A DNA stretch of 64,000 nucleotides from Linnemannia hyalina (taxonomy: Eukaryota; Mortierellomycota; Mortierellomycetes; Mortierellales; Mortierellaceae), in NCBI GenBank assembly GCA_019671135.1, contig JAHRHY010000005.1:1054001-1118000 (forward strand). The letters are read 5' to 3'. A program made the translations under genes and the position numbers. Positions 1 to 64,000 of this stretch are shown here, piece by piece. Under the pieces are notes generated by a model. It had not been told where the DNA came from. It ran no database searches and saw nothing but the letters and a program-made list of their open reading frames with translations. Within the stretch, counting starts at the first letter, position 1; every line of letters begins with the position of its first letter.

Positions 1-1179
1 TGTGCATTATAACCCAAGGAGACCCAACAACAAGATGGATATCTATATCCCAGAGGGAGCTGTTCGCTCGTCTGACGTCAAGGCATATCAGGGAGACATG
101 GACTCGGATGACAATGCGGCATTGAAGCCAGTCGTTGTTTTCATCTATGGAGGCGCATGGTCGGCAGGATCCAGATGGACATACACTCTGATCGGAGCTC
201 GTCTAAGATCCATGGGCTATGTGGTCTTCTTGCCCGACTACTCGATCCACCCCCAAGGACATATTAGAGAGATGGAGCAGGATGTCAAGATGGCCATTCA
301 ATGGACTCATAACAACTGCAGGAGCTATGGAGGTGACCCCCAGCAGCTTTATCTCATGGGCCACTCGGCTGGTGCTCAACTCTGTGCGCTCACGGTTCTC
401 AATGATAGCATCCGTCGGATCCCAACCTCATTGTTGGGCTCTTCCCCCGCCGCCATTACCACATCGCCAATTTTGACATCCATTTTGACAGAGAGGAAGG
501 ACGATCGACATAGCGGAGTGTTGCCAAGGATCCGAGGAATGATTCTCTGCTCGGGCGTGTACGATATCGGCGAGCACTACAAGCACGAGTCAATGCGAGG
601 CGTTGAAGAGATCTCGGCCATGGCTAGAGTCATGGGCAGCAGTGAGCTCACCTTCCGTCAACACTCGCCCACAATCATCCTCCAGGAATTGCTCCAGGTT
701 TCCACAGGAATCGATCCCAAATACCCGACCGAATCACAGACTCGCCACCAACATCTCCTTCGTCATTTGAAGTCGCTCATGCCGATCGAGACGATTGTGA
801 TCCATGGCGACAAGGATCTGACGGTCCCTTGGAAATCTTCGTCTGAATTCTACATGGAACTCAAGACACTTCAGTTGGGTGCTGGCGCTAGATTGAGGAT
901 GATGACCGGCATGGGCCACGCTGAACCTGTTGTTGGTAAGGAAAACGTTGACGACAATTGCGATTGATAAGCAGTCAAATGTGAAATCGTGAAGGAGGCA
1001 ATTCCATGTTTCGAGTGGTTTCTAACTCTTCCCCCCCCCTTTTCTTCATTTCGTTCTACTTCTATGAAACACGTTCGTCTTGATTAGCCCTGATGCCCAG
1101 CTTCCTCAACAATCCCTTTAAGAAGCCATTGTTGTCCGAAATCTCCCAATTCATTGATGGCAACCGGACATTACAATAG
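1..1179 (+). CDS. Isoprenylcysteine methylesterase-like alpha/beta hydrolase (5' partial)
   Basis: The gene is cut by the left window edge, so its start is missing. Exons are <1..935 and 1088..1179; the intron 936..1087 begins GTAAGG and ends TAG, and phase 1 is kept across it. The visible part (about 342 residues) shows an alpha/beta hydrolase: an oxyanion-hole motif YGGAWSAGSR, the nucleophile elbow GHSAGAQ (Ser codon 365-367), an acid-loop motif HGDKDLTVPW and a candidate catalytic His in GMGHAEPV just before the intron. The order and the wording around GGDP and GHSAG match prenylcysteine alpha-carboxyl methylesterases, which remove the methyl ester from the C-terminal prenylcysteine of CAAX proteins at the endomembrane. 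A related carboxylesterase or kynurenine formamidase-like enzyme cannot be excluded. The second exon codes for 30 residues and ends in TAG. Confidence 0.8.
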
Positions 1180-3001
1180 TTCTCAAGCCAGCGCAAAAAC
1201 ACCTAGATCCTTCATAAATACTTGTTAACTTGTAGCACCATAAACGGCCCCAAAAACCGCGGTAAGAGTGGCTGAACGAAGGAAGACCAAAAAGTGGCCT
1301 TCTCTCTCTTCAAGATCGCATTTTTTCCCACTCTGTCACAGAATCACTTGACAACATGTTTGCTTGGCGCCCTGTCTCCTTCACTCCAACCAAAGCGCAA
1401 ACAAACATAGCAGCAAGCAAGCGGCGAGCTTAGTCAGTCGTCGCTTTGGCACTGCGACTTTACTTTCTGTTGTCATTTGCCCCCGATATGGAGATCATTC
1501 TCCCGTCGGAAAAAAAAAAGGGTTATTTTTGGATATTTTTTTTTGGAAAGCATGGATGGGTCCTTTAAAAAAAATATATCCTGCATACCAATCCCACGCC
1601 CCAAAAGTTATTCTGGTCCTCCTTCTTTCCTCCTCTATTTTTCAACACCGTCCTCATGGTCTTGGTCTGTCCTTTTGGCTGTGGAAGTACGTACTGTATT
1701 ATTTCCATGAAAGAGAAGAGGGGGGTAAAGGGGAAAATAGAAGGAAAGGAAAGGAAAGAGAATCGCGTTTTTTTTGGGGGTTTGGGTATTATTTGTTTCT
1801 TCTGTTTTGGTTTCCAATGTGTCCAGTCCACGGGTGAATAGGAGGCAAACGCAGGGGGGCCCAAACATACAATGCGGTGTCGAAGGTGTTCATCGTGGAT
1901 GGCATGAGAAGAAGAGACAAGGAAAAACAGGGCGGAGAAAGAGGACACATCCATCCGCAACGCCTTTTTGCACTGTTGTTTACCATTAAAGAGGGGGGGA
2001 TGATGGTACTTTTTGTCTATCCTCACGATAGTAACGGTGCCAGTGTGAGAGAAAGACGAGACAATTGAGGAACAACAAGAAAGGGAGAGGGACAGGAGTG
2101 AACCCCTCATCATCGTCTTCGTTCTTCGTCTCTTTCGCTTTTCTCACTTTTACTCTCTTTGTTCTCACTCCGCCCTTTCAACCACGTCCAAAGACAAAGA
2201 GGACAAATGAAAATAGAAGAGAAAAAAAGGGTAAATGGATGATGCCGATGATGGTATGAACGATGTGGGTGCGCAAGGGCGTTGCTATTACTGCACTTTG
2301 TTCATGCAGCATACACCGTCCAATATCCAACATCCAGCAGAAAACATGCAATAGACAACAGACAAAACAACCACTGTCCCATCATCCCTTCACCCCATCC
2401 CACCGAGACCATGCTTCTTTCACAAGGAAGCCTTTATTTTAGCGTGTATCCACAGCCATTGCTGCCAATTGACACACCCAATGGAGCCGCACATGCAGTA
2501 TATCAAAAATAAAGAGGGTTCAATGGCACCTATCTATCCCTTATCTCCTCTTCATTGGTTTCTTTTCTTTCTTTTTCTCTTTTTCTTTCTTCATTACCTC
2601 ACTTCTTTCTATTTTCATCATTGCTACAGCCCTTTTCTCACTCCCAGGGTGAACGACTTCAGCGACTTCCTTCCTCTTCTTCTTGCAGCAAAACATCTGT
2701 AAACAAATCCCAGCATCCTCTCACCTGCCGCATCCATCAACGAACAAACAAACCCGAACAAACTCACGCTCACAACAGAACAGCAACAAAACGGCTCTCG
2801 AGCTTCCTTCGCACGCACCATTATTCTCCTTCCCTCGCCTTCATTCTTCTCTGTGCTACCTCAGAACCCAAGCCTTGCGCGTCAATAGCTTCTTACATCC
2901 ATCTTTTTTTCCCTTTCTCGAAATAAGGGGATCGACACACCTCCTCCTCCTTCCCTGCAATCAAAATCCAGGACAAAACAACTTCTTGAGGATAGTGCTC
3001 T
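1180..3001. other. Intergenic region, no gene recognised
   Basis: About 1.8 kb between the hydrolase and the Thr-rich membrane protein. It holds short A and T homopolymers and strongly purine- or pyrimidine-biased stretches. All ORFs here are short and of low complexity. The last 500 bases are pyrimidine-rich and probably form the promoter and leader of the gene starting at 3002. Confidence 0.6.
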
Positions 3002-5002
3002 ATGGCAACCAGAGACCCGGGTACTGCCGCTCCACCCGATACTACATCTGCTCCTTCAACACCTTCAAAGCCTTCTTCACAACCTACTGTTGACCCTCCA
3101 AACACTACCACAGACTCCAAATCCTCTGAGGCCGCCACCCCCACTAGTATCGCCCCAATAACAACTACTGATAAACCAACAACAACAACGACCATGTCAA
3201 CCGCCGAACCCCTTATCACCACCACAGGAGAGTCTCCAGTGGTGACGACAACTACCAACCCTCCAGTGACGACCACCGACCCGCCCATGACAACTCCCCC
3301 CACCACCGAACCTACTGTCACAGCTGCCACCACCGAACCCCCTGTCACAGCAACTACTACTGACCATCCAGTGACTAATACGACAACGGACCCACCAGTG
3401 ACAGCTACTACCACAACAAAGGACCCGCCCGTAACAACTACCACAACTACCGAAGTTCCTCCTGTAAAAACCACCACCACGAAAGACCCTCCTGTAAAGA
3501 CGACGACAACGACAACCTCGCCATACACAACACGATACGTGACAACCATCTCAATCGTGACCGTGACAACCATCGTCCCCGAGACGACCATCATCTCTGG
3601 AAAAGGGACTACAATCTACATCACCCGGTCGACTACCAGTCCAGTGCCGACGATCATCCAAGACCCAACTCAGGAACCTGCCACGACACAAATCGATTCT
3701 TCGGCCAAGGGAGGATTACAGACCTGGCAAATTACGTTGATTGTTGTTGCGACGCTTGTGATAATGGGTGCTGTGGGCGCTGCGGTATTGGTGGGGAGGA
3801 TTAAGCGGGAGCGGAAGAAGCGGGATTCGATGTTGTTCTCGGATAAGCCTGAGAGTGTTCTGGGGAGTGAGATGGGGGAGAGTGGAGGTGGAAGGTCGAA
3901 TAGAACGCTGGTTGTCGGTGGGCAACAGAAGCATTATCACCCTGGGCAGAATGGTGGTGGTAGCGGTTGGAGGGAGAGGCTTTCGGCCTGGAGGCCCTGG
4001 GACAGCCATGGCAGCTATCATCAGCAACAACAATATCCTGGAGGACTTGAATACAATCAAGGAACAGGCCAAGGGGGAGGAGGCGGGTTATGGTTGATGG
4101 ACGAGTCAGATCCGAATTACGACAGATCGGCGGCAGTTGCAAGTGTCGATGCAGCGATGCGCCCCGTCTCGTACGACACCAATGGCAGACTCAGTGGTGT
4201 TGGAGATACCATCGTTGGGGAAGAAGATCCGCACTATTATGGCAGCTATCCATACACCGCACAGGCTCAGGGCAGGCACTATGACCAGGACGAGGCGACC
4301 CCCGCCACCGCCACCGCCATGGTAGCAGCACCCAGGGGGGTTGTAGGAACGCTTAACCCCCTGGACGATCTTGCTAATTCCTCAGTACAGAGAGGCCCCT
4401 CATCAGTCGGAACTGCAGCAACAGCCATGACCTCCAGATCCCAACAAGGTCACTTACAACAACAGTCCAGCCGTGGCAGCCTCACAGGACGGATTTCTCC
4501 ATCCATCGGACGGCTGGAACGCCTCTCGACCGAAGAAGGGTCAGACTACGTCGATAGCCACGGCCTCCATCGCCAAAGTCAAGACTGGACACTCTCCAGC
4601 GTAACCAGCGCCGGCGCCGGCGTAGGCGCCAGTACCGGCACAGGAGCCATCGAGGACAGGACATCCATACGGGTCGACCCCGATCAACTCGAAAGCCATG
4701 CGATATACGAGCTCGTCCGCAATGCACCCCAAGCCATCCTCGGCACATCCCCGCCTAAAGCACAGGACTCTGTCCGTGGTGAATCACCAACTTTGCCGTC
4801 TGCCCCACTACCTCCACCTTTGAGCACTACAGCGACAGATACGGAGACGGTGGAGATGATTACGGATGGGGACACGGAGAATAACAACGCGGTTTCTGAA
4901 TCGCATCCGACAGAGATAACTCTTCTCTCGGTCGAGTCGACGCCGGTCTTAAAGCACGCGTGTCTTGATTCCGAGCAGCAGCAGCAACAACCCCCACAGT
5001 GA
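3002..5002 (+). CDS. Thr-rich single-pass membrane protein
   Basis: A single-exon ORF of 666 codons. Residues 1 to about 200 are dominated by Thr, Pro, Ser and Val with degenerate repeats of the type PPVTTTT, a typical heavily O-mannosylated stalk. One hydrophobic segment (about residues 242-264, beginning WQITLIVVATL) is followed by the basic stop-transfer stretch RIKRERKKR. The remaining 400 residues are polar, rich in Gly, Ser and Gln, and end in a poly-Gln tail; this is probably the cytoplasmic part. The layout resembles fungal wall-stress sensors, but no ligand-binding domain or N-terminal signal peptide is visible. An in-frame TAG at 2993-2995 precedes the ATG, and a splice-acceptor-like tag lies directly before it, so an upstream signal-peptide exon is possible. 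No specific function can be assigned. Confidence 0.6.
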   Translation: MATRDPGTAAPPDTTSAPSTPSKPSSQPTVDPPNTTTDSKSSEAATPTSIAPITTTDKPTTTTTMSTAEPLITTTGESPVVTTTTNPPVTTTDPPMTTPPTTEPTVTAATTEPPVTATTTDHPVTNTTTDPPVTATTTTKDPPVTTTTTTEVPPVKTTTTKDPPVKTTTTTTSPYTTRYVTTISIVTVTTIVPETTIISGKGTTIYITRSTTSPVPTIIQDPTQEPATTQIDSSAKGGLQTWQITLIVVATLVIMGAVGAAVLVGRIKRERKKRDSMLFSDKPESVLGSEMGESGGGRSNRTLVVGGQQKHYHPGQNGGGSGWRERLSAWRPWDSHGSYHQQQQYPGGLEYNQGTGQGGGGGLWLMDESDPNYDRSAAVASVDAAMRPVSYDTNGRLSGVGDTIVGEEDPHYYGSYPYTAQAQGRHYDQDEATPATATAMVAAPRGVVGTLNPLDDLANSSVQRGPSSVGTAATAMTSRSQQGHLQQQSSRGSLTGRISPSIGRLERLSTEEGSDYVDSHGLHRQSQDWTLSSVTSAGAGVGASTGTGAIEDRTSIRVDPDQLESHAIYELVRNAPQAILGTSPPKAQDSVRGESPTLPSAPLPPPLSTTATDTETVEMITDGDTENNNAVSESHPTEITLLSVESTPVLKHACLDSEQQQQQPPQ

Positions 5003-5149
5003 ACAATCTCACATGTAGAACAAAAAAAATAAACAATATCCGTACATGTCACCATAGCAACCCAACACCATTGCACTCTCTTTCTCTCAATTCACGATTT
5101 AGTACGAAAAGACACACCTCGATTTATGGTATATACTAACAATAGCTGG
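5003..5149. other. Short convergent intergenic spacer
   Basis: About 150 bp between two converging genes, AT-rich with an A-run and an AATAAA-like stretch around 5025-5036 that could serve 3'-end formation of the + strand gene. Confidence 0.4.
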
Positions 5150-6970
5150 CTAATGGCGTCCTCTGCGACACAAAAGATCATCATTCCAGTCCTCACTTCC
5201 AACACACCGGCGGCAGACAAAAAGACCATTAGCATCATACTTTTTTTGAATAGATCGAAGACGAGGATAGTTGGCGGCACCAAAGAAGCTTCGCTTCCAG
5301 TTGGGTTCGTTAGGGTCGGCCTCGTTTCCGTACGTTCCTCCACCGGGTGTGATCTTGCGCAGACGACCGACGCTCTTGGTCAGCTTCCGTTGGTATTCGA
5401 GTTGGGTCTCGTAGGGTGTGGAGTCATCCCACTCGATGGCGCCAATGAAGAGCAACAGTGCATCGCGCCATGCGGGGAGAACAGACGTATCCTCCGCGCT
5501 GCCCTGGGAGACTTGACCGCCGGCAACAAACTGGACCAAAAACCCAGCCCCGGGCCAGATCTTAATAAGATCCTCCTGGAACTTGACCAAAGTTGACGAC
5601 AACAAATCGACCCCACGATCTGACTGGAACATGGTGCGAGGGATCAGGCGCGAGCCAAGGAGAGCGTTGATACCGGCGGCCTTCTCGCCAAACATGGCGT
5701 CCCCACGGGCCTGGAACATGGCGTAGAAGGTCGGGTAGTGATCGACGGTGTTGTCGAGGACGGCCACGGCGGGGAACGAGCGTGCATAGTCGAGGAAGGG
5801 CTGCATGGCAGATGTGGCTTCCTCGACGCTGGCGTCAGGTAGAAAATACTGAATCACCACGACGTCGCGTTTAGCAGCGGCATAGCCGGACCACCCATCA
5901 TTCGACCACGCATCATGGCGAGAATAAAAGTCCCGCATGACCTTGTCCAGACTCTCAGTGTCGTTGGAGAAAAGAGTCGCCTGGAAATAGTTGATGTTCT
6001 CCAATGCCGGGTGAGTCCGATACACAGCCTCAACAACCGCCGCAAAACCCGGTGCACCACCACGCAGAGCCCAAAACAACTCTTGATTCAAGTAATTGTT
6101 TGCTATCATCACCTCGCCATCAGCCGTAACAACCGTGTACTGAAGGACGTTATCCGCACAAAGCCCATGACGCGGGGATAGCGGGCCATGCCCACCACCC
6201 AGACAGAACCCTCCAACGGCACCCACAGAATCATGGTCCCCGCCTATAACAATCCGACCATGAGCGTCGACAGCCTTGTAAACATCACCCCACACGGCTC
6301 CCGGTCCAAGCACCACGGCCGGCACATCCACCTGGAATTCTTGCGCCGGCGCGCCGACGGGTATAAACTTGTCAACAACTTGAATATCGTTCATGGCGGT
6401 GACCCATAGGCTGATCGACGACGGCGCGGTGCTCCGACCTAGGAAATCATGCCCTGTATTCTTGATAGCCAGGCGGATATTATGATCAAACGCAAACCGG
6501 ACCGTCTCCTGGACGTGCGCAATGCTCGTAGCCTTGACGGTGTAGATAGGCACCGCGCCCTGATAACAAGGAGTTGTCTGATTCGTTCCCAAGCAACCCT
6601 TGCCATGAAATGTCTCCCAGTTGGTCTGAAGAAGGGCACCCGGCGTAGATCTACGCCACTTATCGTCATTGTACCCCTCCTGGATCTTGTCGCATTGGAC
6701 TTTGTCGTAGTACGGGTCATGGCACTCGCGGGCGGCTGGGAAGGTGGCGATTAAGTTTCCATCAACGGAATCCTTGAGGGCAGACCAGACGTCAGAAGAG
6801 GGCCAGCAGGCTTGGTCAGGGAGACAGCGACAGCGGGGGACGGCAGTAGCAGTGGAGAGTTCGGGGATCGAGTCGTTTGGGTCGGCATGGACGAGAGTCG
6901 TGGTAAAGGGTGCACCGATCGTCACCAGTAAGATGACTGATGATTGTGGAAACAGTCGATGAAGACGCAT
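5150..6970 (-). CDS. Secreted FAD-linked oxidoreductase, BBE type
   Basis: An uninterrupted 606-codon ORF. The N-terminus is a signal peptide: MRLHRLFPQ is followed by a hydrophobic core (SSVILLVTIGAP) and an Ala-Asp cleavage region. A FAD_binding_4 domain follows, with NTGHDFLGRS near residue 173 (the His is a candidate site for covalent flavin attachment) and the family signature GGGHGPLSPRHGL near residue 260. The C-terminus carries the berberine-bridge-enzyme motif NYPRLRSIQKKYD and ends in VGSEDW plus a short basic tail. The length is normal for fungal secreted VAO/BBE oxidases, sometimes called isoamyl alcohol oxidase-like. These oxidise alcohols, sugars or secondary metabolites with O2, but the substrate cannot be read from sequence. 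The ATG follows directly on a 19-A run (mRNA sense). Confidence 0.88.
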   Translation of the reverse strand: MRLHRLFPQSSVILLVTIGAPFTTTLVHADPNDSIPELSTATAVPRCRCLPDQACWPSSDVWSALKDSVDGNLIATFPAARECHDPYYDKVQCDKIQEGYNDDKWRRSTPGALLQTNWETFHGKGCLGTNQTTPCYQGAVPIYTVKATSIAHVQETVRFAFDHNIRLAIKNTGHDFLGRSTAPSSISLWVTAMNDIQVVDKFIPVGAPAQEFQVDVPAVVLGPGAVWGDVYKAVDAHGRIVIGGDHDSVGAVGGFCLGGGHGPLSPRHGLCADNVLQYTVVTADGEVMIANNYLNQELFWALRGGAPGFAAVVEAVYRTHPALENINYFQATLFSNDTESLDKVMRDFYSRHDAWSNDGWSGYAAAKRDVVVIQYFLPDASVEEATSAMQPFLDYARSFPAVAVLDNTVDHYPTFYAMFQARGDAMFGEKAAGINALLGSRLIPRTMFQSDRGVDLLSSTLVKFQEDLIKIWPGAGFLVQFVAGGQVSQGSAEDTSVLPAWRDALLLFIGAIEWDDSTPYETQLEYQRKLTKSVGRLRKITPGGGTYGNEADPNEPNWKRSFFGAANYPRLRSIQKKYDANGLFVCRRCVGSEDWNDDLLCRRGRH

Positions 6971-6989
6971 TTTTTTTTTTTTTTTTTTT
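6971..6989 (-). repeat. Poly(A) run (mRNA sense) abutting the oxidase start codon
   Basis: Nineteen T on the + strand, read as A19 on the coding strand, directly before the ATG of the FAD oxidase with no base between. It would be the last part of the 5' leader. Confidence 0.9.
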
Positions 6990-7420
6990 GTTGGTTGGGA
7001 AACTTGGATGTGTTCGTGTTGTTCTTTGTGCTGCTTTATGAGTTAGAAAAGTTGTTGAAGGAAGAAAAGACGAAAATATAGCAAGAGGCATTCTAGAAAA
7101 GGGTTCGCTGGCATGGATGTTTGTGTGTTCTGGAATATCGGTGTGTTGGCACAGCCCCTTCTGTGCAAAGAAACACGGACCATCGAGATCAGCAAATCAA
7201 AGAGAATTTTTTTTCACGCCAGCACATTCGCGTGGACATGGATTGTCATTGTGGTTCCTACTCCCAGTAAAGAAGACCCATTCACGGCTGGTGGACACCC
7301 TCATCAGAATAAGTTGTATTCATGATTCTCACAACCCTTATTCCAGACATACCAAAAAGAAAAAAGAAAGGTGCAAGTTGGACCGCCGTCGTTCATGTTT
7401 TTTTATGTATAGAGCAGTGT
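6990..7420. other. Upstream region of the oxidase; 3' flank of AP-3 mu
   Basis: About 430 bp without a supported gene. On the minus strand a TATATTTT stretch at 7073-7080, about 100 bp before the oxidase ATG, is a possible TATA element. Nothing else was recognised. Confidence 0.4.
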
Positions 7421-9314
7421 TCATGCGCGGACCTGGTATCTTCCTGCTTTGGTCATTGTCCGGACACCCTTGTAGGGCTTATACGACTCGTTAAACAGTT
7501 TCAGCACATCCACCTTGAGACCTGAGAGTGAATGTGAGTTGATCAAGAACTCAACACCAATGTTATATCCTGCATTCGCCGCGGCGTCGCTACTATCAAA
7601 CGATTCGAGCAACCAGGATGTCAGTTCGTTAGTCAGTCAACTAAAGCCAGTAAAAAAAAAAAAAAAAAAACCATCTAGTCGCCTTTCTCAGAACGTTTGT
7701 CCAACAAGTACCTTGCACTGCCAAAGCCAAAGGATCCAGAAATGACAGGTGCCCGCTCGCGCGGCACAATCTTGCCAACATCCCAACGCAAGACCTTGCC
7801 GACAGGGTCAAACATGTACTGGCCGACATTACACTGAGCCGTCAGCGTGGTTGTGGATTTATGCAAGGGTAACGTCAACACGATATTCTCGACCGGCTTC
7901 CCGTCCGTGCTCCTTAAGCTGACTGTGATATCAAATTTCGCGCCATTAGCTCCAATGTTGATCGATGGCTTCACCTGGATCGGCAAGTTTTGTTGACTTG
8001 GCAAGTTCACCCTAATTATATATGACATATACCAAATGGTGGTCGTCAGTCATCTCCTACTTTGGTTCATATATAGCATCTCGTTCATCATGGTCCTTCC
8101 AAGCAAAAAGAGACGTTCTGGCATACCGATAGCTCATGAGACGGAAGTGACCATCTGGTGGCACAAAGGAAAGAACCTTGTCTGATTCCCACTTGTTGAA
8201 ACGCACCGACTGATGAAAGCTGCAGTCGTCGACCAGTCGTGGGTTAACAAAGCTAAGTGTCAAATCCGGCATTCCTGCAAGAACAAGTTCAGTATTAGTT
8301 ATTTTCCCAAGCTGTTCATTCTGAAATGAAGTAGGGACGTGCATTCCTCAGAACCAGTGTAATCCTGTCCTAGCTTACCGGAAAGACGCGAATTGGTTTG
8401 AATGGTTCCATGGGCCTCACAGGAGACGGCCTTTCCAGTAGAATCGACAATGGCATCAATCTCTTCGACGATATCGAAAAAGATTTCGTTACTGTTGTAC
8501 TTGACTCCTGCTTTACGCCAGGGCAAGTTGGACATGCCATGGGGCATCTTTCGGGTCGAGACCGAGGTGGTGGCGCCCAAGGTGGTGACGACCTTGTTGA
8601 GGATGTTGGGTGCGGGTACGATCTCCTTGAGAGAGTTGGGTTCTGTTGTCAGAGGGAAGCCGTCGTCCATCATCTCTTCCAGAAGCTGGTATACTGTCAC
8701 AAAGTTCTCCTTGATCACTGTCTCCGAGACCTGTCCAAAGTACTCTTGCAAGATGTCGGGGATCCTGTGCAAGAACTCGAATACCATCATTGGATCGACT
8801 AAAAGAGAATAAAGGGGTGATTATGATTTTGGGTTGTTAGCACTGGGTGTTGCCACGTATGATCGATTCAGTGTACGGCCACAAGTCAGAGTCGGCTCTC
8901 AGAAAAGCACCCCTCAAAAGAAGAGATACCTTCTTTGGTGACGGGGCTGAGGTAGGTGAGTCCATCACGGTAGACGTTAATGAGTTGGTACTTTGGTGAA
9001 GCGATGATGGGCAGGACATCCTCGCGTGTGACATCTTCCCCTTCGGTCATCGCCTTGGAGACTTGTTCGTTGAAATAGTCGACCACCCGGCGAGGAATCA
9101 GCTCATGCCAGTGTTTCTCGATAATGACCTTCCTATCAGGCGAATAGAATAGGTCGTAGGGAAACAGGCGGAAGGGAGTGTTATTATCGTGTGGTGAAAG
9201 AGTTGTTTGGTTGCATGGCAGTCGTTGTGAGGGTTGGTTCCGTCTCTTCCTGTGTGTGGCATGTAGAAAAGAGGTTTACCCTGTGGGGGAGAGCACGAAG
9301 AGCGATTCAATCAT
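7421..9314 (-). CDS. APM3: AP-3 adaptor complex subunit mu
   Basis: Six exons on the minus strand: 9280..9314, 8930..9132, 8379..8798, 8127..8274, 7712..8011 and 7421..7592. All junctions keep phase and give 425 residues, the usual size for AP-3 mu. The N-terminus MIESLFVLSPTG continues with IEKHW and RRVVDYF (longin-like domain). The C-terminal MHD shows IPWRKAGVKY, DVVEEIDAI, LSGMPDLTLSF, SFVPPDGHFRLMSYR and the ending TMTKAGRYQVRA, all characteristic of AP3M. The protein would recognise YxxPhi sorting signals in cargo sent from the Golgi to the vacuole, together with delta, beta3 and sigma3. The last intron holds a 19-base homopolymer and ends in two consecutive TAG acceptors, 3 nt apart. 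Confidence 0.92.
7652..7670. repeat. Homopolymer A19 in the last AP-3 mu intron
   Basis: Nineteen A on the + strand; in the transcript this is a U-run roughly 60 bases upstream of the tandem acceptor. Confidence 0.85.
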
Positions 9315-10701
9315 GGTCTTTCTTTCAGTCGCTTGTTGTAGATTGTATGGTTCCTGTGGTTTTAGACTGAGTCCTTGTCCTGATGTCGCGTCGTTGGATG
9401 GAAAGTGTCCTTGAGGTCCAACCTGCTGAGCCTGGTCATGGGTGGGAAACCCAGGAAAGGAAAATCGACGTCACGGAAAGGAACACCCGTCGCACAGGTA
9501 AGTGCGACGATTGATTGGGTGCATAAGTTGGTGGCACACTGGCCACTCTGCACTCACCATCATGCCACAGCAAGCGAACGATCCTCATAAGCACCACTAC
9601 TTCTCACTCTTTGCGCGGGAAAAAAAAAGCAAACGCGCATCCAGGTGGGTAAAGACAGCATAACAAGTAGGTGAATCCATCTCCATGATTGACTTTTCTC
9701 TCAATCTGTCGGGAAATACATAGGATAGGGGTACTCGGGCAAAAAAATTGCGGGGTGATGGCTCCAGGTTGGCTCATACAACACGCACTGTACAAGGGAG
9801 CATTAACATCCTTCCCCTTCTCCCCACCGACCCGGCAGATGGGATCTCCATGGGTTCCGAAAAAAAAAAATTGATGTCTCAAATGGTACCCCAGGCGTCT
9901 ATCCGCGGGCTTTTTTTTTTATTCTGTTGGCTTCGAACGCGACTCTCCGACAGCTGACTCGCTATTATTTTTATCTTGAATGGAAAGAGGGCGCCGCCTG
10001 ATTGCATGTCGATACACCATAGACCATAAGCAGAAACTATCATGCGGGCGCCTGCTAGCTTCTGCTTATAGTGGTGAATATAACTTCAGTGAGCTTCAAG
10101 GTAGGAGAAGCACCAATGGAGAGACAGGGTTTAGATCAGATTGTGAACGCCACCCCCTGCGCACCCTGCCTCTCTGCGTACGCTTACGTTCCCAAGAGAA
10201 AGAAAGTTGTCCAGACTTTTAACGACGCCTCCAACGATGAGTCTGTCAGGCTGTGGTTGGTTGTTTTTTTTGGCTTTTTTTGTTCACAAGAGGAAATCGT
10301 CGATCTCGAAGGGGACGAATCGAATCACTCTGTTTTTGTTTCTTATGCAGAAAAACTGGGTTGGCTGGGACCTGGGCTTCTATCTTACTCACTGAGCATA
10401 TAAGCAACTAGACAAGAGAAAAGGAATTGATTGTTGAAGGCGGAAAAAAAAGTAGAGTCCTTTGACCATTGCAGACCGCTACCTTGCATTCTCATTTCCC
10501 TCCTCTTTTGCCACCTGTATATGCAACATGCATCTTTTGTTTGTCCCATCCCTTTGTTCTTGCATGCCGTTTGTTGCTCTTCCGCCATCAATCTACTATT
10601 TGCGAAAGTGTTTGTGTTCCTGTTCCATGCAATGCATGATCGATGGTGTTTATGTTTGTTGTGCAAAAGAAAAGAGAGATAGCCAAACAGATTGGGCGCG
10701 A

Positions 10702-10735
<34 letters not shown>

Positions 10736-12010
10736 AAGAATATCCTTAAGAGATCTTGAGCTCAGGATCTCGCAAGTGCACAGATAATATTCCCTCATTG
10801 CTGGCTAGCTTGAACCCTGGAAAAAATAAAATATTGGACTCTGTCATCTTTTTCTGTTTGTTTTGTGTAGCATTGGAAAGCGAACCAATAGAGGGACACT
10901 TCTTTTGTGGAAGAATGAAGACACAAAGAAAGTAGACGAAGAGGGAAGAACAAAAGAAGGGTGAGAAACGACGACACCAGTACCGCATGAGTGAGTTGCG
11001 GGAGAGAGAGAGAAGGAAGAGGAAACAAGGCAAGCAATGTTGAGAGCACATTTATTTTCCCTTTTCGTTCAGCGGCCTATTGTTTTGTTAGTCGGATTGG
11101 ATTGCAGATGGATACATGCAGGCATTGAAGCCCAGAATGAGAGAGAGATTACGAAGTGGTGAGGAGAGAGAGAGTGTGAGTGTGAATGTGAGTATGAGAG
11201 TTGGAGTGAAGAGAAAAGAAGAGGAGGTCAAGGGGACAGAAAGAGGTGAGAGAGAACAGCGCGTGAATGCGAGTGCTCGAGCGCAGTGATTGTTAACAAA
11301 GAGTGACCATGGCCATTGAACGAGCATGGAACGATAGAGGGCGTTCTCGACCGATATTGGCTGGCTGTGTATAATATATTTGTGTATGAATGTATGGATG
11401 TATGAAAATGTATGCATTGTTCCTCATTTATTACCCGCTAATGCCAATGAATGAATTGTTTGAAAGAGTAAGCTCCAATGCTTGGATGTGTTTTCGTTGT
11501 ACTGGGTGTTCTGGGGGGAAGGGAACAGCAAATCAATCAAATCAAAGCGAATCAATTAACTACCTCCATCGTCCCAGGTCGAGTTCAACTCCCCCCCTTT
11601 TCCATGTATGTCTTCAACCAACCTTTTTTTTGTCCGTTTCTTCTCTTTTCGTTCTTACTCTCCTTTTCCCTTTCTTTTCTTTCCTCCCCCTCGTCCTCTC
11701 TCTCCTCCTTCCCTTCGCCATCACGCCGCCACTCTTCGTCGTCACTCGCTCCATCACTCACTCCATCACTCACTCCAAAGTTCACTCCACTCGCCATCAC
11801 TCCTTCACTCCTTCTCTCCTTCAAACACCTCCTCCATCCACAAACACACTCCTTCCTTCACTTCCCCTTTTGTGTTCACTCCTCCTCGTTGACTATTTGC
11901 ACCCTCCTATCTCTTTCTTGTCAACACACCCCACCCGACTCTAATAACCCTCTCTCTCACTTCTTCACCTCTCCCTACCACAACACTCAACACATACGTA
12001 TATCCTCAAG
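9315..12010. other. 2.7 kb region with only weak gene candidates
   Basis: No gene can be supported with confidence. A possible + strand first exon is 9438..9497, which codes for 20 basic residues starting MGGKPRKGKST and is followed by a consensus donor GTAAGT. A possible continuation begins at 9562 after a CAG acceptor. A 95-codon ORF at 10116-10403 contains the basic stretch VPKRKKVVQTF. I could not join these pieces in a consistent frame. From about 11580 the sequence is strongly pyrimidine-rich and forms the leader of the Ras gene. The 10980-11270 stretch is rich in GA repeats. Confidence 0.45.
10705..10734. repeat. Homopolymer T30
   Basis: Thirty consecutive T on the + strand in the intergenic region between AP-3 mu and Ras. 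Confidence 0.9.
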
Positions 12011-14583
12011 ATGATGCTCTACAAACTGGTCGTTCTCGGAGTAAGTGTCCATCTATTCACCCAGACTGGACCTCTTTTTCTTGACACCACTTCTGTGCCA
12101 TCTTATTTTGTGTTCATAAACAATGCAAGCTAACAATCTCTAATTTTCTAATGGTCTATTCGCCACTACCATAGGATGGAGGTGTCGGCAAGGTACACAA
12201 CATCAACAATAACTATGGCAGCAGGACATACTTTGGAGAATGACTACATATCCCGCCGATATGCGAACGAACAACAATGTCTACACAGGAGCAACAACTG
12301 CGGATAACTAACCAGCTTTCCATTTGTTTTGCCTCCCATATCCCTTGCCCGCCCCAACCTACCTTTCTTTCTGAACTTCACCCCCTTTTACCGTCCCCGT
12401 GTCCCCTTTTCCTCATCTCGCCCCATCGACACATCCGTCGAATCTTTTAACGGTCGATCCGTCACGTCGCCCCATCGTCATACGACCCCGCTCCAACAAA
12501 ACAACAACCACAACAATCACACCAACCACTCGCCTCTGTCATCATCTCCAACACGAATGGACAAAACTCTAGACTGCATTGACCATCCAGGCAAGTACTC
12601 AACAACGTGAAAATACGAACACAGGACGGGTTAATCGATATGAGAAACTAGATAGCACTGAGGATGTACTCCTGGAGAACTACCACGGTGTTGCAGAAAG
12701 AAGCGGAACTCGTTTTTCTCCTCTGTGTCTTCGTTTGTTCCCACCCTCCCCAGATAGACAAGCTTGTTCGTTTCGCAAACAACCTCCGAACCCACCCACC
12801 ATTTTCCCAATTGTCCCGCTATCGCTCGCTATTACATTTTCCCCGTGTACACATCAGAGTACATTGCAATGGGAGCCAACTAGGCCAATGGTTTTTTTCC
12901 TTCTTTTCCTCTCTCTTTCTCTCTTTCTCTCTTTCTCTCTTTCTCTCTTTCTCTCTTCATACGATTGTGGATATCGCAGGGGTGGAAAACAAACATCTTC
13001 TCATTTGTTCCTTTTGTACCCTCATGCGCGACCATGCTTGTGCCACGAGTCTGGCCCCTTGCAGCCAGCCAAAAAAAAAAAAGGCGGACCTTGTTCGCGT
13101 CCCTTGAATTTTTTGCCCTTCACGGTTGTGGGGTTGAGACAGAGCCAAGGTGGAGGAAGTCAACATACATGCCGCAATACACCAATTCAAACGCCAACAC
13201 CTTTTAACACTGTACTAACTGTTGTCATCATTCATCCTTATTGTCCTTTCTTCATCACCATTCTTGTCAATAGTTGTGCTTAAACCACTTTGTTGGTATG
13301 TGCTTGAAGCTAGTGCTCGTCTGGTTCATTTTTGTGTCGTTGGCATTTTTTTGTTTGGTCTGAGCAGAGTGCTCACATCCCACCTTTTAGGTTCTCAGCC
13401 AAAAGGCCGCGAAACAACAAAAAACTCCTTCACACCAGACTGGGCGCCTCCACCCTTTGGGTGTGGGTGTCAGTTTGTGAAGGGGAAAAAGAGGGCTTTT
13501 ATTGTTGTTGTTCTAGACAAGGACGTGGCATTGTCGGTGACAAATACGAAAATCCAAGCGTGCTCACCATTCCTTCTTTCTCTTTTTTTTATTTTTTTTC
13601 CGTTTTTTAATTTCTCCCTTGGCGTACTGTAAACGTTATCGATGGACACTTTCATTTTGTACTACAACAGAGGTAAGGGACCATTGCTGTGATACCATTG
13701 ACTCGTTCATTTCATGGGTGGGGTGAGCGAGAGGGGTTTAATATTATGAGAGATCTCAACTTTGATAATAACATTCCCTTTTGCCTCGCTCTCATACTTT
13801 CATCGTCGGTATTTTCCTTGCCTACTTTAGACATACGATCCTACCATTGAAGACTCTTACAGAAAGCAGGTCGTCATTGATGACCAGTCCTGCGTCTTGG
13901 AGGTCCTTGATACTGCCGGTCAGGAAGAATACACCGCTTTGAGAGACCAATGGATCCGGTACGCGTTAGCTTCATTTTCTATTCTCTGTTGATGTTCCTT
14001 GTTATTTATGCAGGTCCCATCGGACTTTTTGCCATTCTTACGTCTGCAGTCCTTTGAGGATGCTTGGATTCATTTTTTGGGGGAACTATATGCGTGTGTG
14101 TGTGTATATGAGAGAGAGAGAGACGAAGGTTTCCAATGCACTTCGTTGAACCAAAAAGCTCTCATTTTATTGATCCTGACTGACCGTATTTTTCGACTTT
14201 ACCTTGATATCTCATCACCCCGTCATCCTCAATTGAATAGCGATGGAGAAGGATTCCTGTTGGTGTACTCGATCGCTGCCCGTTCAACATTCGACAGGAT
14301 AAGACGATTCCGTGACCAGATTGTGCGAGTCAAGGATTCGGATAATGTGCCATTGATGCTTGTCGGCAACAAGTGCGACAAGTTGGCCGAGCGCGAGGTC
14401 ACCCGTGACGAAGGAGCGTTGATGGCCAAGTCGTTGCGTTGCGAGTTTACGGAAACATCAGCCAAGACCTGTGTCAATGTCGAGCGGTCGTTTTATAATG
14501 TCGTCCGGATGATCCGTCAGGCCCGTGATGGTGGGGCCCCCCAGCCTAGGCAACCTAAAAAGAAGGTCTGCGCTATCCTGTAA
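12011..14583 (+). CDS. RasB-like small GTPase with micro-exons
   Basis: Seven coding exons: 12011..12040, 12175..12192, 12573..12590, 13274..13295, 13671..13672, 13831..13958 and 14241..14583, giving 186 residues. The P-loop GDGGVGKTALT, switch [14 protein letters not shown], switch [17 protein letters not shown] and ETSAK are intact. The C-terminus is polybasic (KKK) and ends in the CAAX box CAIL, predicting prenylation and membrane anchoring. The FVETYDPT switch I wording matches the Aspergillus RasB class rather than canonical Ras1. These GTPases regulate polarity and hyphal growth. The third intron (12591..13273) begins GC in a perfect CAG/GCAAGT context. The conserved Glu of FVETYD is encoded across three exons, with a 2-nt exon AG at 13671-13672 flanked by acaacag and gtaagg. 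No other AG in that intron interval has an acceptor before it and a GT after it. Confidence 0.9.
12909..12957 (+). repeat. CTCTTT-type pyrimidine repeat in Ras intron 3
   Basis: Tandem TTTCTCTC-like units inside the GC-AG intron, with no purines over about 50 bases. Confidence 0.8.
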
Positions 14584-15030
14584 ATCACCGTCCAGGATCG
14601 CGTATTTCCTTTTAATCTCTTTTTATTATCACGACCACCTAATACTTATGCCCCCACCGACTCACAGAACTCGCTCTCTTTCGTTTTCCTCATTTCTGTC
14701 CTCCGTAATAACTCTCATGCCCACAAATAAAAAAAAAAGCTGATACGACATTTCACTATTCAGACCCGTTTAAGGGTGTTGGATGAATGGTGCAAGGATT
14801 CGATAATTCAACGGTGAAAAGGTTCGAGGGTTCACAGGTCCAATTGGTTCAATTGGTTCACAAGTGGTTAAGATACAAAAAACAACCTGGCGGTTTATTT
14901 TTTCAGACAATGTTCTCATGTAGAACACCGTCAAATGATTACATATGTGCAATTGTGCTATACTTTTGAATGAAAAGAGAGAGCGAGAGAGCGAGAGAGA
15001 GAGAGAGTGGGGAGTGAGGGAAGAAGGTAT
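14584..15030. other. Convergent spacer between Ras and enolase
   Basis: About 450 bp holding the 3' flanks of two converging genes. An AATAAA at 14726-14731 is a candidate poly(A) signal for Ras. A GA-repeat stretch (14980-15007) lies just beyond the enolase stop. No ORF of note. Confidence 0.5.
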
Positions 15031-18185
<3,155 letters not shown>

Positions 18186-19130
18186 TGTGAGAGAGGGTTG
18201 GTTGGTTGGGGTGGGTGGTGTGTGGGGAGGAGGAAGGAAAGAATAAGGAAGAAGGAAAGGTGTTGATGGCGGACTTTTATACTCTCCCTAGGGAAACGCC
18301 GGAAAGAAAGACGTCACTTTTTCTTCGACGAAATTGACCGTTGGAGAGAAGGAGGAATGCATAGATCGAGCTTCGTTGGATTTATTAGCCTTGGCTCGAT
18401 ATTCGGGAACACACGACAAACACACGCTGCACGAGAGAACAGTCTAAAATGTTGGTCAATGCTCCATGAGTAAAAGGCAATCGAGTGCACTTCATTACGC
18501 ATGAGAGGTACTGTATTAACAAAGGCGCTGGATCTGGTCCGTTCTACTCTTGCAGCGGATATGGACGATATGAGATTGGCGTTGATGACATGGGTGCTGA
18601 CACCTAATGTTTGATCAACTGTGGGAGCATCATTGGACGACGAAATGATGTCAGAATGACGCGCCTGAGTCGCGTTGATCACTCAGTCTGCTCAGCCCTT
18701 CGCGTGTCCCTCGTTCCATCTCAATGGCATGCGCCACCAAAATGTGCTGTTATCCAACCAGCATCTTTGGTTTTCACTGGATGTCTTGGAGTATCATCTT
18801 TGAGCGAATAAGGATTAAGGACGATGAAAAAAGGAATACCAGTGTGTGTGTGACGATGGTGTGTGGGAGAGGGCCAGGTGTTTGGTCATCATCGTCGTCA
18901 GTGCAATAAATTTCTTCCTTCCATTTGTTCATGATGATGTTCGTTATTCCTGTTCTTCTATCGCTCTAATCGCCCTTTCTTCTTACGCCTATTTATTCTT
19001 GTCTTTTCCCACCCTTTGTCTCCACTTCCACATCCACCTCTCGTCTTCCTGCTCCACACTCCTGTTACTACTTTCATCTACTCGCACATCAGCACACCAA
19101 CACACCAACACACAACAGCAACGACTAGCC
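18186..19130. other. Divergent intergenic region, enolase and Lam-like gene
   Basis: About 950 bp that must hold both promoters. On the minus strand a 122-codon ORF (18314-18682) has no recognisable domain and ends just upstream of the enolase TATA box, so it is not annotated. The 3' half (from about 18900) becomes pyrimidine-rich and is the likely leader of the + strand gene. Confidence 0.5.
18275..18281 (-). promoter_or_regulatory. TATA box of enolase
   Basis: TATAAAA on the minus strand, about 90 bp upstream of the enolase ATG. It is a full consensus match at a plausible distance for a strong housekeeping promoter; assignment is by position only. Confidence 0.6.
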
Positions 19131-22100
19131 ATGGCACCCCCTCCGAGCTCAGAACCACAAGAGGCCAACGACACGCCGTACCAACCCACCCTTCCTCCTT
19201 CTGCCGACACAACTCCCACACACTCTGAACAACTAGCAACACAAGTCAAACCCCCTCTCGCAAAAACATACAGCAGCACAAGCAGTATCACCCAGTCAAC
19301 AGCACAAGGAGGAGGAGGAGGGGCAGGAGGGTTCCTCGCCACTGTTCGTAGTGCTGCCACGGACATTCTGGGCATCAGTTCGCCTGCATCAGCACCAACA
19401 GCAGGCGGAGAGGCGAACCCGAATGTAATCAACAACAACAACAATGGCAACAACAACGGCCATGATTCCAACGGTGACACCAACGGCACGGAGACTATAG
19501 TGAGTGGTGGTGATGATGAAGCAAGGAGACATGGGAATACTGCTGGCGCTGGTAAGCTCATTTTTTTCTTTTTCTCCGTACTATGCAGTGTGCGGTACTG
19601 TACAACAACGTGTATGGAGTGACTTGTTCTATCGTCGCAGAGTGCTCATACCAGGGAATCGCTGCAGGAATTCAAGTCGCGGCATAAGAAAAGAGTGAGA
19701 GAGAGCTTTGGCAATAGTTAATGCGTGCTGCTGCTCGCCAGCAAAAATACCTTTTATTTTTCGACCCACTTTCATTGGAGTGGCCTCTCCTGCTGCTGAC
19801 TGCAATTGGATCTCTTTGGGCGCGGGGGTGCTTTTTATTACTTCATCGATCGCATCGTGTGTATTGTGTATGTATGAATTTGTGTGCAAGTGTCCCACTA
19901 TCCACCAATCGTCGTCGACCTCTAAGTCGACTTTTTCTTTGTTTGTGCCTGTTCTCTTACGTTTTGGCCTGCCATTTGGACCCATTGCATGCTCGCCCTT
20001 CTTTCTTTCTCTCTTCTGTTCATTCAACTGCCACAGTTGATAGGCATCGTTGTCTGTCATTTTCATACTTTATCACTCTTCTCTCCTCTCCTCTCTTCCC
20101 TTCGCCCTCGTTGACTTGACTCCGTCCCACACACTCCTCAGTTCTTACACTCTTTCCAAACATAGACGACAGTGCTCTTGCTCACTCAACTCACCCACCT
20201 TATTCTTCTTTTGTTCCTCTCACTCTTCTTACATTCATACTCTCTCACTCCACTCCAAAAACCCTCCTTTTCCTGAAACTATCCCTGCCGATTTCCCGTC
20301 TTGCATTGTTACATCCACACCAACCCATACCACCACCACCACCAACGCAGAGAATCAAGGCATGGTCTCCCTTCAGCCAGAGACAATGAACATGGACGCA
20401 TTCCAGATGAACGGCAGCTCCATCCAATACGAACCCTACGAAGCCGACAACAACCTCTCAGTCATGCAGGCTCAAGGAGGCGGTGGACCAGGTAGCTTCC
20501 CAGAGTCGATCGGTAGCGACGGTCAGGAAGACAGCTATAACGGCAGCAGCAACGGCAATGGAGATTACAGCCCGACAGAGTCGACCAGCTCACAGAACGA
20601 CGGCGACGACTACTCAGCTGCCACCATCAACTTTGTCTACGCGAACGAGAAACGCTTCAGCGACTTTCACAGCGTCTTCCGGAGTGTACCTGATGAGGAG
20701 AGGCTGATTGAAGGTAAACACACACTACACAACACAGCATTTTCAAGAACAGCCCCACAGGTCAACGACTCCTCATCCGATCTCCCTTGATCATCCGCCA
20801 ATCGTTCGGTGGATAATTCAACCCTGGCCAGCAGAGAGGATCAAAATAGAGATGGTGAACTTGTTGTTTACATTGTGAGCAGTGTCCCAGAGCCACAAAG
20901 GAGTGACAAGAAGAATAGATCAAGACTCGCATGGTGTGTGTTGTGTGGGAGAGAAAAGAGCATACGTGGCTTTTGTGCCGTCTTGTCTCTCAATTGTGTT
21001 AATTAATATTTTGGGTTATGCCTTCTTGCCAGGGCTGTGTTTTGGGCAATATCCAAACCAACCGTGCCTTGTTTTTGTTTCTTTCTTTGAGATCGTTTGG
21101 GTAAATGTGGTTCACACATAGAGCCCTTCTTCTGTCCATCTCGTGTGGCCACTGGAAAATGAATCAAACATCAGGCCACTTCGTATTCGTTGTCATAGGG
21201 GCTTCTTTGTTTGTGTTCGTCTTCGTCTTTGTGCCTTTTATACCTTGCAATCTTGCTTTGTACATTCATCACTGGTTTGCTAACAGACTCTTTGAACATT
21301 AAAAATCTAAAATAGATTACGGTTGTGCTCTCCAGAAAGAAATCTTGGTCCAGGGTCGACTTTATATCAGCGAGAACCATGTTTGCTTCAACGCCAACAT
21401 CTTTGGGTGGGTCACGAATGTAAGTGTCATTGTACTTGACCTTCCAAGGACCACAGGTCTGGTCCGGAAAATGAATGAATGATAAGCCGAGCCGCTCCAT
21501 TTGTTTTGGCTTCTTTTCGCTGTTGTTTTCGAGCAAACAGTGTCATCTTGTACCAGAGCAGTACAAGTCAAGAGAGGCCTAACATATTGTTGTCAATTGA
21601 TATACTCACCGAGCCCCCCTCGTTTCTTTCTCTCCGTCTCTTCTCTCCTTCCTCTCCGTGTCTCTCTTTGATACTCAACAAACTAGTTGGTCATTGCGTT
21701 CTCCGAGATCACGGCTATCGAAAAACGACTCACGGCGTTTGTGATCCCTAACGCCATCAGCATCGTAACAACAACCAATACCAAGGGTCACTTTTTCGCC
21801 TCGTTCTTGTCTCGAGATGCAGCACACGACCTTTTGATGGCGGCATGGAGAAAGTCGTTTCCTTGTGCAGCCAATGTCTTAGCGGCCCGCAACAACGCCT
21901 ACTTTCGACAGAACCAATCAAACGCCACGTTAAATGATGACGACGACGCCGACTCGTTCATTTCGGCCCGGCCAGCCTCCGACTCGCGGAGGAACCGACA
22001 CAGGCGATCCTCATCGGCGTCTCAGAATTGGACCGCCGACGAGGCCGACTGGGATGAGACTGGCGAGGACATGGACGGCAAGTCGTCGGTTGGAGTACGT

Positions 22101-24030
22101 CGAAGTGGGTCCAAGCGGGCTACTGTCAAGAAGATCTTGAAAGGTAATTACAATTGTTTTGTTTCTGTGATTGGTTTGAAGGGTAAGAAGAAGCTGACTG
22201 ACGAGATCTGCTCCTTGCGCTCAAATGTATTAACAGAAGTTATTGGTCCCATTCTTCCAGATGATGACGGTCGTAACGGTAAATTTCTGGACAAGCATGA
22301 AATATCACCGCTTTGACCTCGAAAATGTCTGCCGGTTCAAGTGAAGTTTTAGTTAACTCGGGATTTCATTCTATTTTCATCATGGCTTGCGTCACATAGG
22401 TGCAGCAACAGAGAGCACTCGTACAGGAAGAGGTCGGTCCCAGTCCGAGTTGCCTCCTCGACCAACCTCGTTTGATTTCAAACAGCAGGCCAGTCCCAAC
22501 AGTAAATCGACCTTTGACTTGGAAGATCAACCCCGAAGTGGACGTTCAGCATCAGAGTCTGCGCCTACTAGCCTCCCCATCAAGACTAACGGCCATGCGG
22601 CGGCTAATGGAAGTGCTCCAGAGGCGGCAGCATTGTCATCAGCAGGAGGAGGAGCACTGGCAGGCACAGGAGCCAACCATGCACCCACAACGTGCAAGTG
22701 CTCCAAGGACGGCCGACACTACGCTAACTCGTTCATGTCGGAAACATACCCAGGAACGGTCGAGAGCATGTGGAAACTCTTGTTCGATTCCAACTTTAGC
22801 AAGAGTTTCCTGACCAACGAGGCCATGAAGGGAGCAGACGTGCAGGAGGAGACCTGGAAGGGAGCTGGCGATGGAACCATGACCAAGGTGACCAAGTATA
22901 CAAAGTGGTTGGGCATGCCAATCGGACCCAAGACGACCAAGGCCATCCTGACAGACGTATGCGAGTACAAGGACTTTGACGACCATGTCTCGACTGTCAC
23001 AACAACCTCGACACCGGATGTTCCCTCTGGAGGAAGCTTTACGACCAAGTGCCGAACCTGTATTACCTGGGCTGGCCCAAACCAAGTGATGGTAGTTATT
23101 ACCGGAGCCGTCGAGTTCACAAAGAGCAGTTGGATCAAGGGTCAGATCGAGAAGGGTGCCGCAGAGGGAATGGGAACACATTACAAGGAGCTGAACGCGA
23201 GCATTCGGAAGCACATTGCTGCCCATCCAGAGGAATTTGGCGGAGCCAGCACGAGATCCGTCTCCGCACCACCTACGTCAGATGCAAGCAGGAAAACTCC
23301 CAATCCAACAAGCAGATCGGTCACCCCAACACAAGATCGCGCAAGGACCAAGCACCAGCATGCACCTACGCAACCTTCGATGGAGAACGGGAAGTCTGAA
23401 AAGGGTCCCCCCGTCACTGCACAACAGTCTGCAGGAAAGAGTGGTGCCGGTGGTGGAGCTGCTGGATTGCTGTCTGGCATTATGGCTTCATTCTCGACGG
23501 GTCCGGATGGCGAGGGAGCATCCCATATGGCCCTGATGACGGTCATGGTGATCGTTATGCTGGCCAACGTCTATATCTGGTTCCAGATCTCGAGCGTAAC
23601 CTCTCAGATCGAGAAGATTCAGGGCGACGTCTTTGCAGAGCAGAGGAGCGGCAGCAGTCGGTCACACATGGCGGCACCACCCAAGGGCGGTGACTATGGT
23701 GGGGTGGATTACGATAGCTTTGGCGACAGTGGATACACACGAGACCAGGAGGAGGCGATGTGGGCTTGGCTCACGGAACGGGAAGAGAGACACCGCCGGT
23801 ATCAGCGTGCAGCGGCTGGAAGAGAATGGAGCCGGATGCGGAAACAGGAGCGTAACGACAAGGACAACGACAGCGATTTCAACGACCACATATCGCCAAA
23901 ATCATCATCATCCTCATCCACATCAGCATTGACGGAGGCGAAACTGCAGGCCAGGATTAACGAACTTCAGCAACAACTTGAAGCCTTGGAGAAGGCCTTG
24001 GAACGTGGCAGCGCGTCCCAAGAACTGTAA
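19131..24030 (+). CDS. GRAM/VASt sterol-transfer protein of the Lam/Ysp (GRAMD1-like) family
   Basis: Proposed exons are 19131..19551, 20351..20713, 21316..21419, 21687..22143, 22261..22278 (18 nt) and 22400..24030, in consistent phase and giving 997 residues. After a disordered Gly/Asn-rich N-terminus come a GRAM domain (about residues 235-345; ENHVCFNANIFGWVTN and LVIAFSEITAIEK), a Ser-rich linker and a VASt/StART-like domain (about 565-725; FMSETYPGTVESMW, GPKTTKAILT). A single C-terminal membrane helix (about 829-848, LMTVMVIVMLANVYIWF) and a terminal coiled coil follow. In yeast this architecture moves ergosterol between plasma membrane and ER at contact sites, with the helix in the ER. 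The first intron (799 nt) is long and looks like leader sequence, so translation may instead start at the Met of NQGMVSL in exon 2. The 18-nt exon may be optional. Confidence 0.87.
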
Positions 24031-24244
24031 CACTACCATCACCATACTACCCCCTTTTGAAAACGACAGCGCAGAAAATAAAACCACGATGATCGTTTTC
24101 CTTTGCAAGTTTTTGTTGTTACTTTATTTGTTGAAGAAAGGAAAGCAATTGTAAGGAAATGAAGAGGGTTATCGACCGACACCTTTGCGCGTGCGTGTTT
24201 GAACGGCTGTTGTCGATTTAAAGCTGCAGATTTCATATTTTTAT
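24031..24244. other. Short convergent spacer
   Basis: About 210 bp between the stop codons of the Lam-like gene and the ING gene. AATAAA at 24077-24082 is a candidate poly(A) signal of the + strand gene. Confidence 0.5.
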
Positions 24245-25862
24245 CTACTTGCGGTTCTTCATGTTGGCGAGGCAAGTGGCGCAATACCACTTTCCGATCG
24301 GAGGCTCCTTCAAACCGACACAGCCATAATGGAACCACTCCTTGTCGCACTGTCCAATGTAAGAAAGAAAACCAGAAGACAGTTTACTATGTGTTAGCAC
24401 AGAACTAGGCTTTGTTTTTCTTTCCATATTCAAATCGATGAGCAGAAGTATATGAATAAACTTACAGAGTCGTTGTCACAGCCAACCATGTCGCCGTAGG
24501 AGACCTGCTGACAGATGCAGTAGAGAGGCTCGTTGGGGTCAATATCCATCATGATGGCGCCCGTGCCTCGCTTTCTGCCGGATGGGTTGCTTCTCGGTGC
24601 CGACATTGGGCCCTTCTGGCTTTTGCGATCTGTGGGGTTAGAAAAGGAAGGAGGGTGAAAATAAAATGGCGTTGTCAATAAGTCGTTGTCTAGGTGGGGA
24701 TATTGACGGGGTGAGGCAGGAGGGAGGGTGGGTAGATAGGGCTGTTGTTGATTTGTTGGGATGATTGGATGTGGGTGGTTGGGATAAGTTGGGAAGGCCA
24801 TTGGCGGCCGTTTACCTCTATTGGCGGATGCTACATCCAGATTGACTTATGGCGGCAATTCATTATCATCCATGTATTCGTTTTTGATTGTTTTGAGCAA
24901 TACAAAAATCAAAAAGTAAAAGGCGATTGCGAGTGCAGCGGCATGAAGTCGGTATATGAAGGAAGAGGTGTGTCAACATTACGCAAAGGATATGTAAGGT
25001 TCGCAAGTTGATGGCAAAGCAAGCGCCAAGGAAGGTGGAGGTATTCGGATTTGTTTGGTGTAGTCATTCGTACCTTTCTTCACTTCACCCGGGTCCTGAA
25101 GGTCGATTCCTAGTCTCTGTGTCTCTTCATCCAGTCGAACTATCTGGCGGTTGATCTATGCATAGGAGATATAGAAAAAGAACAAGATGTTAGGCCACAA
25201 TAACTTACTCATTAGGGCAGCAGTCGTAGACAGGACGACAAAGTCAAGAGAAAGACATACGAGATCGTAGAGTTTAAGACTGTAATCGATCTTTTGGTCG
25301 ACTTTACGCATGGCGGCACAGTACTCCTTTTCGATGTTGAGACGTGCGGCAACCAGGTTTGCGTCCTCCTCTGCAGGTATGCTTGACCGCTTGGCGCTCT
25401 TTGTGTATTTTTTCCAATGACCACGGTATGACTCTCGCAGATCTATTGGTCAAGGAAGAAGGGAAGGGAAGGCAATGGAAAGAGTGGGATTGGTATTAAT
25501 CAGCTATTGTTTCATGATGGCAGCTTAACAGCTGCGGTAGACAAAGAAGCTTTGGGCAGCAAAGTGAAAAGAGAAGAATGTACCAAAGTATTGGGCGTCG
25601 GCCTTGCCGAGTTCTTGAAGACCTTGCTGCACTTCTGAAGGCAGATTCTCGAGGCCTAGGGGAAATATGCATAGAGTTATAGGACAAGAGGTAAGGGAGT
25701 GATGGTCGGTGGCTTGTTAGTCTGGGGCACATAATTTTTTTTTTTGTTTTCCTGCAGTATGAAAAAAAATGCTTGGCGCAGAAACAATAGCAAGCGGGAC
25801 TTACTCTCGATGTATTCTTCGAGAAACTCGCCGGCGGTCATGGGTGGGTTATTGGACATCAT
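24245..25862 (-). CDS. ING-family PHD-finger protein (histone acetyltransferase/deacetylase subunit)
   Basis: Six exons on the minus strand: 25805..25862, 25584..25655, 25261..25442, 25074..25155, 24466..24629 and 24245..24349, giving 220 residues. The N-terminal ING helical domain shows [18 protein letters not shown] and a long helix with [19 protein letters not shown]. The C-terminal PHD finger (about residues 170-216) has the Cys4-His-Cys3 pattern: [30 protein letters not shown] and WYCATC. ING PHD fingers bind histone H3 trimethylated at Lys4 and bring NuA4-type acetyltransferases (Yng2) or Rpd3-type deacetylases (Pho23) to promoters. The short length and simple layout are closest to ING4/5 or Yng2, but the complex cannot be decided from sequence. 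The PHD finger is split by an intron between its third and fourth zinc ligands. Confidence 0.93.
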
Positions 25863-27552
25863 TGGTACTGTGGAGGGGAATGTGATTGATGAGAGATGGA
25901 TGCAAGGTTTGTTAGAGGGAAAAGGGAGAGATGAAAAGATGGAGGAAGGAGGGTTATGTGTAGTGCGAGTGGGTGTTTGTCTGTGTGGGGTGTGAGTGGG
26001 TGTGTGTATTGGTCTGTGAAGGAAGGAAAGTCGGACTTGGTCAGGTGGGGAGGGAGAAATGAGACAGTTTGTTGTCAGATAGAGGTCGGTCATTAAGAGA
26101 AAATGTGCATCGCCAAAAGGAGGGATGAAAAGAAAAATTCAGGCACCACCAACCAACAAACGATCAGCAGCGCAGACCAAATCAGCAACCTTCTTTGTTT
26201 CACTGGATCGCGAACTGATAGACATTCTCGCGCCATCTCGATGGATGGATCGATGGAGTAAAATGGTGCGCGGTGCGGTGCCCCTGCTCACCTCCTCCCT
26301 TTGAGCTCGCTGACCAATTGTCTGTCAACGGGGGTCCTTTTATTCTCTCATACCCGTGGTGTCTAAAAACATAAACCAATAGCATTGCAAACAAGTAAGC
26401 CAAACGCACAAACAAACAACGGCGCCGAGGAAAAATGAAGAGAAAGAAGGAAATGAAAACCATACTGTTATATGGTCGATCCTGTTCGTCCAAACCGCAT
26501 AGCATCGATGGCAAACCATTCTTATTTTAGACTCGAATGCTAATAAGTATATATTTGTGCAGTGAGATAAGAAGCTATGAAAGAAGGAGGAGTATGAAGG
26601 CGATGGTTACTAGAAAAGGGAAGAGGGGAGAAGGGAAAAGAAGAGAAGTGAGGTGGGTTGAAAAAGGGCGCAAAACGAGACAAGGTTCCATGCCCAAGCA
26701 TTTTGACCATGGGGGGTGTGTGGATGAGATATGGAATGGGAGCAAAAAAAATAAAAAAAAGTGTGCGGGTCCGTTTGAGTGAGCACTTTGTTTTTCTCTT
26801 TTTTATTTCGACCTGGGAGCCAATAGAGAGGGTATGGTTGTTGTTGTTGTCCAGGCCAGGCCATGTCCTGTTGCTTCGCTTTGCTTTGTCTGTGCCATTA
26901 CCCATCATAGCATACACATATATATATGCGTGCTTTTTCATTTCATTTTTTTCATTTTACCAACCCACCCATTGGACAGACCATAGCCTATTACATCTTT
27001 TTTTTTTACCTTTTTGTCCAACCTTAGCCCTTGTTTTTTACTCTTACTCTGTATCTCACTTTCATTGCGCTCTTTCCCTTCCCTCTAACTGTGTCCATCC
27101 TCCCTTTTTTCAATAGTCTCTTTTTTTTTTTTACTTATTTTCGTTACGTCCATCTCCAACCCTCTCTCTTTCTCTCTCATCTCATCTCATCTCGTTCTTT
27201 CCTTCTTTTTCACACAAACCTACTCGTACACTCCCACACTCTCTTCAACAGCTGAGTCCCCTTCTCTCTCTTTCTCCATTCTCCATCAGACTTAGCCCAC
27301 CTTGAGGACCATCACCATCACCCTTTTCCGTTGGTCATCCATCACCCTATTCCATCTCGACACTAGGTTTCCTCCCTTTTGTCGCTTATTTTCTTTCACT
27401 TTCGGCTTCATACTCCGGTTAAAATAAGAACAGAAAAAAAACAAGCACTCTCTCTCTTTCTTCCCTTCTCTCTCTTCCTTTCTCCCACACTCCAACTTCC
27501 ACTCTTCCTTCTTTCCTTTCTTCCACAGGTTCTTATCCATCTTACAGTAACC
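25863..27552. other. Divergent intergenic region, ING and PAK genes
   Basis: About 1.7 kb with no supported gene. The ING side is GA-rich on the + strand. From about 26940 the sequence is nearly pure pyrimidine up to the PAK start, consistent with a long leader. ORFs here are low complexity. Confidence 0.6.
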
Positions 27553-30500
27553 ATGTTGTCCGCTGACGACTCCAACCCACTCGCCAAATACAAGGAATTG
27601 ACACCCATACAACAACACCACAACCACAACGGTCACCACCATTCGCCTCAGGACAATGCACCGACTTCTGGTGTTCTGAAGCATGGTTTCATCTCTCTTA
27701 AAGAAGAAGGCCTCAAGGCCTTTATCTGGTCCAAGCGATACATGGCCTTGCGTGAGTTCAAGCTGAGCTTTCATCGTAACGAGGTGAGTAGATCGTATCT
27801 CTGCCAGTTGACCCTCTTTCTAAGTTGATGGCCGTTGTTGTTTATATCTTGTGAGATGTTGGGAAGTGGCCATGGGTTCACTTTGGGCGATTGAATGGTC
27901 ATGCAGCACAAGGAAGGAATTGAAGGAAGAGTCAAACTGGATAACGTCCATCTTGAGCGATCGATTGTTTTCTTTCTTTTTATTGTTTTGTTGTGTATGT
28001 ATGTGTGTGTGCATTGTTGGTTGCCCTGAATCGCCATGCTTATCCATTTGGCATCACCAACATCAACATCAACAATAAAAAAAATGCGCGGACCTTCCGT
28101 CTCACGTTTTTTTTGTTCAACAGAAGCATAAACATGACTAACATCCCCTTGTATCAAACCTTTTCTCTTCTTCATCTTCCCCCACCCAATGCTATTGGTA
28201 TAGTCAACTCCCCATGCAGTTGTCATTGTTCCCCTGGAGGACATCTCTGCAGTGTCCCGAACGGACTTGAAAACCTATTGCTTCGAGCTCATCACCAAAG
28301 ACCGCAGCTTCTTTATCTCCTGCAAGAACGAAGAGGAGCTCTATTCGTGGATGCATGAGATTTACTCACGATCACCCCTGCTCGGTGTCTCGAGCCCAAC
28401 CGATTTCGTCCACAAGGTCCATGTCGGATTCGATCCCCACACCGGTGATTTCACTGTACGTCCCGCCCATCGCCTTTTGCGTTTGCGTTTGCTTTTGCTT
28501 GGTTTGCTGCTTCTTTGCGTTTGCTGTGTTCATGACATATAATATGCAGGCTGTTATTAGCATCTGACACTAATTCACACTCTCATTCTCTACCTCCTAC
28601 TCCTCCATCACCTCCTCTTATCTCCACCTTCTTCTCCTTGTTTGCACTGTTGTGTGTCTTCCTGATATTAATGCTACTCATGCTGGACAAAACAGGGATT
28701 GCCCGAGACGTGGACCAAACTGCTGACAGGATCGGCTATCACCAAAGAGGACTATGCCAACGACCCTCAAGCTGTTCTCGAGGTTCTAGGGTTCTACACA
28801 GATGAGACCAAGCGTAATGAGCAGGAGTTCGAGGGAGCCATTCCTGCCGATGCTGAGGGTGACCGTAGATACCTCCATCTGATCCCCAAGACAGGACCTC
28901 CTTCTCCTCCATCCTCTTCCTCGTCATCCTCTGCCAATCATCGCCCCGAACGTCCGCAGCGTCCTGACCGGCCAGAGGATAATTTGAGACCTCATATCCC
29001 AGAGCGCTCACAGAGCATTGACAACCTCCACGAGGTATGTGTCAGTTTGTTTGTGTTTTCTCTTTGTAGATGGTGGTGTGCGTGTTTAGGTGTCTCTTGT
29101 CGTTTGCCGTTTTTGTGGTTTTCCATTTTGCTGTTTATCGTCTCTGCCCGTGTGTGCATGTTTTGGATAAATTGCAACTATAAATGAAATTGGATGCGAC
29201 CCTGCCATGTGTCCAACAGACAGACAAACAGCCAGGATTAGCTAACGCCCAAACTTGCGCATTTTTCTTCTCTTTTTTTTTCTTTTTTTCTTTTTTTCTC
29301 GATAGAACAAGACAACTGTTCAGCGCCCAGCTTACACACCCCCTTCGCCAACTGTAAGTGTGGTTTTGCATTGCTAATAATGAACACGACGGAGGAAGAA
29401 AAAAAAGGAAGAGAGAGACACGGGACATGTTTGGAGAAAAAAGAAAGGACAAAAGAAAGGAAAACTATGAAAAGAAGAGACACTCTTGTTTCTTTTCTCT
29501 TCCTATTCCTACTTGTTCACCACAGCATGCGTGCTGAAAGAAAGGCTAACAGAAAACCACTCTCCGTGATCGCCTCCTTGAACCCAGTCTCCACATGGAC
29601 ACCACCAACATCAACAGTTGCCGAGTCTAACATCTGTCCATGACACCCATTCTTCAAAATCACTTCAACAGCCCTCGCCAGTGACTTCGCCATCTGAGCC
29701 TCGTCATCCGCTCCCAGGTCTTGGAGCTCATCATCATCACGATAATTATGACGATGGCGAGAGACCTATTCACGAGTACAACGGAGGGGTTGCGGATGCG
29801 GCGGCGGCGTTGAATGGACATGGAGCTGCCAAGGTTGCAGTCGAGCGTCGTATCTCGACCATGACTGAGGCCCAAGTGATGGAGAAGCTGAGGAGCGTCG
29901 TCTCTTGTGGAGATCCCAACACCTTGTACAGCAAAATCAAGAAAGTCGGTCAAGGGTAATTACTACAGCAATTTACACGGAGCCATGATATGTCAGCACT
30001 GGTGACATTCGGGAAACTGACAAAGACGCTGTTTTTTTTGTGTTCCCGTTATCTTAGTGCTTCAGGATCGGTGTATGTGGCTAAGCATCTTTCGACAAAC
30101 TCCAAGGTGGCGGTCAAGCAGATGGATCTTGCTCTTCAGCCCAAGAAGGAACTTGTCGTGAACGAGATTTTGATCATGAAGGAATCCAGCCATCCCAACA
30201 TTGTCAACTATCTGGATTCGTTCTTGGTCAGAGGACACGAGTTGTGGGTCGTCATGGAGTACATGGGAGGCGGAGCTCTGACAGATGTCATTGAGAACAA
30301 CAAGTTTACAGAGAGTCAGATCGCCGCCGTCTGTAACGAGGTAAGACTAGAAAGCTGGCAGGATACAAGGTGATACCAGCAGCGAGGAGTTTACCGAGGA
30401 GCAAGGATGGTCGGAGCAAGTGCTAACGTTACGCTTGTGCCTCTTGTTCATCCTGATTCGATAGACATGCAAGGGACTGCAACATCTTCACAGTCAAAAC

Positions 30501-31188
30501 ATCATCCATCGCGATATCAAATCGGATAACGTTCTCGTGGACGCGTACGGTCATGTCAAGATTAGTAAGTCAACTCTGGGAATTTACAGTGGAGCTCAAT
30601 TGCAGAAGGACATTCGCCGAGATCCAGAGTAGCAAAAAGATTAACATCATGGCACTGTAATCCTTCACGATAACCATAGCCGATTTCGGATTCTGTGCCA
30701 AGTTGACGGACCAAAAGAACAAGCGTGCAACACTGGTCGGAACATCATACTGGATGGCACCAGAGGTCGTCAAGCAGAAGCAATATGGCGCCAAGGTCGA
30801 TGTCTGGTCGCTGGGTATCATGGCGATTGAGATGATTGAACAGGAACCACCATACATGGACGAGGAGCCCCTGAAGGCGCTGTATCTGATTGCCACCAAC
30901 GGAACACCTACGCTGAAGAGCCCCGAAACACTCAGCTCTGAGCTCAAGAACTTCTTGGCGGTCTGTCTGTGTGTTGATGTGCGAAGCCGCGCCGCTTCCA
31001 AATCGCTGCTCGAGGTATGCCCTTTGTCTTTGTTTTTTTTTTACGCGTGTGGTTGCTATATGATAGTTTTGATGGCCAATATTGACGATGTCTTATTCTC
31101 TTTGTTGAATGACAAAAAATAGCACGACTTTCTCCGGAAGGCTGGACCTCCATCGTCGTTGCAGCAGCTCTTCAGCGGATCACATTAA
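27553..31188 (+). CDS. CLA4: Cla4-type p21-activated kinase (PH-CRIB-STE20 kinase)
   Basis: Nine exons: 27553..27783, 28204..28455, 28696..29034, 29306..29353, 29618..29955, 30058..30340, 30465..30564, 30680..31014 and 31123..31188, giving 663 residues. A PH domain (about residues 43-140; [40 protein letters not shown]) is followed directly by a CRIB motif (about 142-160; [15 protein letters not shown]), a Ser/Pro-rich linker and a kinase domain from about residue 393. Kinase motifs are [18 protein letters not shown] (ATP-binding Lys), [28 protein letters not shown] and DVWSLGI. PH plus CRIB is diagnostic of fungal Cla4 rather than Ste20. Activated by Cdc42/Rac at the membrane, such kinases control septins, budding and hyphal polarity. 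Some family members have a longer linker. Confidence 0.94.
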
Positions 31189-31595
31189 GTCATATTTGTA
31201 TTATTTGTATAGAGAATAAGAGAATAAAATTGAAAGAATCGGAGCTAACATATTGAAAACCTAAGAACTTTGCATGTATTCACCCACCGCTTACTCCTAT
31301 ATCCTTTGTGCATCGCCTGGCGAACGCGAGGCGGCTGCGGAAAGAAGAACACCGGGGAAGATGTTAGTGGTTTGGTGATATTGAGAGCTGAGCAAGTCAT
31401 GATGGCAGAGCCGAGGGTGTGGAGGGATCCTATTGAAAGGATCTGATCATTTTTAGCTGCAAAGCCACCAGCTGCACTCGCCCAACTCTATTTCACCAGT
31501 CATTTTCTCTTCTCTCCTCTACTTCATACTTGTTCTTAACAAACACACACGACACACACACATATATTACCTTCCTTGCACGATCAACTCACACC
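31189..31595. other. Intergenic region between PAK and Dbr1 genes
   Basis: About 410 bp. AATAAA at 31223-31228 is a likely poly(A) signal for the PAK gene. The second half is pyrimidine-rich, with ACACAC stretches just before the Dbr1 start. Confidence 0.5.
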
Positions 31596-33864
31596 ATGAT
31601 TGTAAGAACACATACACACCTGCGTCACCTCTCTCCCTCGACTCTCATTCCGCGGTAGACTTGGGAAACTCAACATGGACGAGCTGAACAACGCCTAACA
31701 TGACACTCGTTTTCACACTTTTGCATCTTACTGATCTCCTTGGTTGTTCTTTTCTACATTACCTTTTTTTTTCCTACTCCCTCTGCTCGGGTCAGGTCGC
31801 TATTGAAGGCTGCTGCCACGGCGAACTGGATGCTATCTACAGGACAATCGAAGAACGCGAGCGTTTGAACAACTACAAAGTCGACCTTTTGTTGATTTGT
31901 GGCGACGTTCAGGTATGTGAAGAGTTGCACCGCTCACGCGTATCTTGTCCTTCCCATCCTGTTTTCCTCGATTTTGTTGTGTCGATGACTAACGCTTTGT
32001 TTTGTACTGTTTTCTTACCTGCTGCTGGCGAACTTGCAGACGGTTCGAAATGAAGCGGATATCGATGCTATGAATGTGCCCCGGAGCTATCTTCGCCTGG
32101 GCACCTTCCACAAGTATTACTCCGGAGAAGTTCCAATCCCTGTACCGACCATCTTTATTGGTGGCAATCACGAGGCGAGCAACTACCTCTTCGAACTGTA
32201 AGTAACGTCGTTTCTTGAAATTACCATGAATGATGCCGATTTTCAAGTGCTGCATTGTATTGACCAAGGACTGTGTTTGCATTGTTTTCGATGATAGGTA
32301 CCACGGCGGATGGGCTGCTCCAGGATTCTACTTTCTCGGATACGGAGGCGTCATCAATGTTGGTGGCTTGAGGATCGGAGGCATGTCCGGCATCTACAAA
32401 CAATATGACTATGAGAAGGGACACTACGAGATGATACCCCTGGACGAACACCAGAAGAAGAGCATCTACCACATCCGCCACTACGATGTCTACAAGATGC
32501 TGCAGATCAAAGAGCCCATGGACATTTTTCTCTCACATGACTGGCCCCTCGGCATCGAACGCTACGGAAACACAGCAGAGCTGATCAGGAAGAAAAGTTT
32601 CTTCAGAGGAGAGGTAAACCTGAACTAATTGAAAATAGTTTTCCAATTATTTCCTTCAGGCAGCTGCTGCGAGTTGATGAGCGACTGAACTAAGCATATG
32701 CTCCATTGTATTTTAATCCTATAGATTCAGAGCAATACCCTTGGAAGCAAGGCGTTTGAGGGTGTTCTGGAGAAGCTAAGACCCAGATACTGGTTCTCGG
32801 CACACTTGCATGTGAAGTTTTTCGCAGAGATTTTCTGGGAGCATGGACAGACAGGAGCAGAGATGGTGACTGGACCATTACTTGAGGCGGCTATTGCTGC
32901 AAAGGAGGTGGCCAAGAACCCGGACGAGATTGAGATTGCCTTTGATGATGATGACGATGATGACGCCGACGAAGTTACAGGAGAGTTGGGAGCGGCAAGT
33001 TTGTTGACGGACACTACGGCGACCTCCTCTAGCGACTCGGACCCCGTTTTGAACCCGGACGAAATCAAATTTGACATGGACGATGAAGACGAAAGCGAGG
33101 ATAATGACGCGACTAAGGCGACCCCTGCAGTCAAGGAGTCAGTGACAACGGGAGCCGTGCCAAGCTCAGCGGCAGCAGTTGATGGCCTTTTGGTGCCACC
33201 CAAGGGAGGTGAGAGATCATATGAAAGCACAAAGTTCTTGGCTTTGGACAAATGTGAGGGAAAACGTCAGTTCCTCGAAATTCTTGAATTTCCCGAAGCC
33301 ACTGGACCTGTGGAGTTCTTTTATGACGAAGAGTGGTTGGCCATCGTCCGCACGTTGGCTGCATCATTTTCTATCAACCACAAGCAAAATAGGCCTATGG
33401 AGGACGCAGTTTTGGAGCAGTAAGCACTACATGTTTTCCAAAGCAGCCCGCTGAGATCTTGCCTTGTCTGACGCAATGGATGTCGTTTACTGATCGTCGC
33501 GTTGTATTTTTTGATCGCAAACTAATAGCACGTTGCAGTTGAACAGAGAATGGGTCAAGAAGAACATTACCCAGAAGCAAGGTTTGGTTATTCCAAACAA
33601 CTTCCAGCACACTTCTCCTACTCATGATCCTGTGCGTACAATGAACCGCCAAGAGAAATACGACAACTGTAAGTCATTTTTGGATTCCCTTCTTTTGTTT
33701 TTGTGGTCGTTCCTGATGGACATATTTCGCGTTTTTGGTTCATTGACACCTTCCTTTTATCTTCCTCGCACTTAGCGTTGCCATTCTTGAACCCCCAGAT
33801 GGAGGACTTCTGTGCCATGCTCCAAATCCCCAACCAGATCAACCCCCGCGGACGTCGCGTTTAA
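31596..33864 (+). CDS. DBR1: RNA lariat debranching enzyme
   Basis: Seven coding exons: 31596..31601, 31796..31912, 32040..32197, 32298..32613, 32725..33419, 33529..33668 and 33776..33864, giving 506 residues. Exon 1 contributes only ATG ATT. The joined start [17 protein letters not shown] matches Dbr1, and the metallophosphatase motifs [31 protein letters not shown] and SAHLHVKF are complete. The C-terminal DBR1 domain is present, with an acidic insertion (poly-Asp around 32945-32980). The enzyme hydrolyses the 2',5' branch of excised intron lariats in the nucleus and is needed for intron RNA turnover and intron-encoded small RNAs. The gene lies 237 bp upstream of an Sqs1-like gene on the same strand. 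Confidence 0.96.
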
Positions 33865-34101
33865 AATTGATGGGCCCTGACCAATTGCCTACAACTGAGA
33901 GACTGAATAGCTGCACAACTGGACTGACCGGACATCATGCTAACTCACCGCAAGGTCGGTCTTGCTTTGCCCAATTTGATCATGTGACGACTATGATGAA
34001 AAATAGAGAAATAAAAAAGAATTTCCAAACTAGTTTGTCGAATCTCTGCTTCTGCCCCTCTTTTCATTCATTCATACCTTTTCTGCATTCACTACAGCAT
34101 A

Positions 34102-37099
34102 ATGGCAAAACGAAATGGTCACCAAGGTGGCCGAGGAGGTCGAGGCGGAAATTCAGGAAGACAGCATTCACGGCATGATCGAGGACATGGACATAGGGCT
34201 GGAGGAGGTGGTCGAGGAAGAGGAGGCAGGGGTGGTGGCGGCGGTGGAGGTGGACGAGGAGGTTCTCGCAGCCCACACCGGCACTCTTACGATAGCCAGC
34301 CACAAGATGGATACATCTCACTTGATGTAGGAGGGCGAGCTGAGCGCCGGAGGACTCAAAGTAAGCGGCATTGGATTGCTCGCTGGAAAAAGAGTCATTC
34401 CTGTGAACGGTTTATATTAATTCTCGATTTCAACTTTGTTTACTTTTTTTTGTCATTAAATTAGAGCCGCAGCACCATCAAAAGGAGAGATCTGGAAAAG
34501 GAGAAGTTTACAGGCGGATACAAATGTCAAAGGACCCTCAGTGGGGACGGTCGGATCGCGGCGGCCGAGGCCGTTCGCAATCTGGATCTGGATCTGGATC
34601 TGGATCGAGAGGATCGGCGAGAGGAAGGGGAAGAGGACGAGGTAGGGGTCCGAATACCGTCATGTTCAACAGGGCGACTCAACTCACTAACCCGGATATC
34701 CCGGATATGGACTATGATGATGATGAGGATGAGGAGGATGAGCGTGGCGGAATGGATTATGATGTTGACGGTATGAGTAGCAGTGGAGACGAGGACGATG
34801 ACAGTAGTGACTACGATGAGGACGATGACGGTGAGATCGGCGATCCCGATGAGGGCCTTGACTCAGGTAGGTTCAGAGTTCGCCACTTTTTTGCTTGTCT
34901 TTACCTTTGATTGAAGTATTCTGCACTTTATACTGACCTGCCAATACTCTGACGTCATATCGACGGTAGACGAGATTGATGAATCAGAGGATCAATTCAT
35001 CATGCAGAGATTCGATTGGGAGGATGACCAGGATCCAGATCGGGAGCGCAAACTAGCGCGGGCTCGAAGGGCTGCTGAGGCTGCGGCGGCGGCGGCACGG
35101 GCAGCAGAGCCCTTCATACCTCCCGCTAGATGGGGAGGTACACTTGCTTACCAATCGGCAGCTCAGGGAGATGGCGATGAGAGTTCGGGAGATGAGTTCG
35201 AGGAGGCCAGGAGACTTGTACGGGAAACATTGGTATCCAAGACAACGAACGGCGTCAAAGATGCGGATCAAATCACTGAGAACAGTAGGATGAAGGCAGC
35301 AACATCATCAGCAACAGCAACGACAGTTGTTTTGAATGATAGGACGACTACTACTACGGCGACGACGGCGAGGTCGCAATCGGTTGATACGCATGTGTTC
35401 AAAAAGTCGAAGGTTGTGGTGGATCTGACTGAAGAAATCCAGGCCAAAATTGTGGAGCAGGTGGAAGAGCCCCAAATTATTGATCTGACAGCGGTGGAAG
35501 AAAGTACAGTTGTGACAGCAGCCATGGATGCGACAGCAGGCGTTGGCGCAGAGGCTGAGTCGGAGCCGGACTTACAGATGCTTTGGGTGATTGACACGGA
35601 GCCGAGTGCGATCGTGCCTGAGGAAGAGCCGCTACCCCAGATTCAGGAGACGTACATCAACTTACCACCAGAGCCCGAGTTCACCGGACGGCCAGCCAAG
35701 AAGTCGCATCGGTCGAAGCGGGGCGGTAAAAAGCTGCGCGAGGCGGATCAGGAACGCAAGCAGATCAAGGCGCTGAACGAGGCTGGTGATGGGCATATTG
35801 CGCTAGATGAAGTTGAGAGTGAAGTGGACGACGATATGCTGGCACTTGAGGACTACTTGCAGGTAGGAATTAAGTCCCATTCGGACATGATTTGAGAAGG
35901 AAGAGCTCGTTAATGGCATGGGCTGCTGATACTGACGCCTCCTTCCTTTCGTTTTGTATCTGGTTAGAATACCACGGACCCTGATAACCCTGATTACTTC
36001 GACTCGTTCCTTGGATCACTTACGTCGCTTCCTTCAGGATTCGGTCACTCGAGCGATATTCGCGGTGGTCTGGATGCGGACGACTCAGACTTTGAGGAGG
36101 ATGCCTCGGAGGACGATAGTCAGGACGATGAAGATTTTGATTTCACAGTAAAGTCATCAGAGAGACGACGGAAACGCAAGGCCGACGAGCTGTTGTCCGG
36201 CGCATTGGATACCACATTTGATTCCGACTGGCCTGCTGGTGCGCCTTATGGATACGACTTTTATGACCCTGAAGAGTTTGTGGGTAGGAATGGACGGCGG
36301 CCGAGAGGGGGTACTGCAGCAGTTGTTCCTTATGGCAACCACCTAGAAGCCCTCACATCCATCAATGAGTAAGTTGAAATTAATGCACTTTTGTCCAAGT
36401 CTGTTAAACTGAGATGTCAAGGAACTAACTTACCTTTCTTTGCTTCCTTTTGTAGTCATATCAAGGAGTTTGTCAATAACCGTTCCAAGGTCAGTCTCGA
36501 GCTCCCTCCGCTGGCCAAGGCTCTTCGTCGACGCGTTCATTTGTTGTGTGAGCAATACAACCTCCGTTCTCAGAGCGTCGGTTCAGGCAAGAACCGCTTC
36601 CCTGTCCTCCTCCGGACAGAAAAGACCAAGATGCCTCAGGCGCCCATCGATCTGCGCAAGTTTATGAACGCCGGTTTCGGACCTCGCGTGCAGGCCGAGT
36701 TTGACAACCGATGGGATCGTAAGAGAGGTGCTGGTGGCAACCACCGACGTGATGGAAAGAGAGGTGGTGGTCACGGCAATGATACCAACAAGGATCCGAG
36801 GGATTCGGCGCGTGCTGTCACTGGAAGTGTTGTTGGTGGCACTGCGTCGGAGATCTCCAAGGAGAACGTTGGGCATCGCATGCTCGCGAAGATGGGGTAA
36901 GCTGCCTTTTTTTGCTTTCTTTTGCTAGTTATATTTTCAGTATTTTTGATGCTTGAGATGATGACTGACACTTTGATACGTTTTTTCAAAACATGATAGA
37001 TGGTCGCCGGGCGTTGGATTAGGAGCCTCGGGAGATGGTATTACCAAGCCGATCGAAGCCGTTGTCCGAGCCAAGCGCCGTGGACTCGGTCATGAATAA
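34102..37099 (+). CDS. Sqs1-like R3H and G-patch protein
   Basis: Six exons: 34102..34360, 34465..34866, 34970..35862, 35968..36368, 36456..36896 and 37000..37099, giving 831 residues. The N-terminus is an RGG/Gly-rich region (residues 1-60), followed by acidic, disordered stretches. An R3H domain lies at about residues 652-715 (HIKEFVNNRSKVSLELPPL). A C-terminal G-patch (about 788-831; GHRMLAKMGWSPGVGLG with later IEAVVRAKRRGLG) is split by the last intron. The same order is found in yeast Sqs1/Pfa1, which binds and activates the DEAH helicase Prp43 in ribosome biogenesis and also affects splicing. RNA binding is predicted through R3H and RGG, and Prp43 binding through the G-patch. Family assignment is firm; the cellular role is by analogy. 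Confidence 0.88.
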
Positions 37100-37315
37100 A
37101 GAGACTTCCCCATCCGTATCCTATCCTTTCCTATTTTTCCTTCGGGTTCACTGATACCATGCATGGAATCATTTACAAAGGGATCTATAGATACTGTGTA
37201 CAATACATTCGTCCTTTTATTCACATCTCTATCAAAATGTATTTTTGTTGTTGTAGGAGTGAATCAATGCGATGGCGTGTTCGATAATAGAACGCCGCGT
37301 ATGTGCGTGTACGTT
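37100..37315. other. Short convergent spacer
   Basis: About 215 bp between the Sqs1-like gene and maleylacetoacetate isomerase; no features recognised beyond AT-rich 3' flanks. Confidence 0.4.
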
Positions 37316-38716
37316 TTAGCGCAACTCAGGAGGGCAGTCAGGCTGCTTCGTGGGGTGAGCTGCCTGGAAAGCAGGAACGGTTTCGAGTTCGTTGTTGATC
37401 CTGGACATGATCGGGTACGCGCTCATGTCAACCGCGAAGCTAGTTTAGTCAATCAAAGGAGTAAGAAAGGCGGAGTTATGAATATTTGCCTCAGGGGGTA
37501 ATCAACGTTTGACACAAGTTTGGTTTGAGAAATAGTTTACCGAACACCGTTGTAGAATTGAGGGACGAGTACGAGGTCTGCCATGGTGATCGAGTCGCCG
37601 TAGGAGTACTTTCCTGCAGTCTTCTCCAACAACTTCTCAAACGCTACTCAGAAAGAAGGTAGAAAAGGAATATGATTGTTTAGCTGCATGAATTACAAAG
37701 GGGCAAGGAGGAGAATGTTATTCATGCGGGCTTTTTTTCCTTAGGGAGGGGGATCGTTCTTTTTTGTCGTTCGTACCTGTGAAGCCTTCTTTGAGGAAGT
37801 GAGAAATCCAGTCGGCTTCCTTGTCCTTGCCGATGTACTTGAGAACGCGCATCTGGCAGACGGGTTGGATGTCCATCGCGATTGCTTCGACTAACGCTCG
37901 GACCTAGTTTCAGTAGCATGATGGATGATGAGAAAGAGCGTTAATGATATGATGGTGGCAATGCAGACTAGTCATATCGAGTCATTTGTTGTTTTTTGGG
38001 GCTATCTTTTACTCACCACTGCGCGGCCGGTGGCGTCCTTGGGCAGGAGTGGGAAATCTACTCACCCCCGCGCGAGAAGAGTCGAAAAAAGAGATGAATG
38101 CAAAGTTAAAGATGGTGGCAAAAAAAAACGACAAGCGCCGGCTTGATTGTGAGCTGTTTGTTTGTTGTGAGCCGCCGCCGTCACCGCCACCGCCGCGTCA
38201 TTGTAAGTTCACTTTCGATTTTTGCGTTTGTTGGTGTGTGTTGTTACGAGTTCCTTTTTGTTTGTTTCTTTACCAGGTCGCGTCTCGTCGAGGTACTCGA
38301 GGATGGCAACGGACTCGACAAGTGCTGGGCCTTGAGAGTTGGCTTCGAGGAATGCTGGGACTGCTCCGAAGGGTTGGATGGTCTTGTACTCTGCCGTTTT
38401 CTTTGTACGCATTTTCGTACAGAGGTGTGAGAAAGAAATAAAAGAGGTTTTGGTCAGAAGAAATCCAGGAAGGATTTTAGTGATAGAGTGGGCGAAGCCT
38501 TTTTGAACTGATGGTGATCATTCGAGCTCTTGAGAAAGAGAAAGAGGGTCTTGGTGGGAAGCAGCGTAAGCTTACATTCTCTTCGGTGAGAATGTTAATG
38601 GGTCTGGTCTCGAAGGGGATGTTCTTGAGGTGCAGACCGAGCCTGACTCGCCAGGCACAGGACGAGCGGAAGAAGGAGTAGAGGATTGGTTGCGGGGAGG
38701 GTGGATGGGGGTTCAT
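37316..38716 (-). CDS. Maleylacetoacetate isomerase (zeta-class glutathione transferase)
   Basis: Six exons on the minus strand: 38576..38716, 38274..38400, 38017..38057, 37777..37903, 37541..37643 and 37316..37439, giving 220 residues, the usual family length. The zeta-class signature [15 protein letters not shown] (catalytic Ser-Ser-Cys) is at the N-terminus. It is followed by the GSH-binding loop FGAVPAF and [13 protein letters not shown]. The helical domain shows [20 protein letters not shown], and the C-terminus ends PDCPPELR. It isomerises maleylacetoacetate to fumarylacetoacetate in tyrosine and phenylalanine breakdown. The acceptor of exon 2 (after 38401) is weak (ACAAAG); a second possible acceptor ten bases downstream would drop three residues plus one. 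The ATG begins MNPHPPSP, a short Pro-rich extension before the thioredoxin fold. Confidence 0.9.
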
Positions 38717-39155
38717 TTTCGTTGTTTTGGAGTAACGGAGGAAAAGGGGAAGAGGTTGCGAAAGGAAAAAGAAAGGAGCGAGAGCGAGTGTGGGAGGGTG
38801 TACAGGGTGTGCAGGGTGTGTTGTGTAAGAGAGAAAGAAGATGGGTGGGAAGTGACCACGAATAAAGAGAGCAACGATTGCCTGCCACAGGCGCCAGCCC
38901 AGGGCAAACAAAGTGAGCAACAGACCAACCAAACAAAGCAAAGCAACGCAACAAATCCAAAACGGGGACAAGGCCAACCTTACTTCGCTTTCTGTTTTCC
39001 ATTTCTGTCGGTTTCCACTCCCTTCTCTGCACTTTTCTTCATCTTTGGATCATCTCCATCCCTCCATTCCTTCCTCCTCTTTTTCTCTCTCCCCCCTCCT
39101 TCTCTCCCACCTTTTCTCTCTTTCACACCCCTCGACCCGACAATCAGTTTTTGCA
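38717..39155. other. Divergent promoter region, isomerase and metacaspase
   Basis: About 440 bp shared by two divergent genes. The left half is GA-rich and the right half CT-rich on the + strand, so each transcript would have a pyrimidine-rich leader. No distinct site recognised. Confidence 0.5.
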
Positions 39156-41199
39156 ATGTCAGGATACCCAGGAAATTACCAGCCTCAGCCTCCCTACGGA
39201 GCTCCTCCTCCAGCTTACCCGGTCTACCCCCAACATGGCCCACCCTCAGGCTATCCTCCTCAACCGGGCCACTATGCCCCTCCAGCTCACGCCCCTGGAT
39301 ATCCTGCAGCCTACCCCCCACCCCAGCATTACCCTCCACCAGGGGCACCTGCTCCCTATGGAGCTCCTCCCCCAGGTGGTGCATACCCACCCCCGGCTGC
39401 CTCACCTTATGGCGCACCGCCTCCAGCTGCCCACCCTCCCTACGGCGCACCTCCAGCTGCTCACCCTCCTTACGGCGCACCTCCAGCTGCTCATCCTCCC
39501 TACGGCGCACCTCAAATTGCCCACTCTCCTTACGGAGCACCCCCAATTGCTCACTCGTCGCCCTACCCCCAGCCTGCGTACCGTCCTCCTGCTGCTGCTC
39601 CTCCTCCAATCACCCATATTCCTCAGTATATGGTGAGTCTTATTTCATCTGTTACCTCCTCCTATCTTTTTCTTGCACTTGTTATTGTGTTTCCCCGGTT
39701 AGAGGATCAAATTTCCAAGAGCTGGTCGGTTCTCTCCTGTGGATTGGAGTCGAGAGTCATGTGATAGGGGCCAATGTCACAATGGTAGCTGACTACGATT
39801 GACCAATCCTCGAAGCTCCCCTGACAACTTTTCTCTTCGTCTTCACTGAATGGGAAATAGATGACCCCTGCCAACGTGGCTCCGCCTCCTCAGGGCTGGC
39901 ATATGGTCCAGAACCCAAATATCCCCGCACCCACTAACTTCCAGCTCTCCAACTGTACCGGTCGTAAGCGCGCGCTCTTGATCGGTGTTAACTACTTCGG
40001 CCAAAAGGCCGAGCTCCGTGGGTGCGTTTCTTCTTTCTGCTTGATTATTTCAATGCGCGAATGTATGCTTTCTTAATTCGCAGGTCAATTAATTTGTATA
40101 TCTCTTATTCATAATAACAATAGTTGTATCAATGATGTTCGCAACATCAAGGCGTTCATCCGCAGGTTTGGGTTCCGCGAAGAGGATACAGTAACATTGA
40201 CGGACGATCAGGCAGATCCAACAAGGATCCCCACAAAGGCCAACATACTCTCCGGAATGCAGTGGCTCGTTCGGGATGCACGACCAAACGACTCGTTCTT
40301 CTTGCATTTCAGCGGACACGGTGGTCAGACAGCCGATCTCGACGGCGACGAGGACGATGGATACGACAATACCATTTACCCGGTTGACCACACAAGAGCG
40401 GGTGTTATTGTTGACGATCTCATGCACGATATCATGGTCAAGCCCCTCCCTGCAGGATGTCGTCTTACTGCGATTATGGACTGCTGTCATTCGGGATCGG
40501 CCCTGGATCTACCATTCACTTACAGTACCACGGGACAGCTCAAGGACCAGAATATCTTGCAGGGCGTTGGAAGTGGTATTAAGGGCGCTGGAATGTCCTA
40601 CCTCAGAGGAGATCTTGGTGGAGTGATGAACAGTCTTGGAGGCATCGGCAAGAAAATTGGTCGGCCTAATGACCGTCAGCGTATTATCCAGACAAAATCT
40701 AGTCCCTCGGACTGTATCATGTTCAGTGGGTATGTTGTCGATCTTGTTGAAGCTGGGTTGCTGTGTATTTTGGATGTGTTTGTTTTGATGGGCGAAGTTT
40801 TTGTGGCAACTGACTCTTGTATACCGTTGTTGAAATGAATGCAATCTATAGATGCAAGGATAACCAGACATCGGCTGATGCGAAAGAAGCTGGCTTTGGT
40901 ATGACAGGAGCCATGACCTTCTCCTTCATCACAGCGTAAGTCAGCCATCTCAATTCAAAAATACCCCCCCCTTCGCGTTTGCAAGTTTCGACTACTTGCT
41001 CGGAGAACACATGGATGCGTTACTAATTAATGTTAACTCTTTTTTCTTCTTTACATGCTCTAGTTTAACGGCGAACCCTCGTCAGTCATATCTCCAGTTG
41101 CTCAACAGCATTCGTGATGTCCTGCGCGCAAAGTACGAGCAAAAGCCTCAGCTCAGCTCCAGTCACCCTGTCGATCTCAACTTGATCTTCACCATGTAA
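39156..41199 (+). CDS. MCA1: Type I metacaspase with Pro/Tyr-rich repeat prodomain
   Basis: Five exons: 39156..39632, 39861..40021, 40124..40729, 40852..40935 and 41064..41199, giving 487 residues. Residues 1-180 are rich in Pro, Tyr, Gly and Ala with repeated PYGAPP units. The peptidase C14 fold begins [20 protein letters not shown]. The catalytic His is in HFSGHGGQ and the catalytic Cys in [11 protein letters not shown]. The C-terminus, [10 protein letters not shown], is typical of fungal Mca1. Metacaspases cleave after Arg/Lys, are Ca2+-dependent, and act in stress-induced death, protein-aggregate clearance and ageing. The prodomain resembles yeast Mca1's Q/N- and Pro-rich region and may favour aggregation. 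Confidence 0.95.
39432..39551 (+). repeat. Four tandem 30-bp repeats in the metacaspase prodomain
   Basis: Units 39432-39461, 39462-39491, 39492-39521 and 39522-39551 each code for H-P/S-P-Y-G-A-P-x-x-A. The first three are nearly identical and the fourth is diverged; a partial unit precedes them. Confidence 0.85.
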
Positions 41200-41348
41200 T
41201 GTCCCTTCTTTTTTGCTCTTTTCTCTTTTCTCGTCATATGTGTACATTAATAAAACCAATTGGAAAGCGAGTGTGATCTTGCTTATATGGTGGATGAAGA
41301 GTATGTATGCTAGAATGTGCGGATCAGGGTGGCTTGACCAAGGCAAGA
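41200..41348. other. Short convergent spacer
   Basis: About 150 bp between the metacaspase and THI6 stop codons; AATAAA at 41249-41254 is a candidate poly(A) signal. Confidence 0.5.
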
Positions 41349-43656
41349 TTAGACGGTGACGGTCTTGATGCGGGCGTCGTTGAGCATCTGCTGAGGGGTC
41401 AAATTGGCAATCTCGTCGATGAATGCGGCTCTGAAGGTGCCTGGTCCGTGGACATCAGCACGGGTGGCAGCATGTTCTCCTGCAAGGTTCAACGCCACAA
41501 TTCTAATGGTAAAAAAAAATGATGAGAGTACGTTAATATTATGGTGTGATGTATCATTCGGCAATATTTAGCATACTCAAGAAAACATCTGAAGGACAAA
41601 AAAAACGTACCCGGCAACAGCGGCGGCAAAGTGGTCGTTAGGAGAGATGGCAGCAAAAGACGCGATCGAGGAAGCGATCATGCATCCAGATCCAGTAATA
41701 CGACCCTGATAAGCATGTCCGTTCTCAATCGCTACCGTCCTGAATCCATCAGAAACATAGTCGATCATTCCCGTCATGGCAACAACAGCGCCCTCACGGC
41801 GCGCAATCGCTTGAACAATTGCCGCAGGGTTAGAGAAGCCCGATCCCATGCTATCGACGCCGCGCATGGCAATGGTCTCGGTCTTGTCTCCTCCGCCGAT
41901 GATCTTGGCGATGGTCGAGATCTCGCCGGCGTTGCCCTTGATGATGTCGACGTGCATTGCGTTCAGGATCTTGCGGGTTGTCTCCTCGCGAAGCTTTGTT
42001 GCGCCAGCGCCCACAGGGTCAAACACAACAGGCTTCGACTGAGCATTTGCGTGCTTACCTATTTGCACATCAGCAATTAACGGTCAGTCCTAACCGTACT
42101 TTTAGATCGTCATTATCGCACGAACCTCGGAGACATACGTCATGATTCATAATTGTGACATACCCGCCTCGTACATGCAGTCGACAAAGGAGTCGGTCAA
42201 GGTTCCAATATTGAGGACGACAGACGAGACGACCTTTGAAAGATCCTCAGCCTCAATAGCCGAAGGTGCCATGATGGGCGATCCGCCCAAAGCCAGAGTC
42301 GCGTTGGCAGTGTCGTTCATGACTACATAGTTGGAGATATGATGAGTCAATGGCGACTTCTCCCGAAGGGTGGTCAACATCTGAGGGAAGGACTTGATCA
42401 CATCCTCCACACTGGCACGACCATCCTGGACGGTGCCACGGATGTTGTTCTGGTGTTTTTTCGAAGCAAGCTCGTGTCCGATCTTGAACTCTGACAAAAG
42501 CTGCTCAGATGCGACCTTGGCATCCTGAGCACCCACAATTCCCGTCACAACCGCAATCCCGTCCACGATACGTCCATGAGCGCCCGCAGAGTGTGTGACA
42601 ACACGACGGGTGTTGTCGTGCTTAATTCCTCCAATGACCACTGTCTTCATTTCGCTCTCGGCAGGGAGGGCCTCGAGGATGGCGCGGACACCGATGGGTC
42701 CCAGGGTACGTTTGGGAGACTTGGTCTGGGTCATGAAGCAGGTTCCGATACCGATATAATCCGCGCCGTCGGCCAGTGCCTTTTGGGCCTCCTCGGTTGT
42801 GCCCGTCGAGATTCCAAGGATTTTGTTGGGTCCGAGCAAGCGACGCGCCTCGACACAGGAAATGTCATCCTGACCGACATGTGCGCCCTCTGCGTCAATC
42901 GCAAGTGCAACTTCGAGATTGTCGTTAATCAACAAAGGAACGTTGTGCTATCATGTCATCGTTCGAATATCGTGGGAAATGGGTAAACAATGTGAGATGT
43001 TTTCGTTGAGTCATAGAGGGAGTGCTTGCGGTTTTTTTTTTCTCGTTCCGCACAAAAGGAAAGAACAGAAAGATCCTGTCTCTCTGGTTGTTGTTACACG
43101 ACTCATCCTTATTTTGTCTTCATCCGCCGCCTCCTCCTTTGTGAACGAAACGATGGGGGAGGAGTGCTTGTCGCAGGAGTTTGAAAAAAATAATCAAATT
43201 ACAACCGTTTCTTCCTCGACCATCTCGTTCTCTTTCATTTTATCTATCCCTCTTGTAGATGTATCCTCCCGACGGTCCCTGATCCTGCTTGTCATTGATG
43301 CATCCTGTAGCCCCTCTTTGGTCGCTGCTAATCGCGAAAAGCAAGGGCATGAATATGATCCCGTCTATGCCTATGGATATGACCTCCAGCTGCATGTTGG
43401 CGGGTAAATAAAGTCCATGGAAACGAAATAGCTTAATCGCGTTGTCTGCGTGAAGTGGTACCTTCTTGGTGACGGCATGGACTTTGCGCGCGAGCTCGAT
43501 AAAGGCAGGGGTGTCGAGGTCCTTTTCGCGGAGCTGGACGAGGGTCACTCCGCCGAGGATTGAGTCTTCAACGGACTGGAGGAGGGTTCTTGAAGGGTGG
43601 TTCAGACCTGAGTCTGTGACGAGGTACAACGAGTAATCGACTGTTGGCTTGGCCAT
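41349..43656 (-). CDS. THI6: Bifunctional thiamine-phosphate synthase / hydroxyethylthiazole kinase
   Basis: Four exons on the minus strand: 43462..43656, 42164..42947, 41611..42058 and 41349..41502, giving 526 residues (yeast Thi6 is similar). The N-terminal half is ThiE-like: YSLYLVTDSGL, VTLVQLREKD, LLINDNLEVALAI, GAHVGQDD and YIGIGTCFMTQTKS. The C-terminal half is ThiM-like: PLTHHISNYVVMNDTANATL, GGSPIMA, KPVVFDPVGAG, NAGEI and GSGCM. It phosphorylates hydroxyethylthiazole and joins it to hydroxymethylpyrimidine diphosphate to make thiamine monophosphate. It is divergent from THI20, 318 bp away. The first intron is 514 nt; I looked for the conserved TPP-riboswitch core (CTGAGA and partner) in it and did not find it. 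Confidence 0.95.
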
Positions 43657-43974
43657 TTTGATAGGAATATTAGCTTATGAAAAGGGGAGAAAGTCGAAGG
43701 AGAAAGTATGGTCAGGTCGAGTGATGGGAATGAGAAGAAAGAATGAGGAGAAGGAAGAAGAAGGAGTGAATGAGAGAGACAAAAAGAAAAGGTGGGAAGC
43801 AACAGGTTTTATTGGGGCGACTGATAATCTTAACTTTTGAGTGCGAACACATAAAAGAAAAAGATCAGTTTGGTCTTGATTTTCCCTTTCTTTTCTCACA
43901 CTCGCTCCTCCTTCTTTACCCGCCCAACTTCCTTCACTTCTCATTCATTCTTTTCACTTCATTTACATTCGACA
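43657..43974. promoter_or_regulatory. Shared divergent promoter of THI6 and THI20
   Basis: A 318 bp interval between the two ATG codons is the only space for both promoters. The THI20 side has a CT-rich leader and the THI6 side is GA-rich on the + strand. No specific binding motif was recognised. Coordinate regulation by thiamine is inferred from gene arrangement and pathway. Confidence 0.55.
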
Positions 43975-46490
43975 ATGACTGCAGGCTTCCACGTCCACGT
44001 CCCCTTCAAGGCACTGACCATCGCCGGCAGCGACAGCGGCGGGTATGAAACCTACACTCTCCCATATTCTTCTCCCACAAACGACTCCACTCTCTCACCT
44101 TTTCCATTACTTCGTATTGGTATTAAGAATAACTAACGGCCATATCCAGGTCATGTATTGCACCTACACATAATCCTAATGCACCCTCACATATACTATT
44201 GACACAAATAGAGGAGCAGGAATCCAGGCTGATCTCAAGACCTTCACTTCACTCGAGACCTTTGGTACTTCAGTCATCACCTCGGTGACCTCACAGAACA
44301 CCCTTGCTGTCGATGGCATCCATGCGATCCCCGCTGCCTTTGTCGCCCAACAGCTCGAGGCTGTCCTTTCCGACATCGGCACCAACGCCATCAAGACAGG
44401 TAACTTTTCTTTGATCACTTTTGTGTTTTGATGCATCATTAATTTTTGATCCAATGCAATGCGTGAGAAAACCTTGCATCAAAGAAAAAAGAATTGAGTT
44501 TGCATACATTATCCTCACGTACCATGCTCTTTTCATCATACTCTTCGTGCCAGGCATGCTGTGTAACGCCGAGATCGTGTCGGCAGTCGCAAAGACTCTT
44601 CGCAAGTTCTATCCAGACTCGGAAAAGAATGTCCCCAACCTGGTCGTCGACCCCGTCATGATTGCCACCTCTGGCGCCGCACTCCTCGACTCGAACGCCA
44701 TCGAGACCCTGATCAAGGACATCCTGCCCCTCTGCCTCGTTCTCACCCCCAACGTCCCCGAGGCAGAGTTCATCCTCGCCAACCACCAAAAGACAAACAC
44801 CGCGATCAAGATCGACTCATTGGATCAGATGAAACTCGCTGCTCAGGAGCTGGCTCGCTTGGGACCCTCGATCATTCTCTTGAAAGGCGGCCACTTACCT
44901 CTTTACAAGTCCAGTGGCAAGGCTGTCCCCCATGAACTGTTTGACTCGATCAGCGATCTGTCGGTTGAGATGGAGGAGCTCGAGTTGGTTGACTTGATCT
45001 GGGATTCTCGCACCGGCGTCTTTACAGAGCTCCGCAAGGACTTTTTGAGGACTAGCAGCACCCACGGCACAGGGTGTACTCTCAGCGCCGCCATTGCCGC
45101 CTACCTTGCCCATGGATTCGAAGGTACTTTCTATGGAATGTGGTAGTACGCAGTATTTGACGTTTCAGGAATGTGTGAATGAAAAGTGCGCGGCTAACAT
45201 GACACATCCCGACCGTTGGTGCTCGTCGTTAAATAGCTCACGAGGCCATCACCAAGGCTACCGACTACATCCAATCAGCCATTCGCGACGGACTCACTGT
45301 TGGAAATGGCAAGGGCTGCTTGAACCATTTCCACCACGTCGTCCCTCGCTCTATCGAAAAGTAAGTCGACAATACGCGTCACGCCTTGCGCATCCATTTC
45401 ATGTGATTATTTACGCATTCAATTTCAGGTACTTACTTGCATACCCTCATCCTCACGACCACAAATCATTGTCGAATAGGCCTACGCGTTACAACCCTCA
45501 CCCATTGACCAGCCACCTCCTCCAGGCATGCAAGGACGACTGGGAGAAATATACCCAACATGCCTTTGTTCAGGGTATCGCCGACGGAACATTGCCCAAG
45601 GAGAGTTTCATCCACTACATGAAGCAGGACTACTTGTTCTTACAGACTTATGCGCGTGCACACGGATTGGGAGCCTTCAAGGCCCGCACTATGGCTGAGT
45701 CCAAGGCCTTTGCCGAAATTGTCGTTCATATTGCTGATGAATCCAAGTTGCACGTCGACGTAAGTGCTCTTTTTGAATACGACAATTGCTTGCATGGCGC
45801 GTTTGAGGTTGTCTGAGTGACTATTCTGAAATGACATTTTTCTTTTCTCCCGCCTTGTCTTTTACGAGCATAGTACTGTGCAAAGTGGGGAATTACTTAC
45901 GAGGAGATGGTGAACACACCTGAGAGCATGGCCAACGTCGCCTACACCCGCTACGTCTTGGACATTGGTAAGCTCTCGCATTCTTACTGCAGTGCGTTCC
46001 ATATAACTTCGAAGAAGAATGAGAAGTTAACACGTAAATCATAAATCACTTCCAAATAGGAATGACGGGAGACCTTTTGGAGTTGGGCTTGGCGATTGCA
46101 CCCTGTCTGATCGGATACGGCCAGATCGGCGAACGCCTCTACAGCGACCCCAACACGCTCAAGGGTGATGCCAACCCATACTGGGAGTGGATCAAGAACT
46201 ACAAGGACAGCGACTACCAGTCTGCTGTCACCCGTGGAATTGGTACGTATCTAGAGAGCGTGAACGAAAATGAGAGGAGAATCGCGTTTGATGCTATCAT
46301 ACGCAAGCACGCCTAACAAATTGACCACTCTCTCTCTCTCTCTCTCTCTCTCTTGACTTTAGCCAACTTGGAGCGCCAGTGCAACATCCAACAGCCTTCG
46401 GCTCACCGCCTCAAGCAGCTGGAGGAAGTATTCCGAACAGCAACTCGTCTCGAAGCGTCCTTCTGGGACATGGCTCTGCACCAGCTGTAA
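43975..46490 (+). CDS. THI20: HMP / HMP-phosphate kinase fused to a TenA-type thiaminase domain
   Basis: Eight exons: 43975..44042, 44212..44399, 44554..45123, 45237..45360, 45429..45759, 45874..45967, 46060..46242 and 46363..46490, giving 561 residues, close to yeast Thi20. The N-terminal ThiD kinase shows [37 protein letters not shown] and the anion-hole motif [10 protein letters not shown]. The C-terminal TenA/THI-4 domain shows [29 protein letters not shown] and YCAKWGI, and ends EASFWDMAL. The kinase makes HMP-diphosphate for Thi6; the TenA part salvages pyrimidine from degraded thiamine. The last intron contains (CT)13 directly upstream of its acceptor. Confidence 0.95.
46328..46353 (+). 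repeat. (CT)13 microsatellite in the last THI20 intron
   Basis: A perfect CT dinucleotide run ending about ten bases before the TAG acceptor at 46361-46362, so it also serves as the polypyrimidine tract. Confidence 0.9.
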
Positions 46491-46640
46491 AACCTTTTCT
46501 TCATCATCCCTGTCATCTCACACCCACTCGCTTCACGCTATGCATTGTAACACGTCGTTTTTTATACAGAAATAAACCAAAAATACCATCTATGACTCCC
46601 TGCTAGGGTATCGAGTGATATTGTAGTTTGCTTCATCTTC
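46491..46640. other. Short convergent spacer
   Basis: About 150 bp between THI20 and the GCK-III kinase stop codons, with AAATAAACC at 46570-46578 as a possible poly(A) region for THI20. Confidence 0.4.
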
Positions 46641-49600
46641 TCACCCCTTCAATTGCTCACTCAGACCCTTAACAAACAGCCTCGAGAACCCGGGAATCTC
46701 CTGCTCTGCATTTTCGAACGCCAACCTCAAATCCTCGATCGCGTGGCGCTCACTGTCACGAAGACTCAGTCCATGAAGCTATCAAGGTCAACAATAAGTA
46801 AGGAGGAACAGATTAGGACCAGTGACCTTAAAACGCGAGACAAGCCGGCGAATGCAAAAATGTGTTGTACTCTTACGTTGGTAAGGACGGGTCGCACGAA
46901 GGTCTGGTAGACTTTGTCGTGTGGTCGTTCTCCCGAGACGGGGCGTTCTTTACGCTGCTGCTCGCTGACAGCCAGCTTTTCAACATCTTGATATTTGCGA
47001 TGACGAACCGTGTCCGAATCCCCTGGCCTCTTCTATATCGTCATACAAGTCAAAAAAGCAAAGAAGATGTTACTCGCACGCTCCCAATCTCTCGAGAAAC
47101 AGGCAAGTCGCGAGCTATAATACATGCAGCTCAAGGTTTAGGTACGTACATCGTGATGTCCGTTGCGTCCGTTGGAGTGGCCGTTGCCGTTACTGTGTTT
47201 GTTGTTTCCTTCGTTGATTACAGAGTGCTGACTGGACCCCGAGCTTGGTGGTCTTGTCTGCTGGGATATCTGTTGCTGTTGAGCTGCGATACCTCCAGGC
47301 ACGCGAACCGTTCCGAAATCCCAATCGCCATCCTGAGCATCCTCGTATCTAGTGCTGTGTAAGGTTACAAGAAACAAATCAGTTTGTTAGAGACTGGCAT
47401 CTTGTTTTGTTCCTGTTGAATGTGCCAGAGCATGTAGGCCTTCTTCTTACTTTCCGCCCTCGTCGTCAGAGGATTCGCTCTCTCGTCCGCCACCTTCTGC
47501 CAACCACCTCTCGTGGATCTCCAGAAGTTCGGTCAAGTATGAAGACTTTTTGGCGGAACGGATGAATCTATGCTTTGAAAGCTCCTTTGCCGATGGGCGC
47601 TATTCAATGACGAAAAATAAAGTACGAGTATGAGTATGCCTAATCCAGATTCCCTTCAATAGCCATCACTCAACACAAAAAGATTCAAAGGAAAAGAAAA
47701 CTTACGAGAGCAGGATCCCTTTGCAGACAAGCCGCAACAAAGTCCTTGAAAGCTCTAGTATAATTACCCTCCAAAACCGGAGGGGTATTCTTGGGGATCA
47801 AGAAAAGAACCTTCATGGGGTGCATGTCCGAATAAGGAGGTTCGCCTTTTGCTAGCTCGATCGCAGTAATGCCTAGTGACCAGATATCGGCCTTGTTGTC
47901 ATATCCAGACTGCTTGATCACTTCTGGCGCCATCCAGAACTATTGTTAGAAAAATGGGATAGGTAGGCGGAGGTGTTAGTATAGGTTTCCTTGGTTTGGC
48001 TCATTGGCAGACGAATGGTGAAAGTTCCCCGGCTTTTTCTCATCCTTTGCTTACGGGTGTTCCGACGAAGGTATTCTTTTTTGTCATGGTCGCAGTAAGC
48101 TATCAAGATCAAGGAGTGAGCAAAGGAGTAGTACACATGGTTTAGTAAGCGGATCATCCCAATGAACTAATGAATTGCTCTTAACCAGCTTATTCAATAG
48201 CTTTCATGCACTGTAGCTGTACCTGACCAGAGACTCCGAAATCCGCTAATTTCACATCGCCATCCGCTGTCAGTAATACATTCGCAGCTAGAAAAAGAAA
48301 AGGTACAGAAAGGAATGAAGGTCAGAAAGTGAATTCCTTTCTCAAAAAAAAAAAAAAAAAAAAGAATGTCCGCTGGTTGGACTGGATACATCGCGCCTAT
48401 CGATTGCTCCCTTCGGTGCAAAAGAGCGTGAGGGAAAGTAAATGTATCTTTGTCGCCGACACGGATACAGGTTTTGTGGATGCGCCTCGAACGTACCTTT
48501 GATGTCTAGTAGCGGTCCAGGTGACAAATATCGGTGGAGCAAGACAAAAAAACAACCAAAAAAAGGTTTTGAACAGTTAGAGTTTTTGCGTTTGGCAGGG
48601 TGTATAAAAGATACATACAACACATACACGCACAACCATGAGTCCCCGACTTGTTCAATGGCTCACTCTCTATTATTCTTCTCTGGACCTTCTTCCGTCT
48701 CTTTGCACATACCTCGATGAAGTTTGCCTTCTCCGTGAAGGTATTCTAGACCCTTGAGCAATTCCCGAGCAATGATGGCGATAAAATCCTCTCTGAACGT
48801 AGCAGCTTTCATCTAAATATGGTCATTGACGAGGTACATAAGTTTTAGTATCCCCATCTCTCATCCCTAGGTCAGCAGGCAACCCTTTTTTTTTTTGAAG
48901 ATAACATCCGCAGAAAGAAAAATATTCAAAAAGTGCCTTACGAGGTCTGAACAGGATCCTCCTGAGCAGTACTCCATGATAATCCACAGGTTCGCGCCCT
49001 TCAAGAATGACGCAAAGTATCTAATCATAAAAAGCAGGGATAAGGAATATAACCAGGTGAGTGATTCTTGCGGATGACAAGTCATGGTTTAAGAACAAAA
49101 AAGGCGCTTGACTAGGGGTGGCGTTCGAAGAATGATGATCCACGCACCTGGTGACATAGGGTGAGTCGAGCTGTGAAAGAATGTTGATCTCCTGTTGAAT
49201 ATCGTCAATTTCGTCCTCGGCGTTCTCCAGATCGATGATCTTGATAGCTACAGGCTTCTTTGTCCTGCGGTCGAACCTATGTTATAACACACAAGCAATG
49301 GAGAAAGGACAGGGAGGTAAGTAAGTCGAACAAGAGGAAGTGAGATAGGAGAACCTATCATTATATCGTTCCTATATTCAGCCTAACGATGTGTTGAGAG
49401 CGTGAACAAAACTGTATTCATGGTTATGCATTGACACAGGAAAAGGGAGTGGCGGGCGCACAGTCTTTATCGCAACCAAGCAACAATCGAAAAGGATGGA
49501 GAGATGTGAGGAAGGAATGGATTGGAAACCACGGAGCGAGAGCGTGGAAAAGGAAGGTTTTGTCAACAAGGCAAAAAACAACAAAAAAAGTCAGGGGTTC

Positions 49601-50388
49601 AAAATCGGAGTGAGGGCAAGAAAGTACGAGAGAGGCAAGATGACGAGAAACAAGGACGAGGTGACAGGACAGAGGAGAGGATGAAAACAGCTGACCATCC
49701 ATGCCTCCACACCTCACACACACAAACGCAAACACACAGGCAAGAAAACGAAGAAACGCCCAATGCCTCGTCCATCGGAAACAATGATGACAGCAAGTAG
49801 GGGGGACAAAGGCTCTACCCAACCGCAGCCTTCGTTGCCACCCTACTCTCATCTCATCCCATCCCCTTTTCGTTTTTTTTTATCGATTTTGTCTGACGAC
49901 AACTGGGCTTTCTCTTTTTTCTGTTGTCATTCCTTGTTCACTTACCCTTTGAAAACTTCGCCGAACGATCCCTTGCCTAGAATAACCAAAAAACAAGGAT
50001 CCAATTGATAGCGTGTAAATAAACCCATGGCCCATGGAAGACAAGAACATACAAGTAAAAAATAGAAACAAGCAGGGGAAAGGTTAGCCATCTTATGCGC
50101 AGACAAGAACTGCCCCTCTGTCCTTGGCAACAATAGCACATCCACAATGGTACAAGCTGTAACGATGGAGCAAACGAGAAAAGGGCAAAAAGGCCGCGGT
50201 CAGTTTTTTTTACCGATACGCTCAAGTTTGACGTAGTACTCTTCTGGGTCAAGTTGACTGGAAACGCTCTAAAGAAGTAAAAAATGTAATGGAGCAATGA
50301 ATGAGGACAGGAAAGAGAGATGATCCTGACATGGCGAGATGTCGAGCCGTGGGGGTTTAGTCTCGGCCTAGTCGTGTTAGGTTACCAT
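46641..50388 (-). CDS. GCK-III (MST3/Sps1-like) STE20-family kinase
   Basis: Fourteen coding exons on the minus strand: 50386..50388, 50214..50268, 49946..49976, 49148..49276, 48942..49020, 48713..48812, 48497..48505, 48223..48287, 48055..48099, 47706..47939, 47451..47599, 47150..47348, 46877..47032 and 46641..46778, giving 463 residues. The kinase domain is N-terminal: [83 protein letters not shown] and [12 protein letters not shown]. The sequence after the kinase ([24 protein letters not shown]) and the C-terminal dimer-like helices match germinal-centre kinase III. These kinases work with Mo25-like scaffolds in polarity, septation and stress signalling. The start codon is split off alone by the first intron. 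Exon 7 is 9 nt and codes for the D-I-K of the catalytic loop. Confidence 0.93.
48344..48363. repeat. Homopolymer A20 in the intron after the 9-nt exon
   Basis: Twenty A on the + strand (U-run in the transcript) in the intron 48288..48496 of the GCK-III gene. Confidence 0.85.
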
Positions 50389-51555
50389 TATGGATATAGA
50401 TTAGAACAAGGGGGAAAGAGGTCGGGGTTGAGCAAATAGGTGACGAGTTTTGTATCCGGACGGGTGACGGTGGATTGTTGCGTTGGGTGGTATGTTGCAC
50501 GAGACTGGGTATGTGCGCGAATATGAATGAAGTGTATGGATGTTGGCGATGTTGCAAGCCCGAGTGGAGGGAACGAAACGAAAAGGTGAAGGGAAGAAGT
50601 TGAAGAAGTTGAGTGAAGGAGGTGAGTGAGAAGGGGAAGAAAAAGAGGAGGGAAAATGAAAGAATGGGAGAGGGATGCCCTTTATCCATCCAGAAAAGGG
50701 GGTCGAATCGGTCAAAGGGAATAGAGAGAAGGGCGATAAAAATAAAGGGGGTGAAGGGGGACAAAAAAAGCTGCTGCTTCAACACTCTACTTTGCGGCCA
50801 ACAGACTTTTGTATCATAACCGCGGGCATCTTCGCGTGGCGACACACTGGGCAAGCATTGCAGCCGTGCAAATAAATTGGCAACGGAAATAAAGGAGACC
50901 TTACTCGTCCACAATGGTGGGCCATGGTTTATTGGCCAAAGGCGCATGACTACAACCATAGGAGTCGTGACTTGGGGAGCAACAAGACGCGTCGCCCTTC
51001 GATCAGCAATCAGCGATCAGTAAGCAGGCGTCTGTTTCGTGGAACGTGTCATGCTCAATGTAAACTCAACTGCCAGTCACCACTTGCATTGAGGATGACA
51101 CATCCAGGATGACTAGCTGGTTCCCTCCACGTGGCGCTTTTTCTGGCCGAAAACAGCCGCTATTGTTCTCAGAAAAAAAAACTGCTTAGGAAATCGTACC
51201 CTGACGCGACTGAAACATACACGCTTCAGATAACAAGCAGGAAAGAAATGAGAAAATGGGTCAAAATCCTCGGTAAGATGCCTTATTGATTCTCGAATCG
51301 GTTCTTCAGACGGACAAAACATGGAAAAAAGAAAAGGGTCTTTATTATTCGACTTTGTTTTCTCTTCTTCGTCATTCAACACCTACCACCCTCTTTACCG
51401 CCAATTCTTTGGCCTAATCATCACTTTTCTTATTCATTGTACTCTTCTTCCATCACCACCGCTGTTCACCTTTCTCTGTATATCTACCCTATTCCTCCCA
51501 TATCCACTTCACTCATACACTCCCTCTTTCTTGCCTGCACCACAAAACCCCCATA
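50389..51555. other. Divergent intergenic region, GCK-III and PHO89-like genes
   Basis: About 1.17 kb. The left part (50400-50780) is GA-rich and is the leader of the kinase gene. The right part from about 51340 is CT-rich and leads into the transporter. A CACGTG palindrome lies at 51128-51133. No ORF of interest. Confidence 0.55.
51128..51133. promoter_or_regulatory. CACGTG E-box, possible Pho4-type site
   Basis: Context CCACGTGGC, about 425 bp upstream of the PHO89-like ATG. In yeast, phosphate-starvation genes including PHO89 are driven by Pho4 binding CACGTG/CACGTT. A single 6-bp match is weak evidence; the site could equally serve the divergent kinase gene or be chance. Confidence 0.3.
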
Positions 51556-53438
51556 ATGATGAATCCCGGTGATTACACTTTTCTTTTCGTCTTAGGCATA
51601 ATATTTGCCTTCTTGGACAGCTACGAGTATGTGTCCCCCACACTACTTCCTTCTACTCACCTTCCCTCTCTACGATTCAATTGATGTACCCATCCATTTT
51701 AATCCAACACTGCCGCCTCGATATTATCGCAATAGCTTTGGTGCAAACGACGTCAGCAACTCGTTTGGAGCAGCAAGGCTCTCAGCCTTAAACAGGCTGT
51801 GCTGATTGCTACTGCCTGCGAGTTTTTGGGCGCCTTCTTGATGGGGTCGGCGACGGCAGATACAATCAAAGGAGGACTGATAGACGTCGATCTGTTTGCA
51901 GCTCAGCCTGAGCTTTTTGATGCTGGGCATGGTCTGCTCTCTGGTCGGATCGTCCACCTGGGTTCTGTTTGCCTCGTCGCGCGGATGGCCCGTCTCGACT
52001 ACCCATGCCATTGTTGGTGCCATCACTGGTATTGGTCTTGCCGGGTTCGGAAGCAGCGCTGTCCAATGGGTCGAGATTGGCAAGATTGACAGTAGTTGGC
52101 TCATCTCGCCCCTCTGTGCCGGTCTGGTATGTCGGAAAAACGATCTATTTTTATTCACATCTCGTAACTGCCAATGTCCTTGCTGATGTCCTTCTTGAAC
52201 GTTTATATCAACAACATGCGGTAATAGATCACAACATTCATTTTCCTGGTCACCAAATTCCTTATCCTTCGCCATGAAGATTCACTCAAGCGGGGTCTTG
52301 TTGCCATCCTTTTCTACTTTGTCATCACCATCTTCATCAACGTCTTCTACATCATCTTCAAGGGCTACCCTGGTCTCAGTCTTTCCAAGCTGCCCATCGG
52401 TGCCGCTCTTGGTATCTCATTCGGAGTAGCCACTGCTGTCTTCTCTGGTGCTTCTTCTTCCTTCGCCCCTACCTCAGTCACAAGATCGAGGGCAACGAGC
52501 CTTTGCGCTGGTACCACGCCTTCTGCACGCCCTTTGTCAAGCCTCGCATCAGACGCGCCTCTGTCCAGGTTGAGTATGCCGTTGACGAAAAGTCTGGCGA
52601 GATGGATTCATCCACTTTGCACCCACTTTCACCCGATGACTCCAAAACCAAGAATCTAGAGAAAGCTATAAGATATATGTCCCCTCGCGGCTCTATCAAC
52701 AGTAGTCTGGTCGCATTGGACGATACACCAGCACCTTTTAGAGTCAAGCAGCTGTTCAACAAAATCAAGGCCAAAGCTATGCGTGGTTTGAATCAGGACA
52801 TCAACGACAACACTGCGGAGGTTGATCGGATCCACGGCAATTCGACTCGTCATGATGAGAAAACGGAGAAGCTCTTCTGCACCCTTCAGGTTCTGACTTC
52901 CTGCTTTGCCTCGTTTGCTCATGGATCAAACGATGTTGCCAATGCTATCGGATCACTGACGACCATCTACTATGTCTGGAGGAAAGGCGCTGTCGATGTT
53001 ACAGAAAAGGCGCCTATCCCCACCTGGATTCTTGCCTATGGAGGCATTGCCGCCGATATTGGTCTTCTAACCTATGGTACTACACTTCACTGGTTGGAGT
53101 ATTAAAAGCAATTCCACTAACCTACCCTTCCCTCACCACAGGTTACAAGGTCACGGCAACACTAGGCAGCAAGATCACATTCATCTCTCCTAGTCGTGGC
53201 TTTAGTGTCTTATTGGGCACCTTGCTCACGGTCTTGACATGTTCCAAGCTGGGTCTCCCTGTGTCGACCACCCACTGCATCACTGGAGCTACTACCTCTG
53301 TCGGTCTGTGCAGTGGTGGTGGTCTCAAATCCATCAACTGGAAGATGTTAGGATCGGTTGCTTCGTCCTGGGTCTTCACTCTACTTAGTCTCCGGACTTC
53401 TCTTTGCCGTTATCATCAACTTGCCACATAAGATGTAA
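51556..53438 (+). pseudogene. PHO89-like Na+/phosphate symporter (PiT family) with four frame breaks
   Basis: Homology to the PiT family is clear over the whole length, but it lies in shifting frames. Pieces: 51556..51626, 51736..52126, 52228..53076 and 53142..53438, with good splice sites between them. Both PiT signature motifs are present: GANDVSNSF near the start and HGSNDVANAIGS in the second half, each followed by a VSTTH motif (GWPVSTTHAIVGA, GLPVSTTHCITGA). Frame changes are needed at about 51766-51770 (roughly 10 bases short of the family pattern), in the T-run 51914-51918 (one T too many), at about 52450-52453 (one base too few in a TTC repeat) and at about 53387. The last shift restores SGLLFAVIIN and a stop at 53436-53438. 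As given, it cannot encode a full transporter. It is a young pseudogene or locally erroneous sequence; a CDS should not be assumed. Confidence 0.8.
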
Positions 53439-54795
53439 ATCTGCTTTTGATTTGTTCTCCACACATAACACGGCGAAGAGGGCGTTCCGAAACGACGAAT
53501 CGATTCGCAACAAGCAATATTAAGTGCAATAAAGCTAATTGTTCAATTTCCTTATTTCGTTTCGCCTGGGTCCCCCTCTTTTTCATAGCATTACTTCATA
53601 AGAAGGTTCCCAGTCAGAAAAAAAGGGACGGCGAAATGATTCTGGTCTGACCTGAGAGAGAGCTTGTTCACCTTCGACACATAGGCGGCGGAGGTATAGC
53701 TTATTGTAGTAGTTGTAGAAAAAGGCAGAGCTGACCAGCATTGTTGATCGTTTTAAGTTTTCTAGTCAATTGGTCGATTGAACAAATGGTGGCAGCATGA
53801 TAATGCAGTTATAGTGGACACCTTGCATTCGCAGTTTACTTTTTACCGGGGACCTTATCCTTCTTCCCCTGTTCCATGTATTAGCACAGATAGAACTGTC
53901 AGCATGCAGTGAGAAAAATGAAAGAAAGTATGAGTGGAAGCGCTGGCCTACAAACCTTGATTAAGATAAAAATTAGTCGGTCAGTCGGGCACCATCACAC
54001 TGCGTATGTGTCCCTTCTCAAACTTCTTTGCTTCTTATTTGCTTCTTTGCTTCTTCTTTTCTTTGTCGCTCTCTCCTTCTCACTCTCTAACTCATTCTCT
54101 TCCCACCTCCTTCCTTCCCTCTCTCCTCCCATTCCACCGTTCACGATTCGCCATTCCCTCACTTACTTTCCCATCACCCACTTTTCACACTCACGTTCTT
54201 CTCTCTGTCACTCATTCCCTCCTCTTTTGCACCCTCCTTCTTCGTTCCTGCTCATTCACTTATACTTTTTCCAAACAAACGTACACCTTCTTGGCGCCAC
54301 AGCCCTGTAATATTCCCTTCTGTTTTTCTACAGCCGACACTCTTTGGCGTAAGGCCCTTTGTTATTTCATTTCCTTTTTTTTCATCCTTTCTCGTCGCCC
54401 TTTAACGCCTTTTGGTTTGTTTGTTTGTGCCTCCTTTTCGCCTTCCTCTGACCTGTCTTAACCCTCCTTTTTTGTACTCAACCTGTTTTGTCTACTTTCC
54501 CTCACCCCCTTTCTCCTGTGCATCAGCCAACCTGCTTTATCACACGGTCATTGCCCTTCTCTCTTCGCCCCTGTTCCTGAAAGTTTGACTATCACCTTTG
54601 CCGCAACTCGACCTCCTCGTTCGTTTTTTCTTCACCGCTACTCTTCTTTGTCTTCTTTCTATTTCAGTTGCCCACCTCCCTCCCGTCTGCTGTGGTTGAC
54701 GTCCCTGGTCCATCCACCCCTTCCTTCTTTACTCTCCCCTTCTACCTTCTGCGAGCAGACAAAGAGAGTTCCCTTGAACTGTTCCCCTGCCCATA
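53439..54795. other. Intergenic region upstream of chitin synthase
   Basis: About 1.36 kb. From about 54000 it is almost entirely pyrimidine-rich and is the likely leader of the chitin synthase gene. On the minus strand near 53840-53880 a very short ORF reads MEQGKKDKVPGKK, and a hydrophobic fragment lies near 53958-53980; these could be exons of a tiny gene but are too short to support. Confidence 0.5.
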
Positions 54796-57700
54796 ATGTC
54801 CAGCCACAACCGCAACAACGGCAATCCTCACTCGCAAAACAACCGAGGAGGTCGAGCACACAATGGGAACTCGCCATATCCATCCAACAACAACATCAAT
54901 CGCGGCGGCGGCGGTGGTGGTGGGGGAGGAAGTGAAGCCGGATTGCAAATGCTACCTATCCATCACAGTCCAACCACACCGCGCTACGGAGGAAACGGGC
55001 AGCACAACGTAAATGCCGTCTCCCCTCTCGACCGATCTGCCACTCACACCCTCGGCCTCTCCAACAACAACAGCGGCAACCCTCGACCCTTACCGCCCAA
55101 CCCAGTTGATGAGGCACATATCATGCGACAGCGATCCCAGGGCCAGATATACCCGACTGCAGGAGTCCAGAACGTCTCCTTTGCAGCAACACAAGCTCTG
55201 CCTATGCCTATGCAGATGCCCGCTCAACACACACTTCCACACTCCAACGGCAGCTACAACTTTGCAAATCAAGGGTTTGGCTCTCATGCCAACATGACGC
55301 CTCCAGCTTCCTATCCCTACTTCGCGCCGCAGAACAATAGTCCTACGCTGCATTACGGTCCTGCGCCAATTCGACAGGCGCGTCGGTACAAGACCACCAA
55401 GAAGGTTACATTGACGGAGGGTAACTTGGTCCTTGACTGTCCTGTCCCGACCAAGCTGCTGGATTTGCTACCCAAGAAGGACGAGGACGAGTTCACATCA
55501 ATGCGGTACACGGCCGTTACTTGTGACCCTAATGACTTTAGTCATCAGAATTACACCCTCCGGCCAAAGATGCTGAACCGTGAAACAGAGCTGTTTATTG
55601 TCATGACCATGTACAACGTAAGTGTTTAATATACCTTGTCATATGGAAGGCCTTCCCTTTGGAAATTAGCTGGGGACTATATGGGACATTCTTGAGTGTG
55701 TAGCAAATGGTCCTTTTGTCTCTAAACAATCGTTGTTTGGATTGGGGTAATTGTCTGTAGGAAGATGAAGTCCTGTTCTGCAGGACAATGCACGGCGTCA
55801 TGAAGAATATCTCACATCTGTGTGCACGCGATCGATCCAAGACCTGGGGCTCTGACGGCTGGAAAAAGGTGGTCGTATGCATTGTCGCCGACGGTCGTTA
55901 CAAGTGCAGTCCCCGTGTGCTCAGCGTGCTGGCCATGATGGGCGTTTACCAGGACGGCATTGCCAAGAACTCTGTCGGTGGCAAGGAAGTCACTGCACAT
56001 CTGTATGAGTACACCGCCCAGATCTCGATCGACCCAGAGCTCAAGGTCAAGTCTGCCGATCGCAAGATCCCCCCAGTCCAGATCCTGTTCTGTCTCAAGG
56101 AGAAAAACAAGAAGAAGCTCAACTCTCATCGATGGTTCTTCAACGCCTTTGGCCCGCTCCTCAACCCTAACGTCTGTGTACTCTTGGATGTCGGCACTCG
56201 TCCCGGCAACACATCGATTTATCACCTCTGGAAGGCGTTTGATGTCAACAAACACGTCGCAGGAGCCTGTGGAGAGATCTGTGCGATGACAGGTCGTGGA
56301 TGTGTCAACCTGGCCAACCCTCTGGTTGCGGCGCAGAACTTTGAGTACAAGATGTCAAACATTCTGGACAAGCCCATGGAGTCTGTGTTTGGATACATCT
56401 CGGTCTTGCCAGGAGCATTCTCAGCGTACCGGTACGAGGCTCTGCAGAACGACGCCAAGGGCAACGGACCGCTGGCTTCGTACTTCAAAGGCGAGAACCA
56501 GTCGGGCGACATGGATAACATCTTCTCCGCCAACATGTATCTGGCCGAGGATCGTATTCTGTGCTTCGAGTTGGTGGCCAAGCGAGGCGGACAGTGGCTG
56601 TTGAAGTATGTGCGATCGGCGACAGGAGAAACGGATGTGCCTGACTCGGTGCCCGAATTCATCTCCCAGCGAAGACGTTGGCTCAATGGATCGTTTTTTG
56701 CCGCAATCTATGCGCTGACGCACTCAACCAACATCTGGAGATCAGACCACAACTTTATGCGAAAGCTCTGGTTCCACATCGAGTTCTTCTACAACTTTGT
56801 CAGCATCATCTTTTCCTGGTTTGCTCTCGTAATGCAACTTTCTTTTTTTGTTGTTGTTGGTCGAAGTGTGAGAATGCCGTGAAAAGAAAGCATTGCACCA
56901 ACTAACTAACAACCCGTTTATGAATTACTTGTCGATAGGGCAACATGTACTTGACCTTTTACTTTTTGACACGTTCCTTGGGCGACCCTGCAATCGATCC
57001 GTTCGGAAACGGCTGGGGCGACCGAATCTACGAAGTCATGCGCTACGTCTATATCTTCCTTATCTGCACCCAGTTCATTTGCTCTATGGGGTAAGTTTTC
57101 AGCTGTCTTAACCAGAGCCCATGGTGAGTAAATATTCTTATGCATAACGATGGCTAACATACGTATCTCTTTACCTTCTATTCTTCTAGTAACCGACCTC
57201 AGGGATCCAAGGCGACGTACACAATGTCGATGATTGCATTCGCGTTGATTATGGGGTACATGTTATTTGCCGCGGCCCTGATCACAATCAAGTCTCTGGA
57301 TGCGGCATTTGGAGGGCTAAAGGCGTCCGAGACGTCGTTTGACGTGTTCAAGACCCTTATCGCCAACGCTGCCTTCAGGAATATTATCCTGTCTTTGCTT
57401 TCGACGTACGGACTTTACATTGTTATGTCGGTGCTCTACATGGACCCCTGGCATATGCTCACCAGTTTTGTGCAGTACATGTTCATGATGCCCAGCTATG
57501 TCAACATTCTGAACGTCTATGCCTTCTGCAACACCCATGATGTCAGGTAAGTGAGACTCTCGATGCGCTACCTTAATCATGTTTTTTTTTGGGCCAATTC
57601 GTGTATCTGACTCCTTATGTCCGGTATATTTTTTATTAGTTGGGGAACAAAAGGAGATAACTCAACACACACGGATCTGGGAGACGCCAAAAAGGACGGA

Positions 57701-58273
57701 CAAGTTGTTGAAGTCGAAGTCCCTGTATCCTCCGCTGATATGTAAGTGTTGCCGCTCACTTTTTTCTCGGCCATGAAGGACACACCTTTATATTACCGAC
57801 TCTTCTACCAAACACAACATGCTCATCTCCAACCTTTTTTTTTGTTGCTCATAGTAACGAAGCGTACGACGAGGCTGTCTCGGAACTGTCGCACAAGGCT
57901 ATAGAAGTTCATCAGTCCAGGAGTGCGGCGACAAAGCAGGACGATTACTACCGTGGGTTCCGAACCAGGCTTGTGATGTTCTGGATTGGTTCCAACGGTA
58001 TCCTTGTCGCCGCGATCTGTTCTTCTGTCATGGAGAAGAAGCTCACCCTGACCGTAAGTTCTTTCTTTTCCACATCAATGCTCTTGAATATTGACAGTTG
58101 ATTTGTTCTCATACACGATTCTTAACACCTTCACTCCTTGCCTTACTAATACATGTTTTTAGGACGGATCGAATGCCTACCTTGCGGCGATCATGTGGAG
58201 TGTGTTCGGATTGTCGCTGTTCCGGTTCATTGGAAGCACGCTCTACCTCTTCTTCAGTTTATTCAGTCACTAA
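54796..58273 (+). CDS. Chitin synthase (family 2 glycosyltransferase)
   Basis: Seven exons: 54796..55617, 55761..56828, 56939..57090, 57190..57546, 57640..57741, 57855..58053 and 58163..58273, giving 936 residues. A disordered N-terminus (about 1-195, rich in Asn, Gly, Pro) precedes the chitin synthase N domain ([18 protein letters not shown]). The catalytic part shows [38 protein letters not shown] (catalytic Asp) and the product-binding [13 protein letters not shown] near residue 580. WGTKGDN and a multi-helix membrane region follow. It polymerises GlcNAc from UDP-GlcNAc into chitin at the plasma membrane or septum. The lack of a myosin motor and the layout place it in division 1 (class I-III). 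The donor of the second intron (CTC/GTAATG) is the weakest junction. Confidence 0.95.
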
Positions 58274-59055
58274 AAAAACACAAGCAGGGGACTCTTTTGT
58301 CATCACACACGATACCACTGTACACTTTTCCACACACTCACAACCAAGTAAATAAAAACACATGCCTATGCTTCGCTCAAAGAACTGATGACCAAGATTT
58401 GCCCTTGCTTTTTTTTTTTCCTCGCGCAATTGAACCAAGTCCCTCAAAGTTTACCTTCCACTCATTTCTCACATTGCGCATCGCGACATATCATTCCTTT
58501 AGCTTCATATTATTTATATTTTTGAGTGAACAAGATGATGGTAGTTTTATTCTTTTTCTTTTTTTTTTTTCTTCAAGAGTGTGTCATTAAGGTCATTAAA
58601 CTTTCGTGAGCTACTAGGCGTCTGAACAGACAATTTTTTTTTTTTCTTCAAACAAATGGATGGTGATTTGCAAAGGATTTGACAGAATATGATCATTAAT
58701 TACTGTACAAGGGAAGGAATGGGTATAAGATTGTTAAAATGAACAAAAAGGGAAGATCGTAAACCGCAATAATAGCGTGGAAGGGTGAAGGAGGAGTCGA
58801 AATTTCGCAAGACCATTCAATAGAAGAAAGAAAAAAAAAAAAGTAGTCTTGCGGACGAGAAGGTTCTCGTAATGAGAAAAACACTCTTTGAAGAGCAGAA
58901 GAAAAAAATAATAATAAAGAACATCGTCTTGTTCAAACAAGGGAGAGAACGAAGAAAAAAGCAATGGGAGATGGAGTTTACATGCGATTGTGTAAGTGAC
59001 AGGAGATAAAATGGCAAAAGAACAATGATAAATATTAAAAGATTATATCCACTTT
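58274..59055. other. Convergent spacer after chitin synthase
   Basis: About 780 bp holding two 3' flanks. It is AT-rich with many A and T runs, and candidate poly(A) signals include AATAAA at 58351-58356. No gene recognised. Confidence 0.5.
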
Positions 59056-62000
59056 TTAGTAAGGAGCGGCAAGACCCTGGTTGACGGCCAAGTTGTTGAC
59101 CACGGCCTTGAGCCAGGCCTCGATTTGCTCGGGCGACTGGTCAAGAGGACCAGTCTCGAGGATCGAAGGAGCAGCCTGACGCTTCACGATAACAGCGGGG
59201 GTAACAGCAGCGACGGTAGTCGTGGGCGAGGCCGTGGCCGTGGCGGGAACGGTAGTCGTATCAGCGGTAGTGGGGGTGACCGTGGGCTGCTCAGGAAGGG
59301 GAGTAGCAGTGGTCGAAGGCTCAGTGGCAGTGGTGGTGGTGTTGGTCTCGGGGACAGCAGCGGGACCGCCAAGGGCTGCGGGCAAGACGGCACCTGCGGG
59401 CTTGAGGTCGAAGGAGACCTTGACACCAAAGATGGCGTCGGGCTGGGCGTAAGCAACGTTACCGAGATAACCGTTCTCGCCACCGACGACGGCAGTGATC
59501 TGGGACTTGATGAGGAAGGGAACGTTGGCAGTCTGGCCGATGACCAACTGAGGGTACTTGGCCATGAAGGGAAGCAAGGTACCCATGAATTCAAGACCGG
59601 CGGGTGACTTCATCTGGACGACGGGCGAGAGCTGGCTCGACTTGGGGGGAACAGTCATGCCGACATCCTGGTTGACGATACCGAAGGGCTTGCCGTCCCA
59701 GATGGCATCGGCGTACATGCTCTTGATGTAGAGAGGGGCATCGAAGGGGTTGTAGATCATGACCTGGACGGGGGTGCTGCGCACGTCGGTGAGCTGCAAC
59801 ATGTTCCAGATGTTGGCAATGGCAGAAGAGCCAGTGCCAATCAACTTGTCAGTGATACCGGTGATCGAGGCAGACGTCTTAACGGACTGCATGGCCTCAT
59901 GAAGGGACTCAACAGTTGTCGAGTCGGAACCACCGGCAATGCCGAGGTTGAAGGTCATACCGGCAACGAAACCGCTCAAGAAGGCATCGCGGACGTGCGA
60001 GTCAGCAGGGGCGAGGTGGAACTCGGCAGGGAGGGTGTTGGCACCGGGAGCGAGGACCATGTCGTTGACGACGGCCTTACCCATCATCATGCCGGAGTAC
60101 GTGATATCGAACGAGACCTTGCCGACCTTGACGGTGAGTCCCGAGGGGTTCTGGAGGACGACGTTCTGCTTGATGACCAAGTAATCGGGAGTACCGCCGG
60201 CGACCGAGATGTTGGTGATGGCAGCGGGCTGGGCGTTGAGGTTCATGCCGATCATGGTCGACTGGACACTGACAGCGACACCGGGGATGGTGATGGCACC
60301 GGCAGCGGTCTCGGCAACAGTGTCAGCGGTACCGACCAAGTAGAACTGGACACCAGGGCCGGTGGTCAAGATCTTGGAGAACTGGTTGAAGACCTCGTGC
60401 TGACTGCTGATGACGTTCAAGGGCTGGTTGGTGTAAGCAGTCTTGAGGAGGCCGGGGCTGATGGTCTGGGAGGGACCCATGGGGAGCTTCAAGTTGGCGA
60501 CGGCGTTACCGAGAGGCAACTGGATGCTCATGTCCTCGGCGACCTGGGTGATGCTCAGGGGGAAGGCGAAGGGGATGTGGTAGTTGGCCTCGATGTTGTC
60601 CGACGAGGTCATGACGCTGTAAGGGTCAGAGCCGGTGAAGTCCAAGGTCATGGTCTTGAGGGTGATGCCAGTGATAATATCCTGCTTGCCGAGACTGGGG
60701 AGAGTGACGTTCATGGACAAGGACGAGAAAGCAGAGCTCAACCAGGAGACAGGGCCTGAGGCAGGGGTGACAGACTTGCCCTTGACAATCAAGTTGGGCG
60801 AACCACCATTAAGGGCGAGGCGGAACATGTTACCGAGGGCCTGGAGACCGGCCTCGGAGGTCTGCTTGGTCAAGGTACCCTCCATGGCGATGGGGGTGGT
60901 GCCGGCGGGCTGGAGAGCGAGACCGGCGGCCTTGACGAAACCAATGTCCTGGCCCTCGAACTCGTTGGAGAACTCGACAGTGCCCATATCAATACCGACG
61001 TTGGAGGGGTTGATAAGGGAAGCAGTGAGGACAAGGTGGATACCGTCGGGGTCGTTCGAGGGGAGATCGTACTTCTCGATTTTCAAGTCCTTGAGGCCGT
61101 TGAAGCCCTTGAGGGTGACCTTCTTGGTCATGTGGATACCGGGGATGGGGGCACCCATGGCAATGACGGTCATGTTGGTGGCAGTGACCTCCCAGTCAAA
61201 GGACTCGGCCTGAAGCGAGTAACCCACAAAGGAGCCCATGCTGGGGCCGCTGGTGACGTGGAAGGGAACGTTGGTCAAGGCGAGCTTGGCACCAACGTCG
61301 GCCTTGGCGTTGACGGTGGGCATGGCAATCTGACCGATCGAAACGGTGTTGCCGCCGTTGATCCAGGCAACACCAGAGCCCGAAGGGAAGGTGATGTCTG
61401 CATCGAAGGGTCCGGTGTTGGCAATGAGACCGTTGATGTTGGTGGTGAAGTCGGTCTCGGCGGGGCTGTTGATCATGACGCTGTCGAAGGTCAAGGTGGC
61501 AAGGTCGACAATGGCCTGGGCAATGGGGGTGCCGACGATAGGAAGAAGCTTCAAGATAGTGTCATCGGTGGCGGTGGGGACACCCTTCTGGACGAGCGTG
61601 AGCGAAGTGGCATACTCGCCGACGAGGACATCGACGGTCATGGTGACATCGACCTTGAGACCGACCATGGCAGCCTTGACGAAAGTGGGCAAGTTGAAGC
61701 CGACAAAGACAGACGAGGGGATCTTGACAGTGGGGTCCTTGGCCATCTTGCCCAAAGCAATCATGGGCTCGGCGTTAAGGTTGTTGACGTTGGCCTGGTC
61801 AATCATGAGCGAGAGGAGCGAGTCGATGGACAAGTCCATGGACAGGGGCAAGGGCTGGGAGGCCTGCTGGGTCATACCGGCGACAGCGATGGTGACTTCA
61901 GGGATATCAATGGCACCGAGGGCACGGCCGTTGTACTCGACAGTCGACTTGATGGCCTTGATAGTCAAACCGGGGATGAAAGGGTTGTTGACGATGACAC

Positions 62001-63626
62001 TGGCCATGGCGATACCGGTCTTGCCAGTGTCGTCGAGGATGGTCAAGGAAGTTCCCACAAGGAGCTGGGCGGGGTTACCGGGCATGTTCGACGACAACTG
62101 GACATCCTTGAGACCAGCAGCCAAGGGAGCAATGCCAGAGGACGAGGCAGAGCCAAAAATGTCGACGACAGAGACCTGGTTGGTCATGTACTGCTGCAAG
62201 AGAGCCTGGCCACCAGCGGTGCCGGTGGGGGTGAACAAGGCACCAGCCTGGACGTTGTTGACACCGGGGAGAAGGTCCAAGGTGGGGAAAATGACGGTTC
62301 CGACGTTGTCGCCCTGGTAGACCATACCGAAGGTGACGACGGCGCTGTCACCGACACCAGTGTCGATGGTGAGCTGGGAGGGGTTGGTCATGGTCAAGTC
62401 GAGTGCAATCTGGAGACCAGCGGTGGTACCGCCGATGACGGTCAACTTGTTGATAACGGTGGGGTCAGTCTTGAGACCCTGGAGACCAGACAAGGCGACG
62501 TCAGACTTGAAGGGAATACCGGTGATGCGGACCTCTCCAATGGGGGTCATGGCGACGGTTCCAGCAATACCGCTGACGGTGAAGGGCTGGGTAGTGCCAA
62601 TGGTCAACTTGTTGACAAAGTCATCAAAGTCAGCATGGGAATCTTCAGCGATGGCGAAGGGGGTAGGAGGCAAGGCAAAGTTGATGGCAGTGCCGTTGGC
62701 GTCCTTGGTGGTGACGGCAGCGCCCCACTCAGCAGCATTGAGGGTGGCAATGGACTTGTTGTTGTAGATGACAGTCATGCTGTTCTGGACCTGGGTGACG
62801 TTCAAGGTGAAGCCGAAGGGCATCTCGAAACCAGCAACGACGCCGGGAGAGTTAGCCAGGGGTGCATAGGCATCAGTGTTGGTCCAGTTCATGCCCATGG
62901 GACCGAGAGCGATGGACTTGATGACGTTCAAAGGAGCAGGGGCCTGGAGGGCGACCTTGAGGACCATGGACTTGAGACCGGCCGAGAGCCAGCCGACTTC
63001 GTTGATACCATCGGGCAAAACAGAGACACCGCGAGCGGTGGTCTCGGAAGAGGTACCAGCGATGTAAGCCGAGAAGAGAGAGCTGACAGTGGCAAGACCT
63101 TCAGGGGTGGTCTGGGGGACCATAGTACCGGTCAAGTTGAGGATGGACTGGGAGTTGCCCAAGAGGGAGGCACCAGTGGCACGGACCTGACCAAGGGCAG
63201 TACCGTTGAAGCCAATGTCGAGGACAATAGTTCCAAGGGTGACACCGATAGGTGAGGGGTTGTTCATGGCAGTGTCGATGACCAGGTTGATACCTTGGCC
63301 AGGTGCAGCATCGGAAGGCAAGTCGAACCTGAGAATCTGGACACCAGGGAAACCAGCCATACCTGTTGTTGTTAAAAGAATGCATAGTAAAGTAGACGAA
63401 TGGGTTCGTTAGTCAGTCATTTCTTGTTTTTTGCGAAATGCAATTTTGACCATGCATTCAATGCAGGTAAGGTCGTAAAGTGTCAAATCGGAGTAGTAAC
63501 GGGAGGGAGAGATAACATACCCAAGACATCAAGTTCCTTGTCGAGGTTAAGGTTACTGACGGTGCGTCCGAGGGCAACGATGGTGACCGTGGACTTGAGC
63601 TTCCAGGTGAACTTCTCGTTGCTCAT
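59056..63626 (-). CDS. Giant DUF3712-type tandem LEA14-like repeat protein (5' end uncertain)
   Basis: Two exons are visible on the minus strand, 63521..63626 and 59056..63362, giving 1470 residues from the first visible Met (MSNEKFTWKLK). The protein is made of repeated beta-sandwich-like units of the DUF3712/LEA14 type: NLVIDTAMNNPSPIGVTLGT, LDLTMTNPSQLTIDTG and VVLQNPSGLTVKVGKV. A roughly 755-residue module appears twice. A Thr/Pro/Ala-rich segment lies near the C-terminus, followed by KRQAAPS and a short helical tail. Fungal members usually begin with a transmembrane helix and are membrane- or vacuole-associated proteins of unknown function. Here the Met is preceded directly by a TAG acceptor (TGATAG), so the start is probably in an exon beyond the right window edge. 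Extreme C/G-ending codon bias suggests high expression. Confidence 0.8.
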
Positions 63627-64000
63627 CTATCATACATTGGGTTGAAGAAGAGGGTTGAAAGGGGTTTGTTGTTAGAGTTGTGATGTTTGGCGAGGATGAC
63701 ATAACGAAGAAAGAAATGCAGGATGCAGGGGCAAGAATAAAATAAGTTGCAGTATGCATTGTGCGCGGAAAATGAGAAGTCGTTGGTAGTGGTAGTGCTT
63801 TGGTGCAGGAAAAGGCGCTCAGCGATCGGGTGAATGAGAAGGGCACAATCGAGGGAAATTGGACGTGATCGAGAGGGAATGAATGAAGGGGTGGGGGAGC
63901 AAGGGGGTTGGAGGAGTAGAAATGAAAAAGGAGCACTAATGGGTTGGACTGAAAGACCGTTGTGAAGAAAGCAGAGGGTGCGAAGGAGAAGAGCAGAAAG
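63627..64000 (-). other. Probable intron or leader of the DUF3712 gene
   Basis: Pyrimidine-rich on the minus strand, ending in a TAG acceptor directly before the first visible Met. I see no convincing donor or membrane-helix exon within these 374 bases, so the preceding exon is likely outside the window. Confidence 0.5.

Follow-up and report, generated by a model that had tools for sequence, protein, structure and literature searches.

The Ras2 gene of Linnemannia hyalina probably contains an exon of only two nucleotides, which would rank with the smallest known. In the window, the whole stretch of 64,000 nucleotides that was analysed, the dinucleotide AG at positions 13671-13672 is read here as a constitutive Ras2 exon, included by two successive canonical splicings and supplying bases 2 and 3 of codon 30, the Glu of switch I (FV-E-TYDPT). 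We put the probability of this reading at about 0.92. A 2-nt exon had been proposed in a sequence-only reading of this DNA, and the proposal is supported by an AG exon kept amid diverged introns in a paralogue, by a transcript-sized contig whose protein (P0005) has Glu30 in frame, and by public gene models that fail at this codon.

Structure of the Ras2 gene and the AG site

The gene spans positions 12011 to 14583 (contig C44; genome size 51.5 Mb). Spliced alignment with the chytrid Ras2 protein P0025 as the query gave coding exons of 30, 18, 18, 22, 2, 128, and 340 nt:

12011..12040, plus strand: exon 1, 30 nt coding (spliced alignment, translation)
12175..12192, plus strand: exon 2, 18 nt, DGGVGK (spliced alignment)
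12573..12590, plus strand: exon 3, 18 nt, TALTIQ, followed by the GC donor CAG|GCAAGT (spliced alignment, splice matrix)
13274..13295, plus strand: exon 4, 22 nt, TTGTGCTTAAACCACTTTGTTG, coding LCLNHFV and base 1 of codon 30; phase-1 end, donor gtatgt
13296..13670, plus strand: predicted intron 4, 375 nt, gtatgt...acaacag
13671..13672, plus strand: predicted 2-nt exon AG, completing the Glu30 codon (bases 2 and 3); counterpart L009:2037-2038 in the paralogue
13673..13830, plus strand: predicted intron 5, 158 nt, gtaagg...ctactttag
13831..13958, plus strand: exon 6, 128 nt, TYDPTIEDS...DQWI plus CG; phase-0 start ACATACGAT after ctactttag
14241..14583, plus strand: exon 7, 340 nt (343 nt with the stop TAA), C-terminus ...KKKVCAIL (spliced alignment, translation)

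The product has 186 residues and ends in CAIL. The P-loop, switch I, G4/G5 motifs, and C-terminal CAAX, with their established roles in Ras-family GTPases, were all present in the translation and identify it as a Ras2-like GTPase. The best named match was the small G-protein Ras2 of Linnemannia elongata (P0001; 185/186 residues), and ras2 of Mortierella hygrophila (P0010, a truncated model) matched at 158 of 164 aligned positions. The protein scored 112.5 bits against TIGR00231 (cut-off 42.5) and matched the Ras protein 5wdr of the PDB with an E-value of 1.8e-63. In protein sequence it is like the filamentous-fungal Ras2-like GTPases (rasB / ras-2) as far as the available part of PMC8146680 describes them, and nothing differs there; the oddity is in the structure of the window gene. 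Exons 1-4 are tiny (30, 18, 18, and 22 nt) and are spread over about 1.3 kb (12011-13295), and the GC donor of intron 3 (CAG|GCAAGT) was found in both Ras2 copies of the genome.

The clash of phases lies at codon 30. Exon 4 ends in phase 1 at 13295 (GTT G|gtatgt), and the long exon that follows opens in phase 0 at 13831 (ctttag|ACA TAC GAT), exactly where the sequence-only reading had placed them. Both the sequence and the spliced alignment bear out its claim that two bases are missing here and that AG 13671-13672 completes Glu30 (GAG) of FVETYDPT. It had also pointed to a single AG in the interval with AG before it and GT after it, and indeed AGAGGT, coding Glu, occurs once in 13296-13830; the sole other AGNNGT is AGGGGT (exon position 13734), coding Gly.

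The AG, shorter than one codon, sits between a canonical acceptor and a canonical donor (acaacag|AG|gtaagg). These signals were scored with a splice-site matrix built from 64 modelled introns in 20 other loci of the same genome; some of these introns may be wrong, the source models having used hand-set weights and included several distant Rab/Rho-type genes. The donor at 13673 ranked first of the 38 GTs in the interval and stood at the 89th percentile among modelled donors; the acceptor before 13671 ranked second of 23 AGs, behind a stronger one at exon position 13391, and stood at the 38th percentile among modelled acceptors. The earlier description of both signals as near-perfect thus suits the donor and was generous for the acceptor. 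The modelled introns span 92 to 1,522 nt; the predicted introns 4 and 5 measure 375 and 158 nt. When the window interval was shuffled by dinucleotides, a 2-nt exon coding Glu, with sites at least as good, arose in 3 of 10,000 shuffles, and 5 of 10,000 matched the observed site strength if any two bases were allowed; scoring with the hand-set weights gave a fraction of 0.0002 in 5,000 shuffles, both for the window and for the paralogue L009. Other in-frame exons of up to 60 nt in the interval were considered and rejected (best score 1.5 vs. 7.7 in the window, -0.4 vs. 7.6 in L009).

The protein-to-DNA aligner was purpose-written and set no limit on exon length. With P0025 it picked AG 13671-13672 and L009:2037-2038, and four of four further queries (Rhizophagus, Mycosarcoma, Lithocolla, and Coemansia) picked the same sites; every query carries Glu30, and the alignment is thus biased toward finding it. 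The same aligner produced no exon shorter than 5 nt in 42 models (21 other Ras-superfamily loci, two queries each), and exon lengths revealed no intron pair inside codon 30 among these 21 loci, a set without L001 and L005. With the AG site masked, it forced a 5-nt exon in the window or a different 2-nt exon in L009, replacing Glu by Asp-Trp or Gly at a cost of 25 (window) and 15 (L009) units. Since a tiny exon is forced even then, the aligner carries less of the case than conservation and the strength of the sites do.

A second Ras2 copy, a transcript-sized contig, and the proposed splicing

A second Ras2 gene, L009, of which the sequence-only reading was unaware, lies on contig C33 of the same genome. 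Its exons measure 30, 18, 18, 22, 2, 128, and 343 nt by spliced alignment (the last without the stop codon), and its coding span is about 3.1 kb. The interval corresponding to the clash reads GTTG|gtaagc ... tgcctctaatag|AG|gtaagaat ... tttattag|ACATAT, with the 2-nt AG exon at L009:2037-2038 (ctaatag|AG|gtaaga), and AGAGGTAAG is common to both genes. By the splice matrix, the donor after the AG was the first of 26 and the acceptor the first of 43, and none of 10,000 dinucleotide shuffles reached the observed site strength.

The two copies diverged long ago. DNA identity was 83-100% over exons 1-6 (exon 7 left out), and 27 of the 64 four-fold sites compared within the first ~160 codons differ. 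In the introns, identity minus the shuffled-control mean (five shuffled sequences) was -0.02 to +0.06, and none of the six was clearly better than the control; the largest excess belonged to intron 5. Intron 4 of L009 has 248 nt and intron 5 has 446 nt, so that the larger of the pair is the opposite one to that in the window. The AG exon and its signals were kept while the introns diverged; the exon has therefore outlived the intron sequence around it, as selection for splicing predicts. As read from the DNA of the window gene and L009, the arrangement is conserved beyond one locus, and failed gene models suggest the same for other species.

The second copy bears on two other explanations. According to one, two bases were lost beside the acceptor by an assembly error or in a pseudogene, and AGAGGTAAG arose by chance. 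A 2-base loss would give the same mismatch; however, the mismatch and the AG unit are identical at two loci on different contigs, so that L009 contradicts this explanation, and public proteins match each product at 185/186 residues (P0001 for the window gene, P0005 for L009). We regard it as hardly credible. According to the other, a single GT-TT intron covers 13296-13828 (donor gtatgt, acceptor ...tactTT) and yields GTTG|AGACATAC, so that the ordinary acceptor's AG would stay in the mRNA; this is the same mRNA formed with no 2-nt exon. An AG precedes ACA in both copies, as a usual acceptor would, and the sequence alone permits such a junction. GT-TT introns are not known to form a class, and with such an intron it stays unexplained that in both diverged copies an acceptor, AG, and a donor stand together, the donor being the best in its interval. 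It is very unlikely.

A closer view of the message comes from P0005, the protein of a JGI cluster of 70 sequences whose longest contig has 1,093 nt. This product matches that of L009 at 185/186 residues and reads LCLNHFVETYDPT, that is, FVETYDPT with Glu30 in frame. Because the frame is uninterrupted in a contig of 1,093 nt and the L009 span is about 3.1 kb, P0005 should derive from spliced RNA (or from a retrocopy). It was judged to be a transcript by its size and source, is known from its protein, and is the counterpart of L009, not of the window gene. Judging by this contig of a very close relative, the mature message very probably contains the two bases of the Glu30 codon. A direct junction 13295/13831, with the frame mended later by editing or ribosomal frameshift, would be compatible with the phase mismatch taken alone. 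Against it, the in-frame Glu30 of P0005 indicates that the mRNA itself very probably has both bases, and the product of such a junction stops after six residues; we consider this explanation extremely improbable.

Conceptual translation showed what mis-splicing would cost. Skipping of the AG gives V-D-I-R-S-Y-H-stop in the window gene (a stop after six new residues) and V-D-I-stop in L009 (after two), so the exon is required for the reading frame in both copies. Retention of intron 4 or intron 5 likewise truncates Ras2, and among the spliced forms tried, inclusion alone yields a Ras with switch I. Since skipping the exon or retaining either intron leads to a truncated Ras, inclusion should be required for function.

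Under the proposed 2-nt exon, introns 4 (375 nt) and 5 (158 nt) would each be recognised as an intron and leave the RNA in succession. Two nucleotides would offer too little room for the factors of both splice sites to bind at the same time, hence stepwise splicing is the likely route. The last base of exon 4 is G, as is that of the acceptor, and for this reason the donor context GAG|gtaag would be unchanged by the upstream step: GAG|GTAAGG would read the same in raw and half-spliced RNA, with that step done or not. The unchanged context may help splicing in either order, and both orders are possible. From the sequence, a first splice at this ratchet-like site would rebuild GTTGAG|gtaagg. The sequence-only reading was correct that recursive splicing through the AG site leaves the same mRNA. 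Use of the site as a zero-length ratchet was rejected: it breaks the reading frame, and the best-scoring in-frame model keeps two coding nucleotides. Inclusion would produce the joint GTTGAGACATAC, and skipping is predicted to produce GTTGACATAC; the predicted half-spliced forms are GTTGAGGTAAGG and ACAACAGAGACATAC. A codon of the Ras effector switch would then hang on a two-nucleotide exon, and no functional Ras2 message could form unless two introns were spliced around an exon too small for exon definition.

Public Ras2-like proteins and the possible spread of the exon in fungi

Protein searches were performed with the window protein, P0092, and P0100, and the best 120 of 7,843, 7,965, and 7,982 matches, respectively, were taken. 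Pooling of these lists gave 148 distinct proteins, all of which were scored and sorted by hand by source: 111 ncbi entries, taken as genome annotation, 32 transcript-like entries (from sources other than ncbi, with a contig shorter than 2 kb or a transcriptome set as origin), and 5 others. The ncbi entries include a fish protein (P0021), a fern-labelled one (P0074), and Ascomycota.

In the pooled best-120 lists, insertions or deletions relative to the window protein at residues 29-31 were found in 44 of 111 ncbi entries (the fused protein P0008 counted among them), in one of 32 transcript-like entries (P0123), and in none of the 5 others. Junction 73-74 and four control sites had none in any group among these 148 listed matches. 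The 111 ncbi entries also had indels at junctions 22-23 (18), 16-17 (9), and 10-11 (3), all of which lie beside tiny exons. The queries P0092 and P0100 are themselves entries with VE deleted, and the count was therefore repeated on the list of the intact query, the window protein, alone (best 120 of 7,843). There, residues 29-31 carried indels in 37 of 90 ncbi, 0 of 26 transcript-sized, and 0 of 4 other entries; among the 90 ncbi entries, junction 73-74 and each of the four control sites had none, and junctions 22-23, 16-17, and 10-11 had 16, 7, and 1. Since junction 22-23, between tiny exons, also fails often, some of the annotation errors are explained simply by exons being small.

The same counts bear on the possibility that the AG exon is real but regulated, its skipping serving as an off switch through a truncated, decay-prone message. 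In both copies skipping does lead to a premature stop, the acceptor in the window has only average strength, and a microexon switch is described for Trichoderma in the available part of PMC11121469. On the other side, the motif is intact in 31 of 32 transcript-sized entries. We consider regulated skipping unlikely and constitutive inclusion the better reading.

Judged by motif, 50 of the 111 ncbi entries among the matches listed are not intact at codon 30 and 61 are intact, P0128, P0132, and P0140 included. The defects in these listed matches comprise deletion of Val-Glu or a near variant (14 entries), deletion of exon 4 plus the two bases (8), deletion of exons 3 and 4 plus the two bases (4), read-through as FVG (7) or FVD (2), and FVE or FIE followed by an insertion or other change (6); the remaining classes were varied. 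Val-Glu is lost, or intron residues stand in switch I, in P0002, P0007, P0035, P0036, P0044, P0048, P0100, P0148, and others. Gene models of related fungi are thus often wrong at codon 30. For Rhizophagus irregularis, two entries agree at 205/205 aligned residues and differ by the presence of VE. Transcript-sized JGI entries near the Piromyces protein have VE (P0086, 175/186; P0083, 171/187).

These classes differ in what they can say about a 2-nt exon elsewhere. A VE deletion is only partial proof: Val codons start with GT, and a GC donor after Glu30 could therefore mimic it. The eight-residue deletions (LCLNHFVE) were rejected as proof, a skipped 24-nt exon being also possible, and the six entries with FVE or FIE plus an insertion or other change fit a 2-nt exon that was extended as well as they fit one phase-0 intron. 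In six of the seven FVG read-throughs (5 species, Powellomyces twice), the protein continues with G-[K/E/R/M]-[C/S], readable as one of the donors G|GTAAGT, G|GTGAGT, G|GTAGGT, and G|GTATGT; the exception is P0006, which has GSP. The Linnemannia schmuckeri entry P0002 has the residues GMCLKLVL, and the window encodes exactly these letters when it is read on from the final base of exon 4 into intron 4. As judged from the protein sequences, it is only these read-through models (FVG plus residues of the GTRNGT or GTATGT type, 6/7 entries, 5 species) that point specifically to phase 1.

Read-through models expose a donor after base 1 of codon 30 in Powellomyces (Chytridiomycota), Thamnocephalis (Zoopagomycota), Calcarisporiella (Calcarisporiellomycota), Mucor, and Linnemannia. 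Deletions of Val-Glu occur in Batrachochytrium (Chytridiomycota), Violaceomyces (Basidiomycota), Martensiomyces (Kickxellomycota), Rhizophagus (Glomeromycota), and Piromyces (Neocallimastigomycota). No relative with genomic DNA was found in genome contigs or viral contigs, where peptide patterns across or beside exon junctions, which are weak tests, and then exon 6 only were used, or in plasmid sequences (exon 6 only); the spread beyond this genome therefore rests on proteins. This distribution inclines us somewhat toward the 2-nt exon in codon 30 of Ras2 being an ancestral feature of the fungal kingdom, although 61 of the 111 ncbi entries are intact and the deletions could be mimicked by a GC donor. 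If so, the exon has lasted since early fungi and would rank with the oldest sub-codon exons on record. The failed models would then represent a systematic annotation error in a core signalling gene, and many public Ras2 entries without Val-Glu or with intron residues in switch I would need correction. Ras2 could also serve as a test case for a gene-finder rule that covers exons of 1-2 nt.

Other small exons and comparison with known systems

Small exons were also modelled in other GTPase genes of the genome. L008, a Rab-type gene that we take by eye to be Rab1/Ypt1-like, has a predicted 8-nt exon (L008:1390-1397) flanked by ggatacag and gtaaga; it reads TGGGACAC and codes the start of WDTAGQ. 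In the similar locus L004, one exon of 228 nt stands in place of the 8 + 220 nt of L008. The Ras-like paralogues L027 and L028 have a common 12-nt exon covering codons 27-31, beside switch I (L027:1152-1163; L028:2047-2058 in reverse-complement coordinates). In the more distant small GTPase gene L010, an exon of 18 nt (L010:910-927) is placed like exon 3 of Ras2 (codons 17-22), and the intron pair flanking these codons may be common to both genes. In the window itself, an ORF lies at 15031-15270 on the minus strand; its end resembles an enolase C-terminus.

The literature searched, mostly without subscription papers, described no fungal ras gene with a 2-nt exon; one text match (PMC7725694) proved false. 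Exons below codon size have nevertheless been described. The comparison with the 1-nt exon of Arabidopsis APC11 drawn in the sequence-only reading was apt, and a second 1-nt case is now published for Fusarium CYP621A. In the available text on APC11 (Guo and Liu 2015, PMC4674806), the authors suggest combined intron-definition and recursive (stepwise) splicing, advance the same argument of factor crowding for the single nucleotide, and cite a potato 9-nt exon at which the second intron leaves first. A 1-nt exon is likewise described in plant VPS55 in the available part of PMC8831610. According to these texts, the APC11 and VPS55 exons, like that of Ras2, are sub-codon exons between canonical introns, essential for the frame and missed by annotation, and they are conserved across plant species; they differ in having one nucleotide instead of two, in belonging to plants, and in having been shown by RT-PCR or reads, whereas the Ras2 exon is predicted from sequence.

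For Fusarium, the accessible part of Nelson and Syed 2026 (PMC12940212) reports a 1-nt exon in the cytochrome P450 CYP621A backed by 18 reads. Both cases are fungal, and in both a phase clash within a conserved motif is solved by an ultra-small exon with a conserved AG..GT. The exon of CYP621A has 1 nt and, in that text, is confined to one genus and to a P450 described as rarely expressed; that of Ras2 would have 2 nt, belongs to a core signalling gene, is present in two copies, and has indirect signs across several phyla. Ratchet-point recursive splicing of Drosophila and human, as described in the sources available, is similar in that an acceptor lies beside a donor and a long interval is removed in two steps; at a ratchet point nothing stays behind in the mRNA, whereas the AG of Ras2 would leave two nucleotides, both coding. 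Sub-codon exons are thus a known kind, and it may be the possible great age of the Ras2 exon that is unusual.
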